64,000 nt of DNA from Natrinema versiforme (GTDB lineage Archaea > Halobacteriota > Halobacteria > Halobacteriales > Natrialbaceae), in NCBI RefSeq assembly GCF_005576615.1, contig NZ_CP040331.1, positions 124,001 through 188,000 of the forward strand, in the 5' to 3' direction. The notes below the pieces were generated by a model, which saw only the letters and a list, made by a program, of their open reading frames with translations, had not been told where the DNA came from and ran no database searches. The first letter of the stretch is position 1. Each line of letters starts with the position of its first letter. The position numbers and the translations under genes were made by a program. Positions 1 to 64,000 of this stretch are shown here, in pieces.

Positions 1-12
1 CTGACTGTGCAG

Positions 13-990
13 TTATCGATCCGTGAACGCACTCGCAACTAACAGCGGGAACACGAGCGTTGCTTCGGCCTCGACTTGCGTGTAGTTCGTTTGCTCGTCT
101 TTGATCTTCCCCCACGACACCGCTTCGTTCGGTGGCGCTCCCGAGAGAGACCCGTCTCCTTCCATCCCCGTAGAAATATAGACGACGTAGTCTGCACCGC
201 CGCGAAACAGATTCGTCATGATCGCGTGGTGTTTTGGCACACCGCCACCGACAGCTATCAACCCTGTCGTATCTGCGAGCAAACCGTCCTCGATGAGCGA
301 GTCGTAGTCGTCTAGGATTTCGATCCCAACCTCCGAATCGTATCCTTGTCGGTAATAATAGAGAAAGTTACCGACTTCTGAGTCTGTCAGTGCCGGGCAG
401 TAGACGGGGATATCGTTGTCCGCGGCCTGTTTCAAGACGGAATCTTCGTCGTCAAGCGTCTCTCCCAGCTCTCGTGCGAATGCTGTCGGCGTGCGCACTT
501 TGTCGTCCGTGAAAAAGTCGTCGAAAAAATCGTAGAGGTACTCCTCAAGCCACACGTACCGATCAGACGGAACGAAAATATTTCCGAGTCGGTTGATGCC
601 GCGGTCGCGAAGTCTTGCCTCGTCGGCGTCCCACTCACCAATCTTGAATGGTTTTGCGGTCTTAATTACGTCTTCCGTCAACGACCCAGACGTAGTGATG
701 AGCACGTCGATATACCCTTCGCGGACCAGATACGCGACGACTTCACGTAATCCGGAAGAGATGATATTCGAGGTGAACGTGAGGTAGATGGTTGCGTTCT
801 CCTTTTGCATTCGGTCGGCGATATCGACGGCTTCGGCCAATTGTGTCGCTTGAAATCCCGTTGTTTCATAAGCCGCAATAAGGTCGTGAAAGTCGAACTC
901 CCCATGGAAATCATATCCTCGGACGTCTGCCGTGGTTAGTTCGTCGTCACTACCCGGAACAACATGTTCGTGCGATTCGTCTTCCTCCAT
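13..990 (-). CDS. dys: Deoxyhypusine synthase
   Basis: This enzyme transfers the aminobutyl group of a polyamine (agmatine or spermidine) to one lysine of initiation factor aIF5A, using NAD, as the first step of hypusine modification in the cytosol. The 325-residue protein has the usual family length. It shows the NAD-contacting TSNIISSG stretch (residues 73-80), the GGGVPKHH segment, and the catalytic lysine in SWGKI (Lys295). The N-terminus is acidic, as expected for a halophile. It reads toward the left window edge and has no partner gene in view. The family is normally single-copy and essential, so a second chromosomal copy would be worth checking if this is a plasmid. The assignment is firm. 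Confidence 0.95.
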   Translation of the reverse strand: MEEDESHEHVVPGSDDELTTADVRGYDFHGEFDFHDLIAAYETTGFQATQLAEAVDIADRMQKENATIYLTFTSNIISSGLREVVAYLVREGYIDVLITTSGSLTEDVIKTAKPFKIGEWDADEARLRDRGINRLGNIFVPSDRYVWLEEYLYDFFDDFFTDDKVRTPTAFARELGETLDDEDSVLKQAADNDIPVYCPALTDSEVGNFLYYYRQGYDSEVGIEILDDYDSLIEDGLLADTTGLIAVGGGVPKHHAIMTNLFRGGADYVVYISTGMEGDGSLSGAPPNEAVSWGKIKDEQTNYTQVEAEATLVFPLLVASAFTDR

Positions 991-1213
991 ACGATTCCGT
1001 AGCGCGACGACTGATTTGAATGTCTCGAGATGAATCGCTCGCTATTCATTACTAGCGGGAATGTTGGTTAACCTACCAATGGAGGTAATGGTGGGGATAG
1101 GAGTAACGGCTGTGTGGCACAACCATCGGTACACCTGTTCAACTGCGAGAGCGGAACGTTTCACATGAGAGAACAGGTCGTGTCGTAGACCAGCAAATAT
1201 CCAACCGCAGTAC

Positions 1214-1249
1214 TGGAAGCCGCGCCCTTCAGGGCGCGGTGGATATCAC
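1214..1249. repeat. Solitary right-end hairpin of an IS200/IS605-type element
   Basis: A 9-bp stem, CCGCGCCCT/AGGGCGCGG (1220-1239), is preceded by GGAAG and followed by GGATATCAC. The right end of the tnpB element at 46.1 kb has the same architecture on the opposite strand: GGAAG, a GC-rich stem around TTTA, then GAGGATGTCAC. No transposase lies beside this copy, so I read it as a solo end or a MITE-like relic. It could alternatively be a terminator for the small gene next to it. Confidence 0.5.
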
Positions 1250-1380
1250 CCAATGGTTCCACTCGTGATCAGTAGAAGTATAATTCCAGCTACTAACACC
1301 AGTGTTAGCCATCCAAAAAATATTATCGCGGCTTGCCGGCCTGTGACCTGGTCACCGTTAAGGATTTCGTCAAGCTCCAT
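1246..1380 (-). CDS. Small single-span membrane protein (44 aa)
   Basis: The ATG is at 1380 and the stop overlaps the tail of the solo IS hairpin. The first 18 residues are polar and start with MELDEILNGDQ. They are followed by one hydrophobic helix of about 22 residues rich in Ile, Leu and Val, and a very short tail. The pattern is typical of tiny haloarchaeal membrane proteins. No function can be assigned. The ATG, the clean amphipathic-to-membrane layout and the intergenic position support it, but short length keeps confidence moderate. Confidence 0.55.
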   Translation of the reverse strand: MELDEILNGDQVTGRQAAIIFFGWLTLVLVAGIILLLITSGTIG

Positions 1381-1440
1381 ATGCAGTAGTACTCGTCTGG
1401 TCGAGATAAATCGTTTGATCTGGTCTGTTCTCTAACTCTA

Positions 1441-1620
1441 TCACGATTCGTTTGACTTGATTTTCCGGAGTTTCTCGAGGAGTTCGCCGGTCGAACTGCC
1501 ATCGTCGAACGTTATTTTTCCTCGATACTCGTTCGGCTGGTTGTCCGACTCCGATTCAATCTCAGAGATCGCTCGTTCGTGACGCTCGTACTCACGCTGG
1601 TCATAGTCACCTATTCCCAT
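1441..1620 (-). CDS. Small acidic haloarchaeal protein, DUF5786-like
   Basis: A 59-residue protein starting at MGIGDYDQREYERHER. The opening MG-x-G-x-YD followed by a charged stretch, and the C-terminal pattern of a short beta segment (YRGKITFDD) then an STGELLEKL helix, match what I recall of the haloarchaeal DUF5786 family. A longer reading to 1665 exists, but the family start is the internal methionine at 1620. It is soluble, very acidic and of unknown function. Confidence 0.62.
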   Translation of the reverse strand: MGIGDYDQREYERHERAISEIESESDNQPNEYRGKITFDDGSSTGELLEKLRKIKSNES

Positions 1621-1939
1621 GTAAATCCGAAGTTCGCGAGGATTCGTAATCAAGGTATCGGTCACCTCCGGAATAGCGGTATAGACGCTCTAGCAAGCTT
1701 CCACTAACATCATATTTAGTAGTACAGTATAATGGGACACAGTCATTTCGCGTTCGATTCCATCCCTATCTATTACAAACGCACGTCTGTAATAGACTCA
1801 TCCATATACTTTATTCTGTGAATACATGTGAGTACCCTATGGGGGGGGGTGGACTCAACTATCATTGGAGGAGTCAACCCAAAATTCTCTTAGGACATAA
1901 TAGTACACACATCATGGACAATTTTGACGTACTCTATAA

Positions 1940-2137
1940 GTTGCTGAAGAAAGTATCCTTGCGGATCGTGAAATCAGAGATTCTACAGCGAGCCTTCCAA
2001 ACGAAGTCATTATCGGAGTTGTCGCTCGCTCCGGTGAATTTGTGACACCTCGCGGAACGACCGTAATCAGACCGGGCGATCACGTCATTTTGTTCGTTGA
2101 TACAGATGTACTCGAGGAAGTCATTGGGATTATTTAG
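1940..2137 (+). pseudogene. Remnant of a TrkA C-terminal (RCK_C) domain
   Basis: An open stretch of about 65 codons, with a stop just upstream and no start codon, encodes a typical RCK_C/TrkA_C fold: the LADREIRDSTASLP opening, an IIGVVARSGEFVTPRG strand pair, then IRPGDHVILFVDTD before the final helix and stop at 2135. RCK_C domains bind ligands that gate K+ uptake or antiport. Only the C-terminal domain survives, so this is a decayed K+ transport regulator. A related domain is intact at 51.2-51.9 kb. Confidence 0.7.
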
Positions 2138-2183
2138 CGCGAAATCAACACAGCTTATAGGCCGCAACTGCCAGTACGTACGT

Positions 2184-2465
2184 ATGGCAGACCTCAATCC
2201 GACTGCGAAACGAATACACCAGATCAGTCCCGATCCTGTCGAGTTGACGCTTGACGACGGAACGACGGCCATATTTCATATTTCCGGGGCCGAATTCTTT
2301 CAGCAGGAATTTCAGGCGGAAGGTGTTTGCGAGGACGATGACGCGGACTATCGATTCATCACGAGCACGGATAACGAATCGGTTCTGGTCGGACGAAAAG
2401 GAGTAAACGAATCGGCGTGGACGATGATCGGGACGATAGTTGAAGTCAACAGAGACAGATTGTAA
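2184..2465 (+). CDS. Conserved haloarchaeal hypothetical protein (93 aa)
   Basis: I chose the ATG at 2184 (MADLNPTAKRIHQ) because homology-like, well-structured sequence begins there. The protein is predicted all-beta, with segments such as PVELTLDDGTT, FHISGAEFFQQEFQAEG and ESVLVGRKG, and ends in a basic Asn-Arg-Asp-Arg-Leu tail. There are no membrane segments and no cysteine pair. I do not recognise a characterised family. It lies alone, downstream of the TrkA-C remnant and on the same strand. Confidence 0.68.
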   Translation: MADLNPTAKRIHQISPDPVELTLDDGTTAIFHISGAEFFQQEFQAEGVCEDDDADYRFITSTDNESVLVGRKGVNESAWTMIGTIVEVNRDRL

Positions 2466-2793
2466 TTACCTGTTCGCTACGAATCATACTGCGCTCCCGC
2501 TCGCTACGTATCGCAATGTGAGGTAGAATTCTCGTTCTAGTCGGTTCTTCGCCGACCTAACTGCCGTCAGTACGGTTGACGACGGTTAGCAGTTCTCCTG
2601 GAATACAACGTGTTCGTCCGGTAGTATATAATAGTCCGGCTTTTCCAAACAATGCCGGTGACGGATTTAGAGTTTCAAAATTACATTCATATCACTGTAA
2701 TAGAAATCCATCATCTCGTTCCGAAAACAGGAGTGCATATAATGATACAGCATACTCGGATTATTTGCTGAAGCTAGTGATATATCTGACTAC
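2466..2793. other. Intergenic stretch without recognisable genes
   Basis: This 328-bp, relatively AT-rich spacer lies between the tail of the hypothetical gene and the tail of the IclR gene. Short open frames here have no protein-like character. I see no clear hairpin, repeat or RNA gene. Confidence 0.5.
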
Positions 2794-3594
2794 TTAGCGA
2801 TAATCGTCCAAGTATGAATCGCTGATTTCGGTCTCGAGGTCGTCGACGTATTCCATCAGGATCTCCGGCAACTCGGTGGTGTACCGTTCGTCTGTGAATC
2901 GATACTTCGGGCCGATGATGGCGATTGCACCGAGAACACTCCCATCAGGACCTGTCACACGTCGCCCGACTTCTCTGAGACCGTCGACGTACTCTTCATC
3001 GGCGAATGCAACACCTCGATCGCGAGTCTGCTCGAGTTCCCGGAAGAGTTCGTTCCGATCTATGATGGTGTGTTCCGTCTGTCGAAGGAGTCCCCAGTCG
3101 TCCAGTACTGCCTCAACGCGCTCGTCGGAGAACTCAGCGAGAATTGCCTTGCCGGTGGCGACGCTGTGGAGATAGTAGTAGATCCCGGCGGAGGTCGGGG
3201 CATCGGAGATGTGTCGTTCCTTGGATGAGAACTGACTATCTGGATGAAACGATTCGTGGACGAGAATGCCGCGATTATCGTTCTCGACGACGAATTCAAC
3301 CTCTTCGTCGATCCGATCGGAAAGCTCTGTTACGGTCTGCTTCGCCAGCGTATACGCCGTCTTGCGTGACCGCGCGTATTCACCGTGATTGAGGAACCGT
3401 AATCCGATGTGATAGACCGCTCCCTCTTTCGTGAGATACCCCTCTTCGAGAAGGGTCTGAAGGTGGAGGTGAATCGTACTTCTCGCGATCTCTAATTCAC
3501 CGGTCAATTCATCGAGTGTTGCACCCCCCAATTTCTGGATTGTATTGATTACGACCAGTGATCGTTCTGTTGTTTTCGCCGTCTGTTTGGCCAT
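2794..3594 (-). CDS. IclR-family transcriptional regulator
   Basis: A 266-residue DNA-binding regulator with the standard two-domain IclR layout. An N-terminal winged helix spans about residues 10-70 (RSLVVINTIQKLGGATLDELTGELEIARSTIHLHLQ, split as helix-turn-helix). A C-terminal effector-binding domain contains the HSVATGKAILA motif and the GLREVGRRVTGPDGSVLGAIAI region. Haloarchaeal relatives commonly control sugar, acid or aromatic catabolism operons next to them. No such operon is adjacent here, so the target is unknown. A weak TATA-like stretch precedes the ATG. The family call is firm and the ligand is open. Confidence 0.93.
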   Translation of the reverse strand: MAKQTAKTTERSLVVINTIQKLGGATLDELTGELEIARSTIHLHLQTLLEEGYLTKEGAVYHIGLRFLNHGEYARSRKTAYTLAKQTVTELSDRIDEEVEFVVENDNRGILVHESFHPDSQFSSKERHISDAPTSAGIYYYLHSVATGKAILAEFSDERVEAVLDDWGLLRQTEHTIIDRNELFRELEQTRDRGVAFADEEYVDGLREVGRRVTGPDGSVLGAIAIIGPKYRFTDERYTTELPEILMEYVDDLETEISDSYLDDYR

Positions 3595-3691
3595 ACCTCT
3601 CCGTATCAGTTACATCGGTATAAAGATTCGCTCCAATCGGATTATTAAGTACTACTGTCGCTCCTATCAGAAATTTGTATGCGGCACACAG

Positions 3692-3967
3692 TTAGCGGAG
3701 GTGGTCTCGTAGGATTCGATAGCGATACGATCCGTTGTATCCTCTCGACCACTTCTCCAAGTACGGTCGACTTTCACAGAATAACCCGAACAACTCCAGA
3801 GAGAACCGGTTGTCGATCTCGTCTTCGACACCCTCGTACAGTACTCGTGATTTTATGTAGGGTCCTCTCGTCGGGTGATCCAGACACTCCGTTTGTAGAT
3901 ACGCTCGCACTATGTCGTCGGTTTCCGCGATGTCGAACGTCTGTAACTGGGATGGGACTTTGGTCAT
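3692..3967 (-). CDS. Hypothetical protein (91 aa)
   Basis: Starting at the ATG at 3967 (MTKVPSQLQTFDI), this encodes an acidic soluble protein with a predicted helix (DDIVRAYLQTECL), a second helical part ending in LELFGLFCESRPYLEKW, and a basic aromatic end, SRGYNGSYRYRI. The longer upstream reading to 4072 looks non-coding, rich in Ser, Thr and Arg. I do not recognise the family. Size, acidity and a coherent helix pattern support a real gene. Confidence 0.5.
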   Translation of the reverse strand: MTKVPSQLQTFDIAETDDIVRAYLQTECLDHPTRGPYIKSRVLYEGVEDEIDNRFSLELFGLFCESRPYLEKWSRGYNGSYRYRILRDHLR

Positions 3968-4203
3968 GGTGATCGAGGTGACTCTAGCGGTTACCGGGGT
4001 GCGTATAGATAGCTTAGTCCGGATGAACCATAATGATGTTGCTGTGGCCACATCGGCTCCGGATCGATGCACATCCTGTCCTCGTTTCGGGAACGAGGAC
4101 GGTTACAATAGGTTGCTTCCGGTGATGTACTCTCTTCGGATTCCGACTCAGTAGGAATCGGCTGACCCCGCATATACTGGGACCTCATACGGTTACATGT
4201 ACT

Positions 4204-6054
4204 ATGAATGATCGCGCTGAAGGACCTCGACCAGCGATATCGCGCCGTGAGCTCTGCATCGCAGCCGGTGGCACGGGTATCTCAGCTCTCGCAGGCTGTT
4301 CGACTGAGAAGACGAATCCACCCCAAGCCAAGAATGTGACGACGATAACGGACCACTCGTCGCCAGACCTCGAGAAGTGGGTCGATGAGGTCCCCCGACC
4401 GGGTGTCGCGAAACCGTCCGGAACGAAGGACGGGCACCCCCGCTACGAGATAGCGATGCGCGAGATCGAGCAGAAGCTACACCGCGACCTCCCAGCGACG
4501 ACCGTCTGGAGCTATGACGGGCAGTTCCCAGGCCCAACGATCGAAGCCGAGCAGGGCGAACCGATCTATGTCCGCTGGACGAACGACCTCCCGGACGAGC
4601 ATCTCCTGCCCGAAGACACGACGATTCACAGCGACATCATTCCGTACGATACGCCGGGTGTACGGACCGTAACGCATCTCCACGGTGGAAACGTCGAGTC
4701 CGAGAGCGACGGTCACGCGCAGGCGTGGTTCACTCGAGACTTTCAGAAGACGGGCCCTGAGTTCGAGAAGAAAGACTACTACTACGTAAACGACCAGCCG
4801 CCGGCGACGCTGTGGTATCACGACCACTCACTCGGCATTACGCGATTAAACGTCTACGCGGGCCTCGCGGGGTTCTATCTCTTGCGGAGTGACCACAAAC
4901 GAAGCCTCGGTCTGCCCGAGGGCGAGTACGAAATCCCGCTCGTCCTTCAGGATCGGAGTTTCGAGGAGGACGGATCGCTGTTCTATCCGACGGCCATTTC
5001 GGACGAGCAAGGCGGCAGCGACGAATCGTATCCCGATCCGAGTATCGTTCCGCAGTTCTATGGGGACACGTCCGTCGTCAACGGGAAGGCCTGGCCGCGC
5101 CTCTCCGTCGAACCCAGATCGTATCGGTTCCGGCTCCTCAACGGGTCGAATAGCCGATACTATACCCTCAAACTCCGCCAGTATGACGAGTCGTCGGGCG
5201 AGACTGGTGGGGATGGACCGTCGTTCGTCCAGATCGGGAACGACGGCGGCCTCCTCTCGACGCCGGTCGAGATCAGCGATCGCCTCGAGCTCGGTGCTGG
5301 CCAGCGCGCCGACGTCGTCGTCGACTTCTCCGAATACGCCGGCGAGACGCTGCTGCTCCACAACAACGCGCCCGCTCAGTATCGTGGCAGGACGGGTTTG
5401 GAGGACGACGACATCGTTTCGCTCCCCGAGATCATGCTCGTGGACGTGAACGAGGCCGGAGATTCACAGGATGCTACTGAGCTCCCCGACGAACTCACTC
5501 GTGTTCCCGACATCCCCGTCGATTCGGTTGACAACGAGCGATATCTCACGCTCAACGGCGGTACGGCCGATGACTACGGCCGGCTGCTCCACTTGCTCGG
5601 AACGGCTGAAGAACCGGACGGCCTCAAGATCGACGCCCCCGTGACCGAGGAACCTGTGCTCGGTGACACCGAAATCTGGAGTTTCGCCAACCGAAGTGGG
5701 ATGTCCCATCCGATGCACCTCCACCTCGTACACTTCCAGATGCTGGGCCGACAGCCGATCGGGGACTACGATCCAGCCGAGGATGAGATCGACCTCGACG
5801 TGCTCGAGGCGCCCGAGCCGTACGAACGAGGATGGAACGACGTGATCACCGTCGATCCCGGTGAAATAGTCCACGTGATTGTCCACTTCGGAGAGCATGA
5901 CGGGCTGTTCAACGATCAGACGGGCACGTACATGTGGCACTGTCATATGCTCGAACATGAGGACCACGACATGATGCGCCCGCTCGAGGTTCGACCCCGC
6001 ACAGACGATACTAGTACTCGTACTGAGTTGGACGCAAGGCGTCGGCCCGAATAG
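4204..6054 (+). CDS. Tat-exported multicopper oxidase (CotA/laccase-like), copy 1
   Basis: A 616-residue copper oxidase that couples one-electron oxidation of a substrate (phenol, bilirubin-type compound, Cu(I) or Mn(II)) to four-electron reduction of O2. A twin-arginine start (SRREL, residues 13-17) and lipobox LAGC (Cys32) predict export as a membrane-anchored lipoprotein. All four copper-ligand blocks are present: HLHGG (about 158), WYHDHSLG (about 205), HPMHLHLVHF (about 500) and HCHMLEHEDHDMM (about 580). The last block carries the type 1 Cys and an axial Met, as in CotA. A TATA-like GCATATAC (4170-4177) lies 27 bp before the ATG, implying a leaderless transcript. A roughly 90 percent identical copy lies at 57.3 kb. 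The substrate is unknown. Confidence 0.95.
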   Translation: MNDRAEGPRPAISRRELCIAAGGTGISALAGCSTEKTNPPQAKNVTTITDHSSPDLEKWVDEVPRPGVAKPSGTKDGHPRYEIAMREIEQKLHRDLPATTVWSYDGQFPGPTIEAEQGEPIYVRWTNDLPDEHLLPEDTTIHSDIIPYDTPGVRTVTHLHGGNVESESDGHAQAWFTRDFQKTGPEFEKKDYYYVNDQPPATLWYHDHSLGITRLNVYAGLAGFYLLRSDHKRSLGLPEGEYEIPLVLQDRSFEEDGSLFYPTAISDEQGGSDESYPDPSIVPQFYGDTSVVNGKAWPRLSVEPRSYRFRLLNGSNSRYYTLKLRQYDESSGETGGDGPSFVQIGNDGGLLSTPVEISDRLELGAGQRADVVVDFSEYAGETLLLHNNAPAQYRGRTGLEDDDIVSLPEIMLVDVNEAGDSQDATELPDELTRVPDIPVDSVDNERYLTLNGGTADDYGRLLHLLGTAEEPDGLKIDAPVTEEPVLGDTEIWSFANRSGMSHPMHLHLVHFQMLGRQPIGDYDPAEDEIDLDVLEAPEPYERGWNDVITVDPGEIVHVIVHFGEHDGLFNDQTGTYMWHCHMLEHEDHDMMRPLEVRPRTDDTSTRTELDARRRPE

Positions 6055-6184
6055 ACGAAAGAGGCGACAGAAACGTCTCTCACCGTCGCCTCCAGAATCG
6101 AACCTGCTAACAGTGACTTGAGGCCACGAAGATACCCCGTCACTAGCGGAGGAAACGGCGTAATCGAGAACACTCTCGTCCTGC

Positions 6185-8146
6185 TTACTCCCGATTCCAG
6201 ATCGTCGTAAGCTCACCGGCGACTTCCGGATTTCTGAGAGTGTCACTATCTGTGAGCGGTCGGTCGTTGACAATGTGCTCGAGGATTTTATACATCGTCT
6301 TTCCAGAGTAGGTTTCGGGTAGTTCGGGTGTAAACACAATGCTTGCTGGCCGGGCAAACTCACCGAGGTATTCAGCGACTGCATCCGCAACCGCGTCCCG
6401 AATGGCGGTCCGATCCTGCTGTCCTTGCTCAAGCGTCGCAAAGACGCAGAGCTCGGTCTCGCCGATAGTACGCTCAGCGACGGCAGCGGCTTCGGTAACG
6501 CCGTCAACGGTCGTTATTGCGGCCTCGAGTTCGGCCGTTCCGATGCGACGGTTGCCGATCGTAATAACGTTGTCGTCGCGGCCGATGATCGTCACGTATC
6601 CGTTGTCGTCGACGACGGCACGGTCGCCGGTGAAGTACCGCCAGGAATCCGCCCGTGGGTCCGAAAACGCCTGCCAGTATTCTGCGAGAGCCCAGTACCG
6701 GTCTCCCTCGAGCGGAACAAGCATCGACGGCCAGGGACGGTCAATCGTCAGATAGCCGGATTCGCCCGGCGGGAGCTCGCGGCCGTCTTCGTTGACGATC
6801 TGGATTTCGATTCCAGGTAACGGAGGTCCGACTGAACCGGGCTTTAACTCGTCGATCCCAGGACGGACCGAGATGAGGACACATCCAGTTTCGGTCTGCC
6901 ACCACGTATCGACGATTGCGCACCGTTCCTCGCCGACGTTGGTGTAGTACCACTCCCAGGTGTCTGGACCGATCGGCTCACCGACGCTACCGAGCAGGCG
7001 CAACGACGAAAGGTCGTGGGACGAGGGAAACGACTCACCCCACTTCATGAACGTCCGGATTACTCCCGGCGTCGTATAGAAGACCTCCACACCGTTCCGT
7101 TCGATCATCTCCCACGGACGGTGGCGGTCCGGATAGCGGAGACTTCCCTCTGCGAGGACGACCGTCGCACCCGAGAGCAGTGGCCCGTAGACGACGTAGG
7201 AGTGACCGGTAATCCACCCAGCATCGGCCGTACACCAGATCGTGGTCCCCGGCGTGAGGTCGAATACGGTCTGGGCCGTCCACGCGACACCTGTGAGGTA
7301 GCCCCCGGTTGCGTGAGTCATCCGTTGCGGTTCGCCGGTCGTTCCTGATGTGTGGATGTGAAAGAGGGGGTCGGTTGCCTCCCGCAGCACTGGGGGCACG
7401 TTCGCACCGGTAAACGCCTCGACGAGATCGTCATAGTCGTATTGGTTCCCACCGAGGTGCATATCGTGACTCGAACCGAGTCGATCGACGACGATTGTCG
7501 GGACCGATTCCTCGATCGATGCCAGTGCCGTATCGGCTTTCCGCTTCTGATCGATCACGGTCTCCTCACGGAAGCTACCGTCACATGTGACGAGCGCGCG
7601 TGAGTCAACACGTTGCATCCGTTCAGCGAGCGCGTTGGGGGCGAACCCCGAAAAAACGACGTTATGGAGCGCACCGATACGAGCACAAGCGAGCATCGTG
7701 ATCGGTAACTCGGGGAGTTTCGGCAGGTAGATCGTGACGACATCGTCTTCTTCGACGCCGAGATCACGGAGCGCGGCTGCGACAGCTGACACCTCGCGAT
7801 AGAGATCATAGTACGTATAGGTCCGACGCTCGCCACGTTTCCCTTCCCACCGCAATGCGACCTGATTCTTCCGCTCCTCGAGATGGCGGTCGATGCAGTT
7901 TTCTGCGGCGTTCAAGCGCCCACCAACGAACCATCGGTAGAACGGCGCATTTTCCTTGTCCACGATGCGCTCGTAGGGCTCGCTCCACTCGAGCAACGAT
8001 GCGGCGGTGTCCCAGCACGCCGGCCACGCGCGATCGGGGCAGTCACCATCGGTTGGCTCCGTCGCAGTCCCGTCGCGACCGAATGCTTGTGGAGTCCGAA
8101 CCGTTCGGTTCTTGGAGGATAGATATACCGGTCTCTCTTCGGTCAT
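6185..8146 (-). CDS. acs: Acetyl-CoA synthetase, AMP-forming
   Basis: A 653-residue cytosolic ligase that activates acetate (or propionate) to acyl-CoA via an acyl-adenylate. It is full length for the ACS family. The N-terminal ACS domain includes ENAPFYRWFVGG-type sequence. The adenylation P-loop is TSGTTGEPQRMTH (266-278), in which the usual Lys-Gly positions read Glu and Gln-Arg. The A5 motif is TWWQTETG (414-421), and the C-terminal SGKTMYKIL carries the catalytic lysine near 615. The altered P-loop and the Cys in TGCVL, where Gly is usual, may shift substrate preference toward another short acid; that is inference. It stands alone, convergent with the multicopper oxidase gene. Confidence 0.93.
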   Translation of the reverse strand: MTEERPVYLSSKNRTVRTPQAFGRDGTATEPTDGDCPDRAWPACWDTAASLLEWSEPYERIVDKENAPFYRWFVGGRLNAAENCIDRHLEERKNQVALRWEGKRGERRTYTYYDLYREVSAVAAALRDLGVEEDDVVTIYLPKLPELPITMLACARIGALHNVVFSGFAPNALAERMQRVDSRALVTCDGSFREETVIDQKRKADTALASIEESVPTIVVDRLGSSHDMHLGGNQYDYDDLVEAFTGANVPPVLREATDPLFHIHTSGTTGEPQRMTHATGGYLTGVAWTAQTVFDLTPGTTIWCTADAGWITGHSYVVYGPLLSGATVVLAEGSLRYPDRHRPWEMIERNGVEVFYTTPGVIRTFMKWGESFPSSHDLSSLRLLGSVGEPIGPDTWEWYYTNVGEERCAIVDTWWQTETGCVLISVRPGIDELKPGSVGPPLPGIEIQIVNEDGRELPPGESGYLTIDRPWPSMLVPLEGDRYWALAEYWQAFSDPRADSWRYFTGDRAVVDDNGYVTIIGRDDNVITIGNRRIGTAELEAAITTVDGVTEAAAVAERTIGETELCVFATLEQGQQDRTAIRDAVADAVAEYLGEFARPASIVFTPELPETYSGKTMYKILEHIVNDRPLTDSDTLRNPEVAGELTTIWNRE

Positions 8147-8468
8147 AGATTTGTCTCTTAGACGTCCATCCCCCTGTAGATTCTGTTTGTTTGCCCACGG
8201 TACTGTGATTTATACATGTGGATAGGGAATACTAGCATAGTGGATCCAAATTGATCTCCGAGAACCAGTTATGGACAGCGACTAAAAGTTGTCAGTACGT
8301 GTTTGCCTCAAAGGCTCAACCTCGATACAGTGCGTGACAGAAGTTACTTCGTGGTCTCAGATCACCTGCTAGAGTTCTTCGTAGAGTTTCACTGCTGATG
8401 CCACTGACGCGTTTGAGTGTGCTATCAAGGAAAACGCCAATCTAATTCTAAAGGAAACAGCGAGAGTT
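8147..8468. other. Intergenic region: acs promoter and left flank of the IS605 element
   Basis: The first 100 bp hold the acs upstream region, including an AT-rich GATTTATACATG near 8207. The remainder up to the IS hairpin has no convincing gene. The outer part of the IS left end probably lies within 8430-8468, but I cannot fix the exact terminus from sequence alone. Confidence 0.4.
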
Positions 8469-8509
8469 CCACGGGTCACCTGACCCGTGGGTGAATCGCG
8501 TACGCTCGA

Positions 8510-8932
8510 TTAATGTTCCGTCTCCTCGATGTACCGACGAACCACGTCCTCGGAAACAGCACCAGTCGTCCCAATGTAGTATCCATCCTTCCACATTCCA
8601 CTTCCCCAGAAATACCGCTGTTTGATTTCTGGATGGCGTTTCAGAATCGTTCGGCCCGAGTAGCCCTTGAACTGCTTAGCAATCTCGGCAGGACTCCATT
8701 TCGGGTCAGCCTCCACGAACAAGTGAACGTGGTCAGTAGCAATCTCCATCGACACAATCTCGTGACCGAACCGTTCAGCAGTTCCTTGGAACAACTCCGC
8801 AAGTTCGTCTCGAACTAGCTCCAACATCCCGTGTCGATACTTCGGGCACCACACGAAATGATACTTACACAAACTAATCGAATGTGCATGACTCCTGTAA
8901 TCTCCCATCCTGATCCCTACTTTTATCATCAT
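8510..8932 (-). CDS. tnpA: IS200/IS605 transposase TnpA (Y1 HUH)
   Basis: A 140-residue single-strand DNA transposase. The conserved YHFVWCPKYRHG opening, the metal-binding HUH motif inside DHVHLFVE, and the C-terminal YIEE segment with the nucleophilic tyrosine are all present, and the length is typical. It nicks and joins the hairpin-marked IS ends as single strands, preferentially on the lagging strand. A second possible start is the internal ATG before GDYRSHAH. It is divergent from tnpB with a 19-bp gap, so both share a compact promoter region. The gene is apparently intact. Confidence 0.93.
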   Translation of the reverse strand: MMIKVGIRMGDYRSHAHSISLCKYHFVWCPKYRHGMLELVRDELAELFQGTAERFGHEIVSMEIATDHVHLFVEADPKWSPAEIAKQFKGYSGRTILKRHPEIKQRYFWGSGMWKDGYYIGTTGAVSEDVVRRYIEETEH

Positions 8933-8951
8933 TTGATTCGATAGTCAATGT

Positions 8952-10268
8952 ATGGGTATCGAAGAAGTCACGAAGACCGCACGCACCCGGCTCTGCATAG
9001 AGTCTGGTGAGCGGTCGTGGCTCAAAGATGCCCGCTTCACCGCACGAGACATCTCCAACGGCACTCTCGAACTCAAGCAACAAGGCTACTCTCGCACTGA
9101 GATTCAGAAGAAAGTTGACCGCGATGACTTCCTGCGGAACAACAAGTGTGCAGTCGTCGGGAAAGCCCTGCAAGCGTGGGACTCCTATAAAGAACTCCTC
9201 AATTGGTGGCACGACCAAGACGACACCAACGCCGGGAAACCGTCGCCACCCGCCACGGACAAGAAGGGAGCATACCCACTCGTTATGGCGCACACCGAAG
9301 GTTATCGACTCACCTACAACGACGAGGACGACCGCGTTCAGTTCCGTGTGAGTCCGAAGCCGTACAAGAAGGTGAAAGGGCACCTTCGAGGGCGACCGGA
9401 AGACCTCAACCTCATCGAGTCGGCCTTCACGGATGACGAGTGGTCGTTGGGGCAGGCCGAACTTTTGTACCGAGATGGCGTGTACTACCTACATGTCACG
9501 GTCAAAACAGAGGTTGAAGTGCCTGAACCAGAAGACGCTGACACACTCGTCGGCGTAGATATTAATGAGCGCAACATCGCCCTCACCGCTCTTAATCGTG
9601 AGACGATGGACACTCTCGGAACACTCGTGCTTGACTACGGCTCGGTGAAAGCCGAACGCCAACGCTACCACACCATCACCAAACGCTGTCAAGAACACGG
9701 CCAACACTCCATCCACCACCAACTCGGGGAGAAAGAAGAACGCTACACCGAGTGGATTCTCCACCGAATGTCCCGAATCGTGGTGGAGTTCGCCCAACAG
9801 TTCTCGAACCCAGTCATCGTGTTCGAGGATATGGAAGGTATCCGCGACGAGATCAAATACGGTACATACATGAACCGTAGACTGCACAAACTACCGTTCC
9901 ACAAGTTCGAGAAATTCGTCTCGTACAAGGCGACGTGGAACGAGATCCCCACGGACACGGTAGACAGTTACTACAACTCGAAGTCGTGTTCGTGCTGTGG
10001 ACACCGTGGCTACCGCCAAGGTCGGCGGTTCCACTGTACGAATGATTCGTGCGAGGTTCAGCAAGACCACGCTGACCGAAACGCGAGCGTGAATGTGGCG
10101 TGGCGAGCGTGGGCGAAACACGCTGGCATAGACGTTGAATCGATTAATTACCGGACTCGCAAAACCCAACCATTTGTTCGGAAGGTGAGCCTGTCTGGGT
10201 CGGGGCGCTCTGTAAATCGCCCATCCTCATCCCGCGAAATCGCTTCGCGTGGAGTGCTTACGACGTAG
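8952..10268 (+). CDS. tnpB: RNA-guided nuclease TnpB of the IS605 element
   Basis: A 438-residue TnpB, the transposon-encoded ancestor of Cas12. The N-terminal part contacts DNA and RNA. The RuvC catalytic residues are intact: Asp203 in VGVDINERN, Glu292 in VFEDMEGI and Asp375 in ADRNASVNV. A zinc finger sits between the last two (Cys346, Cys349, Cys362, Cys367). TnpB proteins use an omega-RNA from the element right end to cut DNA beside a short target-adjacent motif, which helps keep the transposon at its donor site. The extra C-terminal Ser/Arg-rich tail after residue 400 overlaps the expected omega-RNA region. There is no sign of decay. Confidence 0.93.
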   Translation: MGIEEVTKTARTRLCIESGERSWLKDARFTARDISNGTLELKQQGYSRTEIQKKVDRDDFLRNNKCAVVGKALQAWDSYKELLNWWHDQDDTNAGKPSPPATDKKGAYPLVMAHTEGYRLTYNDEDDRVQFRVSPKPYKKVKGHLRGRPEDLNLIESAFTDDEWSLGQAELLYRDGVYYLHVTVKTEVEVPEPEDADTLVGVDINERNIALTALNRETMDTLGTLVLDYGSVKAERQRYHTITKRCQEHGQHSIHHQLGEKEERYTEWILHRMSRIVVEFAQQFSNPVIVFEDMEGIRDEIKYGTYMNRRLHKLPFHKFEKFVSYKATWNEIPTDTVDSYYNSKSCSCCGHRGYRQGRRFHCTNDSCEVQQDHADRNASVNVAWRAWAKHAGIDVESINYRTRKTQPFVRKVSLSGSGRSVNRPSSSREIASRGVLTT

Positions 10269-10325
10269 GCTGAGGGAATTAGAAAAGCCACGGGTCACCC
10301 GACCCGTGGTCGTTTACGCTGTGAA
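10130..10325 (+). ncRNA. Predicted omega-RNA of TnpB (3' end of tnpB to right end)
   Basis: By analogy with characterised TnpB systems, the guide scaffold is transcribed in sense from the 3' part of tnpB through the right-end hairpin (10288-10309), and the guide is the host sequence directly beyond the element. The hairpin and the GC-rich 3' coding region are visible. RNA boundaries are inferred and cannot be fixed here. Confidence 0.4.
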
Positions 10326-10396
10326 TCTAGGAATGAATTGTATCTCCATCTCGAGATTCAAACTTTATACTCCTGTATCTCCACTATTAAATAACA

Positions 10397-11353
10397 ATGG
10401 TCTGGTCTGTTCGGCTCAGGGACGACGAGCATGAAACGAGGCAAACCGAATCCGATGCAACTATCTCTACATGTTCAGAGTGTGGGTCGAGTAGCGTAGT
10501 CCGACATTCTGATCAAGGTGAGCGAGTTTGTGAGGAGTGCGGTCTAGTGATTGAGGAAGCAATGGTTGATTCGGGGCCAGAATGGCGAGCATTTAATCAC
10601 AAAGAGCGACAGGAGAAGTCGCGTGTCGGTGCCCCAACTACTCAGACAATGCACGACAAGGGGCTCACCACCAAAATCGACTGGAAAGATAAGGATGCAT
10701 ACGGCCGCTCGATTTCCTCGAAGAAGCGTTCGCAGATGAACCGGCTACGGAAATGGCAGAGCCGTATCCGGACGAAAGACGCCGGTGAGCGGAATCTCCA
10801 GTTCGCGCTCAGCGAGATCGACCGGATGGCCTCGGCACTGGGTGTCCCACGATCGGTTCGTGAGGTAACAAGTATGATTTACCGGCGAGCGCTTCAGGAA
10901 GATCTCATTCGCGGACGATCAATTGAGGGCGTTGCCACAGCTGCACTGTATGCTGGCTGTCGGCAAGAAGGTATTCCGCGCTCATTAGAAGAGATCACAG
11001 AGGTTTCGCGTATCGAACGAATAGAGGTAAGCCGTACCTACCGATACATCTCGAACGAGCTCGGTCTTGAACTGCTTCCTATCGATCCGAAGCAATACGT
11101 ACCTCGCTTTAGCTCAAAACTGGACCTCCCACAGGAAGTCGAAGCTAAGGCCAATGAAATCATCGAAGAGACCGCTGATCCATTACTCTCTGGGAGAGGT
11201 CCATCGGGATTCGCTGCTGCCGCTATTTACGCTGCCGCCTTGCTTTGCAACGAAAAACGGACTCAGAAAGAAGTAGCAGATGTCGCCCAAGTCACCGAAG
11301 TGACAATTCGTAACCGGTATCAGGAGCAAATCGAGATGCTTGGCATACATTAA
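10397..11353 (+). CDS. tfb: Transcription initiation factor TFB
   Basis: A 318-residue archaeal TFIIB homologue that bridges TBP and RNA polymerase at promoters. The zinc ribbon has Cys26, Cys29, Cys45 and Cys48 (CSECG and CEECG). It is followed by the B-reader region around residues 60-100 and two cyclin-like repeats, roughly 110-200 and 215-310, the second ending in a recognition helix VTEVTIRNRYQE. Haloarchaea carry several TFB paralogues with distinct promoter preferences. The start is the ATG at 10397, with a TATA-like CTTTATAC about 30 bp upstream. The IS605 right end lies only about 90 bp upstream and may have altered its regulation. Confidence 0.95.
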   Translation: MVWSVRLRDDEHETRQTESDATISTCSECGSSSVVRHSDQGERVCEECGLVIEEAMVDSGPEWRAFNHKERQEKSRVGAPTTQTMHDKGLTTKIDWKDKDAYGRSISSKKRSQMNRLRKWQSRIRTKDAGERNLQFALSEIDRMASALGVPRSVREVTSMIYRRALQEDLIRGRSIEGVATAALYAGCRQEGIPRSLEEITEVSRIERIEVSRTYRYISNELGLELLPIDPKQYVPRFSSKLDLPQEVEAKANEIIEETADPLLSGRGPSGFAAAAIYAAALLCNEKRTQKEVADVAQVTEVTIRNRYQEQIEMLGIH

Positions 11354-11413
11354 TTGTACTTCCGAAGGTACTCACCCGCCGGGCTTAAGGCATACAATTA
11401 CGAACAATTTACC

Positions 11414-11947
11414 ATGTCGTCCATTGAGCTCACTCCGAGCCAGAAAAAGATTCTCCGCGCACTAACGAACCTTCACAAGGAGTCCGAGGGCGCCATCAAG
11501 GGCGAAGACATCGCCGAGCAAGTTGACCGGAACCCGGGAACAATACGCAACCAGATGCAGAGTCTCAAAGCGCTCCAACTGGTAGAGGGCGTTCCCGGGC
11601 CGAAGGGCGGCTACAAACCGACCGCTACAGCCTACCAGGCGCTCGATATCCAGCAATTGGACGACCCAGTCACTGTCGCCCTCGAGCACAAGGGGAACCT
11701 GGTCGAGGACGTCGTTGTCGAGGAAATTAACCTCTCGAGCGTCCACCATCCCGAACTCTGTCGCGCGGAGATTCATCTGCAGGGAACCATCAGTGACGTC
11801 GATGAGGGTGACCCAATCACCGTCGGCCCAACTCCTCTTTCGAAACTCGTTATTGATGGCCGCGTCGACGGTAAGGACGATACGAACAACATTCTCATCC
11901 TCAGAATTGAAGACATGATTGCTCCAGCCGAAAAACCCGAACACTGA
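11414..11947 (+). CDS. HTH transcriptional regulator downstream of TFB
   Basis: A 177-residue protein starting at ATG 11414 (MSSIELTPSQKKILRAL). Residues 1-70 form a winged helix with clear helix-turn-helix spacing (GEDIAEQVDRNPGTIRNQMQSLKAL) and a wing, VEGVPGPKGGYKPT. The C-terminal 100 residues are beta-rich and look like a small ligand-sensing or dimerisation domain (VEEINLSSV, AEIHLQGTISDVDEGDPITVGP). This resembles a family of haloarchaeal proteins with an N-terminal HTH that often neighbour TFB or cofactor genes. The 60-bp gap to tfb suggests co-transcription. The ligand is unknown. Confidence 0.8.
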   Translation: MSSIELTPSQKKILRALTNLHKESEGAIKGEDIAEQVDRNPGTIRNQMQSLKALQLVEGVPGPKGGYKPTATAYQALDIQQLDDPVTVALEHKGNLVEDVVVEEINLSSVHHPELCRAEIHLQGTISDVDEGDPITVGPTPLSKLVIDGRVDGKDDTNNILILRIEDMIAPAEKPEH

Positions 11948-12061
11948 CCACACACCTTGCCGGTGTCTCGTTCATTTCCTACTCATTCAAATCCACATTG
12001 TGAACTCCAGGAGATCGTCGTCGGTTGGTCCACCGTAGACAGTCAAAGCTGGATCGGCTGC

Positions 12062-12919
12062 CTACGGAGTGAGTGTGAGGCCGTCTTCAGCGACGACCAC
12101 GTCACCGTCGAAAACCGACTCGGCATCGCGTTGCATTGCGTCGAGGTCACGGTACGGCATGATGTGTGTGAGAACGAGCGTCTGTACGCCGGCGTCCTCT
12201 GCGATCTCACCGGCGTCTGTCGCATCGCAGTGATTGGCAGTCAACGTGGACCTGTCGAGTCCTTCTTCCCCTGCTGCGTGCTGTGGCCACACGAACTGTT
12301 CGTCCGCGTTCGGGACGCGGTCTTCGTCGACTGGCGCGGTGTTGCAGTCCTGAACGAGGATGTCTGCGTCGGCGGCGAACTCGGCGAGCGACGGGATCTT
12401 CCGCGTGTCGCCGGAGAAGACGATTGACGACCCTGTTTCGTGCTCCTCGAAGCGGTAGGCGTACGTCTCGATCGAGTGTTCGACTGGCAATGCGTCGATT
12501 TCCCAGCCGTCCATCTGGCGACTGAATCCGTCCGTCACGAGTTCGGTTTCGATATCGGAGATGCCGTCCGTCGGGTAGATATCCTTGCGGTACTCGATGT
12601 CTTCCGCGTAAACGTCGTACAGCGCGTCGACGAGCCGGTCGGTGCCGTCTGGACCGTACACCGTGAGCGATCCACGACCGGCCTCAGTCCAGCTTGTGAA
12701 GGCGAAGTGGAAGAACGACGCGTTGTGATCCATGTGATGATGGGTAAAAAACAGCGTCTCGATCTCACCCATATCGACGTCGGCGTCCATCAGGCCGTAG
12801 ACCGTCTTGGGCCCACAGTCGATCATCACCGTGTCGTCTGCGACGTCAATCACGAGACTCGTGCCGCCACGTGCCGAGATTGGGACAGGGCTTCCAGTCC
12901 CGACGAGGGTAATTTCCAT
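12062..12919 (-). CDS. RNase Z-like metallo-beta-lactamase-fold hydrolase
   Basis: A 285-residue protein starting at MEITLVGTGSPVP (ATG at 12919). It shows the family opening VGTGSP, the zinc-binding THHHMDHN (His-x-His-x-Asp-His), the SGDTRK aspartate strand, and the late histidine in LTHIMPY. This arrangement matches tRNase Z-like and related phosphodiesterase or arylsulfatase-like MBL enzymes. It lacks an obvious exosite arm, so a tRNA-processing role is not assured; haloarchaea have several such paralogues. It is monocistronic and convergent with the HTH gene to its left. Confidence 0.88.
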   Translation of the reverse strand: MEITLVGTGSPVPISARGGTSLVIDVADDTVMIDCGPKTVYGLMDADVDMGEIETLFFTHHHMDHNASFFHFAFTSWTEAGRGSLTVYGPDGTDRLVDALYDVYAEDIEYRKDIYPTDGISDIETELVTDGFSRQMDGWEIDALPVEHSIETYAYRFEEHETGSSIVFSGDTRKIPSLAEFAADADILVQDCNTAPVDEDRVPNADEQFVWPQHAAGEEGLDRSTLTANHCDATDAGEIAEDAGVQTLVLTHIMPYRDLDAMQRDAESVFDGDVVVAEDGLTLTP

Positions 12920-13181
12920 GGAAGGACGTAGCACGGCTGCGGCTTTGTATGTTCGTGCAGCAAACGAACGATATGAGGAGACGACGTTCGAATTCCAGTT
13001 CGAGAACCATGGGGCTACCAACCTGTCTGTACGGCTGGCGGGGCAGAGCAACGCTGAGTATAACGTCGTCGAAACGCTAGAAGCGATCATCGGTCGATAC
13101 CGATACAGCACACTCAAATATCGACTTTGAACGCTCCTCGGCACATTACAAAACTCACAGGACGCTGATTAAATACAGAAT

Positions 13182-14000
13182 ATGCCTACAGAACCTCAAA
13201 ACGCCGTCCTCGAACACCTAACATCGATCCAACAGTCCTTCACTCTGGACGAGAACATTCAGCAGTACGCGGAACTCCTCATTTCAGAACTCACGACGCA
13301 AGAACTGCAGATTCGATCCCCTGCTCGTACGGCTGCAGCATGCTTCCTCATTGCCTGTCGCTTGCGAGAGACTCCGGTTCGCGTGACCAGGATTGCCGAC
13401 GCTTCCGATGCTACCAAATCAGAGATTCTCAACGAAAAGAAACGCATCTCGGACACGCTGGAGCTCGGAATACCGAATGATGATCCAACTGTGATCCTCG
13501 AAGAAGCGTGCGAGGACCTTTCGCTTTCTGATGACATCCAAACTCGTGCACAACAAATAGCAGACTTGGGTGCCGAAGCCGGAGTCACCAGTGGTGTCTC
13601 TCCATATACATACGCGGCAGCTGTACTCTACATCACAAGTTCAGCTGCCGACACCGACCTCTCCCAGACCGATATCGCCGACAAATTCGACGTATCGACA
13701 GCCACACTCCGAGACAGACGTGACGACCTACTCGACACAACCGGAAGCCACCTGTTCAAACTTCAATACCCGACAGCACCGCCCGAAGCCATCTCGCTCG
13801 TCGACGACCTGCTTCACCACGCACAAACCGCTAAATGGGCACAGGGCAAACGTCACATGGGCATCCTCGCTGGAGCATGGTTGTATACCGCGAACAAATA
13901 TCAAATCGAAACTAGCGTATCAGAACTCGCGGCTCTCACTGGCGTGAGTGAATCAACGATCCGTGCTCGCTCTAAAGACTTTGACCAGCCGTTTTCATGA
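13182..14000 (+). CDS. TFB-related protein with cyclin-like repeats but no zinc ribbon
   Basis: A 272-residue protein built almost entirely of cyclin-fold helices. I see three repeat-like units: residues about 20-95 (ending EILNEKKRISDTLELG), 100-190 (SPYTYAAAVLYI, VSTATLRDRRDDLLD) and 200-270 (GILAGAWLYTANKY, VSESTIRARSKDF). Units two and three each end with an HTH-like recognition helix like the TFB core. There are no ribbon cysteines and no B-reader, so it could bind TBP or DNA without recruiting polymerase in the usual way. It may act as a competitor or specialised factor (inference). An AT-rich GATTAAATACAG lies just upstream of the ATG. Confidence 0.8.
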   Translation: MPTEPQNAVLEHLTSIQQSFTLDENIQQYAELLISELTTQELQIRSPARTAAACFLIACRLRETPVRVTRIADASDATKSEILNEKKRISDTLELGIPNDDPTVILEEACEDLSLSDDIQTRAQQIADLGAEAGVTSGVSPYTYAAAVLYITSSAADTDLSQTDIADKFDVSTATLRDRRDDLLDTTGSHLFKLQYPTAPPEAISLVDDLLHHAQTAKWAQGKRHMGILAGAWLYTANKYQIETSVSELAALTGVSESTIRARSKDFDQPFS

Positions 14001-14106
14001 TGACTACTAAATATTATGTACTATCTCTGTTGAATCCCCATTAATTCGACACCTTATCAACTGAATCAGCCGATAGGTGGGTGTGCGAGTCTACCGCTGG
14101 TATCCT

Positions 14107-14940
14107 CTACTGGTCTTCATCAATAGCATCGAAGACATTTTTAGATGAGGGGAATACTTCACTTTGAACATCGTCTACATAAGATTCAACTGCACCTTGG
14201 ATAACTGAATTTAGGTCAGCATATTGTTTTGAGAGTGTATATGATTCGTCGCTCAGTCCCAGTACGTCGGTGATGACAAGCACTTGTCCGTTTACGCATC
14301 GACCTGCACCAATTCCAATAGTTGGAACATCTACTGCTTCAGTAACCTGTTTTCCGGTTTCTTCTGTGACTGCCTCAAGGATAATCGAGAAGGCTCCAGC
14401 GTCTTCCAATTCTTCTGCTGTCTCCACCAACGCTTCAACTGTGGCTGAACTTCCATCACCCCGTCCCTGTACGTAGCCACCGCCTATTTGATTCATACGT
14501 TGAGGGGTCAATCCGATATGACCCACAACAGGCATTCCCAGTTCTGTGAGACGGGAAACAATTTCGATGGTTGTTTTTCCGTAGGGTGCCGTCTCCAATT
14601 TTACAGCGTCAGCTCCTGCTTCCTTCATAAATCGGCCTGCATTCTTGACCGATTCTTCAAGGGAGGTCCCATACGATAAAAACGGCATATCACCAATCAC
14701 CATTGCATCCTCTACAGCCCTGTCAACAGCCGCAGTATTCGATAATGCTTCGTCAAGCGTAACCGGTACCGTGTCGTCATATCCCAAGTGATTGTCGCCA
14801 GCACTATCTCCGACCAAAATCATATCGACACCGCCTTCATCTACTTGCCGGGCTATTGGAGCATCATATGCAGTCAGCATTGTAACCGGTTCACTGTTTT
14901 TGTACTTTTCGTGGATGTCCGGGATCGATACGCGTCCCAT
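14107..14940 (-). CDS. panB: 3-methyl-2-oxobutanoate hydroxymethyltransferase
   Basis: PanB makes ketopantoate from 2-oxoisovalerate and methylene-tetrahydro(methano)pterin, the first committed step toward pantothenate and CoA. The start is set at ATG 14940 (MGRVSIPDIHEKYKNSEP). The TIM-barrel shows the metal and substrate motifs MLTAYDAP, ILVGDSAG, GDMPFLSYG, VKLE, HIGLTPQ, LEAVTEE with the catalytic glutamate, and TIGIGAG. The length of 277 is normal. Codon use is more AT-rich than in the flanking copA gene, suggesting a different history. No other pantothenate gene is nearby. Confidence 0.94.
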   Translation of the reverse strand: MGRVSIPDIHEKYKNSEPVTMLTAYDAPIARQVDEGGVDMILVGDSAGDNHLGYDDTVPVTLDEALSNTAAVDRAVEDAMVIGDMPFLSYGTSLEESVKNAGRFMKEAGADAVKLETAPYGKTTIEIVSRLTELGMPVVGHIGLTPQRMNQIGGGYVQGRGDGSSATVEALVETAEELEDAGAFSIILEAVTEETGKQVTEAVDVPTIGIGAGRCVNGQVLVITDVLGLSDESYTLSKQYADLNSVIQGAVESYVDDVQSEVFPSSKNVFDAIDEDQ

Positions 14941-15002
14941 ACAGAGATATTCCCTCACACGGTTGTATAACATTCGTTATCTCCTTCGCCTGTAGCTACC
15001 GA

Positions 15003-15330
15003 TTAGGGTGATCGGTCGAGATTGCGAGCAAGGCAGGCGATGGTGAGCTCTCGAAACTGGTTCCACCAGTACCGTGACCGGACGACGCACCGCACTTGCA
15101 TTTGAGCCGGGAGTTCACCGTCTCGTTCTAACTACGCTGACCATCGAGATCAACATTCAGTCGAGCATTCCACGCCTTGTGGAGCGACGAAAACTCTCTG
15201 TGTTTGATGACCGGACGAGCATCCGAATCACGGGCTAATGCACGAACCTTCTGGTCGCCATAACCCTCGTCACCGAGGAGAACTGCGACATCACCAGTGT
15301 TCCGCTCAAGGAGCGCCGGCGCGATCTAGG
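15003..15330 (-). pseudogene. Decayed IS5-family transposase fragment
   Basis: The reverse strand reads as the C-terminal third of an IS5-type DDE transposase: VAVLLGDEGYGDQKVRALARD (with a catalytic-type Asp), then PVIKHREFSSLHKAWNARLN, and the final RYWWNQFRELTIACLARNL before a stop at 15003. At least two in-frame TAG codons, each explainable as CAG to TAG, interrupt it, and the N-terminal part is missing. It lies between panB and copA. Confidence 0.72.
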
Positions 15331-15473
15331 ACTTGTGTTTTCGTGTCGTCATTACCTGGTTTCTGATGATAACTTCGCGGGCGCAACCGACGGTGGGCCC
15401 ACCGAAGCGCCGCGTCCGGATAACCCGCTCAAGATCGGACGCGACCACCGAACGGAAGCCGGCGAAGAGCCGT

Positions 15474-17906
15474 TCACTTCTCCTCTGACAGTAGCGGCCT
15501 GGTCGAATTCGTGACGACCAACAAGCTGCTCGCGCCCATCGCGAGCGCAGCGAAGAGCGGGTTCAGGAGGCCCAGCACGGCCAACGGAATCGCGATCGCG
15601 TTGTAGCAGAACGCCCAGCCGATGTTGCCCTTCACCCGGCGGTTCGTCGCTCGAGCGAGTTCGAAAACCGTTTCGACGGACGAGAGGTCATCGTCGACGA
15701 GGGCGACGTCCGCGGCGTCAGCGGCCATCGCGGTGCCGCCGCCGAGAGCGACACCGAGGTCGGCGGCGGCCAACGCCGGCGCGTCGTTGGTGCCATCGCC
15801 GATCATCACCGTACGGCCCGTTCCGTTGAACCGTTTGACGGTCTCGGCTTTCCCTTCGGGGGGAACGCCCGCGAACACCTCGTCGACGGCGTCGTGCTCG
15901 CGAAAGCGTCGCGCGGCCCGAGCGTCATCTCCGGTGAGCACGACGACCGCCGCTCCGTTAGCTGAAATCGCGGTCAGCGTCTCCTCCCAGTTCGGTCGTA
16001 GGTCGTCGGCGACGACGATGACCCCTTCGGCGGTCCCGTCGCGACCGACGGCGACCGGAACCCGCCCCGTCTCGCGGTTGTCGGCGATCCGTTCCGCGAC
16101 GGCCACGGGAACGCCCCAGCCACGATCGCGGAACAGGCCCGGGTGACCGACGATTATCTCGTCCCCATCGACGGCGCCTGTAACGCCGTTCCGGTAGCTA
16201 TCGAAGGACTCGACGATATCGTCCACCGATCCAGCGTTCGATGAGGACTCGACCGTCCCGCCGTCGAAAACTGCCCGTTCGGCGGCAATAGCTCGGCCGA
16301 CCGGATGCGACGAGCGCTCCTCCAGCAGCGCCGCCTTCTCGAGCAGATCGGCCTCAAGGTCGGTGTCGACGACGGTCATTTCGCCCGTCGTCAACGTACC
16401 CGTCTTGTCGAAGATAACAGTGTCCGCGTCTCGGATCCGCTCGAAGACGCTCTCGTCGAAGACGACGATCGAGCGTTCCAACGCGTCGCGGATTCCCGCA
16501 GCGACCGCGAGCGGCGTCGCCAGTCCGAGAGCGCAGGGACAGGAGACAATCAACACCGTGAGCCCGACGAGGAGGGCTGCGGGCCCGCGACCGAGTAGGA
16601 GGTAAATGCCCGTGACGATTACTGCGAGGGCGAGAACGACCGGTACGAAGATCGTCGCTAGTTTATCCGCGAGTTTCTGAATACCGTGGGAGCCGCTCTG
16701 GAGGTCCCAGACGAGTTCGGCGATCCGGTCGAGACTGCTCGTCGCGTTTTCCCCGACGTGGACGGTCACCGCGCCATCAGTCACCATCGAACCGCCGACG
16801 ACGGTGTCGCTCACGGTTTTACGTACGGGAAGGGATTCTCCGGTGACGACTGCTTCGTCGACGGCCGCATCGCCGTCAACGATCTCCCCGTCGACGGGAA
16901 TCCGTTCGCCGGACCGGACCAGTACGCGATCGCCCGCCTCGAGATCCTCGACAGTGACGTCTTCGTGCGCACCGTCGTCGCGAACGCGACGCGTCTCGTC
17001 GACTTGGACGGAGGTCAGGTTGGAGAGGCGCTCGGTCGCCTGTTGTTTGATCGTCGATTCGTAGTAATTTCCGACCGTGACGATGACGATGATTGCGACG
17101 GTCACGTCGTAGTAGATGTGCTCGCCGCCGATCACGATCGACAGCGTACTATAAAGGTACGCGCTCACGGCCGCGATCGCGACGAGCAAGTCCATGTTCG
17201 GGGACCGCGTCCGAATGCTGACGTACGCGCTCTGAAGGATCGGTTTCCCTGTGATAGCCAGGATGATCGTCGTGAGCGCCCCGATGACGACGTAAAATGG
17301 CGTCGCGACGGAACTCGCGAGTGCGGTTTCGAAGAACTCCGTCACTCGGTCGCCGTAGAACAGTCCGCCGAAATACGTAGGATAGATGATGACGAGGTAT
17401 TGCAGCATCACCGACATCCCCATGAGGACGCCGACCGCGACTCGCCCCATCTCCCAGTCATTGGCTCGGCGGCGGCTGAACGAATCGTCTCGAGAGTAGG
17501 CGCTGTAACCGAGTCCACTGATTTCGTCCTTCAGGTCGGCCGTCGAGACGCGATCCGGATCGTGATCGATCCGAACCGTATCGGTTACGTAACTCGAGCT
17601 GGCATTGCTGACGCCGTCGATCGTCGTCGCGGCCGACTCGATGAACGCCTCGCAGGTCGCGCAGTGCATCCCGTCGACCTCCAGGAACGTCGCTTCGTGA
17701 TCCGGCGGGACCTCCCGGTCCGCCTGTCGGTCATCACGGGCACTGCGAACGTCTTCGGCCGCAACCTCGTCGACGTCGCCGAGCGCCTCGTAGACGTCGC
17801 GACAGCCGACGCAGCAAAACGGCTTCCCATCGACGACGATGTCACTCCCCTCAACAGGGAGATCACAAAGCGTGCAGCCAGTTTCTGTTGTATTCACATC
17901 TGACAT
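15474..17906 (-). CDS. copA: Copper-transporting P1B-type ATPase
   Basis: An 810-residue membrane pump that exports Cu(I) (or delivers it for oxidase maturation) at the cost of ATP. An N-terminal cysteine cluster (CTLC at 11-14, FCCVGC at 30-35) resembles the extra metal-binding domain of FixI/CcoI-type pumps. It is followed by an HMA domain with HCATC (81-85). About eight membrane helices follow, with TGES (355-358), the intramembrane SCPC (455-458), phosphorylation site DKTGT (500-504), SSHPVG and GDGTND. A broken TauE/SafE-like gene ends 3 bp upstream of its ATG, implying a former operon. The N-terminal cluster favours a role in cuproenzyme assembly; that is inference. Confidence 0.95.
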   Translation of the reverse strand: MSDVNTTETGCTLCDLPVEGSDIVVDGKPFCCVGCRDVYEALGDVDEVAAEDVRSARDDRQADREVPPDHEATFLEVDGMHCATCEAFIESAATTIDGVSNASSSYVTDTVRIDHDPDRVSTADLKDEISGLGYSAYSRDDSFSRRRANDWEMGRVAVGVLMGMSVMLQYLVIIYPTYFGGLFYGDRVTEFFETALASSVATPFYVVIGALTTIILAITGKPILQSAYVSIRTRSPNMDLLVAIAAVSAYLYSTLSIVIGGEHIYYDVTVAIIVIVTVGNYYESTIKQQATERLSNLTSVQVDETRRVRDDGAHEDVTVEDLEAGDRVLVRSGERIPVDGEIVDGDAAVDEAVVTGESLPVRKTVSDTVVGGSMVTDGAVTVHVGENATSSLDRIAELVWDLQSGSHGIQKLADKLATIFVPVVLALAVIVTGIYLLLGRGPAALLVGLTVLIVSCPCALGLATPLAVAAGIRDALERSIVVFDESVFERIRDADTVIFDKTGTLTTGEMTVVDTDLEADLLEKAALLEERSSHPVGRAIAAERAVFDGGTVESSSNAGSVDDIVESFDSYRNGVTGAVDGDEIIVGHPGLFRDRGWGVPVAVAERIADNRETGRVPVAVGRDGTAEGVIVVADDLRPNWEETLTAISANGAAVVVLTGDDARAARRFREHDAVDEVFAGVPPEGKAETVKRFNGTGRTVMIGDGTNDAPALAAADLGVALGGGTAMAADAADVALVDDDLSSVETVFELARATNRRVKGNIGWAFCYNAIAIPLAVLGLLNPLFAALAMGASSLLVVTNSTRPLLSEEK

Positions 17907-17909
17907 AAA

Positions 17910-18233
17910 CTATCCGTTAGCGAGGAGTGACGTGAGTCCGTGCGCCATCGATCCCGCCGTAGAACGGCGGTTCGCACCGATTTCGCAGGGACGTGTAGTT
18001 CGTTTTCGTCCGGCGGTGGACGGGACACGTTGTCGGACTTCGTAGGTCGTGAAGTGGCTGTCGCGCCCTCCGTTCAATGTGCTCTCACCCATTTGACTCG
18101 TGTAGATAGTAACGAGCGGGCCACACGTTCCGATACGATGTGCGCCGACCAAGATACCGATCACGAGAAACAACAGTACGTCGGTGCCGAGCAACGCAAC
18201 TGGTTCTATAGTTGTGAATGTCGAAAGCGCCAC
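17910..18233 (-). pseudogene. N-terminal fragment of a TauE/SafE-like (cytochrome biogenesis type) membrane protein
   Basis: The first 50 residues read as one membrane helix followed by the loop VGAHRIGTCGPLVTIYTSQM. This matches the GAHCIGMCGPL motif of the SafE/HupE-like family often placed next to copper ATPases, with the first Cys and the Met substituted. After EVRQ the sequence loses hydrophobic character, consistent with a frameshift or deletion, and it stops just before copA. Intact relatives have six helices. The start used is near 18233. Confidence 0.5.
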
Positions 18234-18415
18234 TGATCGATGTAGCCGTTCGAGGAGGTAAGGTATTTCGTATCGATTGGCGACATGTTAAGGTATTAAT
18301 ATTATTGGCGTGCCCTCACAGGCCCTCATACGGATGAGTAAGTCAGTAACCCACGACTGAACAGTAGTTGCTGAAGTGGCCAGACAACGATTGTCGTTGC
18401 GGTCGTTGTCTCGAT

Positions 18416-19540
18416 ATGGTCGAGACAACTGAGGCAACGCAGGTGACTCGAGCAGTTTCATCACTGCTGTTTCCGGAACTTGACTTCGGGATCGCCGCGA
18501 ACGGTACCTATCCGAGCGAGGACTTCCAGCGAGCCCTCGCTCGGATCGCATTCGACAACGAGTTCGTCAATACTGGTGCGAAAGCCTATCAGCTTGCCCG
18601 TGGCGACGATATTGCTATTGATGCAACCGCTCGAAATCCGCTCGCACGGGCGCTCCTCTACCATTTGCGTGGACTCGACGCGGACGCGGTCGACGACCAG
18701 TTCGACCGCGTCCGCGAGGCAATCCTCGAGGAAGCAACTCGCAACCGGATGTTCACCCGGCCGGTCGACGTCGCAATCGACGTTCACGACTGGCTCTATT
18801 ACGGGGACGAAGAGACTCCTCACGTCTGTACAACGAATCCTGCGCAGGGTACCGATCGTGCGTACAAGGTCGCTACGTATCGTTGATCCGAGCATCCGCT
18901 TCACGCTCGGATCGGTAGCTCTGAAAGGCAGCGATACCGACGAGTTGGCGGATGCACTCCGCCAACTCGTCTCAAAAGCCCGCGAGTACGTCGACATCAA
19001 TCAGCTCTACCTCGACGTGGTTTCTACCGCGTTCACCTCGCATTAGCGCTCGAAGAACTCGACGTTGAGTTCCTGATGCGTGCGCCGCAAACACGAAAGG
19101 TACAGCAATTCATTGACGACCATGACAGCGACACGTTCATCACGGAGTACGAGATGGCTCGGTCGAATCCGCCGACGGGCCGGACGACAGTCCGACTCGT
19201 CGTCGTTCTGCACCGAACACGAGATGATGACCACTTCTGTCTGGTCACCAACCGCAATCTCGACGTCAGTTCCGACGTCGAGATCGCTTGGCCACTGGCC
19301 GAAGCGTATCGCCGTCGCTGGGGCATCAAGACCTCCTATCGGAAGATTACGGAGTTTCTCCCGAGAACATCGTCACCAATGTTCTCGGTACGGCTGTTCT
19401 ACTTTCTGTTCGCTGTCGCGTTGTACAATCTGTGGGTGTTGACGAACCTGCTCGTGACGCCCCGCCGGGCGGTCAGGACGACTGGATCCGTCCCGACCGC
19501 CCTGTTTCACGCGGTTCTCGGGCAAATACTGTACAGATAG
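18416..19540 (+). pseudogene. ISH3-like DDE transposase with two frameshifts
   Basis: Three reading frames join into one near full-length transposase of about 375 residues. The first runs from MVETTEATQVTRAVSS to DRAYKVAT. The second (LRIVDPSIRFTLGSVAL to INQLYLD) begins near 18880. The third (FYRVHLALALEELDVEFLMRAPQ to the TAG at 19538) begins near 19020. AIDVHDWLYYG and the YRRRWGIKTSYRKI signature suit the ISH3/IS4-superfamily. The two frameshifts make it inactive. I could not identify terminal inverted repeats. Confidence 0.72.
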
Positions 19541-19555
19541 CGGTTGTCTCGGCGA

Positions 19556-19583
19556 CTGACTCGGACTGATCAGCCCGAGTCAG
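19556..19583. repeat. Inverted repeat after the ISH3-like remnant
   Basis: CTGACTCGG and CCGAGTCAG form a 9-bp stem with a 10-nt loop, 15 bp beyond the transposase stop. It may be part of the old IS right end or a terminator; there is no T-tract. Confidence 0.35.
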
Positions 19584-19764
19584 TACGCCCCTCCGTACTG
19601 GCAAGACTTGGAGAACAACGGCTGACGGAAAGCTTCGGCAGCTGTTACACTCTCTGAGCAGCACTGAGCACGGTTTCACGAAGCTGCAGGTGAAACAAGA
19701 CTTCAATCTCCGCGGCTTTCCGAATCAAATCAGCAACTACTGTTTAGCCGTGGGAGGATGTCAG

Positions 19765-20234
19765 CTATCGGATCGCATTTTCCATCACGAGAAATTCAAA
19801 GTCATAGTTCTCCTGCGAGACTGTCTCAACGTCTTCATACCCACGTTGGCGGTACATCTCCGGGAGATACGGATGCTCTTCCGGAGTGATCAGCCGGATC
19901 GTAGCGTACCCATATGCCGAGCCTGTTCCTCTGCGTAATCAAGTAACTGTCTTCCGACGCCCTCTCTTTTCCAGTTTTCGTGGACGGCGAGTCGACTGAG
20001 TTTCACATGGTCTGAATCTGTTTCTTCGAGACAGACACCGCCAATTACATCGCCGCCTTTCTTGGCAACGTAGACCGTGTTCTGCCGAACCAAGCCAGCT
20101 ATCTTCTTCTCTGATGCAGACTCTGCTTCGTTGGGGAGTCCTAGCCGACGATTTTCCTGATACGCGCTCTGGTATACCTCCGTAAGTTGCTTGACGGCAG
20201 CCACTGTTGCTTGTCGAATGTGCGGTTCACTCAT
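19765..20234 (-). pseudogene. GNAT-family N-acetyltransferase with a frameshift
   Basis: The first 108 residues show a normal GNAT fold: an N-terminal helix, the central strand DVIGGVCLEE, then LSRLAVHENWKREGVGRQLLDYAEEQA with the acetyl-CoA-binding R/Q-x-x-G-x-G/A type loop. Near 19908 a one-base deletion diverts the frame into an early stop. In the shifted frame the expected C-terminus continues (ATIRLITPEEHP, YRQRGYEDVETVSQ) to a stop at 19765. The intact protein would be about 155 residues. The substrate is unknown. A sequencing error could produce the same picture. Confidence 0.75.
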
Positions 20235-20355
20235 TTGTGACGATTATCTATCTGATGAAACATGATAACATAACATCCTGTACTCATCGGCAACTACAGA
20301 TACAGACTGTGCGAACTTCGTTGTACTTTTCGTTTCCGGTCGCCAAAAGAGCGTA

Positions 20356-20571
20356 ATGGGAATCCAAAGCTACTTTGAATCCGATCTCCGGTTCTACTAT
20401 GCGGTTGGTGGGTTCGTAATACTGGTTTTCATAAGCGGGATCGCTGTATCGGCGATATTGGAGCTCGCCGTCATTGATCAGCGGCTCATTCCGCTCATTG
20501 TCGGATTCTTCTTGTTCATGTTCGTCTACTTTATCTCGGTAAGTGTTCAGGCTCTCGAACCGGATTCGTGA
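20356..20571 (+). CDS. Small two-helix membrane protein (71 aa)
   Basis: An 11-residue polar start (MGIQSYFESDL) is followed by two strongly hydrophobic helices separated by AVIDQRL and a short acidic tail, ALEPDS. This N-in, C-in hairpin shape is common among small haloarchaeal membrane proteins. It is divergent from the broken GNAT gene, about 120 bp away. No function can be inferred. Support comes from the hydrophobic pattern and the isolated ATG. Confidence 0.6.
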   Translation: MGIQSYFESDLRFYYAVGGFVILVFISGIAVSAILELAVIDQRLIPLIVGFFLFMFVYFISVSVQALEPDS

Positions 20572-20751
20572 CGCGGTCATTTTTGAATATACTGTTCACT
20601 CCTTCACCTGTACTGTGATTCAGCCTATCTCCCATACAACGCAAAATGAGGATACGCCAGCTACTCCACACCATTCTCGTCCGGAGAACGGCGAGTAGTC
20701 CCCAAGTTCGAAGCACCGGCAGGCGTCGCGTAGTGGCTGGGTTAGTGACGG

Positions 20752-22281
20752 CTATCGATCCCTCTCAGTCGATTCGGCGGTGTTCTCCTCGGAGGATGGG
20801 AGTATCTGGGGTCCGCCCGCCTGCCGACTGTATAGCCACTCTGCCCAAGAGAGTTTGAGTTGACTCGGATCTCGGTTCGGGAACTGCCGTTCGGCCGTCT
20901 GACTATAATTGAGCAGCGCGACCAGCAGAACACCTCCAATTATATTGCCGAGTGTGACTGGCACAAAGAACGCTGCAAACGCGGCCCAAAGGCTGGTATT
21001 CCCCTGAAAAACAAAGTAGAGAACTTCGCATGCACCCGTAATGCAATGGAACAGGTCGGCCGATGGAATCAGAAACATGAGGAAAATGACAAGCAGTAAT
21101 CGCGTCGTCGTGTCCCGACTTGCATGCACCAGCCAGACCATCGCTGCGACGATATTCCCGGCGAAAATACCCTTGAAGAAGAGATCCCACCAGCCGGTTT
21201 CGAACGCATGTTCGCCGAAACCCAAAGCAACCTCGGCAGCCTGAGGGGTAAAGACGCCCGTCGTTGCGAGGACGAACGCACCGAGAGCTGCGCCGAGAAC
21301 GTTCGCGACGATAACGATTCCCCAGAGTCGAAGCAGGTTTCGAATACTCGCGATACGCGTCAATACGAGCGTGACGGGTGTGAGCGTGTTCTCGGTGAAC
21401 AGCTGATACCGTCCAAGTACGATGAGGATAAATCCGACCGGATAGAACAGGTTCCCGATCAGTGGCGCCGACTCGAGTGGAACGGTCGCGGTGACCGCAG
21501 ATCGTGCGAGAAACGTCAACGTGATTGCAAGCCCAGCAGCTAACCCACTCATGAACAACTGGCGCTTGCTTCTGCTAAACTCCTCGTCCGCGGTGGCGAC
21601 GAGTCGCTGGAAAATTTCGTCCGCCGAAAAATAATCTCGGATTGCCGCGCCCGCAGCCGGCGCTCCGCTTCGCGACCGTTCGATCGTCTCGCGCATCGAC
21701 CTGTTACGGTGTCGAATAGAGGCCTGAATCGCACTGAGATCGCCCGCCTGGACGATTGCTTCGAACAGTGGATCGTGCTTGAGGGGACCGTTGTACCGGC
21801 GGCCGTTGATGAAGACCGTTGGCGTGCCATTAACGCCGCTGTGTGCTCCGCTCGCGACGTCTTCTTCGATGCGTTCCTCGTGAACCCCAACATCCAACTC
21901 TCGAGTGAGCTGTTCGGTATCAAGCCCGAGTTCGTCGGCGTATCTAGTCAGGTCCTCGTCGGTGAGTGCGTCCTGATGCTCGTAGAGGATGTCATGCATC
22001 TCCCAGAACATTCCCTGCGCGGCGGCGGCTTCGGCAGCTTCCGCGGCACGCAGGGCGTGTGGGTGAGCCTCCGTGAGCGGAAAGTGCCGGAAGACGAACC
22101 GAAGTTTGTCGCCGAGTCGGTCCTGAATACGTTTGATTACCGGGTATAGATCGCCACAGGACGGGCACTCGAAGTCTCCGTACACTACCAGCGTGAGCGG
22201 CGCATCGTCGGGGCCGCGCACGTGATCGCGCTCCGTGACTGGGACCGCAAGCGTCGAGACCGTAGATCGACTCATGAACAA
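20752..22281 (-). CDS. DsbA-like thioredoxin domain fused to a formate/nitrite-type channel
   Basis: A 509-residue fusion. Residues about 15-190 are a DsbA-family thioredoxin fold with the active site CPSC (39-42), FRHFPL and the cis-proline loop NGTPTVFING. After a linker of about 50 residues (ERSRSGAPAAGAA), residues about 235-480 form a six-helix FNT/FocA-like channel: FMSGLAAGLAITLTF, YPVGFILIVLGRYQLFTENT, LIPSADLFHCITG and GNIIGGVLLVALL. The GRYQLFTENT and GNIIGG motifs are typical of YfdC-like FNT proteins. No signal peptide precedes the DsbA part, so it probably faces the cytoplasm. Transported substrate and redox partner are unknown; thiol-dependent gating is speculation. Confidence 0.92.
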   Translation of the reverse strand: MFMSRSTVSTLAVPVTERDHVRGPDDAPLTLVVYGDFECPSCGDLYPVIKRIQDRLGDKLRFVFRHFPLTEAHPHALRAAEAAEAAAAQGMFWEMHDILYEHQDALTDEDLTRYADELGLDTEQLTRELDVGVHEERIEEDVASGAHSGVNGTPTVFINGRRYNGPLKHDPLFEAIVQAGDLSAIQASIRHRNRSMRETIERSRSGAPAAGAAIRDYFSADEIFQRLVATADEEFSRSKRQLFMSGLAAGLAITLTFLARSAVTATVPLESAPLIGNLFYPVGFILIVLGRYQLFTENTLTPVTLVLTRIASIRNLLRLWGIVIVANVLGAALGAFVLATTGVFTPQAAEVALGFGEHAFETGWWDLFFKGIFAGNIVAAMVWLVHASRDTTTRLLLVIFLMFLIPSADLFHCITGACEVLYFVFQGNTSLWAAFAAFFVPVTLGNIIGGVLLVALLNYSQTAERQFPNRDPSQLKLSWAEWLYSRQAGGPQILPSSEENTAESTERDR

Positions 22282-22627
22282 CTGCAGAAGGCCACGGCTC
22301 TCAGGCCCTTATTTCTCAGGATATCTGGCTCCACGACGAATATTGGTTTCCGGTGTGTGACCGCCAGGCGTTCGTTCGGGTAGTCGGACGATATCTTTGC
22401 GAGGGCGGCTGAAGCTACGGTCACGTTCCGAAGGTCGCTCGAGGGAGCCGAAACACTCGTACTCTCCGCTGGATCTTGCGTAGTGGGCCGTCGTTTACTA
22501 CATATCACGGCCATCAGTGAACCGCACAATCGATATAGAGTTAACTGTCTGGCTCTGTCGAGACGCTCAAACGTTGACATGACCAGCCTGCTGAATACAG
22601 GATGCAAGTCGGTCATGTTGGATAAGG
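22282..22627. other. Intergenic region upstream of the DsbA-FNT gene
   Basis: This 346-bp spacer between the DsbA-FNT start and the menA tail holds no convincing gene. The part next to 22281 should contain the promoter; no obvious repeat or operator is visible. Confidence 0.4.
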
Positions 22628-23539
22628 TCAGAAGAAGGATGGCGTCGCAAGACCGACTGCGAACAAAAGTGAGAACGCGAGGAAAAGCTTCCCGGTCCGT
22701 TCTAATGCTGGATTGAGAGCTGCTCCTGTCGTCTCATCACGGACTGTGGTCCACAGTCGCCAGCCCAGCGGCGCAGTCAACAGCGGAGCAAGTGGCAATA
22801 CACTCTCCCACACACCTGCAAAAACCAGGGGGACGAGATAGGCGAGTACGAGCAGCACAGCATACTCGATTCGGCTCCACCGGTATCCGATCTTCACAGC
22901 TAGAGTGTCCTTCCCAGTTTCTCGGTCTGTTTCCAAATCCCGAATGTTATTCACGACGAGGATATTCGTCGAGAGCGCGGCTGCCGGTACACTTGCCACG
23001 ACTGCGGCGACCGTGACTGTGCCCGCAGGTATCGTGAGCGGAATCAGACGCGCGGAAGCGACTGTCGAAACTGCCTGCACGTAGTAGGTGCCGGTCATCG
23101 CAATGAGCCCGAAGAAGATGAACACGAATAGGTCTCCGAGACCGTGATATCCGAACGGATAGGGACCGCCGGTGTACGCGAAACCAGCAAGGATCGAGAG
23201 GAGACCGACGACAAGAATCGGAACGCCACCGACATAGACCAGGTAGACGCCGACGAGCGCCGCAAGCGAGAACGCAACGTACATCGCTCGGCGGACACGC
23301 GCGGGAGAGATGAGGCCCGACTGCGTAACCCGCTGGAACCCTTCTCAATCCTCTGTGTCAGCACCGCGAATGGCGTCGTAGTAATCGTTCGTGAAGTTAG
23401 ACCCGATCTGAAGGAGAAGCGCGCCGAGCAACGCAGCAACCGCGGGTCCAGCTGCAAACACACCATCGTGTATCGCTAACCCAACGCCGACGATGACTGG
23501 AGAAGCACCTGCCGGTAGCGACTGTGGACGCATCGCCAT
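22628..23539 (-). pseudogene. menA: menA-type prenyltransferase interrupted by an in-frame TGA
   Basis: MenA attaches a polyprenyl chain to 1,4-dihydroxy-2-naphthoate in menaquinone synthesis, in the membrane. The two halves are in the same frame. Residues 1-64 run from MAMRPQSLPAGASPVIVGVG to NDYYDAIRGADTED, containing the first Asp-rich prenyl-diphosphate site. A TGA at 23345-23347 follows, and then EGFQRVTQSGLISP continues to the end with the second site, NNIRDLETDRETGKDT. Arginine is common at this position, so a single CGA to TGA change explains the break. Sense sequence also continues a few codons upstream (YLRAWL) without a clear start. Natural nonsense or a sequencing error are both possible. 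Confidence 0.85.
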
Positions 23540-23797
23540 CAACCACGCCCGCAGATAGGATACGTCAGATTGATTGTCTATCAGTAGATGACTTTCTGGT
23601 GATACTATTTCTCTCTGTTGAGATCGACTCTTGGCTACCGATTCTCTCGAGTTTCATTCCGTTCAAGTGAAACCATCTGTCGAACTTACTTTGTGTTGTA
23701 ATTACCTGCACTCTGATTGTCTCTCAGCTGTGAGCCCGAAAGTGTGAGTTTTGCCTGAGTCTGAAGATATAGGATTCTCCGTGTTGGTCTCGAAGAG

Positions 23798-24664
23798 TTA
23801 GGTTGTTGATTCTACTTGAAGTCGAATCTTGATGCCATCGGGATCAGTAATTTCGATACCGTCGCTGGTCTCGGTGACTGGAATGGCCTGGTCTGCAACC
23901 CGCTCCTGAACTGCATCAAGTGCACTCGACTTCGGGACAACCACTTCGAACCACGACAGTCCTCGTCCGTCGCTTGGTGTCGTCCGATGGTGCCACGTGT
24001 TGGCTCCGAGATGGTGGTGATACCCACCCGCAGACACGAAGGACGCGGCAGGAACGGTCGTCTGCACCTCGAATCCGAGTGTGTCCACGTAGAAGTCCCT
24101 GAACGCGTCCAGCGAAGAGACTTCGATGTGGACGTGACCGATGTCTGTTCCCGACGGTACCCGACTCCCTCCTGTGGCCGCAGCTTCGATGCTGGCGAGG
24201 TCGAGTGGCTCGGTGCTGATCCGAACACGACCGTCGTCGGCGATGGGCCACTCCTCGCGGGGGTAGTCGCGGTAGATCTCGATCCCGTTCCCTTCCAGGT
24301 CGGTGAGATACAGTGCCTCGCTGACCCAGTGGTCGGATGCGCCGCCGAGTTGCCAGCGGTCCCGTATCCGAGCCAGCGCGTCACCGAGTGCCGCCCGCGA
24401 AGGTACTCTGAAGGCGGTGTGATAGAGCCCCACACTTGATTGATGCCGTGAGGGTGCGTCTGTATCGCCCTCCAAGACGAGCAGCGCGGTGTCTGCAACA
24501 CCGAGTACCGAACGGGTATCGGTTTCGTCGAGCACACTCAGGCCGACGACGTCCCGATAGAACCCGGTCAGCTCATCGAGGTCGTTGACGCGGAGTGCAG
24601 TTCGACCGATGTGTGTCCCCTGCGGGAGCGTATCTGGATTCGATGGCGTGGTCATGTTAGACAT
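23798..24664 (-). CDS. VOC-family dioxygenase (two-module, catechol 2,3-dioxygenase-like)
   Basis: A 288-residue protein made of two vicinal-oxygen-chelate modules: residues about 15-135 (HIGRTALRVNDLDEL, GLYHTAFRV, EIYRDYP) and about 170-280 (HVHIEVSSLDAF, TNTWHHR-like and FEVVVPKSS). The spacing of His and Glu ligands fits CatE/CatD-type ring-cleaving dioxygenases or quinone-detoxifying relatives. It is the last gene of a tightly packed operon (SDR, DoxX, VOC) with no gap to the DoxX gene, controlled by the divergent HxlR gene. Such operons usually answer to quinones and other electrophiles. The substrate is not known. Confidence 0.9.
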   Translation of the reverse strand: MSNMTTPSNPDTLPQGTHIGRTALRVNDLDELTGFYRDVVGLSVLDETDTRSVLGVADTALLVLEGDTDAPSRHQSSVGLYHTAFRVPSRAALGDALARIRDRWQLGGASDHWVSEALYLTDLEGNGIEIYRDYPREEWPIADDGRVRISTEPLDLASIEAAATGGSRVPSGTDIGHVHIEVSSLDAFRDFYVDTLGFEVQTTVPAASFVSAGGYHHHLGANTWHHRTTPSDGRGLSWFEVVVPKSSALDAVQERVADQAIPVTETSDGIEITDPDGIKIRLQVESTT

Positions 24665-25084
24665 CTAGAGACCGATGTTGAGTGCGTATGGCCAGGCAGT
24701 GCCACTAATCGCAACGAGTACGAGCGCAGCGCCGAAGAGTGTGGCGTTCTTCAGGAAGTCCGTCATCTCAGACTGGTGCTGTTCGGAGTCCCCGACCGTC
24801 CAGAAGTCGTGCATGACCGGCGTCACGCCGAGGAAGAACAGCGCGATCGCTGCTGCACCGACGAGCGGGTAAACACCGAGCGCGATGGCAAGCCCGCCTA
24901 GGATGAGCATGAGGCCGGATCCGATAACCGCAAGCCGAGGGGCTGGAATACCCTTAGCTGCGGCGTAGCCGCTCATGCCGTCGAGGCCCGTGAAGTGATT
25001 GAGTCCCATGAATCCGAGTAGGACGCCAAAGACAAGTCGACCTACCAAGAAGGCGAGGCCACCAACCGTGGTCTCCAGGGCCAT
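24665..25084 (-). CDS. DoxX-family membrane protein
   Basis: A 139-residue protein with four predicted helices. The first carries the DoxX-type GRLVFGVLLGFMGLNHF motif and GMSGYAAAKGIPAP loop, typical of the DoxX/quinol oxidase-associated family. Family members sit in the cytoplasmic membrane and are linked to redox or thiol stress. Its start overlaps the stop of the SDR gene by one base, and its stop abuts the VOC gene start, so translational coupling is likely. Confidence 0.9.
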   Translation of the reverse strand: MALETTVGGLAFLVGRLVFGVLLGFMGLNHFTGLDGMSGYAAAKGIPAPRLAVIGSGLMLILGGLAIALGVYPLVGAAAIALFFLGVTPVMHDFWTVGDSEQHQSEMTDFLKNATLFGAALVLVAISGTAWPYALNIGL

Positions 25085-25785
25085 CAGACCACGCCCTCCG
25101 GCTTGCCCCCAGTCATCTGGACGATCTGTCCCCCCACACCCTTGTTCGAGAGTAAGTGGAGCACTTCATCGACGATAGCTTCGGGGGCCGTCCATTCCGA
25201 GAAGTCGGCGTCGGGCATCGCCTCGCGGTTGCCCGGAACGTCGATGAGGAACGGGGCGACCGCGTTGACGCGGGCATCGAGTTCGACATCGAGTGACTCG
25301 GTCAGCGTCCGGACCGCGCCCTTACCGACGTCGTACGCGAGCGTGCCACCAACAGGGTCGATCGCGCGGTCGGAGCTGAACAGGACGACGCCGTTTTGCT
25401 CGCTGAGGTGGTCTGCGAAGGCCTTGACGGTCAGAAACGCCGTCGTTGCGTGCCGACTGAGCGCGGCCTCGAACGCATCACTATCGGTGTCGTCGATACC
25501 ACCCATCGAGAACCCGCCAGCGAGGCCGACGATGTGATCAACCGACCCGTGTTCGTCGGTAACAGTCTCAGCGAAGGCTTCGACCGCTGTCTGGTCGGTG
25601 AGATCGACCTGATGGTACGATACTGCGTCGGCGTACTCAGCACGGGACTCAACGTCATCTCTCGCCGTTTCAGTGATGTAAGTGCCAACGACATCAGCAC
25701 CACGGTCAACCAGCGCATCTGTTATGTACGGACCCATGTTACCGGTGGCACTGGTCACGAGTACCGTCGGATTCTGTAGTTCCAT
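25084..25785 (-). CDS. Short-chain dehydrogenase/reductase (SDR)
   Basis: A 233-residue NAD(P)-dependent oxidoreductase. The Rossmann start is VLVTSATGNMG (TGxxxGxG type). VGLAGG replaces the usual NNAG, and the catalytic Tyr and Lys sit in YDVGKGA, preceded by a serine strand (LFSSDRAIDP). The C-terminal region ends in a GGQIVQMTGGK lid. It is the first gene of the SDR-DoxX-VOC operon, 62 bp from the divergent HxlR regulator with a shared promoter. A role in reducing quinones or other electrophilic carbonyls is likely from context. Confidence 0.91.
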   Translation of the reverse strand: MELQNPTVLVTSATGNMGPYITDALVDRGADVVGTYITETARDDVESRAEYADAVSYHQVDLTDQTAVEAFAETVTDEHGSVDHIVGLAGGFSMGGIDDTDSDAFEAALSRHATTAFLTVKAFADHLSEQNGVVLFSSDRAIDPVGGTLAYDVGKGAVRTLTESLDVELDARVNAVAPFLIDVPGNREAMPDADFSEWTAPEAIVDEVLHLLSNKGVGGQIVQMTGGKPEGVV

Positions 25786-25847
25786 TTCATTACCTAGTTT
25801 GTATCCAAACCTATTTATAATTCAGGCAACAATAGTGTGACCAGGTA
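25786..25847. promoter_or_regulatory. Symmetric divergent promoter and HxlR operator candidate
   Basis: A single AT-rich element, ATTTATAA (25813-25820), lies midway, roughly 28-35 bp from both divergent ATGs, and can be read as a TATA box on either strand. An inverted repeat GTTTG-TATC-CAAAC (25797-25810) flanks it, and ATTACCT/AGGTAAT words overlap the two start codons. Leaderless transcription both ways and repression by HxlR are inferred. Confidence 0.6.
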
Positions 25848-26198
25848 ATGGCGACCCAACCACCAGAGGCGGAGGAAGACACCGAGGTTGAACAACTAAA
25901 TACGGCTGTCTGCAACGTAGTAGGATCAATTGAAGAGATCGGGTCGAAGTGGAAGCTCATCGTTCTCAACGATCTGCGAGACGGCGAAAAGCGGTTCAAC
26001 GAACTCAAGCGATCAACTGGTGCGAGTTCCTACACGCTCTCGCGTGTGCTCGACAACTTGGAAGAGGATGGTTTCATCGAGAACCGTAAGGAGTTCGAAT
26101 CGCCTGTCGCAAGCTATTATACGTTGACCGAGAAGGGAGGTGCACTCTGTCCTGTGTTCGAGGCACTCGACGAGTGGGGCGAAGATTGGCTCTCGTAA
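25848..26198 (+). CDS. HxlR-family redox/electrophile-responsive repressor
   Basis: A 116-residue winged-helix protein with the hallmark Cys near the N-terminus (Val-Cys-Asn, about residue 25), IGSKWKLIVLNDLRDGEKRFNEL, and a wing SPVASYYTLTEKG. HxlR proteins bind palindromes as dimers, and many sense quinones, aldehydes or hypochlorite through the conserved Cys. It is divergent from the SDR-DoxX-VOC operon, the usual arrangement of a regulator with its target. It probably also represses itself through the shared promoter. Confidence 0.93.
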   Translation: MATQPPEAEEDTEVEQLNTAVCNVVGSIEEIGSKWKLIVLNDLRDGEKRFNELKRSTGASSYTLSRVLDNLEEDGFIENRKEFESPVASYYTLTEKGGALCPVFEALDEWGEDWLS

Positions 26199-26211
26199 GT
26201 AATTCCAAATT

Positions 26212-27426
26212 TTAGTCAGAAGCACTACTTGCGGGATTCGTGCCCCAATGGAAGAGGGCAGCCCCGAGAGCGGTGATAATTCCCAATAGGATGAGAGGAA
26301 GGATGGACCCACCAGTCATGCGATGGAATGCGCTTATAATGAGCGGGGAGAGGAATGCGGAACCAGCCACGGCAATATTAATCAAACCGACCGTCGCAGT
26401 TGCATTCTCGGATCCGAAGCGGGAAAGGACAATTGGTGACCAGAGCGAGGCGAGTGGTCCAAGAGCAATGCCAAACCCGAAGAGAACGACGTATATTAGA
26501 AGGTTCGAACGGGCAAATGGGAATCCGAACGCACAAAGACTGGCGAGGACGGCACTTGTCAGGAAGGTCTCGCGCTGACCTACGCGGTCTCCAACGATCC
26601 CTCCCCCAACGCGGGTGAAGACGCTGACGCCACCGATGACACTGAGTCCAGCAGCGGCGACGTTGACACCGATACCGTTCGCTGTGAGAATCTCAACAAG
26701 GTGGGCGGAGAGTACGTAATACCAGCTAAACGCAAGAGCAAACCCGATCGCGGTACTGAGAAACCGCGAGTTGCTGATTCTCGCGCGGAGCCATACAGCA
26801 TCAACTGTAGTTGTGTTCTGCGAGTCCCTCGGTGGCCGATGGTAGACGAGGCTCGAGACGAATACGAAAACGGCGGTCACACCAATGACGACAGCGAAGG
26901 CGGATCGGAAACCGGTCTGTTCGAACAGCCAGAGCCATGCGAACGGCAGCACGAGTGGGCCAAGACCAATCCCTGTCATCGTGAGACTTGTCGCAAGCCC
27001 TTGATAGGCATCAAACCATTGCGGTGCAAGCGAAACGACGATCGTAAACGCGGTACCTCCTGCCGTGCCGAGGAGGACAAAGACGACAATAACACCGAGA
27101 TACGACTCGACGATTTGCAGGAGTGCAATGGTAATAACGAGGCCGATGCCGGTCATCGCAAGGACAGGCCGGAGAGAGAACCGGGCGGCAAACACGCCGA
27201 ACAGGCCACCGACCATAAGGAAGACCGCAGTCGTGATCGAAAAGACCGACGAGACCTGTAATGCAGACAGACCGAAGGTCGCGGCGAGACGGTCGGCATA
27301 GACGGTGAACGTAAAGACTGCCCCCCAAATCGCCGTGAGGATGCAAATGCCGAGTCCGACGATCAGCCACCCTTGTGCGGAATCAAGTGCCTCTTCATGC
27401 GCGTTGGATACCTCGGTCGCCGTCAT
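26212..27426 (-). CDS. Major facilitator superfamily transporter (OxlT-like)
   Basis: A 404-residue carrier with 12 predicted helices. The N-terminal half includes YADRLAATFGLSALQVSSVFSI and the loop 2-3 region VFAARFSLRPVLAMTG. The C-terminal half includes GGGIVGDRVGQRETFLTSA, a GDRxGRR-like motif of MFS loop 8-9. The pattern resembles oxalate/formate and monocarboxylate antiporters. It is convergent with the HxlR gene with 13 bp between stops. Substrate cannot be told from sequence; an organic anion is the best guess. Confidence 0.9.
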   Translation of the reverse strand: MTATEVSNAHEEALDSAQGWLIVGLGICILTAIWGAVFTFTVYADRLAATFGLSALQVSSVFSITTAVFLMVGGLFGVFAARFSLRPVLAMTGIGLVITIALLQIVESYLGVIVVFVLLGTAGGTAFTIVVSLAPQWFDAYQGLATSLTMTGIGLGPLVLPFAWLWLFEQTGFRSAFAVVIGVTAVFVFVSSLVYHRPPRDSQNTTTVDAVWLRARISNSRFLSTAIGFALAFSWYYVLSAHLVEILTANGIGVNVAAAGLSVIGGVSVFTRVGGGIVGDRVGQRETFLTSAVLASLCAFGFPFARSNLLIYVVLFGFGIALGPLASLWSPIVLSRFGSENATATVGLINIAVAGSAFLSPLIISAFHRMTGGSILPLILLGIITALGAALFHWGTNPASSASD

Positions 27427-27678
27427 ACTCTGTCCCTCCTAGTGACGTAGTAGCGCGTCGTATATCTGCAAACGGAGGTCATTCTTCGGGATGTTTTGCC
27501 ATCTAAGTCGGTGGGTTTTGCCAAGTTGCTGTCTGAGATACTCATTACCTACGTTTGTCGCGTTATAAGTTTGGTTATGCCCGAAAGGATCATTTCGTGG
27601 GTACGCACGTCTTCCTGCGTCAGGGAGATGTCAGCCTGTCGTTGGCACCACTTCACGGAGCCTCATGTGGCTGATCCC

Positions 27679-27954
27679 TTACCGATCAAGAATCGCGATC
27701 TCTCTATCGCTCTGCACGCGGATCTCGTAGCCACGATACGTGAATTGCACGTAGCCCGATGGTTGGGGCGTATCACCGGTTTCGGAGTGAAAGAGTGTAT
27801 CCAACGCTTGGGGCTCGATCACCGAATACAGAGGCGGGGACAATTCCACTGGCTCAACGCCTTCCAAGTCGGAGATCAGATCGATGATCATCATACTCGG
27901 GTCCTCGGCTGACCCTGCTGTGGGTGACGTTTTCGTTTGAGTCTCTGCTTCCAT
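27679..27954 (-). CDS. HalOD1 output-domain protein
   Basis: A 91-residue acidic protein from ATG 27954 (MEAETQTKTSPTAG). The second half contains the haloarchaeal output domain 1 pattern: IDLISDLEGVEPVELSPPLYSVIEPQALD split over a helix and strand, then GYVQFTYRGYEIRVQSDREIAI. HalOD1 proteins are small stand-alone or response-regulator-linked effectors of unknown mechanism. It follows the bat-type regulator gene by about 110 bp on the same strand and may be co-expressed with it. Confidence 0.8.
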   Translation of the reverse strand: MEAETQTKTSPTAGSAEDPSMMIIDLISDLEGVEPVELSPPLYSVIEPQALDTLFHSETGDTPQPSGYVQFTYRGYEIRVQSDREIAILDR

Positions 27955-28062
27955 TACCAACTCGGTTCGCCGTGTGACCCCTCAACGGCATCGTCGAATA
28001 GTTCGGCTACTTTTACAAGGAACGGAGCAGTGCCCCAACTGTGCATCGTATCGCGGCCGGTA

Positions 28063-28734
28063 TCAATCCAATTCGGCGGCGAACAGGGAGTCAAATACCG
28101 TCGCGTTGATTCTGCGGAGATGGGTCGATAGCGTCGACGGAGCGATGTCAAGTTCGGCGGCGACATCTTTCGCACTGGCACCGCCTTTCTCGTAATAACC
28201 CATCCGAGTCGCGACCTGAGCAATCTGCTGCTGACGGTCAGTCAGTGCTGCTTTGATTCTGACTTGTTCATTCATCGGCTGTGCCCCGGAATTCCGGAGA
28301 ACCTCTAACTCGAATTGGATGTCCTTCTCGCGACAATAGTCCCACAACGCACTGAGGTGGTTCCGGTCGCCTGTCTCTAGCCAAAAGCGCCAGCCCAGAT
28401 CGGCACTTTCACTGTTGACGACGTGGATACCGAGTTCGTAGAGTGTCGGCGAGACGAATATCGTCGCCGGACCGAGCTGGACACGGTACATCCGTGTATC
28501 GCCGAAGTCCATTGTCTGTGTCCACTCCGCAACTGTATGGTCTCGAGCAAGTTCCGTCTCAAAAGCGTGGAACGCAACGTCCGTTACCCGATAGAAGACA
28601 GCCGGTTCGTCTGCGGTCGGTGCTGGACGGATAGATTCCTCAGTGATCGTTGCGTGGGGGACTGCTTCGAGCGTTGCCGCTAACGGGGCGTTCGGATGAG
28701 TCAGCACAACTTCGGCGATAAAGCTCTGGGGCAC
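28063..28734 (-). CDS. Bat-type HTH regulator
   Basis: About 223 residues, starting at the GTG at 28734, because the family begins at PQSFIAEVVLTHPN. The N-terminal part is a haloarchaeal sensor-like beta domain. The C-terminal 60 residues are the HTH_10 (bacterio-opsin activator) domain: LTDRQQQIAQVATRMGYYEK, SAKDVAAELDIAPSTLSTHLRR. Such proteins are one-component regulators of photo-, redox- or metabolic genes. The target is unknown; the HalOD1 gene downstream is the nearest candidate partner. Confidence 0.9.
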   Translation of the reverse strand: MPQSFIAEVVLTHPNAPLAATLEAVPHATITEESIRPAPTADEPAVFYRVTDVAFHAFETELARDHTVAEWTQTMDFGDTRMYRVQLGPATIFVSPTLYELGIHVVNSESADLGWRFWLETGDRNHLSALWDYCREKDIQFELEVLRNSGAQPMNEQVRIKAALTDRQQQIAQVATRMGYYEKGGASAKDVAAELDIAPSTLSTHLRRINATVFDSLFAAELD

Positions 28735-28779
28735 TAGGGACAACAGAAGTATCCGTCCATAGGGTAAAGTTTCTTCTGT

Positions 28780-29217
28780 TCAATTCAGTGGTGTTGCGAT
28801 ACGGACGAAGGATGGAGCAGTAAGATTTACCCTGTTGCCGACCACGGCTACGACCATCCCTTCGCGCTGGATGGGTTCGATCTTTCTGAGCGTTTGAGCC
28901 ACGGCGAACGCCACATCCGGCGTGGAAAGATGATCGACTGTGTATTCGATGGTTTCTTCGACGCGTTCCACCTCGAGCAGCTTCGTCGCGTACTGCTCGA
29001 CTTGCCCTGCTGCCTTCGCTAGCCGCAGGAATTTGTCTGTTCGGTCGTTTCGCTCGAGGACGTCAAGGCATGCCACCGCAACGTCGTCGGCGTACCACGG
29101 TCACTCGCCCTCCCATAGGTCGGGCGTGTCTCTCGTATCGTCGAGGATACGCTGAAGCTGGCCATCTTCCCACCCGCGGTCCGCTGCAGCGGCCGCGGCA
29201 CGAAATGGGGATTCGCT
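28780..29217 (-). pseudogene. Truncated, TGA-interrupted haloarchaeal gene
   Basis: Sense sequence from about 29217 (SESPFRAAAAAADRGW, DGQLQRILDDTRD) runs to an in-frame TGA at 29101. It continues in the same frame as PWYADDVAVACLDVLERNDRTDKFL and a helical C-terminal part to 28780. The TGA falls between Glu and Pro-Trp and could be a CGA to TGA change. The 5' end is cut off by a transposase remnant on the other strand. The helical, alanine-rich pattern reminds me of prenyl-synthase-like DUF7114 proteins, but I cannot confirm this. Confidence 0.5.
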
Positions 29218-29226
29218 GTCGGGCCG

Positions 29227-29304
29227 AGTGCATGGTATCGTCAGTTCCGTGAACTCGTCTTGACCGCCACTGTCTACAACCTCGAACAAGCCATCAAAGA
29301 ATGA
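29227..29304 (+). pseudogene. C-terminal scrap of an IS transposase
   Basis: Twenty-five codons read as a DDE transposase tail: SAWYRQFRELVLTATVYNL, then EQAIKE and a stop. It resembles the RYWWNQFREL tail at 15.0 kb but is a different sequence. It abuts the truncated gene on the opposite strand, so an insertion probably caused that truncation. Confidence 0.5.
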
Positions 29305-29392
29305 TCGCTACACTGTCCGTGGATTCAACAAGGCAGATTCGTCCGAAAACTAGATTCCCGACTACCACCTCGCGTTCGATCTCGACGAGCTA

Positions 29393-30652
29393 CTATCCCA
29401 TTTTCTGTGCCGTTCGAACGACAAGCGTTCCAGTGACGGCACCGATAACTGCAACGATGAACAGTGAGCTCGAGTAAAACAGCGCTACTGCTCCGGCGAT
29501 GAGTAATGGTCGCGGCAATTCACCAGCCGGCACGCCAGCCATCATTGCAGTCAATCCGACCACAGAACCGATTCCAGGGACTATTTGCGCAAGTGCTGCC
29601 CCGATGGCTGCACCTCCAGCCAGAAGCGGAAATATTGGACCGCCTTTCCAGCCTGTCTCCAGCATCACGCTCACCAGCATAATTTTGGCGAGCCCAGCCA
29701 CGAGCAACGCCTCGGCTGTGAGCGGAAGCCCAGCAAAGAGTGCACCGATAGCTTCCTGGCCTGAGAACAGTAATCTCGGCGCAACGGCTCCAGCGAACCC
29801 CAGAGCGAAACCTCCAACCGTTGATCGAATGAGGTGATTTTCCTCTCTTCGATGGGCTTGCAATCGATGTCGAAAGCGGAGGTACATCACGGAAACGAAC
29901 CCTCCGAGTGCCCCAAAGAAAGCTGCCCCGATGAGACGCCATGTCGGATTTGTCGATCGGAACTCGGGGACAGTGTACCCGAAATGTAACCCGTTTCCAG
30001 CGGCTACTTTGAGAGTTGTGAGTCCGAGAGCAATCGCAGCAAGCCCCGGTATCCACCGCCACCATAGTGGAACCGGGAGGACGTCGCTCTTTCCGACGGG
30101 GTGATTGAGTCTGTCAGTCGCAGGAAAACAGAGATCTCGGAACGACGTACTCGTACCCGCGAGCGTCCCAGCCCACGCAGTACGCATCGCATGTTTCAGC
30201 CTCGCGAGAGCGTGTGAGCTCATCCCACCGCCGATCGCCATTAACGCAAGTTCGGGACCGAGACTCGCTCCGAAGGCAAGCGAGACCAGCGAATTTATCG
30301 CCCCTTTCGAGATTTCATCATGATCGACGGTCCCGCCACCGCGGATTTCGGCCAGTAATTCCTCGACGTCACCCGGATAGTCGCCGAGATGGATACGCCC
30401 GATCCCGAGCGTGATACCTCCGACAGTACAGACGAGAATTGTATACAGCGGGTGATTTGGCAACACTGTGATCACCTCTGGAATTGTTTTCCAGAGGAGA
30501 GACGTAACCCAGTAGAGAATGCGAAGGAATGCGCCCGTCATGAGCCCGATGACGGTAGCGAGACAGACTGCGAGAAGGACGACGCGGGAAAGGTTGCAAA
30601 CCGCGAGCGAGATGGTGCGTCCTTGGTAGCCGTACCTCGATATATCAACCAT
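29393..30652 (-). CDS. ClC-family chloride channel/antiporter
   Basis: A 419-residue membrane protein with about ten to twelve helices. The anion-pathway motifs are recognisable: GASLGPELALMAIGG (the GxxxGPE loop), an ETGWKGGPIFPLLAGGAAIGA segment matching the GxFxP loop, and AGVPAGELPRPLLIAGAVALF. In H+-coupled ClC exchangers a glutamate sits in the GxxxGPE loop, and it is present here. Chloride is the dominant anion in a halophile, so a role in anion balance is plausible. It is monocistronic. Confidence 0.91.
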   Translation of the reverse strand: MVDISRYGYQGRTISLAVCNLSRVVLLAVCLATVIGLMTGAFLRILYWVTSLLWKTIPEVITVLPNHPLYTILVCTVGGITLGIGRIHLGDYPGDVEELLAEIRGGGTVDHDEISKGAINSLVSLAFGASLGPELALMAIGGGMSSHALARLKHAMRTAWAGTLAGTSTSFRDLCFPATDRLNHPVGKSDVLPVPLWWRWIPGLAAIALGLTTLKVAAGNGLHFGYTVPEFRSTNPTWRLIGAAFFGALGGFVSVMYLRFRHRLQAHRREENHLIRSTVGGFALGFAGAVAPRLLFSGQEAIGALFAGLPLTAEALLVAGLAKIMLVSVMLETGWKGGPIFPLLAGGAAIGAALAQIVPGIGSVVGLTAMMAGVPAGELPRPLLIAGAVALFYSSSLFIVAVIGAVTGTLVVRTAQKMG

Positions 30653-30716
30653 CGCCGTGTAAGCTACTCTAACGGGATGGAGCAGGAATCAATTTCGTTT
30701 TGACTACGACCCGTCT

Positions 30717-31022
30717 TTAGAGCGATGCTATCCCTTTGCCTTCTGCGGATTCAACAGAGCCGTCTGCTGGATCGTAGGCATTGATGAGTGATTGAGCGTA
30801 TTCCCAATCTGGGTTGTCTCCGAGCATTGGTTGCTTGAGAGTGGTATTCACCTCGTCAACGGTGTCCCAGTAAATATCGCGGAATCGATTATTGCTGCTT
30901 TGTTCACGTACATCTGTGAGGGCTGGGTCCACTGAGCAAGCTGGGTGAAGAGGTCTGAATCCCGACGTGGAATGAGTTGGTCTTCCGGTGTGATCGTTCA
31001 GAAGATAGCTCGGATGGAGCAA
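30717..31022 (-). CDS. Uncharacterised fragment-like protein (101 aa)
   Basis: Residues 45-101 look protein-like: NNRFRDIYWDTVDEVNTTLKQP, GDNPDWEYAQSLINAYDPADGS and an acidic end. The first 40 residues do not. The composition resembles the C-terminal part of an extracellular solute-binding protein, so this may be a remnant of a lost transporter gene. No start or family can be established. Confidence 0.3.
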   Translation of the reverse strand: MLHPSYLLNDHTGRPTHSTSGFRPLHPACSVDPALTDVREQSSNNRFRDIYWDTVDEVNTTLKQPMLGDNPDWEYAQSLINAYDPADGSVESAEGKGIASL

Positions 31023-31350
31023 CCATCACTTCCCGAACCGAACGCTAGCAAGGTGACCCTGTTGAAACTTCAGACACTAACAGAATCGGATAGTCTATCC
31101 GGCATTGGATAAAATTCTGTGTTTTCTTGTAATTGAATAGATATCGGATGAAATACAATAGAAGCTACACAATCATATACGATTTGATATTATGGCAAAA
31201 TATTTTGTCAAGGGTATTCTGTAGAAGAGAACCCGTGAATGTTTCGTGTCGTTCGCAACTTAACAATCCACTTCCGCTCACAGTTTCGGAAGATGAGCTA
31301 TTTTGGGAAATGTTCGAGTTGATTCTGCATCGTATCTATTCTATAGTCAT
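31023..31350. other. AT-rich intergenic stretch
   Basis: This 328-bp spacer between the fragment and the tail of the flavoprotein gene is notably AT-rich, with many ATAT and TATTTTG words. I see no gene, repeat or stable hairpin in it. Confidence 0.4.
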
Positions 31351-32370
31351 TCAGTCATATGTGTGGAATTCGACTTCTTGCTCGAGAAGTTCGTCGGGAA
31401 TCCCTGGAACTTCATCGGACCGGACTGGACCCTGTTCCTCGATGACGTCGAGATCGCGGGGAAATTCACGTAACTCGAAATGCAATGAAATACCAGCCTT
31501 TGCTCCTTCGCCCAATGCAATCGGGAGTTGATTATGCCCAGGTGTCAGGTCTCCCACTGCATAGACGCGATCGACTGTTGTCTGCCCGTGATCATCAACG
31601 ACGACCGTCCCATCATCATTGATATCACAGTCGAGGTTGCGGGCTATACCGTTGTTGTACTCGGCACCGTACATGGCAAAACCACCCTTGTACTCGCGAA
31701 CCATGCCGTCTTCGAACTCGAGGGCTGCTAACCAGCTATCTTTGTCGTTTTGAACGCCAGTGATGTCCTCGTGAATGATATCGATCGGATGGTTCGAGAG
31801 CATCGTTGCCGTCTTGTCGCTCCATTCAGGGCTATCATTGCGAGTGAGTAGATCGACATCGTCGGTGAAGTTCAGCATGATCGCAGCTACGTGTGCAGCG
31901 CTCTCCCCGTATCCCATGACGTAGACGGGTTCATCGACGAACATGTAGGCATCACAGTGCAAGCAGTAGTGGAGTCCACGGCCGGTCCGCGGTAGTGGCG
32001 GTTCTGGGCGGACATCGTTGAATCCCGTCGCGAGAACAACGTACTCTGTGCGATAGTCAGCATTGTTTCCGCAGAGACGGATCGAACCATCCTCATTGCT
32101 ATCACAGGAGACGAGTAGATCAGTGTGAACATCGCACCCGTACTCCCGAAGTTGGTCTCTACCAACCGAGAGAAATTCGTTCCCGGATGTCTCCTCCGTG
32201 ACACCCAGTAAATTGTGAACCTCTTGCATCATCGCTGCGCGTCCACCGCCTCGATCGACGACGGCCGTTCGATGACCGAGTCGCGTCGTATACAGCGCTG
32301 CGGTCATTCCAGCCGGACCGCCTCCGACGACGAGAACTTCGTAATCGTGAACAGTTGAATCAGTAGCCAT
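31351..32370 (-). CDS. Thioredoxin reductase-like flavoprotein
   Basis: A 339-residue FAD/NAD(P)H oxidoreductase starting at ATG 32370 (MATDSTVHDYEVLVVGGGPAGMTA). The FAD GxGxxG site is at the N-terminus. A redox pair CLHC lies in HYCLHCDAYMF, where thioredoxin reductases have CAxC. The late FAD motif is YAVGDLTPGHNQLPIALGEGAKAG. The cysteine spacing supports a disulfide reductase, but its partner is probably not standard TrxA, since true trxB lies next door. It is separated from trxB by about 160 bp on the same strand. Confidence 0.88.
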   Translation of the reverse strand: MATDSTVHDYEVLVVGGGPAGMTAALYTTRLGHRTAVVDRGGGRAAMMQEVHNLLGVTEETSGNEFLSVGRDQLREYGCDVHTDLLVSCDSNEDGSIRLCGNNADYRTEYVVLATGFNDVRPEPPLPRTGRGLHYCLHCDAYMFVDEPVYVMGYGESAAHVAAIMLNFTDDVDLLTRNDSPEWSDKTATMLSNHPIDIIHEDITGVQNDKDSWLAALEFEDGMVREYKGGFAMYGAEYNNGIARNLDCDINDDGTVVVDDHGQTTVDRVYAVGDLTPGHNQLPIALGEGAKAGISLHFELREFPRDLDVIEEQGPVRSDEVPGIPDELLEQEVEFHTYD

Positions 32371-32531
32371 CGTCTCTTCGTCCGATATCGACACATAAAA
32401 TGGTGGTTCGAAATTGGCGTGATATTGTGGATACAGTGACAAAGACAGCGAGTGAGTTCTAGTTCTTGAATTCTATAGACTTACTGAGCAGCCGTTCCTA
32501 ATCTAATAATTCATAGAATGCATGTTTCCAG

Positions 32532-33575
32532 CTACAGAGGAATCTCAAATGCGGCCTCTTCTGTTCGCTCGAGCGTCTCGAGGTGCGCTTCGGCATCGAG
32601 TGCTGCCATGCTGCCGGTTCCGGCAGCGGTGACCGCCTGTTGATAGTGCGGATCAGCGACGTCGCCGGCGGCGAAGACGCCCTCGACCGCCGTCTCAGTC
32701 GTCGCGCGGCCGGCGTCGTCGGTTCGAGTGTAGAGGTAGCCACTTTCGTCGCGATTGACGGTGGTTCCGCCGAGGAACTCGGTGTTCGGTGTGTGGCCGA
32801 TGGCGTAGAACACGCCGCCGACATCGACGGACTCTCGGTCGACGTCGACGCCGGTCGCGGCCTTCTTCGCGGGATAGCCGTCGGGATGCGAGACGAGCGT
32901 CGCGCTGGTGACGCCCTCCTCCTGCGAGCCGTGTATCGCCTCGAGTTCCGTGTTCCAGCGGAACTCGATAGTTTCGTTGTCGCGGGCGCGGTCGGCCATG
33001 ATCTCGGAGGCGCGCAGTTCCTCGCGACGGTGAACGATTGTCACATTATTGGCGAACTTCGCGAGGAAGAGCGCCTCTTCCATCGCCGAATCGCCGCCGC
33101 CGATCACGAGGACGTCGTCACCGCGGTGGAATGCGCCGTCGCAGGTCGCACACGTGGAGAGTCCGTAGCCCATCAGTTCGTCTTCGTTCTCGGCGCCGAC
33201 CCAGCGAGCGCTCGCGCCGCTCGCGACGATCAGCGCACGCGTTTGCAACGTGTCGCCGTTCGAGAGTTCGAGTTCGAACGGCCGCTCTGCGAGCATCGCG
33301 TTTTCGACAGTGCCGTGGGTGAACTCAGCGCCGAAGCGCTCGGCCTGATCCTTCCCGTTTTGAATCAGCTCCATCCCGCCGACGCCCTCAGGGAAGCCGA
33401 GGTAGTTCTCGACGTCGGTCGTCAGCGTCAGTTGGCCGCCCGGTTCGGGTCCTTCGAGCACCAACGGCTCGAGGTCGGCCCGCGCGGCGTAGACGGCCGC
33501 GGAGAGGCCGGCGACGCCGGAACCGACGATCACTACGTTGCGAACATCCGCGATCGTGTCTGTTTCCTCGTTCAT
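32532..33575 (-). CDS. trxB: Thioredoxin reductase
   Basis: A 347-residue FAD-dependent enzyme that reduces thioredoxin with NAD(P)H. It has the FAD site GSGVAGLSAA (18-27), the redox-active CATC (142-145), the NAD(P) site IGGGDSAMEEA and the terminal FAD motif GVFAAGDVADPHYQQAVTAAGTG. Its start codon overlaps the trxA stop by four bases (ATGA), so the two are translated together. Confidence 0.95.
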   Translation of the reverse strand: MNEETDTIADVRNVVIVGSGVAGLSAAVYAARADLEPLVLEGPEPGGQLTLTTDVENYLGFPEGVGGMELIQNGKDQAERFGAEFTHGTVENAMLAERPFELELSNGDTLQTRALIVASGASARWVGAENEDELMGYGLSTCATCDGAFHRGDDVLVIGGGDSAMEEALFLAKFANNVTIVHRREELRASEIMADRARDNETIEFRWNTELEAIHGSQEEGVTSATLVSHPDGYPAKKAATGVDVDRESVDVGGVFYAIGHTPNTEFLGGTTVNRDESGYLYTRTDDAGRATTETAVEGVFAAGDVADPHYQQAVTAAGTGSMAALDAEAHLETLERTEEAAFEIPL

Positions 33576-33928
33576 TCGGTGTATCTCTCGATCAGGCTAC
33601 GGAGTCGGTCTTCCGGCAGCGCGCCGGACTGCTGTTCGACCTGCTCGCCGTCAGCGAAGAGGGCTAGCGTTGGCACACCCCGAACGCCGAACGAGCCCGC
33701 GAGTTGCTGGTGTTCGTCGACGTCGACCTTGGCGATCACGGCCTCGGTCGTGTCCGCGAGCTGCTCGAGGACGGGATTGAGCATCTGACAGGGGCCACAC
33801 CAGTCGGCGTAGAAGTCCACGAGAACGACATCGTGCGCCGTTGTGACGTCCTCGAGGTGGCTTCTCCCCTCGATGTAGATCGGTTCGTCGAGCGATTCTC
33901 CGGAGGCACCGCGTGCATCAGTTGCCAT
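33572..33928 (-). CDS. trxA: Thioredoxin
   Basis: A 118-residue cytosolic thiol-disulfide carrier with active site WCGPC (Cys44 and Cys47), the cis-proline GVPTLALF and the usual fold length plus an acidic extension of about 15 residues. I chose ATG 33928 because a TATA-like TTTAAAC (about 33951-33960) lies the right distance upstream for a leaderless mRNA. A word related to the CAATA motif family, TTGTACAATAT, sits just beyond that TATA (about 33974). It forms an operon with trxB. Confidence 0.95.
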   Translation of the reverse strand: MATDARGASGESLDEPIYIEGRSHLEDVTTAHDVVLVDFYADWCGPCQMLNPVLEQLADTTEAVIAKVDVDEHQQLAGSFGVRGVPTLALFADGEQVEQQSGALPEDRLRSLIERYTE

Positions 33929-34146
33929 CACCACTACGTATGGACTGATAGTGTTTAAAGGTTTTGTGAGAATTGTACAATATATGGGCCATAGTAGAGG
34001 CTGTCTTCATTCTTCACACTACGACGAATGAACCGATCCGTGGACCGCGCTAAGTAGAGGTTCGGTGAGGATGATTGAAGAGACGTGACAACGCTTTCGT
34101 CGGTCGAACCGTCCCGATCGGTTTTGCACAGTAACCTAACAACCGC

Positions 34147-34809
34147 TCATTCGACAGAGTCGGCCGACCGATCTGAAATAGCCGCGTCAAAGCGGGTGAA
34201 ATACCCAACTCGCGTTCCGACGCGCGCGCCGAACGTCAGTCCCCGCTGTTCGACACGGCGTCGCAGCCCTTCGAACCCGACGAAGTGCGGGTCGGGGAGA
34301 GACTCACCGATGACGAGTCGACCGTCGGGTTTCAAAACCCGCTCGAGTTCGTCGAGGGCTCGCTCTTGGTCAGGAATTTCCCCGAGGACTAAGATCAGAT
34401 ACGCAGCGTCGAACGTGTCGTCCGGATACGGAAGCGATCGTGCGTCGCTGCGGATCGGTTCGACGTTCGGGTTCCCTTCCTGTCGCATTCGCGTTCGGAC
34501 GTGTTCGACCATCTCCGATTGGACGTCCACGGCGTGCAGTGTCCCCGACGGTTCGATTGCCCGTGCGACCATCCCGGTATAGTAGCCGGTTCCCGGTCCG
34601 ACCTCGAGAAGACGTTCACTGGGCTGGGGCTTGAGTACGTCGCGCAGCCGGGAGCGAGTAATGACCGGACGCGGGAAGTTGATCGCGTGGCGCTGGGCGT
34701 ACGGGCACGGTGATGGGTTCGATCGCCACCGAAGGGCGTATCCGAGTCCGGCGAGCAGCGTGAGTCCGAGCAGGGCGGCGATCGCTCGTACGGTACGACG
34801 AGAAACCAT
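34147..34809 (-). CDS. Membrane-anchored class I methyltransferase
   Basis: A 220-residue protein. Residues 5-27 form one hydrophobic helix (AIAALLGLTLLAGLGYAL), an anchor that most family members lack. The SAM-binding motif I is LLEVGPGTGYYTGMVAR, followed by the acidic HAVDVQSEM and the DAAYLILVLGEIPD region. It is divergent from a DUF302 gene 110 bp away. A second DUF302/methyltransferase pair occurs at 41.6-42.6 kb. A small-molecule substrate such as a thiol, metalloid or quinone is plausible but unproven. Confidence 0.87.
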   Translation of the reverse strand: MVSRRTVRAIAALLGLTLLAGLGYALRWRSNPSPCPYAQRHAINFPRPVITRSRLRDVLKPQPSERLLEVGPGTGYYTGMVARAIEPSGTLHAVDVQSEMVEHVRTRMRQEGNPNVEPIRSDARSLPYPDDTFDAAYLILVLGEIPDQERALDELERVLKPDGRLVIGESLPDPHFVGFEGLRRRVEQRGLTFGARVGTRVGYFTRFDAAISDRSADSVE

Positions 34810-34918
34810 AGTACTCCCTTCATCGTGGACGGACTACAGTCTTCCTCAACTGACGCACGTGCTGCAGGCTTGCTGGTGCTACCCCAACTACGACCGTTCT
34901 CGAAATCAGTCGTACAGT

Positions 34919-35302
34919 ATGTCCTATACGCTTCGTACACAAGTCGAAGGCGAGTTTGACGACATCGTCGAGAAAACGATCGACACCCTTGAGGACGAGG
35001 GGTTCGGCGTGCTCTGCGATATCGACGTCCGGGAAACGCTGAAAAAGAAACTCGACGAGGACTTCCGGCAGTATAGAATCCTGGGTGCGTGCAATCCGCA
35101 GTTGGCCCATCAGGGACTCGAGCACGATCTCGAACTCGGGACGTTGCTCCCGTGTAACGTCGTCGTGTACGACGATGACGACGGCGTCGTCGTTAGCGCG
35201 GTCGACCCGCAGCGTCTGATTGGTGTCGCTGACGACGACGAACTCGACCCGATCGGTGACGATGCTTACGAACGCTTCGAACGCGTTCTCGAGTCGTTAT
35301 AG
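34919..35302 (+). CDS. DUF302 protein (first copy)
   Basis: A 127-residue protein from ATG 34919 (MSYTLRTQVEGEFDDIV). It has the DUF302 core: a helix ending in LEDEGFGVLCDIDVRETLKKKL, then YRILGACNPQLAHQ with a conserved Cys-Asn, and LLPCNVVVYDDDDG with a second Cys. The two cysteines and fold suggest ligand or metal/thiol binding; no enzyme activity is established for the family. It shares the CNP and PCNVVV motifs with the copy at 41.6 kb. It is divergently transcribed with the anchored methyltransferase. Confidence 0.85.
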   Translation: MSYTLRTQVEGEFDDIVEKTIDTLEDEGFGVLCDIDVRETLKKKLDEDFRQYRILGACNPQLAHQGLEHDLELGTLLPCNVVVYDDDDGVVVSAVDPQRLIGVADDDELDPIGDDAYERFERVLESL

Positions 35303-35468
35303 TTCGGGTCCGGTGCAGCCATTCATGATCGCTCCTGTCGTCCCAAGCGAAGGGCGAATTTCACAAAGAAAACAGGGCAGGAGGTGACTGGAAGGATTCC
35401 AATGGAGAAGACGTGCCACGGAACCGATGATCGACCGTACAGAACCGATTCGAGTCTGACTGCGCGAA

Positions 35469-36617
35469 CTAGGCCGCGCAGTTATTTGGCCCTAACTCGA
35501 GTTCCGTCGCCTCGGACTCGTCCTCAGGTGGCTCCGAACCCGTGTTGATCTCGATCACGCGCTCGTAGTTCGGTGGCTTGTCGGGCGCATTGTCGACCAA
35601 TCGGTCCACGAACTCGTCCTCGTCCAGTCCCAGCAGGTCGAGGTCGTCGCGGAGGTCACCTAGTCGAGCGCTGATCAGTTCGCCAGGCGAGCCGACCTCG
35701 TATTGGTTGTCCTCCGTGACCGACACGTGGCCCGGAAGGATCCGCGTCTCCTCCGGTAACTCGAGGATGGTGTCGTGAATCGATTCGTATAGCAGTTCGG
35801 CGCCGCTTGCCGCATCTTCATCGCCGAACTGAAGCTCCGTCCGTCCGACGGACTCGACGAACAGCGTGTCGCCGGTCAGCAGCGCCTCGCCATCGACGAG
35901 ATAGTTGACCATCTCGGTCGTGTGCCCTGGCGTATGTAGCGTTTCGATCTCGATCCCGCCGAGTTCGATCGTCTCGCCGTCGGTGAGGGGTTCGTAGTCG
36001 TACTCGACGCCCCGCTCGCTCGCGTGTTCTCCAAGATGGTAGGGGACGTCCAGCTCCGCCGCCAGTTTCGGTCCGCCCGAGATGTGGTCGGCGTGGACGT
36101 GAGTGTCGAGGACGCGCTCGATCGTGAGTCCGGCCTCCTCGGCGACGATCTTGAACTGATCTGTTTGTCTGGTCGGATCGATGACGACCGCCGATTCGCT
36201 ACGTTTCGATCCGACGATGTAACCGAGACAACCCTTTGCCCGTCGCTGCAGTTGAAGGATAACGAGGTCGTCGTTTTCGGTCTCGACAGGAACGACCTCG
36301 TAGACTTTGCTCCAATCCTCCATACCGCCCTTCACGACGGACACGTCGTCGTAGCCGTGTTGCTCGAGTTCGAAGCTGAACGGCGTCGATGTAAGCCCCT
36401 TTCCACAGATCGCGACTACTGTATCTCCGTCTTTGGCCTCCTCAACGCGCTCGAGTTCCTCGTCCCCGAACTCGTTGCCCGGACCGAACGGGATGTTCTC
36501 GGCGCCGTGAATACGCCAGCCTTCGTAACTATCTTCAGGGCGCGTATCGACGAGCGTGAACGACTCGTTTGAGTCAATCATATCCGCGAGCCGTTCAGGG
36601 GAAATTTGGTTCACCAT
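35469..36617 (-). CDS. Rhodanese-persulfide dioxygenase-like fusion
   Basis: About 382 residues. The N-terminal rhodanese domain (about 1-110) has the catalytic Cys71 in ICGKGLTS. The C-terminal metallo-beta-lactamase domain has THVHADHISGG (about 172-182), GHTTEMVNYLV and TGDTLFVESVGRTELQ, a layout typical of ETHE1-type persulfide dioxygenases and BlhA/glyoxalase II relatives. Such proteins oxidise persulfide sulfur to sulfite or pass sulfane sulfur between thiols. The start is ATG 36617 (MVNQISPERL). CAATACTAT lies at 36631-36639. It sits 70 bp downstream of the SoxB-like gene on the same strand, so co-expression is likely. Confidence 0.92.
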   Translation of the reverse strand: MVNQISPERLADMIDSNESFTLVDTRPEDSYEGWRIHGAENIPFGPGNEFGDEELERVEEAKDGDTVVAICGKGLTSTPFSFELEQHGYDDVSVVKGGMEDWSKVYEVVPVETENDDLVILQLQRRAKGCLGYIVGSKRSESAVVIDPTRQTDQFKIVAEEAGLTIERVLDTHVHADHISGGPKLAAELDVPYHLGEHASERGVEYDYEPLTDGETIELGGIEIETLHTPGHTTEMVNYLVDGEALLTGDTLFVESVGRTELQFGDEDAASGAELLYESIHDTILELPEETRILPGHVSVTEDNQYEVGSPGELISARLGDLRDDLDLLGLDEDEFVDRLVDNAPDKPPNYERVIEINTGSEPPEDESEATELELGPNNCAA

Positions 36618-36630
36618 TGGAATCACCTTA

Positions 36631-36639
36631 CAATACTAT
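36631..36639. promoter_or_regulatory. CAATACTAT motif upstream of the rhodanese-dioxygenase gene
   Basis: This exact 9-mer, in TTA-CAATACTAT-CTGG context, is one of four in the window. All four lie upstream of sulfur or thiol genes. It lies 14-22 bp before the ATG at 36617. Confidence 0.35.
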
Positions 36640-36687
36640 CTGGTGCGAGGCCGCCGATAGTTCTCATCCCTGCATAGGCATCCTCGG

Positions 36688-38481
36688 CTACCGGTATGGA
36701 TTTCGTCCGCTCTCGGGGAAGCGGGTCCTGGTTGGGATTAACCGCGTCTCGCAGTACTCATCTCCGCCGGCGTAATCAACACCCGGTTGGACGTACGGGT
36801 ATGGTCCGTCAGCGGGCGTATTCTGGACCCATCCGCCGTTGTCGGGCGTCTGGACGAGCGTCGTCTCCTCGTAATCGATCGGCGAGTAGTCCTCGAGGTA
36901 GTCGACGACAACGTCAACCGGAACGATGCCGTCTTCAATGTCGATATCTTGGAACGGGAAGCCGCAGTTTCCGAGATCACGTTCGGGATCACCGGGACGG
37001 GTAAACGTCGCGATCGAGTAGCGCGCTTCGGGATCGATCGGTTCCCCGTCGACGACGAGATCGACGAGTCTGCGTTCGCGTTTCGCGGTCGGATCGATGA
37101 TCACCTCCACGTTCGAAGAGTAGTTCCGGACACGACCGTCCTCTTGCTCGTAAACGTACGGTGTGAAGTTGTCAGTGAGGAACGCCTCCATGTGGTTCAG
37201 CAGCTGCTGACCGTACGCTTCGCCGCGGGCCACTGGTGCGGTCATCGGAAACGCTTGATATAGGTGCTCGAGCGTTATCTCGCCGGCGGGAACTGCTGGA
37301 CCGTAACGGAAGCCGTGGGTGACCGCTAATTCGGTGCCGAAGTACGTTCGTAGTGCGTCGGCGAACAGCGCGTTCCAGTCGCTCTCGAGGAACGATTGTC
37401 GATCGAGCGACGCCTCCGTCCTCCCGACGACTGTGTCCAGCGGCCGCTCGAGGGTTCCGTCCCCTCGCTCGTAGGAAGTTTCGTCGTCGAAGAACGGCGA
37501 TCGAATATCCGCAACCGTCCGTTCGGCCATCGGTGCCGGGTCGGATGTGTAGTCGTGGTCTTCGGCGAGACAATAGAGGATGTGGCGAAATGCGACGCCG
37601 TCGTCATCGATGTGGAGGTCCACGCGTCCAAGTCCGTCGCCCGTTCCTGATTCGACGACGAGCGTCTCCGTCTTATCGATCAGGATCGGATCGTGAGTGT
37701 ACTCGTGAGTATGCGCACTGAACAGAACATCGATACTCTCGATGTCCTTCGCCGCTTGGACGGCCCACGGCAGTCCGATCTCGGTGACCGCGAGGACGAC
37801 ATCGGCACCCTCGTTGCGTACGGATTCTGCGGCTTCCTCGAGCAACGCTGGGTGTTTTCCGAACCGGTACTTTCCCTCATGGAACGCCGGCGCCATACGG
37901 TCGACGTAGACGTTCGTCATCCCGACGATTCCGACGTCGACGCCGTTCGCACGTTCAATCGTGTAGGGGTCGAACAGCAACCCGTCCGCATCTGGCCCGT
38001 AGAGGTTGTTCGCTAACACCTGCGCCTCGAGTTCGTCCATCAGGTTCCGCAGGTTCCTGTCCTCGGCGGCCTCGTTCCCAAAGTCCCAGTTCCCCGGAAC
38101 GTACACGTCCGGATCGACGTGCTCGGTTATCGGTTCTAGCATCGCCCTGCCCTTCGTGTACGTCGTCACCGCGGTGCCGTGGAACGTGTCGCCGCTCATC
38201 AGCGTAAGCGTCTCATCGGTAGCCGAGCGGATCTCTTTGAGTTTGCCGGCTAACAGCGGGATCCCGCCGCCGCGCCGGAGGATCCGGTCGTTGCCACCGA
38301 AGTCGAAATCGGGGCTCGATTCGGGATTATCGTAGTAGACGTGATATTCGGGAACGAGCTGGCCGTGCAGGTCGCTGACGTGGAGACAGACTACGTCCGG
38401 TACTTGTCCCTGATCGCGGTCAGCCGCGTCCGATCCGTCGAGCCGTTTCCACTCCTTCATGTATTCCGTGTCGAGATCCAT
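36688..38481 (-). CDS. SoxB/5'-nucleotidase-like metallohydrolase
   Basis: About 597 residues in two domains. A dinuclear metallophosphatase domain has HVSDLHGQL, MSGDTFHG, PGNWDFG and SAHTHEYTH. A C-terminal substrate domain follows (THGFRYGPAVPAGEITLEHLY, IDPEARYSIATF). In the metal site the usual GNHE reads GNWD. As I recall, such a His-to-other change is seen in SoxB thiosulfohydrolases, and the adjacent sulfur genes agree with that role. No signal peptide is seen, unlike canonical periplasmic SoxB, so a cytosolic nucleotidase remains possible. It is 42 bp from the aminotransferase gene upstream. Confidence 0.88.
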   Translation of the reverse strand: MDLDTEYMKEWKRLDGSDAADRDQGQVPDVVCLHVSDLHGQLVPEYHVYYDNPESSPDFDFGGNDRILRRGGGIPLLAGKLKEIRSATDETLTLMSGDTFHGTAVTTYTKGRAMLEPITEHVDPDVYVPGNWDFGNEAAEDRNLRNLMDELEAQVLANNLYGPDADGLLFDPYTIERANGVDVGIVGMTNVYVDRMAPAFHEGKYRFGKHPALLEEAAESVRNEGADVVLAVTEIGLPWAVQAAKDIESIDVLFSAHTHEYTHDPILIDKTETLVVESGTGDGLGRVDLHIDDDGVAFRHILYCLAEDHDYTSDPAPMAERTVADIRSPFFDDETSYERGDGTLERPLDTVVGRTEASLDRQSFLESDWNALFADALRTYFGTELAVTHGFRYGPAVPAGEITLEHLYQAFPMTAPVARGEAYGQQLLNHMEAFLTDNFTPYVYEQEDGRVRNYSSNVEVIIDPTAKRERRLVDLVVDGEPIDPEARYSIATFTRPGDPERDLGNCGFPFQDIDIEDGIVPVDVVVDYLEDYSPIDYEETTLVQTPDNGGWVQNTPADGPYPYVQPGVDYAGGDEYCETRLIPTRTRFPESGRNPYR

Positions 38482-38523
38482 GCGATGCTCTTTCACCACC
38501 TACGAGAGCATGTACTCAAGCCG

Positions 38524-39681
38524 TTACCCTGCATTGTGCTCCCGCGATTCCCACTCTTGCTCCAGTCCGTCGAGCAGTCGATCGATGTCGTTTGCAGTAT
38601 TGACTGCGTGGACGGACGCTCGAACGGCGGTCGGAGATGGCAGTGCTCGAACGACGATCCCGTCGGCAGCCAGCCGTTCGACCGTCGTCGCCGGATCGTC
38701 AACATCGATGGTCACGAGCCCCGACTCCGGCACTGAGGGGCTGAGAAGACGGTCAACGGGGACACCGTCTACTAGTCGACCGGCGAGACGGCGGACGCGG
38801 TCTTCGATCTGGTCGATCCCGACTTCATCGATCACGTTGATTGCTTCCCGGAGCGCGACGTGGGGTGCCGGGTTCGCTGACCCAACTTCGAACCGACGTG
38901 CGCCGGCTGCGTACTTGTAGGGATCGTCGGATGGCGTCTCGACGCTTCGATAGCCGACCGTTCGCGGCTCGAAACCCTCAGCGACGTCACGGTCGACGTA
39001 GAGGAAGCCGCCGCCCCACAGCCCGAGCAGCCACTTATGGCCGGCAGCAGCGACCGCATCAGCACCCCACTCCGCGACGTTCATTGGTAGTTGTCCGGGG
39101 ACCTGTACGGCGTCGACGAGCGCAAGCGCACCAGCGTCGTGGGCGATATCAACCAGTTTCCCTACCGGAAGCTGCGTCCCGTGGGTCCACGTGACCGCGC
39201 TGAAGCAGGCGACTCTGGCATCCGTGACGGCCTCGGCGAAACGCTCGAGATCGATGCGGCCGTCCTCGGTCTCGACGATTCGAACCTCGACGCCTTCCCG
39301 CTCGAGGCGTTGCCACGGGAGGATTCCGGCGGGATGCTCGAGGTCCGTCCGCACGACGATGTCGCCGGGCTGCCAGTCGATCGCGTTGGCGACGGCGTTG
39401 ATCCCAGCCGTCGTACTCTCGGTGAGCGCGATCTCGTCCGGGTTGGCGCCGACAAACGACCCGACCCGCTCTCGAGTCCGGTCAAACGCTCGGAACGCCG
39501 TCTCGTAGGGGTGGTCGCCAACCGGTGACTCGTACTCGTGCTCGCGGACGAACTCGTCGGCGGCATCGACGACATATTTCGGACTTGGACCGTGAGCGCC
39601 GAAGTTGAGATAGGTTCCCTCCTGTAAGGCAGGGATATCCGCCCTGAACTCGGTCGGCGTCATCGTCGGACTCGATTGCAT
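38524..39681 (-). CDS. Class V aminotransferase, cysteine desulfurase-like without the catalytic Cys
   Basis: A 385-residue PLP enzyme from ATG 39681 (or 39663, MTPTEFRADIPAL). Fold-type I motifs are clear: LTESTTAGINAVA, DLEHPAGILPWQ, WTHGTQLPVGK, ALVDAVQVPG and the PLP lysine in AAAGHKWLLG. Near the C-terminus, where SufS or CsdA have RxGHxCA, this protein reads VVRALPSPTAVRASVHA, so the sulfur-transferring Cys is missing. It may act as an epimerase, lyase or cysteine sulfinate-type enzyme. It heads a likely operon with the SoxB-like and rhodanese-dioxygenase genes. Confidence 0.9.
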   Translation of the reverse strand: MQSSPTMTPTEFRADIPALQEGTYLNFGAHGPSPKYVVDAADEFVREHEYESPVGDHPYETAFRAFDRTRERVGSFVGANPDEIALTESTTAGINAVANAIDWQPGDIVVRTDLEHPAGILPWQRLEREGVEVRIVETEDGRIDLERFAEAVTDARVACFSAVTWTHGTQLPVGKLVDIAHDAGALALVDAVQVPGQLPMNVAEWGADAVAAAGHKWLLGLWGGGFLYVDRDVAEGFEPRTVGYRSVETPSDDPYKYAAGARRFEVGSANPAPHVALREAINVIDEVGIDQIEDRVRRLAGRLVDGVPVDRLLSPSVPESGLVTIDVDDPATTVERLAADGIVVRALPSPTAVRASVHAVNTANDIDRLLDGLEQEWESREHNAG

Positions 39682-39936
39682 ACGGTATCTTACGAACGCA
39701 GTAGATAATATTCTTGGGTTTACTATGAAATACTGAGAGCAGTCGCCGTGAACGAGCAATTCACCGACGAGTAACGGGGGTTGCAAGAAACCGGTCCCCA
39801 GCCCCATCTCGAACACTTCGTTCATCCGGAGAACCGTTCCTGGCGATTCGGCAACAACTATCGTGACCACTGAACGTTATTGCACACCTGATCGGAGGCG
39901 ACAGTATTATATTATATTGGGACTATAGTACAATAC

Positions 39937-40290
39937 ATGTCTGAACTAGGAGGCGACGACACTGGGGAACAATTGGGAATCGTACTCGAAACCAGCGACC
40001 CCGAACGCGCGTGGAACGCCTTTCGTCTTGGAATCACCGCACTAGAGAACGGAAACGACGTGTCAGTGTTCCTGCTCGGCGACGGTGTCGAAGCCGAGGA
40101 GATCACGGACGATCAGTTCGACGTACGGAATCGAATGGAGGAGTTTGACGAGGCCGGCGGGGAGTTGCTGGCCTGTGGCACCTGTCTGGACATCCGAAAC
40201 AGCGATGGGAGCGAGGTCTGCCCAATCTCGACGATGAACGATCTCCTTGAGGTCGTGACGACTGCCGATCGAGTGCTGACGATCGGATAG
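39937..40290 (+). CDS. DsrE-family sulfur-relay protein
   Basis: A 117-residue DsrE/F-like protein with the flavodoxin-like core LGIVLETSDPERAWNAFRLGITALENGNDVSVFLLGDGV split across its first strands. A Cys pair (CGTC, near residue 80) and a third Cys in GSEVCPISTMNDLLE follow. Family members carry persulfide sulfur on the conserved Cys toward acceptors. A strong AT-rich TATATTATATTG-type TATA region lies 17-32 bp before the ATG, so the message is probably leaderless. It is divergent from the aminotransferase operon. Confidence 0.87.
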   Translation: MSELGGDDTGEQLGIVLETSDPERAWNAFRLGITALENGNDVSVFLLGDGVEAEEITDDQFDVRNRMEEFDEAGGELLACGTCLDIRNSDGSEVCPISTMNDLLEVVTTADRVLTIG

Positions 40291-40339
40291 TGATCGGTTC
40301 CGGATACCCTGCACAGCGGAGCGCTCGAGCGTCGGAGTG

Positions 40340-40864
40340 CTATCCGGATGGATCCATCCTGTCGACTGCAGACGCCCATACTTCGGGCAGGCGCGCGTAC
40401 ACCATCGCGTTCCCGATGAGCGCGTCGACGGTCGTGTACTCGTCGACCGCGTGGACGGTATCCGTCGCGAGCGCGAACTCTACCGTCGGAACGCCGGCGT
40501 TTCGAAGTGTCTTCGCGTCGCCGCCGCCGGTCGCGACGAGGAGGTCGTCGTAGGGCTGTTCGTCCGTCTCGTCGCAGGTCTCGACCGTCACCGTCTGCGC
40601 GTCGAGATCGATACCGACGACCTCTGCGCTCATTCGCAGGTCGACATCCCGTCCCTCCCGGAACTCCTCGGGCGTCACGGTAACGAGGTCGTCCAGGTCG
40701 TCCACCGCGCCCTTCACGTAGTAGGGCATCCCGCAGGCGGCGTAGGAGACCCACTCCCCTTTCTCGAAGACGATCACCTCCCGCTCGGGATCCTCGCGTT
40801 TCGCCTTGCTCGCGGCGCTCATTCCCGCGGCGTCACCGCCGATAACGACGAATGTCTCAGTCAT
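40340..40864 (-). pseudogene. Truncated CoA-disulfide reductase-like flavoprotein
   Basis: Residues 1-115 are a normal N-terminal half of a CoA-disulfide/persulfide reductase: FVVIGGDAAGMSAASKAKR (FAD), and the single active Cys in SYAACGMPYYV. After LLVATGG the sequence jumps to NAGVPT, DTVHAVDEYTTVDA, which resembles the far C-terminal FAD region, and then ends after 174 residues. The NAD-binding and dimerisation domains are absent, while the family is 430-560 long. An internal deletion is the simplest explanation. The promoter keeps a CAATACTAT motif, so a shortened product may still be made. Confidence 0.68.
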
Positions 40865-40909
40865 ACGTGAGGAATAGGACGGTAGCGCCTAAGGTATTTC
40901 TGTATATAC

Positions 40910-40918
40910 CCAATACTA
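40910..40918. promoter_or_regulatory. CAATACTAT motif upstream of the CoA-disulfide reductase remnant
   Basis: The 12-base word CCCAATACTATA here is repeated exactly at 41560-41571. It lies 46-54 bp upstream of the ATG at 40864, just beyond a TATA-like AAATACCTTA on the reverse strand. Confidence 0.4.
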
Positions 40919-41039
40919 TACAAACTAATACAGATATTGCTTCGATAGCATCTCTCGTCACGAGTCTCTGTTCGACGAGTTCGGTACGGTCTCCAATGTC
41001 ACGATCAGTGTGGAAGCGTCCACCGCTTGCGTCGATGGA

Positions 41040-41306
41040 TTACTCGAGGTCAGCGTTTCGCTCCACACTCGGGGACCGCTGCGCTTCCCGGTCCGCGTCA
41101 CGGGCCGAACACGAACAGTTCGAGCGCACTCGGATCAGTAGCGCGATGACGCCGAGCACTGCGAAGATCACCGCTCCCTGTACGACTCCAGCGATCATTC
41201 CGACTGACGTCCCGCCGGCGATGGCGGCGGTCCCCGGTCCGATACAACAGAGGCTCGCGAGCCCTGCCAGCCCGAGCAGCGATTGACTGGAAACGTCCGA
41301 ACTCAT
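41040..41306 (-). CDS. Small cysteine-containing membrane protein (88 aa)
   Basis: From ATG 41306 (MSSDVSSQSLLGLAGLASLCC) the protein has two helices with a Cys-Cys pair in the first (LASLCCIGPG) and CSCS after the second, then a charged tail. The Cys-Cys in helix one recalls MerT-like metal transporters, though the protein is shorter and has no third helix. It lies between thiol genes. A metal- or thiol-handling role is inference only. Confidence 0.65.
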   Translation of the reverse strand: MSSDVSSQSLLGLAGLASLCCIGPGTAAIAGGTSVGMIAGVVQGAVIFAVLGVIALLIRVRSNCSCSARDADREAQRSPSVERNADLE

Positions 41307-41561
41307 ACGTGAATTTGAGGACAGAAGGGAATATGTGTTCGGTCGATTTTCCGAGTCAGCGATTGCGGTCTCAAACTGACCGCCCGCCCGATATCCCTCT
41401 GCTACGTGCCCACTCGCTTGTCGAACGATGCAGGAGGCTCCTACACGCGATTCGTCCGCCCGGTTTTCGCTGGAGCAGCGCACGGTAGTGTACTCCCACG
41501 AATCGACGGTTGTCCCGTAACGGTCGACGGTGGAACCCAGAACTGATTTTTGTGGTGAGCC

Positions 41562-41570
41562 CAATACTAT
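41562..41570. promoter_or_regulatory. CAATACTAT motif before the second DUF302 gene
   Basis: CCCAATACTATA, identical to the site at 40.9 kb, sits between a TATA-like GATTTTTG (about 41545) and the ATG at 41577. That position would suit a repressor. Confidence 0.4.
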
Positions 41571-41576
41571 ACACGA

Positions 41577-42017
41577 ATGACGCTACCAATCGATCCCAGT
41601 CAAATCGATCCGGACGACATCGGTGCGAAACAGACGACCCTCGAGATGGACCACGAGGAGGCGATCGAGCGCGTCCGCGAGGTATTCACCGACGCGGGGT
41701 TCGGCGTTCCCGTCGAGTTCTCGCCGTCGGAACTGCTCAACGAGAAGGTCGATGCCGACCGCGACCCCTACTACGTCCTCGGTGCGTGTAATCCGTCGGT
41801 CGCCGACCGGGCACTCGAGGCGACCGACGGGAAACTCGGTGCGCTGTTCCCGTGTAACGTCGTCGTCTGGGAGGAAGAACCCGGTCAACAGCGCGTCTAC
41901 CACGTCTCGATCATGCGGATCGCGCGGCTCGTCGGAATAGCATCGAACGACGACGAGATGGAAGACATCGTGGCGGAGACCGGCGAACTGGTCGATACTG
42001 CGTTCGAGGACCTGTAA
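41577..42017 (+). CDS. DUF302 protein (second copy)
   Basis: A 146-residue protein with an N-terminal extension of about 20 residues rich in Asp and Pro, then the DUF302 core: REVFTDAGFGVPVEFSPSELL, YVLGACNPSVADRALEAT and LFPCNVVVWEEE. Both core cysteines match the copy at 34.9 kb. It ends two bases before a methyltransferase gene, so the two are certainly transcribed together and probably act in one pathway. Confidence 0.86.
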   Translation: MTLPIDPSQIDPDDIGAKQTTLEMDHEEAIERVREVFTDAGFGVPVEFSPSELLNEKVDADRDPYYVLGACNPSVADRALEATDGKLGALFPCNVVVWEEEPGQQRVYHVSIMRIARLVGIASNDDEMEDIVAETGELVDTAFEDL

Positions 42018-42019
42018 CC

Positions 42020-42580
42020 ATGGGATATCACACGTTCGACGCCGAGCGAGCGGACAAGTTAGAGGTGGCCGGACGGCGCTATCGGTTCGTCTCGGCCGAG
42101 GAGCTGCTGTGGGCGCTCTCGCTCTCGCCGGACGACACCGTCGCTGACCTCGGCAGTGGGACCGGCTTTTTCACCGACGACGTCGCACCACACGCCGGCG
42201 AGGTCTACGCGGTCGACGTTCAGGAGGAGATGCACGAGTACTACCGGGAGAAGGGCGTCCCGGAGAACGTCGATCTCGTGACCAGCGACGTGAGCGACCT
42301 GCCGTTCGACGACGGCGGCGTCGATGCCGCGTTCTCGACGATGACCTACCACGAGTTCTCGAGTGACGCGGCGCTGGCCGAAATTCGCCGGGTCCTCGCT
42401 GCCGACGGCCGACTCGTCGTCGTCGATTGGGCAGCCACCGGAACCGGCGAGAACGGGCCGCCGGTCGACGAGCGCTACAGCGCCGACGAGGCGGCGGACG
42501 CCCTCCGCGAGGTCGGGTTCGCCATCGAACACGAGGCCGTCCGACCGGAGACCTTCCTGCTGATCGCGACGCTCGAGTAA
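42020..42580 (+). CDS. Class I SAM-dependent methyltransferase
   Basis: A 186-residue soluble methyltransferase with motif I VADLGSGTGFFTDDVAPH, acidic YAVDVQEEM, LVTSDVSDLPFDDGGVDAAFS and MTYHEFSSDAALAEIRRVL. It resembles the membrane-anchored enzyme at 34.1 kb and shares the GTGFFT/GTGYYT theme but lacks its anchor. It is coupled to the DUF302 gene with a 2-bp gap. The substrate is unknown; UbiE/arsenite-type enzymes share this fold, but no arsenic-type Cys triad is present. Confidence 0.9.
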   Translation: MGYHTFDAERADKLEVAGRRYRFVSAEELLWALSLSPDDTVADLGSGTGFFTDDVAPHAGEVYAVDVQEEMHEYYREKGVPENVDLVTSDVSDLPFDDGGVDAAFSTMTYHEFSSDAALAEIRRVLAADGRLVVVDWAATGTGENGPPVDERYSADEAADALREVGFAIEHEAVRPETFLLIATLE

Positions 42581-42637
42581 GGGTGGAATCGGTGTCCTGA
42601 CCGGAACAGGGACGAGTATTCTTCCCTTGAAAGAGAA

Positions 42638-43363
42638 TTACGCGTCTCTGATCCGTTCGATCGCCTCGTCGAAGCGCTCGATGGGCTGTGCGCCGACGAG
42701 CGTCCCGACGGATTCGGAGTCCGGATCGAAGACGGAGAATGTCGGCGTCCCCCCAACGCCAAACGAGCGTGCTTGCTCGCTATCCGCGTTGATCTCGTCT
42801 TCGAGCGCCGATCGTCGATCGTCGAGACACGACTCGAGCGAGTCGGCGTCGACGCCGTCGACCGAGCGCGTGTACTCGAGGAGATTCTCGGCTGTGGCCC
42901 AGCCGGAGTTCTTCTCTCCCTGTTCCTCGAAGATCGCCGCATGCCAGTCCCAGTACGTCGATGGGTCGGCGTCGCGAACCTGGTCCCATACGCACTTGCC
43001 GCCGATCGCGGCCGTCATCGAGTCAGCACCGAAGTACGGCAGCGAGATGAATATGATTCGGACCGTACCCTGTTCGACGTACTTTCGAATGAGGTCGGGG
43101 AGCGTCTCCCGTTCGAACTGTTCGCAGAACGGACACTGGAAGTCCGTCCAGTAGTAGATATCGAGCGGTGCATCGGACGCACCCATAATCGGCTTCCCCT
43201 GCAATTCGACGCCGAGGTTCGATGTCTCGTCGCTCGAGTGAAACGACGGGGAGAGGTCGTGAGCTGCGTCGTCGGATCGTGTGAGATAGTAAGCACCGCC
43301 GACGCTGAGAGTTCCAACGAGACCCGTAACGAGAGCGCGACGAGACGGCTGATCGAGCGACAT
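42638..43363 (-). CDS. Exported DsbA-family thiol oxidoreductase
   Basis: A 241-residue protein with a Tat-like leader (PSRRALVTGLVGTLSVGG, residues 6-23). It then has a DsbA/thioredoxin domain with active site CPFC (about 77-80, in FQCPFCEQFERE) and cis-proline GGTPTFSVF. Extra cysteines (GGKCVW, LESCLDD) sit in the helical insertion. It probably makes or isomerises disulfides in exported proteins. The 23-bp palindrome at 43411-43433 lies about 50 bp upstream of its start. Confidence 0.92.
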   Translation of the reverse strand: MSLDQPSRRALVTGLVGTLSVGGAYYLTRSDDAAHDLSPSFHSSDETSNLGVELQGKPIMGASDAPLDIYYWTDFQCPFCEQFERETLPDLIRKYVEQGTVRIIFISLPYFGADSMTAAIGGKCVWDQVRDADPSTYWDWHAAIFEEQGEKNSGWATAENLLEYTRSVDGVDADSLESCLDDRRSALEDEINADSEQARSFGVGGTPTFSVFDPDSESVGTLVGAQPIERFDEAIERIRDA

Positions 43364-43410
43364 CGATTGTTCGCGCTCACATTTATGCTACCGGCCCTAA
43401 ACGGATCCGC

Positions 43411-43433
43411 CGATTTGCTAGGCCAGCAAATCG
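43411..43433. promoter_or_regulatory. 23-bp palindromic operator, site 1
   Basis: CGATTTGCT-AGGCC-AGCAAATCG is a perfect 9+5+9 palindrome, extended to CC/GG outside. On the reverse strand it is followed by CGGATCCGTTTAGGG and the DsbA-like gene. Sites at 45499 and 57057 have the same core. Confidence 0.75.
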
Positions 43434-43562
43434 GATCGGGATCTCGTCCGTTCCGCTCCGATTTGCCCATTCACTCGCTCGCGACGGTCCGACGATGAGC
43501 AGTGATCGAACAGCGGAAACGGTGTCGAGCGCAACGAGTGTTTCGAGCGATCGAATCCGGTA

Positions 43563-45443
43563 CTACGAGTCCACGATCTCGAGCGTCCAGTCGCCGTCGG
43601 CCTCGATGTTGAGCCAGACGGGGCCGCCCGCCTTGTACGACCGCGAGTTATCGAACTCGCCGGTCCGATGGACGAGTATCTCCCGACTGCCGTCCGCGTC
43701 GTAGCCGTCGACGATGAACGTGCCGTCACCGTCATGTGTTGCGACGACCCTGATGCCGCCCTGGGTCCACAGCGGTCCGACAAACGCCGATCCCGTCCCG
43801 GTCGCCTCGAGCGGGAGGTCCTCTAGTTTGTCGGCGTCGACCGCCGGCTGTGAGAGGTCGATCGACCACGCGCCGTCGGTGTCGACCTCGAGTCTGTAGG
43901 CGTCGTCGTCGACGGCCATGATCGACTCGCCGGTGGTATTCCCGGACGTGGTCAGCAGATTCTCGTTGCGCCCGATACCGTCGGGTTTCGTCACGTCGAC
44001 GGCGATCTCCCCGCCGTCGTGGGAGACGTTCGCAACGAGCATCCCCTCGTTGAGGTCGAACGTGGCGGTGTCGCCAGATCCGGATCCTTCGAACGTGTGG
44101 GACTGGCCCGCCTCGAAAATCGTTCCGCTCGGTCGCTCTCTGTTCTCGGTTTCGTCGGTGCCGTCAGCGCGCTCGAACGTCTCGTCGACGAGATCCGAGG
44201 GTGTAATGACGTCGAGGCCGCGGTGCTCGATGTGATCGAGGAGCAGTCCGAAATCGTCCAGTGACATTCTATTTTCGTTGACACCGATGTCTTCTTCGTC
44301 GACGATCCGCGGGACGCGTACCACGGTGAGATGGTTGTACTGATCGGAGAGGTTGGTATGGCGGCGAACACCGGTGTGAAGCGCGGGACCCCAGATGAAC
44401 GGGATCATATGCATCTCGGTCGGTGGCACGCTCGTCGTTCCGGCGTTGGACAGGAACGTCGTCTCGTGGATCTCTCTCGTGAGCCCGTAGGTCGTCGCAT
44501 CCATCCGGTCGTCAGGAACGAACAGGTGACGCGATCCGTCCTCGAAGCCCTCGTCTGCGAGCGCGTCTCGAGCGGTTTCGAGGATCCGTCGCTGCTGGTC
44601 CTCGGACTGCTCCGGCAGGGGCGTCGACACCTGCGGGAGCGAACAGACGTCCCAGCCGCGGTCTCGGAGGTCGCGTAATTCGGTGCGCCCCATCCGACCG
44701 GCGGCTCCGATTTGCTCGGGGCTGACCGGAACCGCCGCGGTCCAGTCGCGCTCCTTGAGCATCTCGGCCGCAATGTCGTAGTGCGAACCGTGGCCGCCGT
44801 AGAACGCGAGGATTGCGGCACCGTTGGCAGCCGATTCGGTTCGGCGGAGGTCGTCGACCAGCAATTTGGTCGGTCCGCCATCCGGCCCGTCCGCGATGAT
44901 ATTGAGACCGGTGACGTTCGACAGGTCCGGGTCTTCCCCCGGCTTCTGCTGATAGCCACAGTCCATTCGGAACCAGCCGTCGTATCCGTCCGGAACGATT
45001 CGAATACTGGTGAGGCGTTGGCTCTGCGTCGGTGCAATGAATTCGACGATGATTCGATCAGCGGATTCCGGTTTGACCGCCAGCGAGGTGTCCCAATCCT
45101 TGAAGTCGATTCCGTCGTCGAACCGAATCTCCATGCCGGCCGTCGCCTCGTTGCTCTCGATGACCGCCGCCTGCGATCCGAGTCGCGCCTCGTCGGAAGC
45201 GGCCGAGAGTTCGCCAGTTCGGGCGGACCACTCGCCGAGGTCCTCGAAGTCAGAGATCACCTGTCCACTCTCGATAGCGGGCCAGTTCGTGGGGCCGGAC
45301 GCCATTTCGCCCCTGCCGATTCCGTTGCCGTCGTCGTCCGATAGGATGTCCATACAGCCGGCGAGCGTCGTCGATGCGGCACCGAGTGCGGCGAGCATTC
45401 GCCGTCGGGACGACCCCCCGTTTGCGTCGCGTTCGTGAGCCAT
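43563..45443 (-). CDS. Tat lipoprotein with polysaccharide deacetylase domain
   Basis: A 626-residue secreted protein. A twin-arginine leader (SSRRRMLAALGAASTTLAGC) ends in a lipobox Cys near residue 30. A beta-sandwich carbohydrate-binding-like region spans about 60-200, and a NodB-type deacetylase-like barrel covers about 205-420 (ILAFYGGHGSHYDIAAEML, DVCSLPQ, HIEHRGLDVITPSDL). A C-terminal beta domain with repeated FIVDGYDADGS-like strands follows. The catalytic Asp-Asp and His-x3-His pattern is not canonical (GGHGSHYD), so it could be a non-catalytic or divergent enzyme. Site 2 of the palindrome lies 56 bp upstream. Confidence 0.85.
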   Translation of the reverse strand: MAHERDANGGSSRRRMLAALGAASTTLAGCMDILSDDDGNGIGRGEMASGPTNWPAIESGQVISDFEDLGEWSARTGELSAASDEARLGSQAAVIESNEATAGMEIRFDDGIDFKDWDTSLAVKPESADRIIVEFIAPTQSQRLTSIRIVPDGYDGWFRMDCGYQQKPGEDPDLSNVTGLNIIADGPDGGPTKLLVDDLRRTESAANGAAILAFYGGHGSHYDIAAEMLKERDWTAAVPVSPEQIGAAGRMGRTELRDLRDRGWDVCSLPQVSTPLPEQSEDQQRRILETARDALADEGFEDGSRHLFVPDDRMDATTYGLTREIHETTFLSNAGTTSVPPTEMHMIPFIWGPALHTGVRRHTNLSDQYNHLTVVRVPRIVDEEDIGVNENRMSLDDFGLLLDHIEHRGLDVITPSDLVDETFERADGTDETENRERPSGTIFEAGQSHTFEGSGSGDTATFDLNEGMLVANVSHDGGEIAVDVTKPDGIGRNENLLTTSGNTTGESIMAVDDDAYRLEVDTDGAWSIDLSQPAVDADKLEDLPLEATGTGSAFVGPLWTQGGIRVVATHDGDGTFIVDGYDADGSREILVHRTGEFDNSRSYKAGGPVWLNIEADGDWTLEIVDS

Positions 45444-45498
45444 TGTAGATAGGTTACTCGTCGTTACGTTCTCTCTCCGATGGCGTAAACGGAACTGC

Positions 45499-45521
45499 TG
45501 ATTTGCTGACCCAGCAAATCG
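45499..45521. promoter_or_regulatory. 23-bp palindromic operator, site 2
   Basis: TGATTTGCT-GACCC-AGCAAATCG lies between the deacetylase lipoprotein gene (start 45443) and the divergent membrane gene (start 45562). On the reverse strand a CCGTTTACG follows, echoing CCGTTTAGG at site 1. It could control both genes. Confidence 0.75.
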
Positions 45522-45561
45522 GAGTCGGTGACTTCAGTTGTCCCTGCATTGGTGCAACTAG

Positions 45562-46110
45562 ATGTTTACGCGCGATTCGATCAGCGGGTACCTGACGAAC
45601 CTCGCTGCAGCAGTCTCGTACCCGTTCGAGACGTGGCGAGGGACGATCGGACTGGTACTCGTGACGGTCGCCACCTACATCCTCCTGATCCTGAGTACGA
45701 TGCCGGAGTTCTCGCTCCAGATGCTCGGCGATGGACTCCACTGGTTCGAATACGTCCTCGTCTCGCTCACGGAGACGGTCTACCGGACCGACGGCTGGTC
45801 GGGGCTCGCGGTCATCGTCCTCTACGCTCTGCTCTCGGGCGTCGCGGTCGTCAATGTCGTTGCGCAACTACAGATCGTCGGTCTCTCGAGTCTCACCGAC
45901 CTCTCCGGCGTCGTCCCGGGGCTTCTCGCATCGGGCTGTGCGAGCTGCGGTGCCGGCCTCCTCGGCTTTCTCGGGTTCGCCGGGGGACTGGCAGTACTCC
46001 CGTATGACGGCGCGTTGCTTCGCGTCGGCGGGCTCGCCCTCTTGGTGTTCTTCCTCGGACGAGCGGGCCATCCGGAACACTGTGCGATCACGACGGAGGC
46101 AACGAAGTGA
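45562..46110 (+). CDS. Membrane protein with Cys motif GCASCG
   Basis: A 182-residue protein with about four to five helices. The fourth is preceded by GLLASGCASCGAGLLGFLGFAGG, a membrane-embedded Cys-x-x-Cys pair like those of thiol or heme/metal transfer proteins. The tail GHPEHCAITTEATK adds another Cys and His. It resembles the protein encoded at 47.7 kb, which has GCPIC in the same place. The IS1341-type element begins right after its stop codon, separating the two genes. Confidence 0.8.
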   Translation: MFTRDSISGYLTNLAAAVSYPFETWRGTIGLVLVTVATYILLILSTMPEFSLQMLGDGLHWFEYVLVSLTETVYRTDGWSGLAVIVLYALLSGVAVVNVVAQLQIVGLSSLTDLSGVVPGLLASGCASCGAGLLGFLGFAGGLAVLPYDGALLRVGGLALLVFFLGRAGHPEHCAITTEATK

Positions 46111-46111
46111 C

Positions 46112-46270
46112 ATCCTCGCCCGCCCTAAAGGGCGGGGCTTCCTACAAGGGAAGCCCTACGTCGGAGGTTTCAGGACTCGAAGGCCGCAAGCGTCGTCTGT
46201 CGGGATTGCCGACTCAGCGTGCGGTATCCTGTGGCCGTGTCACAACGGCTCCCATTCCGTGGCGAGTCAT
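46112..46270 (-). ncRNA. Predicted omega-RNA of the IS1341-type tnpB
   Basis: By analogy with known TnpB systems, the scaffold should comprise the tnpB 3' end and the right-end hairpin (46119-46138), with the guide drawn from the tail of the 45.6-kb membrane gene. The hairpin is visible; the RNA limits are inferred. Confidence 0.35.
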
Positions 46271-47405
46271 CGCGTTCCGGTTTCCAAGGAACGCTCTCTC
46301 CCCATGGATCGAAGCGATCGGCGATATTCGCAGCCGCGTTGATATCCGCCTGAAACGTCGAAATGTGACACTCCGCGTTCGTACACTTGAACTCAGCTTG
46401 CGATCCCCGGCGGCCGATGTGACCGCACGCGTGGCAGGTCTGGGACGTGTAGCTCGGGTTCACGAACTCGACCGGAATGCCGGCTTCGAGGGCCTTGTCC
46501 TCAATCCGGTCTGTGAGTCGGGCAAACGCCCACGAGTGCAAGCGTCGGTTCATGTACTTCCCGTAATCCAGATTCTCGCGGATGTACGTCAGGTCCTCGA
46601 GTACGATTACCGGGTCGTCGAAGGAGTCAGCGTACTCGACGGCTTCGTGGGATGCCTTCTCGACGATATCCGTGAGGGCGTTCTGGAAGTAGTCGAAGCG
46701 TCCATCCACACGCCACTCGGCGGTGTCACGCTCTTGCAGTCGCTTCAACGTCGTGTACATCTCCTTACGGAGTGCTCGCGCACGACCGCCATCGTAGATG
46801 TACGGTTGGATCGGAGTGTCGCTCTGACAGGCACAGCCCGTCAGCAGTTTGGACTCGCCAACATCGAAGCCAATTCGAGTCGGGTCGTCCGGGGTCTCTG
46901 GTTCGGCTACGTCGTACTCGACTGTGACGTGCAGCATCCAACTGGTTCGGTACTGTTGCAGTCGGAACTCGCCAACTGTCGCACTCTCGTCGAGAAGATC
47001 GTGCCACAGCGATTCCTGTTCGGGGTTGATCCGAAGCGGAATCCAGAATGCGTTCCCACGTCCTGCCTGCGGAACGCGCCAACAGAACTCGTACGCACGT
47101 TCGTCGGAATGGTCGATTCGAAACCCCCGGTTCGTGAACCGAACCGGATGGTCGTCAGCCAACTCCGACGCGTTATACGTATCCCGAAGCTTCGGGACGT
47201 AGTTCTTGAGCGCGTCCTTAGCGTAGGACGTGAGTGTGTAGGGCGTAACGACGTCGTTGACCGCCGTCTGCGTATCTGCACCACTCTCGAAGGCGTCCGA
47301 GAGAGCGCGTCGATAGGTCGCCACGGTACGCTCGAGCCGTTGCTCTTTACCCGTTGTAGGCGGAGCGAGCGTGGCTTCGAGCGTTTTCGTGGCGGTCGCC
47401 GTCAC
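46170..47405 (-). CDS. tnpB: RNA-guided nuclease TnpB (IS1341-type)
   Basis: A 411-residue TnpB. RuvC I Asp is in IGFDVGESKLL, RuvC II Glu in IVLEDLTYIREN, the zinc finger is CHACG...CTNAEC, and RuvC III Asp is in QADINAAANIA, so all catalytic residues are kept. It is only distantly similar to the TnpB at 9 kb: their N-termini and tails differ, and they belong to separate element families. The 3' end overlaps the expected guide-RNA scaffold. Confidence 0.93.
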   Translation of the reverse strand: MTATATKTLEATLAPPTTGKEQRLERTVATYRRALSDAFESGADTQTAVNDVVTPYTLTSYAKDALKNYVPKLRDTYNASELADDHPVRFTNRGFRIDHSDERAYEFCWRVPQAGRGNAFWIPLRINPEQESLWHDLLDESATVGEFRLQQYRTSWMLHVTVEYDVAEPETPDDPTRIGFDVGESKLLTGCACQSDTPIQPYIYDGGRARALRKEMYTTLKRLQERDTAEWRVDGRFDYFQNALTDIVEKASHEAVEYADSFDDPVIVLEDLTYIRENLDYGKYMNRRLHSWAFARLTDRIEDKALEAGIPVEFVNPSYTSQTCHACGHIGRRGSQAEFKCTNAECHISTFQADINAAANIADRFDPWGESVPWKPERDDSPRNGSRCDTATGYRTLSRQSRQTTLAAFES

Positions 47406-47463
47406 GACTACGAGTACGGGAGAGTAATAGTTAAAGCTAACTAAAAACTAACCATGTGTGTAG

Positions 47464-47598
47464 ATGCCCAACCTGAACATCGAAGTAGACCAAGACGAGT
47501 ACGACCGCCTGAGAGAAATCAAAGACGCGCACGGCCTCACCTGGAAAGGGGTGCTTCTCCAAGGTGCGAAATCGTTGGACACCGAGGGGCCGTTGTAG
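47464..47598 (+). CDS. Small ribbon-helix-helix-like protein in the IS1341 element
   Basis: A 44-residue protein beginning MPNLNIEVDQDEYDRLREIK and ending QGAKSLDTEGPL. A beta strand followed by two helices is the pattern of ribbon-helix-helix DNA-binding or antitoxin proteins. It is divergent from tnpB, about 60 bp apart, inside the element. I recall similar tiny genes in haloarchaeal tnpB elements. It may regulate tnpB; this is unproven. Confidence 0.7.
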   Translation: MPNLNIEVDQDEYDRLREIKDAHGLTWKGVLLQGAKSLDTEGPL

Positions 47599-47668
47599 GG
47601 CGAGTCGAGACACGAACGAACGCGATTCCTCCCCGTCCCAAGGGACGGGGTTTCCTCGCTACCGCCAG

Positions 47669-48163
47669 ATGACGGCATACGACTTCGTCCGATCGATCCG
47701 GTCGGATCGGCGAGCGATGCTGTGGGGAACGGCCGCCGGAATCGGCGTGTTCCTGCTGTTCGGCCTCGTCACCGGCCTCGTCCCAAATCCGCTGTACGTT
47801 CGGATGGTCCCGCGGACGCCCGTCGATTACATGTTTCTGACGCTGACCGCACTGCTTGCGGGCGTCTACGCCGCACAGCGACTGGCGACCGAGGCGGCCG
47901 ATCCCGACCTCGAGGGTAACGACGAGAGCGAGGCCGACGGCGCGAGTAGCGAGGACCGCTGGATGCTCGGCGGTCTCGTCGGCGGATTCCTGGCGGTCGG
48001 TTGTCCGATCTGTAACGTTGCCCTGCTCGCCCTGTTCAGTTCGTCCGCGCTCATGACGTACTTCGATCCGTTACGACCGGCCCTCGGCGCGCTCTCCGTG
48101 ACGATTCTGGCGGGACTGATCTACGCTCGCCATAGGCGGGCGTGTCCGGCCTGCACACCGTGA
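47669..48163 (+). CDS. Membrane protein with Cys motif GCPIC
   Basis: A 164-residue protein from ATG 47669 (MTAYDFVRSIRSD) with about four helices. A charged loop (LEGNDESEADGASSEDR) precedes the segment GGFLAVGCPICNVALLALFSSS, and the end reads RRACPACTP, giving two Cys-x-x-Cys pairs. It resembles the 45.6-kb membrane protein. The IS1341 element separates them and ends just before this start codon, so they probably formed one operon. Role in thiol, copper or heme transfer is inferred from the neighbouring SCO, TlpA and CcdA genes. Confidence 0.8.
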   Translation: MTAYDFVRSIRSDRRAMLWGTAAGIGVFLLFGLVTGLVPNPLYVRMVPRTPVDYMFLTLTALLAGVYAAQRLATEAADPDLEGNDESEADGASSEDRWMLGGLVGGFLAVGCPICNVALLALFSSSALMTYFDPLRPALGALSVTILAGLIYARHRRACPACTP

Positions 48164-48297
48164 TGCGTTCGTCAACGTGGTCCGTGCGCTCGAGGCGTTC
48201 TGGTTCGACGTCGTCTGGTTACCGCCGGGAGACGAAGCGGACGACGACCGTCAGTAGTCACGACTGCTACCGGAGTGTGGGTACAAGACAGTGACGA

Positions 48298-48320
48298 CGA
48301 TTTGCTGAGTCGGGGAATCG
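48298..48320. promoter_or_regulatory. Palindromic operator, degenerate site 4
   Basis: CGATTTGCT-GAGTC-GGGGAATCG keeps the exact left half and the 23-bp spacing, while the right half matches only at AATCG. It lies 36-58 bp before the HTH gene start. The word GAGTCGGGGAATCGT recurs with one change upstream of the SCO gene (49041). Confidence 0.5.
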
Positions 48321-48355
48321 TGGCCTATTTGGTACTGAACGACGGGGTCTATCGT

Positions 48356-48715
48356 GTGCAACACGGAGGCTCCTCGGACTCGGCGGAAATCTTCCAGATC
48401 CTCGCGGACGAGTACGCACGGAAGATACTCCTCGCCGCGGACCACGGGCCGAAGACCGCGAAAACGCTCAGCGAGGAGTGCGACGCCTCGCTCACGACGA
48501 TCTATCGGCGAGTGTCGACGCTGCAGGACCAAGACCTCATCAAGGAACGGAACACCGTCGATTCGGACGGCTCCCATCGAAGCAAGTTCCAAACGTCGCT
48601 CGAGGAACTCCACGTCGATATCACCGACGGTCAGCTCTCGCTGACGCTGGAGACCCGCGACGAACTCGCTGACAACTTCACGTCCCTCTGGAGCGATCTC
48701 CGGGGTGACGACTGA
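48356..48715 (+). CDS. Winged-helix (ArsR-like) transcriptional regulator
   Basis: About 119 residues if the GTG at 48356 is used (QHGGSSDSAEIFQIL). A longer GTG at 48275 would place the operator-like repeat inside the gene, so I prefer the shorter start, with a CCTATTTGG TATA-like element about 30 bp before it. The helix-turn-helix is clear: ADEYARKILLAADHGPKTAKTLSEECDASLTTIYRRVSTL, with wing KERNTVDSDGS. Its stop overlaps the start of a small membrane protein gene (ATG within TGATG). It is the best local candidate for the factor that binds the 23-bp palindromes. Confidence 0.88.
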   Translation: MQHGGSSDSAEIFQILADEYARKILLAADHGPKTAKTLSEECDASLTTIYRRVSTLQDQDLIKERNTVDSDGSHRSKFQTSLEELHVDITDGQLSLTLETRDELADNFTSLWSDLRGDD

Positions 48716-48978
48716 TGGAAGCGTCGTTCGTGATCGCCAAACTGTTCACGTTCGTGCTGAGTCTCGGCGTCGCGTATCTGGCGTATCACGGCTATCGGCG
48801 CAGCGGTCAGACGCCGATGCTGTACGTCTCCGGTGGATTCGTCTTCATCGGTGCCGGCGCGATCTGCGAGGGACTCATCTACCACGTGTTCGGAACGACG
48901 ATCGCGTCCGCCGCCCTCGTGCAGGCGGCCATCGTCTCGAGCGGGATGGTGCTCGTTCTCATTTCGTTGACGAAGTGA
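48715..48978 (+). CDS. DUF7521-like small membrane protein
   Basis: An 87-residue protein with three hydrophobic helices (FVIAKLFTFVLSLGVAYLAYHG, LYVSGGFVFIGAGAICEGLIYHVF and a C-terminal one). In haloarchaea this kind of protein commonly follows a winged-helix regulator, and here it overlaps the regulator stop by one base, so the two are translationally coupled. It may act as a membrane sensor or antagonist of the regulator; unproven. Confidence 0.8.
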   Translation: MEASFVIAKLFTFVLSLGVAYLAYHGYRRSGQTPMLYVSGGFVFIGAGAICEGLIYHVFGTTIASAALVQAAIVSSGMVLVLISLTK

Positions 48979-49046
48979 TCTCGCGAACTCCCGAGCGGCA
49001 TTCGCGCTCCTCGTTCATCCTCGCCGCTGTCCCTTTTTCCGACTCG

Positions 49047-49076
49047 GGGAATCGTCGTACTGGATTTACGATTCCC
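49047..49076. promoter_or_regulatory. Inverted repeat in the SCO operon promoter
   Basis: GGGAATCGT-N12-ACGATTCCC encloses a TATA-like GATTTAC and ends 17 bp before the ATG at 49093. Its left arm, GACTCGGGGAATCGT, matches the word next to site 4. Confidence 0.55.
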
Positions 49077-49092
49077 ACCGAAACGTGGACGT

Positions 49093-49815
49093 ATGAATCG
49101 GCGTCTCTGGCTCCGATCGATCGCCGCCTCGAGTGTCGCTACCACCGCGGGCTGTCTGGATACCCTCTCGAGTGACGAGGGACAGGCAGACGACAGCGAC
49201 GGTAGTGAACGGGAGCGTGCCGACGGAGCGGTTCTCGGCCCACCGGAGCAAGATCTGAGCGAGTCGTCGCATCCGAGCTACGGCGACGACGTTCCGTCGG
49301 TCGAACTCCCCAACCCACTGACCAGTGAAACCGTCTCGACGGACCAGTTCGAGAGCGACCGGGCCGTTTTGATGACCTTCTTTTATACGTCGTGTCCCGA
49401 TGGGATGTGTCCGGCATTGATACTACGACTCCGCCGTGCACAGGAAGCCGCTGCTGCCAACGGGTACGGTGACGATGTCCAACTGCCCGCAATGACGTTC
49501 GACCCGGAACGAGACACGGAAGACGCGCTTCGAACGTTCGCCGGTCAGCAGGGAGTCGATCTCGAGGCCGGGAACTGGGACTTCCTCAGACCGGAGCGGT
49601 ACGAAACAGCGAAGGAGATCTTAACAGACCAAATCGGATTGCCGCTCAAAAAGATCGATGCCGAGAAGTACGATTCGCTCGAGTATCAGTTCCCCCACTA
49701 TAATTTGATCTTGCTCGCGAACGAGCGGGGGATCGTCGAGCGAGCGTATCCCCGGGGGGCAACGGTCGAGATCTCACGGGTAGTCGACGATCTCGAAACG
49801 GTGGTGTCAGCGTAA
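49093..49815 (+). CDS. SCO1/SenC-like copper chaperone lipoprotein
   Basis: A 240-residue exported protein. The leader MNRRLWLRSIAASSVATTAGC ends in a lipobox-type Cys. The thioredoxin-like domain has the copper-binding Cys pair in YTSCPDGMCPALI (one residue longer than the usual CxxxC) and a conserved His in FPHYNLILLA. SCO proteins metallate the CuA site of cytochrome oxidase or serve as thiol reductants. It is the first gene of a SCO-TlpA-CcdA operon, with one base between it and the next gene. Confidence 0.9.
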   Translation: MNRRLWLRSIAASSVATTAGCLDTLSSDEGQADDSDGSERERADGAVLGPPEQDLSESSHPSYGDDVPSVELPNPLTSETVSTDQFESDRAVLMTFFYTSCPDGMCPALILRLRRAQEAAAANGYGDDVQLPAMTFDPERDTEDALRTFAGQQGVDLEAGNWDFLRPERYETAKEILTDQIGLPLKKIDAEKYDSLEYQFPHYNLILLANERGIVERAYPRGATVEISRVVDDLETVVSA

Positions 49816-49816
49816 G

Positions 49817-50404
49817 ATGCGCAGGCGAGATATCCTCGCCGGAGTCGGCAGTCTGGGTACGATCGGTGGCGCAGGAGCGCTGGCGATACGCGGTCCACCG
49901 TCGTTCGGAGATGGAACAGACGAAACCCAGAGCGAGAATTCGGATGGAACAGGATCTCCGGACACCGAACCGCTCACGATCGAGACGATCGATGCCCCGG
50001 GAAGCGAAGCCGGCGAGGTCCGTGTTCCGGCGTCCGACCGACCCACGTTCATCGATTTCTTCGGCACGTGGTGTCCGCCGTGTATCGAGCAGATGCCTGC
50101 ACTTGCGGCGGCGAACGATCGCATCGGTGACGACGTGCTGTTCATCTCGATCACGAGCGAAGCGATCGGGCGATCAGTGACGAAAGCAGAACTAGTCGAC
50201 TGGTGGGAGAAACACGACGGGAACTGGTCTCTCGGCCTCGATCCGACTGCGGAACTGACTGCACGGTATCTCGCGGGCGGCTATCCCTCTGCGGTTGCGA
50301 TCGATACGTCCGGTCGCGTCCAGTGGTCGGACACCAGAGTCAAAACGGCGGACGAACTCGTGGCGGGGATCGAACAGGCGCTCAAGATGAGGACGGACGC
50401 GTGA
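49817..50404 (+). CDS. TlpA-like exported thiol-disulfide oxidoreductase
   Basis: A 195-residue protein with an N-terminal export/anchor sequence (MRRRDILAGVGSLGTIGGAGAL), an acidic linker, and a TlpA/ResA domain. The active site is FFGTWCPPCIEQMP (WCPPC near residue 80) and the cis-proline loop is GGYPSAVAIDTSG. It probably reduces SCO or an apo-cytochrome outside the cell, taking electrons from CcdA. Its stop overlaps the ccdA GTG start. Confidence 0.92.
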   Translation: MRRRDILAGVGSLGTIGGAGALAIRGPPSFGDGTDETQSENSDGTGSPDTEPLTIETIDAPGSEAGEVRVPASDRPTFIDFFGTWCPPCIEQMPALAAANDRIGDDVLFISITSEAIGRSVTKAELVDWWEKHDGNWSLGLDPTAELTARYLAGGYPSAVAIDTSGRVQWSDTRVKTADELVAGIEQALKMRTDA

Positions 50405-51063
50405 TCGACGCACCGCTCCTGTCGACGGTCGTCTTCGCACTCACTGCCGGCGTCGCGACCTTCTTTAGCCCCTGTGCGTATCCGCTGTTGCCCGGGTACG
50501 TCGGGTTCTACGTCAGCCGGACGGACGGCGACGCATCACTCGGTGGGGCGACGACCCGCGGTATCGCCGCAGGCGTTGGCGTTCTGGGAACGCTCGCAGC
50601 CCTCATCGGGGTGACGTTCGTAATCGGTCAGCAGACGCTATCGAACCTCACGATCTTCGAGTCGCTCGTCGGCGGACTACTGGTGATCTTCGGCGCGCTC
50701 GTTCTCGCCGGTCGCGCCCCCTCGCTGTCGATTCCGCTTCCGAAGCGGCGGTCGAGTATCTTCGGATTCGGACTCTTCGGTTCGGGGTACGCGCTCGCTG
50801 GGGCCGGTTGCGTCGCGCCCGTCTTCCTCGCGGTCGTCGCCCGCTCGCTATCGCTGCCGACCGAGGCGGCGGCGCTCGTCCTGATGACCTACGTCGGTAG
50901 CGTCGTCGCCCTGATGATCGCGGTGACGGTCGCGACCGGAATGGGGCTGGTTGCGAGTGCAGGTCGGTTCGCGGCCTACTCGGGACCCCTCAAGTGGCTC
51001 GCCGGAGGCCTGATGATCGTGGCTGGAGCCGGACAGCTTTATCTGGCGCTCGTTGTCTATTAG
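50401..51063 (+). CDS. ccdA: Cytochrome c biogenesis/thiol transporter CcdA
   Basis: A 220-residue six-helix membrane protein that carries reducing equivalents from cytosolic thioredoxin to exported thiol proteins. The two functional cysteines lie in FFSPCAYPLLPGY (helix 1) and GAGCVAPVFLA (helix 4). The GTG at 50401 overlaps the tlpA stop (GTGA), so the genes are coupled. With trxA/trxB elsewhere in the window this completes a path from NAD(P)H to the exported thiol proteins. Confidence 0.94.
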   Translation: MIDAPLLSTVVFALTAGVATFFSPCAYPLLPGYVGFYVSRTDGDASLGGATTRGIAAGVGVLGTLAALIGVTFVIGQQTLSNLTIFESLVGGLLVIFGALVLAGRAPSLSIPLPKRRSSIFGFGLFGSGYALAGAGCVAPVFLAVVARSLSLPTEAAALVLMTYVGSVVALMIAVTVATGMGLVASAGRFAAYSGPLKWLAGGLMIVAGAGQLYLALVVY

Positions 51064-51180
51064 CACGATTTCATCATTTAGAACAACTCGTGTAACTCAC
51101 GGTCAGTACAGTCTGCTAAGATGGCGATCCCGTTGAATGGAGACTGCGTATTTTTACAGTTCTCTGTAGGACACCATCTT

Positions 51181-51939
51181 ATGGTAGCGACCAATCAAAT
51201 CCTGTCCGTTTTCATCATCTTTGCCCTCGCACTACTGGTGGTTCGGATCGGAGCGATTGCGCTTCGAATGACTGGTCTCTCACCGGACGTGGCCACATTT
51301 CAGTCAGCATCGGCATTTTCGGGAGCGGGGTACACGACCGAAGAAGCAGAGTTTACGGTCTCAGAGCCGAGCAGACGAACTATTGTCATCTGGCTCATCC
51401 GAATCGGAAGTATCGGGGTTGTGAGTGCGCTTGCGTCGGTCCTTCTATCGTTCATCAACGCTGAGGGCGAGGACTTTCTTACCCTCATCTACGTTATCAG
51501 TGGGATTGTCGGGATTATTCTTCTCGCTCATAGCCAGCTATTAAATCGAGCAGTAACGCCAGTTATCGAATGGACACTTGACCAGACGACGGATCTTGCC
51601 ATCCAAGATTACACGAAGGTACTTGGTCTTCAGAGTGAATATCGCATTGCTGAAGTTGAGGTCAACGATGATGAATGGTTGGCAAATGATACGGCCAGAG
51701 GATTGAATCTCTCTGACGAAGGCGTGATCCTGCTTGGGGTTGAGCGAAATGGTGACTATATCGGTGCCCCCGGTCCTGATACAGAGATCCAACCGGGAGA
51801 TACCGTTGTCCTCTATGGGAAAGAAGATCGATTACAGGAACTTGCAGACCGAGATGGAGGGGATGTTAAAGCACACAAGGAGGCACGTGACGAACATGAG
51901 AACATCCTTGCTGAACAAGAACAAATCATCGATCAGTAA
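51181..51939 (+). CDS. Membrane protein with C-terminal RCK_C (TrkA-C) domain
   Basis: About 252 residues from ATG 51181 (MVATNQILSVFIIF), chosen because GTATTTTTAC at 51147 is a good TATA at leaderless distance. Residues 5-30, 80-105 and 110-130 are membrane helices around FQSASAFSGAGYTTEEAEF, whose SGAGYTT resembles the selectivity loop of TrkH/KtrB-type K+ transporters. Residues about 150-215 form an RCK_C domain (EYRIAEVEVNDDEWL, GLNLSDEGVILLGVERNGDYIGAPGPDTEIQPGDTVVLYG). A charged coiled-coil-like tail ends it. A half-transporter fused to its gating domain is unusual but widespread in haloarchaea. Confidence 0.85.
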   Translation: MVATNQILSVFIIFALALLVVRIGAIALRMTGLSPDVATFQSASAFSGAGYTTEEAEFTVSEPSRRTIVIWLIRIGSIGVVSALASVLLSFINAEGEDFLTLIYVISGIVGIILLAHSQLLNRAVTPVIEWTLDQTTDLAIQDYTKVLGLQSEYRIAEVEVNDDEWLANDTARGLNLSDEGVILLGVERNGDYIGAPGPDTEIQPGDTVVLYGKEDRLQELADRDGGDVKAHKEARDEHENILAEQEQIIDQ

Positions 51940-52054
51940 GCACACGTAGTTACCGTTCTGTACAGATGGTTACGAAAATGATCTCAAAGTACGAGGTTAA
52001 ATTCACGTTCGCAATAACTCAGAACTTTCTGTGTTGGTAGTAAGCGCAAATACG

Positions 52055-52594
52055 ATGAGCAATCATCCAGACACCACGCGTGATCAGACCCAGAATACGG
52101 TGACTCAACGCGCGCTAATCGCGGCAGGAGTATTCGGATTTGGATTCAGCGGGTTAATTGACGTACTCGTTTTGCACCATATCCTCCAGTGGCATCACTT
52201 GGTTTCTGGAATCTATCCAATGTACACGCTGGACGGCCTTGAGACAAACATCCTTGCAGATGGGCTGTTCTCACTTGCGATGTTAATTATTATGGGAGTC
52301 GGGGCCGGCCTTGTGTGGCAGTCTGAGCGACGAACTGTTGTTCCGTTGGCCGTCCAACCGCTGGCTGGTGCTGCTCTCATCGGTCTCGGCGTGTTCGATG
52401 TCTATGACGCCTTCATTGACCACGCTCTGTTAGGCCTTCATCAGCCAGTCGGTCCTGGCGGGAAATCCTTGTCTTGGGGTGGTCAGTATAACCCTCATTG
52501 GATAGTGGTCAGCCTCCTCTTCATCACTGCGGGGTACTACGTCTATAGAACGGGGATACAGAATCGTAGTGGCGAGCGGGAAGAAGCCACATAA
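52055..52594 (+). CDS. DUF2243 membrane protein
   Basis: A 179-residue protein from ATG 52055 with four helices. It carries the DUF2243 hallmark DVLVLHHILQWHHLVSG, in which several histidines lie at the membrane surface, plus DAFIDHALLGLHQ and the HWIVVSLLF end. The histidine pattern suggests heme or metal coordination. In other genomes the family neighbours CtaG-like copper chaperones; here a small membrane gene follows 21 bp downstream. Confidence 0.88.
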   Translation: MSNHPDTTRDQTQNTVTQRALIAAGVFGFGFSGLIDVLVLHHILQWHHLVSGIYPMYTLDGLETNILADGLFSLAMLIIMGVGAGLVWQSERRTVVPLAVQPLAGAALIGLGVFDVYDAFIDHALLGLHQPVGPGGKSLSWGGQYNPHWIVVSLLFITAGYYVYRTGIQNRSGEREEAT

Positions 52595-52615
52595 TTTGTC
52601 TGCAATTTCATACTC

Positions 52616-52801
52616 ATGTTTGTTCTACGTATCCTCTCAATGCTTGGGCTTCTGTTATACGGAAGTCCGTTACATGGTCCTCCGCAAGCGCCACCGCCAC
52701 CAGTCCCCCATTGGGTCGTACTGCTCGTTGTTGTTCCTATCCTTTGGCTTGTCATCGGTGGTACAGTACTAATGATCGATTGGCTGTTACGACAGTTCTG
52801 A
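52616..52801 (+). CDS. Small two-helix membrane protein (61 aa)
   Basis: Two hydrophobic helices (MFVLRILSMLGLLLYG and WVVLLVVVPILWLVIGG) flank a proline-rich turn, GPPQAPPPPVPH. It follows the DUF2243 gene by 21 bp on the same strand, so it is likely part of the same transcript. I do not recognise the family; context points to membrane copper or heme biology. Confidence 0.68.
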   Translation: MFVLRILSMLGLLLYGSPLHGPPQAPPPPVPHWVVLLVVVPILWLVIGGTVLMIDWLLRQF

Positions 52802-53080
52802 AAAGTAGGGACGTGAACAGGACTCATTGAAATGTTACTGTTCCGGTCACGTCGAAGCACAGCAATATGTTCGTATACGTAATTGCTGTTCGTAGAGGGC
52901 AAGGACATACCGGTGTGAGTAGCTATTTCTCAAATTAGGGATTTAAGTTATGTTCACTACTTAACCGCTTCTCCTCCTACTTGTAATTCGCAACTGGCGC
53001 AATATTGTTGTTCATTATTTTGGACACCTACGTGTATGGGAATTGAGCCTATTAATAGGAAACTACTACCAGTAGCCGCG

Positions 53081-53209
53081 ATGAACGCTTGTTGCCCCGA
53101 ATGCGACAGTGGACTGGGTGAACTGGTCGAAAAATACGCTGTGGAAGAGGTTGCAAAAGCGAGTTTCCAGTGCCGAAGCTGCGAACACGAATGGTCGGTT
53201 ATATTGTAG
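53081..53209 (+). CDS. Tiny zinc-ribbon protein (42 aa)
   Basis: A 42-residue protein beginning MNACCPECDSGLGELVEK, with Cys-Pro-x-Cys and Cys-Arg-Ser-Cys knuckles (residues 5, 8, 31, 34). This is the pattern of haloarchaeal zinc finger micro-proteins. The ATG is preceded by an AT-rich CTATTAATAGG about 30 bp upstream. It is convergent with another tiny zinc protein 24 bp away. Function unknown. Confidence 0.62.
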   Translation: MNACCPECDSGLGELVEKYAVEEVAKASFQCRSCEHEWSVIL

Positions 53210-53233
53210 CTCCTTCTCAAACCCATTTTGTTT

Positions 53234-53431
53234 TTATTCCTCGTGCATGATTTCGGCGACCGCATCAATATCGAGGTTTTGGAGAGGCATGTCTCTGCCA
53301 ATTGTGTATTCTGATATTTGCCCACAGTCGTAGCACTCAAGGACGAAATCTGTCTTATGAGCCATCATCCGTGCGTTTTCCTGTCTTTCACAGCTAGGGC
53401 ATGAAAGCCAATCCCGAAACGTGTATCCCAT
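53234..53431 (-). CDS. Small zinc-ribbon protein (65 aa)
   Basis: A 65-residue protein with CPSC near residue 11 and CYDC near residue 33, separated by 19 residues, followed by an acidic helical tail, LDIDAVAEIMHEE. The four cysteines predict one structural zinc. It is convergent with the 42-residue zinc-ribbon gene. No function is known. Confidence 0.68.
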   Translation of the reverse strand: MGYTFRDWLSCPSCERQENARMMAHKTDFVLECYDCGQISEYTIGRDMPLQNLDIDAVAEIMHEE

Positions 53432-53558
53432 ATCTCTCTCAAACGTGTCTATCTATCATGGTTTTAGGGGGTGCATTCGATATACACACGTACTTACCGG
53501 ATCAAGTGCTCCAGTTTCAGGTGCCGTATTGCACACTAAACCCGTATTCCAACGACTG

Positions 53559-54482
53559 TTAGAAGAACAGCGCCGGCACGGAGTTCCGGAAGATGTTGAG
53601 CGAGATAACGAACAGGAGTCCGACGACGAACCAGTTGAACGCGCGCTCGTCGAACTCGAGGCGTCGGAGATACGTCCCCACCAGCAGGCCGACGATCGTG
53701 ACGACGGCGATCACCGACCCGAGCCAGAGCCGGTAGGTCGTCAGGAGATCGGTGAACAGCGCCATCTGTATGATACGAACCGTAAATATCGTTCCGAGAA
53801 CCATTGCCAACCCGCCGATGTATCGCTCGGCATCCCGCTCGAAGGTATGGAAGTACGCCGGGAGCAGCGGCCCGAGATTCGCGAGAGCGAGCAGGAAGCC
53901 TTGGGAAAACCCAGCCATACCGAGGGCGACTGGGTGGTGTGCTTCCTCGACCGTGACGAAGTTCTGTACGACCTGAAAGACAACGTAACTGAGGAGGACG
54001 AGTCCGATAACGAAGGGGACGAGCGGTCCGGCGCTGTACGTTGCCAACGCTGCGACGCCGATAATAGTCCCAATAACGGCGAGCAATAGGAGCGACCACT
54101 CCTCGCGAACGAACGACCGCCCCGTTCCGGTTTCCGCGATCTGGAACATATTGAGCATCCACGGGGGAATCGCCAAGACGACGACGGCGACGGTCGGATC
54201 GATCACCGTCGCGAATATCGGTGTCATGATGAGCGAGTAGCCAAAGCCGGTCATTCCCTTGACGATGCCAGCGACAATCGCGACCATGCTCAGTACGGCG
54301 AGCAATCCGACTGAAAGTTCGGACTGAACGCCCCGTCCGGCGTTCTCGAAACCCGGGAAGAAGACGATCGAGGCGACGAGAACGGTCAGCGTCGCGCCGA
54401 CCATCGTCACCTCGCGGTACTGAAACTCGAAGAGATTGGTGAAGAACTGTTCGACATCGACTGTATTTTCGGGAGCACTCAT
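53559..54482 (-). CDS. TauE/SafE-family exporter (first copy)
   Basis: About 307 residues from ATG 54482 (MSAPENTVDVEQFF), with GTG 54554 as a longer option. Eight or so helices carry the two TauE/SafE halves. The first includes GIVKGMTGFGYSLIMTPIFATVIDPTVAVVV; the second includes GMAGFSQGFLLALANLGPLLPAYF. The family exports sulfite, sulfoacetate or other small organosulfur anions. A site related to the 23-bp palindrome lies at 54595-54617, and a thioredoxin gene diverges on the other side, tying it to the thiol regulon. Confidence 0.9.
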   Translation of the reverse strand: MSAPENTVDVEQFFTNLFEFQYREVTMVGATLTVLVASIVFFPGFENAGRGVQSELSVGLLAVLSMVAIVAGIVKGMTGFGYSLIMTPIFATVIDPTVAVVVLAIPPWMLNMFQIAETGTGRSFVREEWSLLLLAVIGTIIGVAALATYSAGPLVPFVIGLVLLSYVVFQVVQNFVTVEEAHHPVALGMAGFSQGFLLALANLGPLLPAYFHTFERDAERYIGGLAMVLGTIFTVRIIQMALFTDLLTTYRLWLGSVIAVVTIVGLLVGTYLRRLEFDERAFNWFVVGLLFVISLNIFRNSVPALFF

Positions 54483-54594
54483 ACTAGTTCGAAGGCGCAT
54501 CTCGACCCTCGAGATCACCGTTTCGATGACATCGGTCGGCCATCCGTATTCCACTGTGCTATTCGGCGAGATTTATCGAAGCTCGAGTTACCGG

Positions 54595-54617
54595 TAATCT
54601 GGCAAATCGTCAGATTA
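54595..54617. promoter_or_regulatory. Palindromic operator, related site 5
   Basis: TAATCTG-N9-CAGATTA spans 23 bp, like sites 1-3, and shares their AAT/GAT-Y-TG...CA-R-ATY outline. It lies between the TauE/SafE and thioredoxin genes. Confidence 0.5.
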
Positions 54618-54751
54618 GTCCTTCTCGAACTTGTCTCCAGGGATAACTCAAGAAATAGCTCTGTCGTCTATAGGGGCAATATTAGCCATCAATTTTCCGA
54701 TCGTCGGTACGCAGTCATCACCATCTTCATCTGTGGATCGATCGACCGATT

Positions 54752-54768
54752 GCACAATAGTATTGTGC
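54752..54768. promoter_or_regulatory. Perfect palindrome GCACAATA-G-TATTGTGC
   Basis: An 8+1+8 perfect inverted repeat 46-62 bp before the thioredoxin ATG. It contains the CAATACTAT word on the reverse strand and the GCACAATA half-sites seen at 59.7, 61.0 and 61.2 kb. Confidence 0.65.
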
Positions 54769-54813
54769 CCATTATGCAAAACACTGATACCCATTCGGAC
54801 CCTAGCAGTCGTG

Positions 54814-55185
54814 ATGAGCAAACCCACACCCTCAGAGCTGACCGGTGACGGCCGCGCGACCCACAAACCCGTCCAGTTACACGATATGGCGGACTACGAC
54901 GACTTACTCACGGCACACGACCTCGTCTTGCTCGAGTTCGTCACGTCCGGCTGTGGAATCTGCGCGTCGATGGAGCCGGTGCTCACTGGAGTCGCGCGCA
55001 GCGCACCTGGCGTCGTGGCGACGGTGAACGCCGGTCTCGTTCCGGATCTCGCCACCGAGTTCGGCGTCCAGAGCGTCCCGACGCTCGTCGTCCTGCGCGA
55101 CGGCGACGAAGTCGCCCGCCTCGACGACGGGTTCCAGAGCACTGAAACGCTCGTGGACGTCCTGGAGACACACGCGGCGCGCTAA
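54814..55185 (+). CDS. Thioredoxin-like protein with CGIC active site
   Basis: A 123-residue protein from ATG 54814 (MSKPTPSELTGDGRA). The fold includes LLEFVTSGCGICASMEPVL, where the usual WCGPC reads GCGIC, and the cis-proline SVPTLVVLRDGDEVARL. The missing Trp and Pro should shift redox potential or partner choice away from TrxA. The long sequence before the ATG carries the perfect GCACAATA palindrome. Its partner may be the TauE/SafE pathway or the rhodanese system. Confidence 0.92.
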   Translation: MSKPTPSELTGDGRATHKPVQLHDMADYDDLLTAHDLVLLEFVTSGCGICASMEPVLTGVARSAPGVVATVNAGLVPDLATEFGVQSVPTLVVLRDGDEVARLDDGFQSTETLVDVLETHAAR

Positions 55186-55220
55186 CGTCGCCGACGACTG
55201 TCCCAAGGACGGTCTCGCTG

Positions 55221-57000
55221 CTACTGCTGTATCGGGTCCAGCGCGTCTTCCGAACGGAGTGATAGGGCCGACCGCCGATCAGTTTTCGTCACGTCCTTTT
55301 CGACCACGAGGTCCTCGAGGACGAGCACGTCAAGTCCCATTCCGTAGAAGTCCTTGATCGCCTGTGTCGGCGTCTGGACGATCGGTTCGGCGTGATCGTT
55401 GAACGAGGTGTTGAGGACGACCGGCACGCCGGTGATGTCGGCGAACTCGGAGATGAGCCGGTGATAGCTCGGGTGATGGTCCTCGCGAACGGTCTGAGGG
55501 CGCGTCGAGTCGTCGGCCGGATGCAAAACGGCCTCAAGTTCGTCGGTTCTCTCAGGACGGATGTCGTAGGCATCGATCATGAACGGCGCCGAACCGCCGT
55601 CGATGAGGTACTCCTCGACGGCCGACTCGAGCAGCGAGGGAGCGAACGGGCGCCACTCCTCGCAATGTTTGACAAACCGATTCACTCGATCACGGGACTC
55701 GGCGGTGCGCGGATCGGCGAGGATGCTCCTGGCACCGAGTGCCCGCGGCCCCATCTCCATCCGGCCTTGGAACCAGCCAACGAGGTCGCCGTCGGCAAGC
55801 CGTTCGGCGACGTACCGCTCGAGGTCGTCCGGTTCCCCGTACTCAGTTTGTTCGTCTTGAGGGTCGAACGAATCTCCTCGGTTTCGTATTGGGGACCGAG
55901 GTAGACATCGGTCTGGCGGTCGACGGCCGACGGTGGCTGTCCCGTCCATCCCGCACCGAGCGCGAGCCCCGCATCGTTGGCGACCGGCTGGACGAAGACG
56001 TCGTCGACGTATGGTGACTCACGAACGCGCTTGTTCAGCTTGCAGTTCAGCGCGACACCACCGGCGAGTGCGACGTTCGCCGTGCCCAACTGATCGACGG
56101 CTGTCTCCGCGATGTCGACGACTGTCTCCTCGAGCAGATTCTGAGCAGTGTACGCGAGGTCTTTCTCCCACTGGTCGAACTCGCCGGGCGTTTCGTTTCG
56201 AGGACGGCCAAACGCGTCCTCGAGGGTTTCGATGCCGTGGCCGGTTCCCCAGCGCTTCGTCAGTTCGGTGACGTCGTAATCGGCGCCTGTGTCGATCAGC
56301 CCGCGTAGGACGCCTTCGATCTCTGGATTGTCCTCGCCATAGGGTGCCAGCCCCATCACTTTCCCCTCGCCGTTGAACATCCGGTAGCCGAGGAACTCCG
56401 TGACGACCGCGAAGAAGAGCCCGAGACTGTTCGGGTGTTCGTAAGTGTACGCGCGTGTCAGGCCCTCGTCGCCGCGCCAGACGACCGTCGAGTCGTACTC
56501 ACCTTTCGCGTCGACCGTGAGGACAATCCCCTCGTCGAACCCGACGGATGGAACGCGCTCGCAGCGTGGCAGCGGTGATGCGGAATCGTCTCGATCGGCG
56601 GCACCGGCGAACCGATCGACTCGAGGCGGTTCTCGATCTGTCGGGTCGGAACGAACCGGCTCCGAACCTGCGTGACGAGCGTCTGTTCGAGTGCGGAGAA
56701 TTTTCGTCCGATTCCGGGCGCTCGGATCGCGTCGGAAACGTAGTGTGAAGCGATCTCGCCCCGGAGCTGCGGCTCGTACGGGAGGAGGATCCGATTCAGG
56801 TCCGGAAGGGACAGGTTTCGATGGTCGAGACACGCCCGGATCGCGTGTTTGGGAAACGTATCCGTCGCGTGTTTGTCCCGCGTGTATCGCTCTTCCTCGA
56901 CGCCGAAGACGGGCGTCCCATCATCGAAGAGAACGGCGCTCGGGTCGTGCTGGCCGTAAAGCCCGGTCGCCGGTTTGAACGCGAGTTGGTAGTCAGTCAT
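55221..57000 (-). pseudogene. NodU/CmcH-family carbamoyltransferase with two frameshifts
   Basis: Joined across three frames, this is a typical carbamoyltransferase of about 590 residues. The Kae1-like N-terminal half has MTDYQLAFKPATGLYGQHDPS, split, then PHHRCHAASAF and, after a one-base loss near 56550, FDEGIVLTVDAKGEYDST. VALAGGVALNCKLNKRV follows. After a second shift near 55860 comes the YrdC-like C-terminal part, WFQGRMEMGPRALGARSILADPR and VVLNTSFNDHAEPIV. Such enzymes carbamoylate sugars or antibiotics. Both breaks are single-base events, so assembly error is possible. A perfect 23-bp palindrome precedes it. Confidence 0.82.
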
Positions 57001-57054
57001 GGCTCGTGAAAGTTGCGTACTGTAATCCAACCCTGGAGACGGCAAAACGACGCT

Positions 57055-57081
57055 GACGATTTGCTAACCTAGCAAATCGTC
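57055..57081. promoter_or_regulatory. 23-bp palindromic operator, site 3 (extended)
   Basis: GACGATTTGCT-AACCT-AGCAAATCGTC is an 11+5+11 perfect palindrome 55 bp upstream of the carbamoyltransferase start. A CGTTTTGCCG follows on the reverse strand, recalling the CCGTTTA word at sites 1 and 2. Confidence 0.75.
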
Positions 57082-57273
57082 GACGACGTAGTCGTATTCG
57101 TCGTCACTCTGGTACTGGTCCACTCTCTCACGGATCTCGACGCGGTCGGGCACTCTGCTCGAGACCCCGCCCAGCACGATGCCCGCGAGGCTCTCGACGA
57201 TGTCTCTTCTTCCGATTCCTACTGCATCGGAATCGACCGGTCCTGCATATACGGACCATTCATAGGCAGAGCT

Positions 57274-59124
57274 ATGGGAAATCACACTGGACCGTCCAGA
57301 CCGAGTGTCTCGCGCCGCGAGCTCTGCATCGCAGCCGGGGCCGCGGGTATCTCGGCTCTCGCAGGCTGTTCGACGGGGAATACGAATTCATCCCGAGCGG
57401 GGAACGCGACGACGATAACGGACCACTCGTCGCCGGACCTCGAGAAGTGGGTCGACGAGGTCCCCCGGCCGAGCGTCGCGGAACCGTCCGGAACGAAGGA
57501 TGGACGCCCTCGCTACGAGATAGCAATGGGCGAGGTCGAACAGAAGCTACACCGCGATCTCCCGGCGACGACCGTCTGGGGCTACGACGGGCAGTTCCCA
57601 GGCCCAACGATCGAAGCCGAGCAGGGCGAACCGATCTACGTCCGCTGGACGAACGACCTTCCGGACGAGCATCTCCTGCCCGAAGACACGACGATTCATA
57701 GCGACCTCATTCCGTACGATACGCCGGGCGTACGGACCGTAACGCATCTTCACGGCGGAAACGTCGAGTCCGAGAGCGACGGTCATGCACAGGCGTGGTT
57801 CACTCGAGACTTTCAGGAGACGGGCCCCGAGTTCGAGAAGAAAGACTACTACTATGTAAACGACCAGCCGCCGGCGACGCTGTGGTATCACGACCACTCG
57901 CTCGGCATTACGCGATTAAACGTCTACGCCGGGCTCGCGGGGTTCTATCTCTTGCGGAGTGACCACGAACGGAGCCTCGGTCTGCCCGAGGGCGAGTACG
58001 AGATCCCGCTCGTCCTGCAGGATCGGAGTTTCGAGAGGGATGGATCGTTGTTCTATCCAACGGCCATCTCGGACGAGAAAGGCGGCAGCGACGAGTCACA
58101 CCCCGATCCGAGTATCGTTCCGCAGTTCTATGGCGACACGTCGGTCGTCAACGGGAAGGCCTGGCCTCGGCTCTCCGTCGAACCCAGATCGTATCGGTTC
58201 CGGCTCCTCAATGGGTCGAATAGCCGATATTATTCCCTCCAATTCCGCCGGTACGACGAATCGCCGGGCGAGACTGATGGAGACGGACCGTCGTTCGTCC
58301 AGGTCGGGAACGACGGCGGCCTCCTCTCGACGCCGGTCGAGATCGGCGATCGCCTCGAGCTCGGCGCTGGCCAGCGCGCCGACGTCGTCGTCGACTTCTC
58401 CGAATCCGCCGGCGAGACGCTGCTGCTCCACAACGACGCGCCCGCTCAGTATCGCGGCAAGACGGGTTTGGGGGACGACGACATCGTTCCGCTCCCCGAG
58501 ATCATGCTCGTGGACGTGAACGAGGCCGGAGATTCACAGGATGCTACTGAGCTCCCCGACGAACTCACTCGTGTTCCGGACATTTCCATCGATTCGGTCG
58601 ACAACGAGCGATACCTCACGCTCAACGGCGGCGCGACCGACGACTACAGCCGACAGCTCTACTTGCTCGGAACTGCTGAAGAGCCGGACGGTCTCAAAAT
58701 CGACGCCCCCGTGACCGAGGAACCTGCGCTCGGTGACACCGAGATTTGGAGTTTCGCTAACCGAAGTGGGATGTCCCATCCGATGCATCTCCACCTCGTG
58801 CACTTCCAGATGGTAGGACGACAGTCGATCGGAGACTACGATCCAGACGAGGACGAGCTCGACCTCGAGGCGCTCGAAGCACCCAAGCCGTACGAACGAG
58901 GGTGGAATGACGTGATCACCGTCGATCCCGGTGAAATAGTCCACGTAATCGTCCACTTCGGGGGGCACGACGGACTATTCAACGATCAGACGGGCACGTA
59001 CATGTGGCACTGTCACATGCTCGAACACGAGGACCATGACATGATGCGGCCGTTCACCGTCTTACCGAACGATGGTAGGGGCGCCGATAGCGACGACGTC
59101 GACGATTCTACTACCCAGCGCTGA
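57274..59124 (+). CDS. Tat-exported multicopper oxidase, copy 2
   Basis: A 616-residue paralogue of the oxidase at 4.2 kb, about 90 percent identical in protein. It shares the RR leader (SRRELCIAAGAAG), lipobox LAGC and all copper blocks (HLHGG, WYHDHSLG, HPMHLHLVHF, HCHMLEHEDHDMM). Differences cluster in the linker after the lipobox Cys and in the last 20 residues. Its promoter also keeps a GCATATAC TATA (57245-57252), 22 bp before the ATG, so the duplication included the promoter core. Both copies look functional. The exact substrate is unknown; proximity to SCO, CopA and thiol genes favours copper handling or extracellular oxidation. Confidence 0.95.
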   Translation: MGNHTGPSRPSVSRRELCIAAGAAGISALAGCSTGNTNSSRAGNATTITDHSSPDLEKWVDEVPRPSVAEPSGTKDGRPRYEIAMGEVEQKLHRDLPATTVWGYDGQFPGPTIEAEQGEPIYVRWTNDLPDEHLLPEDTTIHSDLIPYDTPGVRTVTHLHGGNVESESDGHAQAWFTRDFQETGPEFEKKDYYYVNDQPPATLWYHDHSLGITRLNVYAGLAGFYLLRSDHERSLGLPEGEYEIPLVLQDRSFERDGSLFYPTAISDEKGGSDESHPDPSIVPQFYGDTSVVNGKAWPRLSVEPRSYRFRLLNGSNSRYYSLQFRRYDESPGETDGDGPSFVQVGNDGGLLSTPVEIGDRLELGAGQRADVVVDFSESAGETLLLHNDAPAQYRGKTGLGDDDIVPLPEIMLVDVNEAGDSQDATELPDELTRVPDISIDSVDNERYLTLNGGATDDYSRQLYLLGTAEEPDGLKIDAPVTEEPALGDTEIWSFANRSGMSHPMHLHLVHFQMVGRQSIGDYDPDEDELDLEALEAPKPYERGWNDVITVDPGEIVHVIVHFGGHDGLFNDQTGTYMWHCHMLEHEDHDMMRPFTVLPNDGRGADSDDVDDSTTQR

Positions 59125-59229
59125 AGCGGTGGGCTCGTCGGGGGACTCCCGTCAGCGAAACGACCTAAAAGCGGTTCGAGGAGAATGAAAGTACGGACGA
59201 GAGCGAAGAGAGTAGCGGCCGGAAGACGA

Positions 59230-59637
59230 TTAGCTCTGTGCGGGCATCTCGATGTCGGCCTCTGCGTGTTCGTACTTGTCCTCGAACTCTTGGATGAGCT
59301 GCCCCATCTTCGCGTACCAGTCATTGAGCTTTCGCTGCATGTCGTTCGCGATCTGGGTCGGATCCGTCGGGTAGTAGACGTGGTAGTAGCCGCCCTGCTC
59401 GTAGTTGATCTGCTCCTTCTGGATGAATCCGCTCTGGAGCAGGCGCTGGATCGATCGGTACGCGGTCGAGCGCTCGCGGTCGACCCGCTCGGCGACCTCG
59501 TCGATCGTCAGCGCTTCCTCGCTCTCGACCATCACGCGGAAACAGTCCTTATCGAGTTGCTTGAGTCCGTGAATGCACTCCAAGAGCCCTTCGCACTCCA
59601 TGTCCTGCTGCAGTTGTTCCGCCATCGAATTAGCCAT
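59230..59637 (-). CDS. TrmB-like winged-helix regulator
   Basis: A 135-residue DNA-binding protein from ATG 59637 (MANSMAEQLQQDMECEG). Cys15 and Cys20 (MECEGLLECIHG) precede the winged helix LTIDEVAERVDRERSTAYRSIQRLLQSG with wing YEQGGYYHVYYPTDP. A C-terminal helix, DMQRKLNDWYAKMGQLIQEFEDKY, suits dimerisation. The cysteines could sense thiol or sulfur state. A TATA-like CTTATACC lies about 30 bp before the ATG, and the motif GCACAATATT lies just beyond it, so autoregulation is likely. Confidence 0.88.
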   Translation of the reverse strand: MANSMAEQLQQDMECEGLLECIHGLKQLDKDCFRVMVESEEALTIDEVAERVDRERSTAYRSIQRLLQSGFIQKEQINYEQGGYYHVYYPTDPTQIANDMQRKLNDWYAKMGQLIQEFEDKYEHAEADIEMPAQS

Positions 59638-59681
59638 TGTACTACTAGCCGATAGGGACCGCGTCGGTATAAGGGTTGTGT

Positions 59682-59695
59682 GAATATTGTGCAAT
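59682..59695. promoter_or_regulatory. GCACAATATT motif upstream of the TrmB-like regulator
   Basis: GAATATTGTGCAAT on the plus strand, a GCACAATA half-site as in the palindrome at 54752, placed upstream of the regulator's TATA. The same half-site occurs at 61019. Confidence 0.5.
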
Positions 59696-59738
59696 CTCGA
59701 TGAGCCGATACCAAACGGGATGAGTGGCGTCTACAGCG

Positions 59739-60776
59739 TCAGTCTGCGGACGTCGCGGACGCGTTCGACTGGGCACGCATCGTCGTGATCGTGCTGTAGA
59801 TCACGGCCCCGCTGACCATGAACGCCGAGAGCAGGATCAGCACGAAGCTGGCCGTATTCAGCACGTCCATCCCGAGGTAGTCGCCCGCCTGACGGAACGC
59901 GACGGCGATCGAACCACCGACCAGCATCAGCCCGAAGTAGATCTTGATGTCATCTTCGTCGACGATGCCGGTCGCGGCCGAGCCGATCCGGGCGCCGAGC
60001 GCGCTCCCCGCAAGTAGCGGTGCGACGATCGAAAGGTCGACGCCACCGTTGAGTCCGTAGGTGAACGCGCCGAAGCCGCCCGAGAAGACGATCTCGAAGA
60101 GGTCGGTCCCGACCGCGACGGGAACCGGGACGCCGATCAGGTAGACCATCGCGGGCATCTTGATGAAACCGCCACCGACACCCAGGAAACCCGACAGCAG
60201 ACCCGTGGCGAACGCGACGACCAGAATCAACCAGAGCGAGACCTGGATCCCGCCGGCAACTGTCATCATCGGCGGGATACGGTAAGACTGAATCCGCTTC
60301 GCGAGGGGTGGAATCGCGTCCGGATCGATCTCCCCGTCGGACTCGTGGTGGCTCCCACTCGAATCGTCTCCGCCGTCGTTTACGAGCGCATTTCGGGTGA
60401 CGAACAGCCCGACCGCACCCAACAGGACGACGTACGTGATGCCGATGGCACCGCTGGCGAGTCCCAATTCCTCGAGATAGTACACTATCCGACTCCCCAC
60501 CTCGATACCGCTCGTCGTCCCGACGATCATCAGTCCGCCAAGTTTGTAGTCGACCTGGCCGAGGTCGCGGTGTTTCAGCGTCGCGATCATGGCCGTCCCG
60601 AAGACGAAGGCCATGCCGCTCCCGACGGCGACTCTGGCGGGATACCCCATCACGAGTAACGCGGGCGTGACGAGGAACGAGCCGCCCATTCCGAAGAAGC
60701 CGAATAGGACGCCGACCATGAAGCCGAAGCTTACGAACAGTGCGAGCGTCATCAGGGCGATTCCGAATAGCTCCAT
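59739..60776 (-). CDS. TauE/SafE-family exporter (second copy)
   Basis: A 345-residue membrane protein. The first half has GVLFGFFGMGGSFLVTPALLVMGYPARVAVGSGM, and the second has GLLSGFLGVGGGFIKMPAMVYLIGVPVPVAVGTDLFEI, the twin GxGGGx motifs of the family. A hydrophilic loop rich in Asp, His and Ser (NDGGDDSSGSHHESDGE) links the halves. It exports sulfite, sulfonates or similar anions. Its ATG follows the stop of a 48-residue membrane protein gene with no gap, and the pair is preceded by a GCACAATATT motif. Confidence 0.92.
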   Translation of the reverse strand: MELFGIALMTLALFVSFGFMVGVLFGFFGMGGSFLVTPALLVMGYPARVAVGSGMAFVFGTAMIATLKHRDLGQVDYKLGGLMIVGTTSGIEVGSRIVYYLEELGLASGAIGITYVVLLGAVGLFVTRNALVNDGGDDSSGSHHESDGEIDPDAIPPLAKRIQSYRIPPMMTVAGGIQVSLWLILVVAFATGLLSGFLGVGGGFIKMPAMVYLIGVPVPVAVGTDLFEIVFSGGFGAFTYGLNGGVDLSIVAPLLAGSALGARIGSAATGIVDEDDIKIYFGLMLVGGSIAVAFRQAGDYLGMDVLNTASFVLILLSAFMVSGAVIYSTITTMRAQSNASATSAD

Positions 60777-60923
60777 CTATGCGCGTGTGATTTTCTCGAC
60801 GATCGGCGCTGCGACTCGCTCGAGCGCGCCGTACCCGACGTAGAGAACGAACGCCTCGAGGAGGACGACGCCAACGAGGACGCCTGACTGTACTGCTGAC
60901 GAATACGCTGCGAGGTCGATCAT
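60777..60923 (-). CDS. Small single-span membrane protein (48 aa)
   Basis: MIDLAAYSSAVQSGVLVGVVLLEAFVLYVGYGALERV and a short basic end, about one helix in all. It lies directly before the TauE/SafE gene (TAG then ATG), so it is probably translated with it and may help assemble the exporter; the pattern suits DUF7512-like proteins. The longer upstream reading to 61055 is not supported. Confidence 0.75.
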   Translation of the reverse strand: MIDLAAYSSAVQSGVLVGVVLLEAFVLYVGYGALERVAAPIVEKITRA

Positions 60924-61012
60924 CGATACCGACCTCCGTCGCCCGATTGTGTGCGGAGCATAGGTTTCTACTCGGTATCGTCTATCCGGAGGACGGATAT
61001 AACACTTTTGGG

Positions 61013-61029
61013 AATTCCGCACAATATTA
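61013..61029. promoter_or_regulatory. GCACAATATT motif before the exporter operon
   Basis: CCGCACAATATTAC contains the half-site GCACAATATT identical to that at 59.7 kb. On the reverse strand a TATA-like GTTATATCC follows about 20 bp downstream toward the exporter operon. Confidence 0.5.
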
Positions 61030-61220
61030 CTGCAGTCTATCTCACGGCTATCCAACGAGAATATTCCAGTAAGTTATACGGAGCCGAGGAACGAACCGAC
61101 GAAGACTCCTTCCGCTGGCGCGCGGTCGGAACGCGGTGTCAGCGGATTCGTGACGAGACGGAGTCGGCGTCGCGATACCTACGGATCGGTTACGACTGAT
61201 AATTCGGAGTAGGTATTGGT

Positions 61221-61240
61221 TTGCACAAACAATATTATGC
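61221..61240. promoter_or_regulatory. Variant GCACAA...TATTATGC repeat before the UspA gene
   Basis: GCACAA-ACAA-TATTATGC resembles the 54752 palindrome with one extra base and one change in the right arm. It lies about 20-40 bp before the UspA start. Confidence 0.4.
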
Positions 61241-61260
61241 GTCCGAAGCCTACGACCGGT

Positions 61261-62106
61261 ATGATAGCGATCTGTGCGACCGATCTCTCGGCCGCCAGCG
61301 AGGCGACGATCGAGAGCGAGACCTGTCTCGAGTGTCTCGGCCGAATCGGTGTCGAGGAGATCCACCTCGTGACCGTGATCCCGTCGAACGTCCACGCGGG
61401 GATGCCCGGTATCGACTTCGCAGCGCGACGCGAGCAAGCGCTCGATCGCTATCGCAGCGTTATCGAAGACGCGGACTTCGACGTCGAGGCACACGTCGTT
61501 CGCGGGACGCCTCATCGACGCATCAACGGGATCGCAGAGGCGGTCGGCGCTAGCCTTACAGTCATCGGCTCGCGCGGAAAGAGTCCGCTTGAGAACCGCG
61601 TTATCGGATCGACTGCACGCAATCTCGCGCGGACGACGATCGTCCCACTGCTGGTCAACCGGATCGAACGCGGGGCGGACGAGCCAGCCGTCGTTCGCGA
61701 ACACCTGTTTCGGCGGATGCTGTTCGCGACGGACTTCTCGGAGAACGCCGAGCGGGCGTTCGAGGCGTTCTCGTACCTCCGTCACGCGACGCAGGAGGCG
61801 ACGCTAGTCCACGTTGAAACGCCGAAGGATCCGGCGCTTCCAGAGGGCGCCGACCCCGAAGCGCGACTGGCGGAGTTGGCGACCAAACTCGAGGACTGGG
61901 AGATCGAGACGCGAACGGCGGTCCATCAAGGTGATCCGGCGGACGAGATTCTCGCTGCGGAAGTCGAATACGAACCGACGACGATTCTCGTCGGCTCGCG
62001 CGGTCACAGCAGGCTCCGCAGACTCTTGCTCGGGAGCGTCTCCGAAGATATCGTCGCACGGGCGGACGGCAACGTTATGCTCGTACCGCCGGATCGAACG
62101 GCGTAA
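61261..62106 (+). CDS. Tandem universal stress protein
   Basis: A 281-residue protein of two UspA domains (about 1-140 and 155-280). Each has a hydrophobic first strand (IAICATDLSAASEA; MLFATDFSENAERAF) and a nucleotide-binding-like G-x2-G-x9-G-S/T end (VIGSRGKSPLENRVIGSTARN; LVGSRGHSRLRRLLLGSVSED). Family members bind ATP or AMP and protect cells under stress. ATG 61237 is an alternative start. The upstream repeat suggests it belongs to the same regulon as the neighbouring exporter. Confidence 0.93.
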   Translation: MIAICATDLSAASEATIESETCLECLGRIGVEEIHLVTVIPSNVHAGMPGIDFAARREQALDRYRSVIEDADFDVEAHVVRGTPHRRINGIAEAVGASLTVIGSRGKSPLENRVIGSTARNLARTTIVPLLVNRIERGADEPAVVREHLFRRMLFATDFSENAERAFEAFSYLRHATQEATLVHVETPKDPALPEGADPEARLAELATKLEDWEIETRTAVHQGDPADEILAAEVEYEPTTILVGSRGHSRLRRLLLGSVSEDIVARADGNVMLVPPDRTA

Positions 62107-62146
62107 CACGAGGGCGAACCGTCGGCTCACTCGAGCGTGAACCGGT

Positions 62147-62803
62147 TCACCGATCGTGAGAGATGGAGTCGACGCGTTCGTCGGCAAACCAGTGTGCGAT
62201 CGCGCTCTCCGCGCGATGCAGGACATCGCTACAGGTCGACTTGGTCACACCGAGCGCCGACGCGATGTCCGTCAGCGTCGCCTCGCGGGGAACGTCGTAG
62301 TACCCCGCCTCGAGAGCGGTGCGGAAGACCTCGAGCTGCCGATCCGTCAACAGATTCTCTGCGTCGCTCGCGGCGACGGCGTGTACGTACTCGATGTGGT
62401 ATTCAATACCACGCTCATCGAACGCGTCGCCGAGCATCGATAACCGGTCCGCACTCGTCGTCAGTTCCCAAGTCACCACGCCGTCTTCGACCGCAAACGG
62501 CGTCTCCATTGGAACGCCGGCCTGCTGCATGGGAACGAGCAGTGACGGATTCGATGTCTCGACCTGCAGGAGTGCGGTCTCGTCGTGCTTCCAGAGCAAC
62601 TCGAGGTCCCGGATATCGCTCCGCTCGTCGATCGCGGCGAGTATCGGGACTGGATTCGACGCCGCCAGTTCGATGACACCGATTGCGACGTCCGATCCCG
62701 GCAGCACTGAACTGACTCGAAACGTAGTGTCGGGATAGGCCGTCGAAATCTCGTGGATCCAGAGCGATTCGGGGAGTTGGACGGTGAGTTTCGCCCGTGG
62801 CAT
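62147..62803 (-). CDS. Bat-type HTH regulator (second)
   Basis: A 218-residue one-component regulator from ATG 62803 (MPRAKLTVQLPESLWIHEIS). The N-terminal beta-rich sensor domain is followed by the HTH_10 domain LTDRQLEVFRTALEAGYYDVPREATLTDIASALGVTKSTCSDVLHRAES. The Cys in the recognition helix (STCSD) and the motif set match haloarchaeal DmsR/bat-type regulators, which often control anaerobic respiration or redox genes. It is divergent from the membrane protein at 62.9 kb, its likely target. Confidence 0.91.
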   Translation of the reverse strand: MPRAKLTVQLPESLWIHEISTAYPDTTFRVSSVLPGSDVAIGVIELAASNPVPILAAIDERSDIRDLELLWKHDETALLQVETSNPSLLVPMQQAGVPMETPFAVEDGVVTWELTTSADRLSMLGDAFDERGIEYHIEYVHAVAASDAENLLTDRQLEVFRTALEAGYYDVPREATLTDIASALGVTKSTCSDVLHRAESAIAHWFADERVDSISHDR

Positions 62804-62913
62804 CAGTATTGATGGTTGGCAGTCGAACATCGTAGCATACGCTTCGAACATGTTCGAAGCAGCCTGCAATATTCGCGACAACGGATACACAGCGGCCGAT
62901 CAAACGAACGTGT

Positions 62914-64000
62914 ATGGCTGATACGGATCCGTGCGACCCACGTCCAAGCGACTCCGAACACCGATCCACCCGGCGGACGGCTGATGGACCGACGCTCACT
63001 CTGACGCCGTTTCACGTTGCTGGCATCGCCTTCCTGTTTGTCGGTTTCGCGCTCGCTCTCTATCAGGGCCTTCAAGCGTTCGAACTCGTTCCGCAGGTGT
63101 CGTGGATCACGTGGACGCACATCCACTTCGTTACGATCGGCGCGTTCACGCAGTTGCTCTTCGGCACGCTGCCACAACTGACGGCGCGGAAACTCGAGCA
63201 ACCGGGACCGTCAGCAACGGCTATCAAAGCCGGTTTTCTCGGATTGAACGGCGCCGTACTACTCGCCTGGTACGGTCGTGCCTTTGGCGAGCCGCTGTGG
63301 TTCGACATCGGTCTTGGGACGATCTGGCTGCTCACGGGCTGGCTGTTCGCCGTCGTTCTCCTGATGGTACGCAGAAGCGACGGCGGGCGAGCGCGCGACC
63401 CGACCATTGGCTTTTACCTCCTCTCACCGTTCGTCTACCTGATCGGGCTCACGTTCGCGTTCGGACTGTACAGCCACGGCTGGGACGTCCCCGGCGGCTG
63501 GTACGGACTCCGGGAGGCACACGTCCACGCCAACGCGTGGGGGTTTCTGGGCCTCGCGGCGATCGGCACGCTGTACGATCTCTTTCCGCGGCTCGTGGAC
63601 GCGGAGCTATACAGCGACCGCCTGAAACGATACTCGTTCCCGCTGTTTGCACTCGGTATCGTCCCGCTCGTCGTCGGACCGGTGCTCGGCATGGGGAAGA
63701 CGGTGACCGCGATCGGACTAGTACTGTACGCCGCCGGCTATGTTCTCTATATTTACACGCTCGCTCAAACCTACCGGGCCGGCACGCCGAGCGGGACAGC
63801 GCTCTCGGTGCTCGTCGCCCAGCTGTGGATCCTCAGCCCAGCGAGTTTCGCCCCGTTCATCTTGTTCAGCATGCCACTCGGTATCCCCGACCCGTGGATC
63901 GAGACCGGCGCATTGCACTTCCTTTTCATCGGCTGGGCGCTTCCAATCGCGCTCGCGGGCTCGCTGCTCGTCGCCCGCACTCTCGAGTGGCCCCACGGAA
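62914..64000 (+). CDS. Multi-span His-rich membrane protein (cut by the window edge)
   Basis: The frame from ATG 62914 is open to position 64000, so only about 362 residues are seen. After a polar start of about 30 residues come some nine to ten helices with conserved-looking histidines: WITWTHIHFVTIGAFTQLL, SHGWDVPGG and REAHVHANAWGFLGL. The paired H-x-H within helices recalls NnrS or heme-copper oxidase subunit I-like proteins that bind heme or copper. Reaction and partners are unknown. The divergent bat-type regulator is about 110 bp away. The C-terminus lies outside the window. Confidence 0.8.
   Translation, partial: MADTDPCDPRPSDSEHRSTRRTADGPTLTLTPFHVAGIAFLFVGFALALYQGLQAFELVPQVSWITWTHIHFVTIGAFTQLLFGTLPQLTARKLEQPGPSATAIKAGFLGLNGAVLLAWYGRAFGEPLWFDIGLGTIWLLTGWLFAVVLLMVRRSDGGRARDPTIGFYLLSPFVYLIGLTFAFGLYSHGWDVPGGWYGLREAHVHANAWGFLGLAAIGTLYDLFPRLVDAELYSDRLKRYSFPLFALGIVPLVVGPVLGMGKTVTAIGLVLYAAGYVLYIYTLAQTYRAGTPSGTALSVLVAQLWILSPASFAPFILFSMPLGIPDPWIETGALHFLFIGWALPIALAGSLLVARTLEWPHG

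Follow-up and report, generated by a model that had tools for sequence, protein, structure and literature searches.

Channels of the formate/nitrite transporter (FNT) family transport hydrosulfide and nitrite and are gated by pH. FocA of E. coli is one of the described systems closest to the protein studied here; as in FNT proteins generally, its N-terminus is cytoplasmic (PMC9380403), and the pore is gated by this N-terminal domain when it contacts PflB (PMC9380403, citing Kammel 2021). The YfdC group of FNT channels is uncharacterised and without known substrate (PMC5525234, PMC10971958). It is recognised by a glutamate at the position of FocA Ser92, a glycine at Asn172, a residue other than phenylalanine at Phe202, aromatic residues at Leu79 and Asn254, and a charged residue at Gly86 (PMC5525234), and the same paper describes no added redox domain on these channels. 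Haloarchaeal fusions of an FNT with UspA have also been reported (PMC3102087), and the second FNT of the genome studied here (L002) carries two C-terminal UspA domains, as assigned from its sequence and that report. These proteins belong to the same haloarchaeal FNT family as the protein described below and likewise carry a soluble domain of the stress type at their cytoplasmic face, but their addition is a C-terminal UspA, whereas ours is an N-terminal dithiol domain of the DsbA type. Each half of the present protein is already known and FNT-UspA fusions are published; in open-access text, no paper describing a DsbA-FNT fusion was found, which is weak evidence of absence, and none on an NhaA-DsbA fusion.

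The window, i.e., the whole stretch of DNA that was analysed, comprises 64,000 nucleotides of Natrinema versiforme. On its minus strand, a single open frame (20752-22281) contains a Thioredoxin_4/DsbA domain and a complete FNT channel, as the first-pass annotation, made from the letters alone, had proposed; the joining of both in one protein was confirmed by Pfam and fold matches to each half within 507 amino acids. The gene runs from an ATG at 22275 to the stop at 20752. This ATG was chosen over a TTG at 22281, which merely adds two residues upstream, because the relatives begin at the same residue: they open with MSRST or MSQTE at the equivalent position, making the ATG the homologous start. 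The active-site cysteines, given earlier as Cys39 and Cys42, are indeed present, but with this start they are Cys37 and Cys40. The features of the locus are as follows:

20752..22275, minus strand: complete fusion gene, 507 aa, ATG start (open reading frame and Pfam, homologous start in relatives, dN/dS)
21751..22233, minus strand: DsbA/Thioredoxin_4 domain, residues 15-175, with C37-P-S-C40 and cis-Pro152 (Pfam, alignment, fold match)
21580..21750, minus strand: linker and FNT N-terminal helix region, residues 176-232 (starts of unfused-FNT matches, pLDDT, dN/dS)
20890..21579, minus strand: FNT channel core, residues 233-462, with pore residues His410, Thr294, Glu295, Gly373 and Ile403 (Pfam, alignment, fold match)
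20755..20889, minus strand: C-terminal cytoplasmic tail, residues 463-507, predicted disordered (pLDDT < 50)

Pfam matched Thioredoxin_4 to residues 15-174 (E 3e-24), DSBA to residues 28-164 (E 7e-18) and Form_Nir_trans (PF01226) to residues 220-457 (E 6.5e-54, profile positions 1-239 of 240); this full-length match, together with the FNT fold, places the C-terminal half in the FNT family. An AlphaFold model of the single chain, built from the window and relative sequences, had a mean pLDDT of 76.8; the cores of both domains, DsbA and FNT, were modelled with confidence, and linker and tail came out disordered. The N-terminal domain matched BdbD (3eu3, Z 23.0), and the FNT core matched FocA (3kcv, Z 26.1 over 220 residues) and HSC (3tdo, Z 25.6). 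The linker region was mostly modelled at low confidence, with pLDDT < 50 across residues 193-232, and no contact between the DsbA domain and the pore was seen in this single-chain model, where the linker is disordered. Matches to unfused FNTs start at query residue 184-193, and from about residue 190 on the linker region is conserved in unfused haloarchaeal FNTs as well. Elsewhere in the window, frames at 18368-19540 on the plus strand resemble transposase remnants, the tested part having no Pfam match.

An FNT relative occurs in 246 of the 292 haloarchaeal genomes sampled, which include Halostagnicola larsenii and Natrialba taiwanensis, but the fusion in only 10 of them (11 copies, two of these in one genome). 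Plasmid and genome collections add further copies from Natrinema zhouii (2 copies), Halocatena salina (2), Halosolutus gelatinilyticus, Haladaptatus, Halocatena pleomorpha and others, so that the search for the same domain order across genomes, which had been recommended at the outset, yielded about 20 intact loci across Halobacteria, often plasmid-borne. No viral occurrence of the fusion was found. Pairwise dN/dS was 0.07-0.21 for the DsbA part, 0.03-0.11 for the linker in most pairs and 0.03-0.11 for the FNT part, the slower-evolving of the two domains. Purifying selection thus acts on both domains and on the linker (dN/dS 0.03-0.21 overall). Since about 20 loci recur and dN/dS is well below 1 in all parts, a chance origin is excluded, and the fusion in haloarchaea is real and conserved. 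In NCBI records, the fusion genes are annotated just as 'formate/nitrite transporter', and on a Halocatena plasmid (L039:6001-7506) the annotated start falls inside the fusion and leaves out the DsbA domain despite an open frame. Broken copies also occur: in Natrialba aegyptia (L079:5450-5570), the fusion is interrupted by a short MITE-like insert with inverted ends TACTGCCGGACAAAA...TTTTGTCCGGCAGTA and an in-frame stop, and the copy of Haladaptatus halobius (L086) is broken by frame changes.

In the alignment with FocA, Y278, F282, R289, L292, F293, T294, E295 and N296 of the window protein correspond to FocA positions 75, 79, 86, 89, 90, 91, 92 and 93, and G373, I403, H410, T413 and F436 to positions 172, 202, 209, 212 and 254. 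With FocA it shares the FNT fold and the central His and Thr; His410 of the central pore and Thr294 of the omega-loop are present in all 46 alignment rows. However, the FFHA constriction of the FocA/FdhC formate channels reads YIHT here (Y278, I403, H410, T413), and FocA has no dithiol domain and is gated by PflB. The window channel carries the YfdC signature instead, with E295, G373, I403, F282, F436 and R289; the likeness to YfdC-type FNTs thus covers Glu at Ser92, Gly at Asn172, the aromatics at Leu79 and Asn254, and Ile/Val at Phe202 (PMC5525234). Judged by its aligned pore residues, the pore is of the YfdC type and not of the FocA type. Transport of formate, nitrite or hydrosulfide, the cargo named in the first-pass annotation, is therefore not to be assumed (PMC5525234). 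Two further cysteines beside the pore His, Cys411 and Cys416, are found in 18 and 19 of 23 fused channels versus 3 and 8 of 23 unfused ones, but as a fusion-linked trait they were rejected, as three independent tree-aware pairs showed no trend and the pattern reflects shared descent.

The DsbA half has the fold and the motif of exported DsbA proteins, with C37-P-S-C40 and cis-Pro152 (TP), so that its earlier description as a complete CPSC oxidoreductase domain is accurate. The export signal of a DsbA thiol oxidase is missing: the fusion protein has no N-terminal hydrophobic signal segment (19-residue hydropathy maximum 0.64), and free-standing relatives start at the same place. An ordinary exported DsbA was rejected for lack of this signal. 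The domain is 53-62% identical to free-standing proteins without a signal segment and about 30% identical to other haloarchaeal DsbA proteins, and it belongs to a cytosolic, peroxiredoxin-linked subfamily, not to the exported folding type. The absence of an export signal was therefore recognised correctly from the beginning, but not the nature of the domain, which had been taken for a normally exported DsbA. Because of the missing signal and the known topology of FNT proteins (PMC9380403), a cytoplasmic location is expected for the DsbA domain, which agrees with the cytoplasmic face assigned to it before. The window also encodes an ordinary exported-type DsbA (42638-43363, minus strand) with the motif FQCPFC and a start resembling a twin-arginine signal; it shares about 27% identity with the fused domain. 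Among the fusions, the CXXC active site is intact in 21 of 23 rows. In L012 (genome G209), it has turned into SSEC and the FNT part lacks any cysteine, while the sister L011 retains CPNC.

The relatives of this DsbA family were surveyed through the best 80 matches to the domain in one-per-species genomes of bacteria and archaea. Among these, 53 adjoin a gene for one AhpC/TSA peroxiredoxin (one of them an NhaA fusion), 11 are fused to NhaA in both orders, 9 are fused to FNT and 8 have none of these; the stop of the redoxin gene and the start of the DsbA gene frequently overlap by four bases (ATGA). Such free pairs, as in Bosea (L042) and Halosolutus (L033), encode the same DsbA subfamily, 53-62% identical to the window domain, but their DsbA is soluble, unfused and encoded with its own peroxiredoxin. 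The peroxiredoxin, whose PDB matches include AhpE/Rv2238c, has one near-invariant Cys (59 of 60 rows) and a second Cys in 37 of 60; a peroxiredoxin of the one-Cys type would depend on a dithiol supplied by another protein or molecule. The 292 haloarchaeal genomes contain three copies of the gene, all of them beside the DsbA gene or the fusion, with a chance of about 4e-5 by a hand count that assumes independent genomes, which the genomes are not. It adjoins four fusions, those of Halosolutus, G186, Halocatena salina and Halocatena marina, all of another subclade than that of the window. The cognate redoxin is not near most fusions of the window's own subclade, and it is absent from the window's genome, which has only generic peroxiredoxins (34-36% identity), so that the window protein must use a different partner, if any.

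The fusions to NhaA place the same DsbA subfamily on the cytoplasmic side of another H+-linked transporter, at either end, although this Na+/H+ antiporter is unrelated to FNT; in Actinobacteria the order is NhaA-DsbA. In an Anaerolineales bacterium (L104:4887-6896), the DsbA domain stands at the N-terminus of NhaA, the reverse of the actinobacterial order, and directly follows the cognate peroxiredoxin gene. NhaA carries only Na+ and H+ and has no redox substrate, and its fusions therefore argue for regulation rather than substrate chemistry. In Blastococcus (L152:3507-6263), the NhaA-DsbA protein bears an additional C-terminal cNMP-binding domain, which suggests a regulatory tail.

In the FNT tree, most fusions fall into one well-supported set of 23 rows alongside two unfused channels, L015 and L016, which branch inside the main fusion clade or next to it and indicate that the channel also works without a DsbA domain. 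The fusions L039, L074 and L076 are placed elsewhere, and a single FNT-side origin for all fusions was rejected (AU p 1.3e-4), as their FNT parts belong elsewhere. In the DsbA tree, by comparison, the FNT-fused domains stand apart from all free and NhaA-fused ones (support 95/84). A fusion on the Salinibacter ruber plasmid pSR116 (L034:5932-7503) has the reversed order FNT-DsbA and the active site CPTS; its FNT part groups with the haloarchaeal fusions, and horizontal transfer is likely. The simplest reading of both trees would be one capture of the DsbA domain, a subsequent switch to another FNT partner in one line, the reversal of order in Salinibacter, and some losses. The pairing thus persists through rearrangement, given the inverted order in Salinibacter and the different FNT partner of one clade of fusions. 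Apart from UbiA in one Natrinema plasmid, no conserved operon surrounds the window gene, and beyond the redoxin of one subclade the fusions share no operon and no conserved neighbourhood.

On the basis of the observed domain architecture, which is conserved and under selection, of the YfdC-type pore and of the genetic linkage between the DsbA family and one peroxiredoxin, we tentatively propose, with a probability of roughly 0.4, that the fused DsbA is a cytoplasmic peroxide- or thiol-responsive module that tunes the FNT channel. The plasmid-borne channel, for an anion or weak acid, would bear this N-terminal dithiol domain at the cytoplasmic mouth of a presumed pentamer. The disulfide or dithiol state of the CXXC motif would be set by exchange with the one-conserved-Cys peroxiredoxin or with other oxidised cytoplasmic thiols, and a change of state would move the N-terminal segment or alter its contacts, opening or throttling the pore, so that a small acid and its proton would pass at a rate that follows peroxide or thiol stress. 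For this redox-tuned gating speak the roughly 20 intact loci, which agree in domain order and show low dN/dS, the peroxiredoxin beside the DsbA family in 53 of the best 80 genome matches and its single near-invariant Cys, the fusion of the same family to NhaA at either end (L104, L152), the survival of the DsbA-FNT pairing through order reversal and partner change, and the precedent of FocA, whose N-terminal domain gates the pore via PflB (PMC9380403). Against it stand the lack of a cognate redoxin in the window genome and near most fusions of its subclade, the disordered linker without DsbA-pore contact in the model, the unfused L015 and L016, and the retention of fusions without a full CXXC in L012 (SSEC) and Salinibacter (CPTS), which implies that thiol chemistry is not required in every member. 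A bolder version, which we regard as possible but rather doubtful, holds that the peroxiredoxin itself relays peroxide stress to the fused DsbA and so gates a weak-acid or anion pore, the same portable module controlling NhaA antiporters.

The absence of DsbA-pore contact from the model would suit an arrangement in which the FNT is mainly a membrane anchor or scaffold, its pore ungated, and the five DsbA domains of a pentamer form a membrane-bound reductase for the peroxiredoxin or for oxidised proteins. The genetic tie to the peroxiredoxin and the active site kept in 21 of 23 rows are consistent with such a role. However, the pore His, Thr, Glu and Gly are strictly retained in all fusions and the FNT part changes at a lower rate than its DsbA counterpart, both of which indicate that channel function is retained; moreover, the FNT partner differs in one clade and is yet always a full FNT. 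We consider this arrangement unlikely.

The patchy, frequently plasmid-borne distribution and the lack of a conserved operon, except for the redoxin of one subclade, would also be expected if the two domains shared just expression level and location and the fusion had been fixed on plasmids without direct functional coupling. Selection on the linker, the reversed order in Salinibacter and the exchange of the FNT under the same DsbA clade argue against this, and we judge it decidedly improbable. Still less credit is given to a chemical action of the DsbA domain on the cargo, such as the reduction or trapping of hydrosulfide or polysulfide, nitrite-derived species or chlorite on entry. The redox domain at the cytoplasmic exit and the hydrosulfide and nitrite transport of FNTs would fit it, as would the reported links between FNT and chlorite (PMC9751292), but the pore belongs to a type without known substrate (PMC5525234, PMC10971958), members of this DsbA family are also joined to NhaA with its Na+ and H+ substrates, and the neighbourhoods examined show no conserved sulfur, nitrite or chlorite gene beside the fusion. 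Finally, a sequencing or assembly error joining two genes that are separate in relatives, for which the two separately broken copies of Natrialba aegyptia and Haladaptatus halobius might be cited, is ruled out for practical purposes, as the relatives are fused too, with about 20 intact in-frame copies in independent assemblies and low dN/dS.

Through gene neighbourhood and repeated fusion, the finding ties a DsbA family that is uncharacterised to a peroxiredoxin that conserves a single Cys and to two unrelated transporter families, FNT and NhaA. It also offers a functional handle on the YfdC-type FNTs, and a covalent dithiol domain at the gating N-terminus would make redox control of an FNT channel directly testable. 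For haloarchaea, the fusion may represent the control of a small-anion channel by oxidative stress; if the peroxiredoxin relay and the control of NhaA were true as well, one domain family would couple peroxide sensing to membrane transport in both archaea and bacteria.
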